Shown here in pieces: positions 1 to 5,414 of a stretch of DNA of 5,414 nucleotides. This DNA is from an uncultured Lachnospiraceae bacterium (GTDB lineage: Bacteria; Bacillota_A; Clostridia; Lachnospirales; Lachnospiraceae): contig CAMWMM010000366.1 in the NCBI GenBank assembly GCA_947175285.1, positions 1 to 5,414 on the forward strand. Reading direction: 5' to 3'. The notes under the pieces are model-generated. The model searched no databases. It was not told the origin of the DNA and saw only the letters and a list, made by a program, of their open reading frames with translations. Each line of letters begins with the position of its first letter. Positions within the stretch are counted from its first letter, which is position 1. A program made the translations under genes and the position numbers.

Positions 1-290
1 TCTAACATCGCAAGATTCCATGTCTGAAGATATTCCTCCAGTTCAGGCATCGCTGTGCTCCAGAATTTCTTCTCTTCATCATAGAATGCATCACGAGTGT
101 CAATATCATGCCGGATATGCGCAAGCGTAGCCTGTGTCTCAACATGCTTTTCCAACGTTTCTATTTCCAGAAAAACAGCTTTGGCAGATTCATAATCCGC
201 CGCGCCCTTTAGCCTTTCTATTAAATCCGATAATTGCTTCTTTATCTTTGCGGTATCGGGACGTGCATAAGACATTTCCGAAAATTTCAT
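1..290 (-). CDS. M3-family oligoendopeptidase, N-terminal part (runs off left edge)
   Basis: Reading from the ATG at 288-290 gives an uninterrupted frame of 96 codons to the window edge, beginning MKFSEMSYARPD and containing IRHDIDTRDAFYDEE at about residues 59-73. I recognise this N-terminus as that of clostridial M3-family oligoendopeptidases: the MKFSEM-Y-RPD opening and the IRH-IDT-D-FYD-E segment are typical. Such enzymes are cytosolic zinc metallopeptidases that cut short peptides. The catalytic HExxH helix lies much further downstream, outside this window, so activity cannot be judged. The start is supported by AAAAGGAGC (301-309) about 11 bases upstream. No signal peptide is seen. It follows the 295-residue gene by 53 bases with no clear terminator or promoter between them, so read-through from the sigma-28 promoter is possible. 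Family assignment is by remembered similarity, not a search. Confidence 0.88.
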   Translation of the reverse strand, partial: MKFSEMSYARPDTAKIKKQLSDLIERLKGAADYESAKAVFLEIETLEKHVETQATLAHIRHDIDTRDAFYDEEKKFWSTAMPELEEYLQTWNLAML

Positions 291-300
291 AACACTCGCT

Positions 301-309
301 GCTCCTTTT
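301..309 (-). promoter_or_regulatory. Ribosome binding site of the M3 peptidase
   Basis: Read on the minus strand this is AAAAGGAGC, with GGAG about 11 bases before the ATG at 288-290. It fixes the start. The upstream GTG at 293-295 is out of frame and runs at once into TGA. The rest of the 291-343 gap is AT-rich (TATATATA at 309-316) and holds a short palindrome TTCGCCGAA at 324-332, but no convincing -35/-10 pair. Confidence 0.75.
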
Positions 310-343
310 ATATATAATTAACGTTCGCCGAAAGCTAACATTT

Positions 344-1231
344 TTATAACATTACATCTACATTGGCTCCCTCTGCCGAAACAGGCGCTTCCGGCACTTC
401 CACCGGCACATCCACACCTGCTAACTGCAGGGAAACACCACTTACCGGATTGGCAGAATCCGATACGGAATATGAACTTGCCCCGTTTGCATTCGCCTGC
501 TTTTCCTTTGATAACTGGTCAAATAATGCCTTCAGATATTTCATATCGGCTTCCAGGATATCACGAAGCTCCTCTGCACGATGCCGTTTTTTCATAGCTT
601 CAATATCGTCGTCATCCATGTGTTCATAGGAGGCGCTGCTCATCAGTTCATCCGCTAGTTCATTCATCTGCTCCTCGGATTCCCTCATCATCTGCTCTAT
701 CTCCTGAGCAAGCTGCTCCAATTCCTGAGCAGTGCGTTCCGCCTGCTCCTGCTGCTCCCTCGCCTGCCGCTGTTGCTCTTCCTCTGCGCTTTCCGTGCCC
801 TCTGTTTCCTCTACTTCTTCCTCTTCAAGAATGCCTTCCTCTTCTTCCGTTATACCGGAATGCGTCCGCTGTGCCCGCTCCTCTTCTTCAATATGCTTCC
901 TGTGTTTCTTCGCTACCCGCTCTATCGACCTTGCATGTGCGATAGCGTTGCTTACTGCCTTCTCGTCATAATCGCCGCTCTTTTGCTTCATCAAAAGCTG
1001 CACAAGCTCACTGCGCGCCTCTCTTACCGCTTTGTTTGCATGTGATGAGGTTTTAGAAGACATAATTCTATTAGATACTTTCTTAAAACTATATGTCAGT
1101 TTTTTCTTCTTCGCCTTTCCCCGGGTCGCCTTTGTAACCGCAAGCGTCCCCGCCGTGCTTCCGTCTTTGTTTTTTAAAGTGATATACGTTGTGTTCCCTT
1201 TAGTACTGACCCCACCGATCTGCATACCCAT
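344..1231 (-). CDS. Uncharacterised charge-segregated coiled-coil protein, 295 aa, under a sigma-28 promoter
   Basis: I do not recognise this family and assign no function. The start ATG at 1229-1231 follows AAGGAGG (1240-1246) with an 8-base gap. There is no signal peptide or membrane segment, so it is cytosolic or exported by a non-Sec route. Layout: residues 1-35 look beta-like (TTYITLKNKDGSTAGTLAV); 36-44 is a lysine/arginine cluster; 45-118 is basic and helix-prone; 115-152 is very acidic (EEEE runs at 115-118, 129-132 and 136-139); 150-196 is Gln/Glu-rich with heptad-like leucines, a probable coiled coil; DDDD falls at 206-209; 210-245 is helical; and 246-295 is a low-complexity Ala/Ser/Val/Pro tail ending VDVML. 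The sigma-28 promoter upstream suggests a role in or alongside motility. Possible roles are a flagellar-export chaperone or substrate, a scaffold, or a chemotaxis accessory, all inference. It is certainly a real gene: promoter, ribosome binding site and long open frame agree. Low complexity makes false open frames on the opposite strand. Confidence 0.9.
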   Translation of the reverse strand: MGMQIGGVSTKGNTTYITLKNKDGSTAGTLAVTKATRGKAKKKKLTYSFKKVSNRIMSSKTSSHANKAVREARSELVQLLMKQKSGDYDEKAVSNAIAHARSIERVAKKHRKHIEEEERAQRTHSGITEEEEGILEEEEVEETEGTESAEEEQQRQAREQQEQAERTAQELEQLAQEIEQMMRESEEQMNELADELMSSASYEHMDDDDIEAMKKRHRAEELRDILEADMKYLKALFDQLSKEKQANANGASSYSVSDSANPVSGVSLQLAGVDVPVEVPEAPVSAEGANVDVML

Positions 1232-1239
1232 ATTCTCAT

Positions 1240-1246
1240 CCTCCTT
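1240..1246 (-). promoter_or_regulatory. Strong ribosome binding site of the 295-aa gene
   Basis: AAGGAGG on the minus strand, 8 bases before ATG 1229-1231. The start region (AAGGAGGATGAGAATATG) closely resembles that of the DUF4956 gene (AAGGAGGATAAGAGTATG). It starts 4 bases after the downstream arm of the second possible leader hairpin, so its accessibility may depend on leader folding. Confidence 0.85.
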
Positions 1247-1250
1247 GATG

Positions 1251-1284
1251 TTACCGTTTTCCTTGCGGTAATTCCGTTTACCGC
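1251..1284 (-). promoter_or_regulatory. Leader with two mutually exclusive hairpins (GCGGTAA / TTACCGC / CGGTAA)
   Basis: In the transcript direction the leader contains GCGGTAA (1278-1284), a 6-base loop ACGGAA, then TTACCGC (1265-1271): a perfect 7-bp hairpin beginning roughly 10 bases after the predicted start of transcription. A third copy, CGGTAA (1251-1256), can pair with the same central TTACCG (1266-1271) across a 9-base loop, forming a 6-bp hairpin that ends 4 bases before the AAGGAGG. The central arm can therefore pair either upstream or downstream, but not both. There is no T-run, so this is not an intrinsic terminator. The repeats are directly visible. A regulatory switch, a protein-binding operator or a simple stabilising 5' hairpin are all possible; which one is inference. 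Confidence 0.55.
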
Positions 1285-1299
1285 TATGTTTATATAATA

Positions 1300-1327
1300 A
1301 TATCGGCGGATTTTCGTATGAACTTTA
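1300..1327 (-). promoter_or_regulatory. Sigma-28 (SigD/FliA-type, motility) promoter
   Basis: On the minus strand TAAA (1324-1327) is followed after 16 bases by GCCGATAT (1300-1307). The known sigma-28 consensus is TAAA, about 15 bases, then GCCGATAA/T. Here both boxes match fully, and the -35 side reads TAAAGTTC, close to the enterobacterial TAAAGTTT. Predicted transcription start is near 1293, giving a leader of about 60 bases before the ATG at 1231. Orientation and position fit the 295-residue gene. No competing sigma-A promoter of quality is seen in the gap. Confidence 0.85.
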
Positions 1328-1342
1328 GACATATTGAATAAA

Positions 1343-1367
1343 TAAAAATGCTAGCTTCTGCATTCTC
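1343..1367 (-). terminator. Possible weak terminator after DUF4956 gene
   Basis: In the transcript direction, GAGAATGC (1360-1367) can pair with GCATTTTT (1344-1351) using two G-U pairs, around an 8-base loop that overlaps the TAG stop codon. The descending arm runs into a T-rich tract (TTTTTATTTATT). The core Watson-Crick stem is only AATGC/GCATT, so strength is doubtful. Confidence 0.3.
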
Positions 1368-2031
1368 CGTCATGCGCAATGCAATTCACCTGTGTAAGAA
1401 ATTCCATATTTCCCAGTGTATGCAGTAAACTCTCTTTTTCTTTTGTACGAATTTCAATAATCAGCTCCGTCTCTCCGTTTTTCATTGTCCTGGCTTTTTC
1501 CTTATATGATTTACAATATTTCCCAATTTCTTCATAAAGAATACCGTAATCTATCTTTTCCTTCCCACCGCGCAGCACCAACAGTTCCGGCGCCTTTGTA
1601 ACCGGAATTCTGTCCGTTACAAACAAAAGCAATGTCATAATGACAGATGAAAACAGTGCCAAAGCAAATAAGCCGACTCCCGCGATAATACCGCCGCTGA
1701 CTGCCCAAAACAAATATAACAAATCAATTGGATTCTTTACGGCGTTTCGGAATCTGACAATAGACAATGCTCCCACCATACCCAGCGATACTAATAGATT
1801 AGACTGCATGGCAATCATGATAGATGCTACAATAATCGGCATTCCTGCCAACGTAATATTTAAATCCTTGGAATAAAAAGCCGATTTACTCGATATCTTA
1901 TATACTAAAAAAATATAGCTTCCCAAAAGAAAAGCCGCAAACAGAATCAGAATCACCGTTCTTACCGGTAAACCAGCTCCACCGCCCAATGATTCATATA
2001 TACTGTTTTTAATGACATCTTTTACTGACAT
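1351..2031 (-). CDS. DUF4956 domain-containing multi-pass membrane protein, 226 aa
   Basis: The ATG at 2029-2031 is preceded by AAGGAGG (2040-2046), so the start is firm. Hydrophobic segments fall at about residues 24-44, 58-76, 78-92, 103-120 and 121-139, then a soluble C-terminal part of roughly 85 residues. The stretch SLGMVGALSIVRFRNAVKNP (82-101) followed by LLYLFWAVSGG (104-114) is the hallmark I recognise for the DUF4956 family. The soluble tail has alternating hydrophobic strands and lysine-rich helices and may be a small alpha/beta domain facing the cytosol. The family has no established biochemical function. It lies 27 bases downstream of the CotH gene on the same strand and almost certainly shares its transcript. 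In related genomes, from memory, DUF4956 genes sit next to CotH and VTC-type polyphosphate polymerase genes, which suggests a shared envelope role. No polymerase is present in this window. Confidence 0.9.
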   Translation of the reverse strand: MSVKDVIKNSIYESLGGGAGLPVRTVILILFAAFLLGSYIFLVYKISSKSAFYSKDLNITLAGMPIIVASIMIAMQSNLLVSLGMVGALSIVRFRNAVKNPIDLLYLFWAVSGGIIAGVGLFALALFSSVIMTLLLFVTDRIPVTKAPELLVLRGGKEKIDYGILYEEIGKYCKSYKEKARTMKNGETELIIEIRTKEKESLLHTLGNMEFLTQVNCIAHDGECRS

Positions 2032-2039
2032 ACTCTTAT

Positions 2040-2046
2040 CCTCCTT
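2040..2046 (-). promoter_or_regulatory. Ribosome binding site of the DUF4956 gene
   Basis: AAGGAGG on the minus strand, 8 bases before ATG 2029-2031, within the 27-base gap after the CotH stop codon. No promoter or terminator fits in this gap, supporting co-transcription. Confidence 0.85.
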
Positions 2047-2058
2047 AAATCCGTACTT

Positions 2059-4437
2059 TTAATTGTCTTTTTCAAATAAAGCCTGCAGCGTTATATTTCC
2101 GTTTTCCAGAGAAATACTCAGTTCTTCTGCCTTGCTGTCTACATCTCCCTGCCATCCCGCAAAGTGATATCCTTCTTTGGCATGTGCTGATATCATGATG
2201 GGAAAATCACTGTAATAATATCCTTCCCATGATTCGATTCCTTCCAATTCGGCAGTATTTACGGTAATCGTGCCGCCCTCCGGCAGATTTGATGTGACAG
2301 ATATACGATTAAGTTCTCCTGACAAACCAAATGTCTTTGCCAAACTTTCCATTGCAAAACCAAACCGATTCTCAAAAAAGGCATCCACCTGCGCCGCTTC
2401 AGCACAAAAAGCTTCCATATCATATTCGGAATCAAAAAACCGCTGATGGTCTTTTACCACCTGAACACCATAAACGCTGCTCCAATCAGCTATCATTGCA
2501 TGCATCCGTTCATAAGAAAAAGTAGTGTTTGCAATGTCCATAAACGAGATACAGAATTGACGCCGAAAATCCTCATTATCCATGAGGCTCGCTACTACCG
2601 GTTCGTTAAGCAGTACGCTTTCCTCCATCCAGTTTTCCCTGTCTTCCCATATGTTGCTGTCCTGATAGATGCAGTCATCTAAATCATAAAGCATAAACCG
2701 CCATTTTCCATCACTATTACCGGTTTCTTCCTGTGCCGTTCGCCATAAAGCCGTATTATACCCGAACCCTACGTCTCTGTTGTCTATATACAGATTGATG
2801 CAGCAAAAATCAATCAGACTTTGGATATCGACCAATTCTCCGGCAAGGGCATAAGTATCCTCATAAGTCATGTCGCATTCCGTTACTACATCCAACATAT
2901 ATTGATACGCTGACATAGTTTCCTCAAAGTTTGTCTCTGCGTTACCTGCCTTAACCAGCATAATATCATTTGCGTCTATATTAAAATAATTTGCAAGATA
3001 TTCCTCGTTGTATCGTTCCCGGATACTGTAGATTCCCCAATATTCCCCATTCAAAAAAACTGCACAGGGTCTTGCTCTCTGTATGGTAACAGTTTTCCTG
3101 TCTCCGGCGGCTTCTTCCAACAGGGCATCCAGAAATTTTAATCCGTCTACGTTGCCGCCTCCGTTTCGTATTTTAACGGAAGATGAAATAATATCATTAT
3201 CAAAAAAAGCATACGGAATCACCTCAGTTTCATCATAAATATCTCTTGCGAAAATATTGAAAGATTTCTGAGGTACACCACGGGTTGAATTACCGGAAAT
3301 ACGAACGCCTGCACTTTGACTAAAGCAGCAGGAATGCGTTTCATCAAAATAGGAAATGAAAGCCTTTCGCTCCCATTCTCTTCCTTTATAAAAGGCGTTA
3401 GATGCCATATAACGATGCCAAACCTCCCCGTCAGCATCTTCAAAACTGTCTAAAATCTCTCCATCCTGCATACCGCCGTTTGCAAGATATTCCTCATATT
3501 TCATACCGTTTCCATAAATGCCTGTCTGACTGTCAAATAAATCCTCGGGATCAACGACTAAAGACATCACTGCCATTTGGGCATATTCCGTCTTCTCATT
3601 ATAACCTACAAAATAAGTTTCCGTGACAATATCGCTCGCCTGATTTGTAACAGGATTATAGCAGACCGCGCGCACGACAGTGGCTTTATCTACAGGAAAA
3701 TCAGGTGTGTAATCCTTTGTCGGTGTTAAATCCGTACGGCTGGCATATCTGTTTTCTTCCTGACTATTGTCCGTAATCCAAAGCGGTCCTTCATAAAGAA
3801 AAGAATCCTTGGTAGGTTCACTGCCATCCATAGTATAATATATCTTTTCTCCATTGGGGGAATATAAGTGGAGAGTAAAAGCATCTTCATAAAATCCGCT
3901 TGTCACTTCAAAAATCGGTTCATCCAAAGAAATGACAGGTAAAAGTTCCGCTTCTTCATTTGAACTGCCCAGCGTGGGATTCATCACAGACCACTTATAT
4001 TTTCCATCCTGTATTCTGCCATAGCTGGTATCATAAGAAAGCCGCGGAATCACCACCTGGTCAAGCGGGTTCAGGGAATTGTCTGTCAAAAATATCGTCT
4101 CTCCGTCTTTAGAAATGCGCAGTCCGGATTCTTTTCCCAGCCAGACAAGTGTATACCCTCCGGCAGGAACCAGAACCCCTTCTAAAGAATACTTATCCAT
4201 TTCCTTTCTGTCATCCGTAAGAAAATAGCCGTCCAGAGAAACCGCTTCCCTGCCGGGGTTATATAATTCTATACAGTCTGAATACTCACCGTTTTCATCA
4301 CTTTGCACCGCAAAATTATTACTGCATATCTCATTGATAACTACATGAGGCTTTCCAAAGCAATCATTTACTACCGCAACTGCCAATATAGAAATTGCAA
4401 TAACCAGAATTACCTTTCGTAAGAATCTTTTTTCCAT
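2059..4437 (-). CDS. CotH-family kinase, multidomain, membrane-anchored or secreted, 792 aa
   Basis: I place the start at ATG 4435-4437, numbering from there. A longer frame begins with TTG at 4452, but that TTG overlaps the GAGGAG ribosome binding site, so it is unlikely. Domains in order: KRFLRK plus a hydrophobic segment (about 5-24), a signal peptide or anchor without a lipobox; a lamin-tail-like domain (about 30-150, with VVINEICSNN and DCIELYNPG); a chitobiase C-terminal-like domain (about 174-278, with YYTMDGSEPT); a CotH kinase domain (about 285-640); and a C-terminal InlB-repeat-like domain (about 715-790, GYHFAGWQGD). Kinase landmarks are RISGNSTRG (379-387), KSFNIFAR (391-398), FLNGEYWGIYSIRE (461-474), DNRD (552-555) and WRFMLYDLDD (579-588) with acidic D585/D587. 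CotH of Bacillus phosphorylates spore-coat proteins. The much larger extracellular versions in Clostridia have unknown targets. It is the first gene of a unit with DUF4956, from its own promoter. The kinase assignment is firm; target and activity are not known. Confidence 0.93.
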   Translation of the reverse strand: MEKRFLRKVILVIAISILAVAVVNDCFGKPHVVINEICSNNFAVQSDENGEYSDCIELYNPGREAVSLDGYFLTDDRKEMDKYSLEGVLVPAGGYTLVWLGKESGLRISKDGETIFLTDNSLNPLDQVVIPRLSYDTSYGRIQDGKYKWSVMNPTLGSSNEEAELLPVISLDEPIFEVTSGFYEDAFTLHLYSPNGEKIYYTMDGSEPTKDSFLYEGPLWITDNSQEENRYASRTDLTPTKDYTPDFPVDKATVVRAVCYNPVTNQASDIVTETYFVGYNEKTEYAQMAVMSLVVDPEDLFDSQTGIYGNGMKYEEYLANGGMQDGEILDSFEDADGEVWHRYMASNAFYKGREWERKAFISYFDETHSCCFSQSAGVRISGNSTRGVPQKSFNIFARDIYDETEVIPYAFFDNDIISSSVKIRNGGGNVDGLKFLDALLEEAAGDRKTVTIQRARPCAVFLNGEYWGIYSIRERYNEEYLANYFNIDANDIMLVKAGNAETNFEETMSAYQYMLDVVTECDMTYEDTYALAGELVDIQSLIDFCCINLYIDNRDVGFGYNTALWRTAQEETGNSDGKWRFMLYDLDDCIYQDSNIWEDRENWMEESVLLNEPVVASLMDNEDFRRQFCISFMDIANTTFSYERMHAMIADWSSVYGVQVVKDHQRFFDSEYDMEAFCAEAAQVDAFFENRFGFAMESLAKTFGLSGELNRISVTSNLPEGGTITVNTAELEGIESWEGYYYSDFPIMISAHAKEGYHFAGWQGDVDSKAEELSISLENGNITLQALFEKDN

Positions 4438-4445
4438 TCCCTGAC

Positions 4446-4451
4446 TCCTCA
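4446..4451 (-). promoter_or_regulatory. Ribosome binding site deciding the CotH start
   Basis: On the minus strand GAGGAG sits in TTTGAGGAGTCAGGGAATG, about 8 bases before the ATG at 4435-4437. The in-frame TTG at 4450-4452 overlaps this element and has no ribosome binding site at a suitable distance, so the ATG start is preferred, five codons shorter. Confidence 0.75.
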
Positions 4452-4474
4452 AATCGAATGCTAATCAGGAGTAA

Positions 4475-4503
4475 ATAGTATCATATATTGTATTAAATGA
4501 CAA
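4475..4503 (-). promoter_or_regulatory. Sigma-A type promoter with extended -10 for CotH-DUF4956
   Basis: On the minus strand, TTGTCA (4498-4503, consensus TTGACA) is separated by exactly 17 bases from TACTAT (4475-4480, consensus TATAAT). The -10 box is preceded by TGA, matching the extended TGn element. Predicted transcription start is near 4468, leaving about 30 bases before the ATG at 4437. It lies in the gap after the deacetylase stop, so the CotH-DUF4956 unit can be expressed independently of the deacetylase. Confidence 0.75.
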
Positions 4504-4532
4504 GCACTGAATGCCGTCAGAGTGATGGTTTC

Positions 4533-5414
4533 TCAGCTCGATATCTGCCGTCCTTCATGGTCGAGATGATAGTTATCCTTATAAATCAACTCTGAAATAG
4601 GAACAAACTCATAGCCCTTCTTTTCTAATGTCGTAATCAGGGTATCCAGAGCCTGCGCCGTGAATTTAGCACCGTTATGGCAAAGAATGATGCTGCCGTT
4701 GCCAAGATGTTTGTGTTCCGTCACTGTCTTGATAATAGAATCCACGCCGTAGTCTTTCCAGTCAAGAGAATCCACATCCCACTGAATCGGATAATAACCG
4801 CATTTTTTAGCTACTTTTATGACATCATTGTCATAATCTCCGTAGGGCGGGCGGAATAAGAACATTTCATATCCGGTCAACTCCTGCACCTTTCTATGTA
4901 CTGCCATAAGTTCTTCCTCACATTCACTATTGGAAAGCTGTGACATATTTTTATGATTTTCACTGTGGTTGCCCAAATCGTGTCCGTCTGCAAGGATTGC
5001 CTTTACGTCATCAGGATAAGCCTCCACCCATCCCCCGGTCATAAAAAAAGTTACTTTTACATTATGTTTTTTTAAAATTTCCAGTATTTTAGCGGTATCC
5101 TCATTCCCCCAAGCCGCGTCAAAGCTTAAGGCAATCTGCGGTTTTTCCGTCTGCACACAATAAATAGGCAGTTCTCTTCCGTTTACGGTATTGCTGACGG
5201 TAATGGAATCCGGCAGCACTTTAACAATTCCCTGAATAAGGGCAACCGTAGCCAGTATAAAAGCTGCTGACATAACGGCATGGGATAAAATCTCCTTCCG
5301 AAACTCTGCTTTCTTCCACTCCTTTTTTGTCTTATACTTCTTTTTCGTCCCATGTTTTTTGCTGTCATTTTTCTGAGAACTGCTTTTTTCTTCACTGATC
5401 TTTCCCTCTAACTT
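4533..5414 (-). CDS. Membrane-anchored polysaccharide deacetylase (NodB/CE4 family), 5' end outside window
   Basis: Residues are numbered from the Met at 5271-5273, but that is probably not the start. The same frame stays open for 47 further codons to the window edge, encoding a lysine-rich stretch (KKEWKKAEFRKEILSHAV) joining a membrane segment (about 1-18). AAGGAG at 5295-5300 is some 18 bases from that Met, too far. This suggests a basic cytosolic tail, one membrane anchor and an extracellular enzyme. The NodB domain spans about 46-231: motif 1 SFDAAW (D52), motif 2 NHSENH (H103, H107), motif 3 RPPYG (141-145), motif 4 WDVDSLDW (165-172) and motif 5 LCHNG (H199). Canonical motif 1 is TFDD; here the second, metal-binding Asp is Ala, as in PdaB-like sporulation deacetylases. 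The family removes acetyl groups from N-acetylated sugars, and the likely substrate is peptidoglycan or a surface glycan. PdaB-like or peptidoglycan deacetylase is my best guess; the exact subtype is not certain. Confidence 0.9.
   Translation of the reverse strand, partial: KLEGKISEEKSSSQKNDSKKHGTKKKYKTKKEWKKAEFRKEILSHAVMSAAFILATVALIQGIVKVLPDSITVSNTVNGRELPIYCVQTEKPQIALSFDAAWGNEDTAKILEILKKHNVKVTFFMTGGWVEAYPDDVKAILADGHDLGNHSENHKNMSQLSNSECEEELMAVHRKVQELTGYEMFLFRPPYGDYDNDVIKVAKKCGYYPIQWDVDSLDWKDYGVDSIIKTVTEHKHLGNGSIILCHNGAKFTAQALDTLITTLEKKGYEFVPISELIYKDNYHLDHEGRQISS

Follow-up and report, generated by a model that had tools for sequence, protein, structure and literature searches.

Can a gene that stands among non-flagellar neighbours, and whose product resembles no described flagellar protein, be part of the flagellar regulon? 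The question is raised by a 5,414-nt stretch of DNA from an uncultured Lachnospiraceae bacterium (the window, taken at its full length), in which an uncharacterised gene follows a sigma-28-type promoter and had been proposed in a first-pass annotation as a candidate new member of that regulon. We refer to the encoded protein and its relatives as family A, and the coordinates of the features discussed are collected in Table 1.

The sequence TAAA-N16-GCCGATAT occurs exactly once in the window, at 1327-1300 of the minus strand, where it agrees with the pattern TAAA-N15/16-GCCGATAW placed 5' of a start codon in the correct orientation. GCCGATAT is a form of the sigma-28 consensus for the -10 box. 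The first-pass annotation had described the match as complete at all twelve core positions and as very unlikely to arise by chance, and both statements hold: shuffled windows contained a mean of 0.01 exact motifs, with just two of 200 shuffles having one. It was also right that the gene has a strong ribosome binding site, in the form of a strong Shine-Dalgarno (SD) sequence, and that the promoter lies before the gene, but the distance it gave as about 60 bases is 68 nt when measured from the end of the -10 box to the ATG at 1231. The motility passages of PMC3720852 report TAAA-N15-CCGATAT as the general bacterial sigma-28 consensus and TAAA-N16/17-MCGATAa as that of Butyrivibrio fibrisolvens; they also give sigma-28 promoters for flagellins of Roseburia and Eubacterium, note csrA in a motility locus, and do not mention genes of the family A type.

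Table 1. Positions of the promoter, leader and protein features in the window, and of associated genes in related genomes
Feature	Position	Strand	Basis or description
Sigma-28 -35 box TAAA	1324..1327	-	Motif scan, conservation in relatives
Sigma-28 -10 box GCCGATAT	1300..1307	-	Spacer to -35 box of 16 nt
Leader hairpin 1, GCGGUAA-ACGGAA-UUACCGC	1265..1284	-	7-bp stem, ANGGAN hexaloop; predicted upstream CsrA site
Leader hairpin 2, CAUC-AAGGAG-GAUG	1237..1250	-	SD in loop; predicted CsrA site over ribosome-binding site
Family A ORF, 295 aa	344..1231	-	ORF, homologue alignment, AlphaFold
Cluster 19 gene	L001 1-862, L002 356-1606, L003 464-1696	-	
Divergent CsrA-like matches	G001:C94:2024-2185, G002:C44:47067-47228, G003:C22:60361-60513, G005:C2:41590-41724, G007:C2:106645-106770		

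The protein itself gives little away about its role. Pfam and NCBIfam searches returned weak matches alone, none over the curated cut-offs, and PHROGs, which has no curated cut-off, yielded no significant match (best E 0.0087). As none of the three collections produced a curated flagellar or chemotaxis family, the earlier remark that the protein matches no flagellar family is borne out to that extent. We found 238 homologues (120 of the 238 listed), and 35 relatives searched against Pfam have no family in common, the best being Int_N in 13 of the 35 (E 0.003). The window protein begins with beta strands at the N-terminus, followed by a conserved helical core, a variable acidic linker and a second conserved helix region. 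Its C-terminal part consists of a Ser/Asn-rich linker and a conserved tail that ends in EGANVDVML. An alignment of 35 proteins shows the conserved core, the variable acidic linker, the second conserved block around EADMKYLKALF and the conserved tail. In an AlphaFold model (mean pLDDT 70, low confidence in the linker and tail) long helices accompany three strands at the N-terminus, and the structure analysis yields a generic helical bundle and nothing more specific. The other open reading frames of the window encode an M3 peptidase fragment, DUF4956, CotH and a PdaB-like deacetylase, none of them flagellar, in agreement with the first reading of this DNA. The DUF4956 and CotH-kinase/LTD genes are adjacent (window 1351-4452), and the deacetylase gene then occupies 4533-5414.

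Conservation upstream of orthologues had been named as a check on the promoter. Of 273 loci encoding a relative, 80 were retained, and 56 of these 80 fetched loci are Lachnospiraceae according to their records. We scored 80 leaders, made up of the window and 79 loci, with L073 left out since it has 40 nt upstream only. The best sigma-28 score was 12/12 in 25 leaders, 11 in 11, 10 in 22, 9 in 14 and 8 in 8, in comparison with shuffled leaders that reach 12/12 in 0%, 11/12 in 0.4% and 10/12 in 5.9% of cases. At least 10/12 is thus attained by 58 of the 80 leaders, with the other 22 below it, while about 6% of shuffles reach 10/12 or more, so that the boxes are conserved above the shuffled background. 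Across the window and the 80 loci, 514,514 bases in all, there are 25 exact motifs, and each of the 25 precedes a family A gene. Neighbouring genes vary among the loci, the most widespread neighbour cluster being present in 14 of 80, and with gene order so variable around it, the promoter and the gene travel together.

For flagellin genes, whose promoters had been suggested as the yardstick, we scored 30 of 63 flagellin places in 10 genomes from a fixed start that is off for some of them, and obtained 11/12 in seven leaders, 10/12 in seven and lower values in 16, with 12/12 in none. Family A sites, which reach 12/12 in relatives where these 30 flagellin leaders peak at 11/12, therefore rank with or above flagellin sites. 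Counted genome-wide over six genomes, the exact promoter pattern gave 74 matches and its reversed control 38, which means that many of these matches are due to chance. We fetched 73 exact sites with their surroundings from the six genomes, and 51 fall inside a long open frame and 22 outside. Four of the 22 precede family A genes (L088, L127, L133, L140), one a DUF6033 gene (L138) and three a gene of the family that we label KMDSILMR (L118, L130, L152), a coiled-coil family unrelated to family A; the remaining 14 lie before other genes or no clear gene.

Between promoter and start codon, the leader of the window folds with a z score of -3.8 into two hairpins whose loops are both ANGGAN hexamers, so that an ANGGA hairpin loop lies 5' of the SD sequence and a second site overlaps it, the arrangement of CsrA-controlled leaders, both sites being predicted. 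Passages of PMC7652899 describe RsmE, a homologue of CsrA, as having ANGGAN hexaloops for its ligand, and report for glgC and hag leaders with two CsrA sites, one of them over the SD sequence. The pattern AAANGGANTT is present in 53 of 81 family A leaders, a density of 2.2 per kb as against 0.046 per kb elsewhere in the loci, and at least two further consecutive pairs beyond the selected AA/TT are formed in 52 of the 53 leader occurrences versus 8 of 46 elsewhere. The stem covaries: over 42 distinct rows, 161 of the 210 cells for its five outer positions are paired, compared with 132 +/- 4 after shuffling, with none of 2000 shuffles as high, and the innermost of the five alternates between T-A, G-C and C-G. 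An ANGGAN hexaloop on a stem of at least 4 bp was found in 51 of 80 family A leaders and in only 5 of 290 neighbour genes, of which one is a cluster 19 gene (see below) and one a DUF6033 gene. The second loop has a similar signature, as the SD context TCANGGAGGA appears in 50 of 81 leaders with N being G in 21, A in 20, T in 5 and C in 4, whereas among neighbour genes just 8 of 104 NGGAGG sites have CA before them (NGGAGG near mechanically called starts for the neighbours, NGGAGGA for family A). A UC/GA stem closing a second ANGGAG loop would require a CA that is kept before the SD sequence next to a variable N, a context that SD strength alone would not maintain.

A loose form of the hairpin, GSYAAANGGANTTRSC, matched 39 times in 20 genomes against 17 times for the reversed pattern, and a family A gene was present in 15 of the 30 matches with a locus. 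The same kind of hairpin precedes 11 of 30 flagellin genes. In 17 leaders (18 when a longer stretch is taken) the element has a larger form, in which an outer stem CTTATAG/CTATAAG encloses two GGA hairpins, GGAAACGGATTTCC and GTTC-ANGGA..-GGAC (L026, L039, L051, L056, L066, L067, L075 and others). Rfam gave no match at the larger leader in L026, L039, L056 and L067, and the 18 larger-leader outer stems found elsewhere include the same palindromic sites on the other strand. In eight of the 80 leaders (L017, L038, L042, L048, L055, L064, L078, L080) both RNA elements are absent and no promoter reaches 10/12; in L064 the family A gene is preceded by a KMDSILMR gene, which may supply its promoter.

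The regulators that such leaders would require are widespread among the carriers of family A, with csrA and fliW each over the cut-off in 45 of 49 carrier genomes. The four genomes without csrA and fliW over the cut-off are G020, G022, G041 and G047, and the hairpin is still present in L023 (G022) and L061 (G041). Several genomes also have divergent CsrA-like matches (E 7e-6 to 7e-5), distinct in position from the main csrA gene next to fliW and situated some hundreds of bases away from flagellin genes (Table 1).

The next part of the question is whether family A is found where sigma-28 and flagella are found. We searched 49 carrier genomes, drawn from 50 hand-picked loci of the 80, for FliA at the TIGR02479 cut-off, and 44 of the 49 exceed it. 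The other five are G010 with a partial match, Eubacterium plexicaudatum ASF492, whose gene lies in two frames that overlap, and G018, G035 and G043 with no clear match, although the L019 leader of G018 carries a 12/12 promoter. In ASF492 (G031) the two fliA frames span C1:1870226-1870884, and the frameshift is either natural or from assembly. Flagellin genes were found in all 10 carrier genomes tested. A host with sigma-28 and flagella, on which the original proposal depended, is thus typical of the relatives, and FliA in the host of the window itself is inferred from them. In a second survey, we sampled 299 genomes evenly across the taxonomic family to which ASF492 belongs, a species that NCBI files under Eubacteriaceae and that GTDB places in Lachnospiraceae; family A was detected by profile and FliA at E <=1e-50. 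The family A profile matches 45 of the 299 genomes and FliA is present in 152. FliA accompanies family A in 43 of 45 carriers, the two others being ASF492 and G091, compared with 109 of 254 non-carriers (Fisher p 3e-12, relatedness not corrected). Orthologues, whose restriction to flagellated genomes had been suggested as a check, are thus nearly confined to genomes with FliA. Family A is nevertheless an accessory gene, as it is missing from most FliA genomes of the sample. In Parablautia intestinalis (G045:C119:40994-43071; L187, the same place as L071), a family A gene lies divergent from a short flagellin gene at a distance of about 0.9 kb.

Family A has company in this distribution. DUF6033 genes directly adjoin family A genes on the same strand in nine loci, namely 8 of 36 further family A loci and L063. 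DUF6033 is present in 99 of the 299 genomes, of which 97 have FliA, and within FliA genomes the two families co-occur with p 5.5e-8 (relatedness not corrected). Among 20 further DUF6033 loci, eight have a promoter of at least 11/12 (three at 12/12) and 12 have the hexaloop, which lies 22-30 nt before the start in nine of them and 71-217 nt away in the other three, where it may be due to chance. A second DUF6033 gene, L107, follows an exact site that lies inside an overlapping frame, about 6 kb from fliA of G004. By eye, GGA hairpins are clear in three KMDSILMR leaders and short in two DUF6033 leaders.

The proteins also end alike. Of 121 family A ORFs, a set that includes places fetched twice, 101 carry the motif G-x(1,3)-[VIFLM]-D-x(1,4)-end; counted by distinct tails the figure is 96 of 116. 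The motif is also found in 11 of 11 and 19 of 20 DUF6033 proteins and in one of four KMDSILMR proteins, as against 5 of 496 control ORFs (5 of 491 distinct tails). The controls were called mechanically, with spurious ORFs among them, and the cluster 19 protein accounts for two of their five hits. The PF19498 (DUF6033) profile did not match the window protein up to E 1. The cluster 19 gene is situated upstream of the family A gene, on the far side of the deacetylase-like gene, and encodes an uncharacterised protein with a length of about 410 residues (STLLSDYASIKNGSYGKMMKAYY...); its leader has a hairpin of the GGC-ACGGAU-GCC type, and the protein has an LDTT. ending in L002 and L003.

Taken together, promoter conservation, FliA in the carriers and near-confinement to FliA genomes support the initial proposal of a new regulon member, and late flagellar control of family A is well supported by these sequence comparisons. 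We consider it very probable that the window gene belongs to the late (class III) flagellar genes and is under the double control of flagellin. The motility promoter and an RNA structure of the type bound by CsrA, as in flagellin genes, are kept in many relatives, and family A is therefore likely to be an overlooked part of the flagellum system. Under this model, sigma-28 (FliA) would transcribe the gene after completion of the hook, CsrA would bridge the two leader loops and block the ribosome, and FliW, freed during flagellin export, would remove CsrA. Because CsrA would be taken off at the time of flagellin export, the protein would be made mainly during filament assembly. Together with the tail that DUF6033 also has, this timing would fit a factor of the filament stage, or an export substrate, that binds a common partner. 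We tentatively propose that the product may be a helical, non-enzymatic protein of the filament assembly stage, either an export-coupled factor or a minor export substrate, which would work with DUF6033 via the shared tail G-x-x-Phi-D.

Other readings of the promoter and the leader differ in how well they fit these data. It is very improbable that the site arose by chance or belongs to an ordinary sigma-A promoter. A sigma-A scan does give an overlapping 9/12 match (TTCATA-N17-TATTAT at 1322-1294), but the 12 sigma-A-like sites in that scan compare with 13.0 expected, in contrast to a sigma-28 motif that is conserved and has the low chance expectation given above. The hairpins could instead bind a ligand other than CsrA or simply stabilize the mRNA, a reading made improbable by the A-N-GGA-N loop that stays fixed while N varies, by the covarying stem, by the second such loop enclosing the SD sequence and by the same element before flagellin genes, which are known CsrA targets in Bacillus and Campylobacter in the passages cited here; in its favour, CsrA binding is a prediction, and two of the four carriers without csrA and fliW over the cut-off keep the hairpin.

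We give appreciable weight, while thinking it unlikely, to the idea that the promoter is functional and the protein is unrelated to the flagellum, with sigma-28 and CsrA recruited for another trait of swimming cells, such as a surface, stress or chemosensory function. Family A is absent from many FliA genomes, and no main flagellar operon was recognised around the family A gene in the loci examined, where neighbours were clustered and partly named by eye. Against this stand the two flagellin-type controls that are kept together, the near-confinement to FliA genomes, the link to the likewise FliA-confined DUF6033 and the nearby flagellin gene of Parablautia intestinalis. These favour a late flagellar gene.

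Extending that preferred reading, it is possible, rather than probable, that these gut Clostridia have an unrecognised flagellum-coupled module. Three or more unrelated families would belong to it (family A, DUF6033, KMDSILMR and perhaps cluster 19), and their co-expression through sigma-28 and CsrA/FliW would keep time with the export of flagellin. The G-x-x-Phi-D tail of family A and DUF6033, and loosely of the others, might then dock to one partner, for example the export gate, a chaperone or the nascent filament. If so, the flagellar regulon of motile Lachnospiraceae would hold several families missed by neighbourhood-based annotation, and CsrA-FliW would control more than flagellin in these Firmicutes. 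Motile members of the Lachnospiraceae are common commensals of the gut, with flagellins that act as immune antigens. The findings on family A and DUF6033 would then provide a handle on families of unknown function.

Our searches of the open-licence PMC literature showed nothing on family A, on DUF6033 or on such leaders in Lachnospiraceae, and the closest parallels come from within the analysis and from two flagellin systems. Family A resembles DUF6033 (PF19498) in promoter type (for part of the members), leader hairpin, C-terminal G-x-x-Phi-D and shared loci, and differs in that the window protein lacks a PF19498 match, leaving leader, locus and C-terminal motif as the only features in common. 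In Bacillus subtilis, hag has a sigma-28-type (sigma-D) promoter and two CsrA sites in its leader with one over the SD sequence, as set out in passages of PMC7652899 and PMC6529632. The predicted arrangement in the window is the same, although its product is not a flagellin and is in no known family, and CsrA binding here is a prediction. For Campylobacter jejuni, passages of PMC4894983 describe a flaA 5'UTR with two stem-loops bearing ANGGA loops, the second over the ribosome-binding site and supported by compensatory changes, and a CsrA-FliW network that also governs other flagellar mRNAs. Campylobacter belongs to another phylum and its target is the major flagellin, in contrast to the uncharacterised families found here, yet the leader in the window is built in the same way, from two loops of which the second covers the ribosome-binding site.
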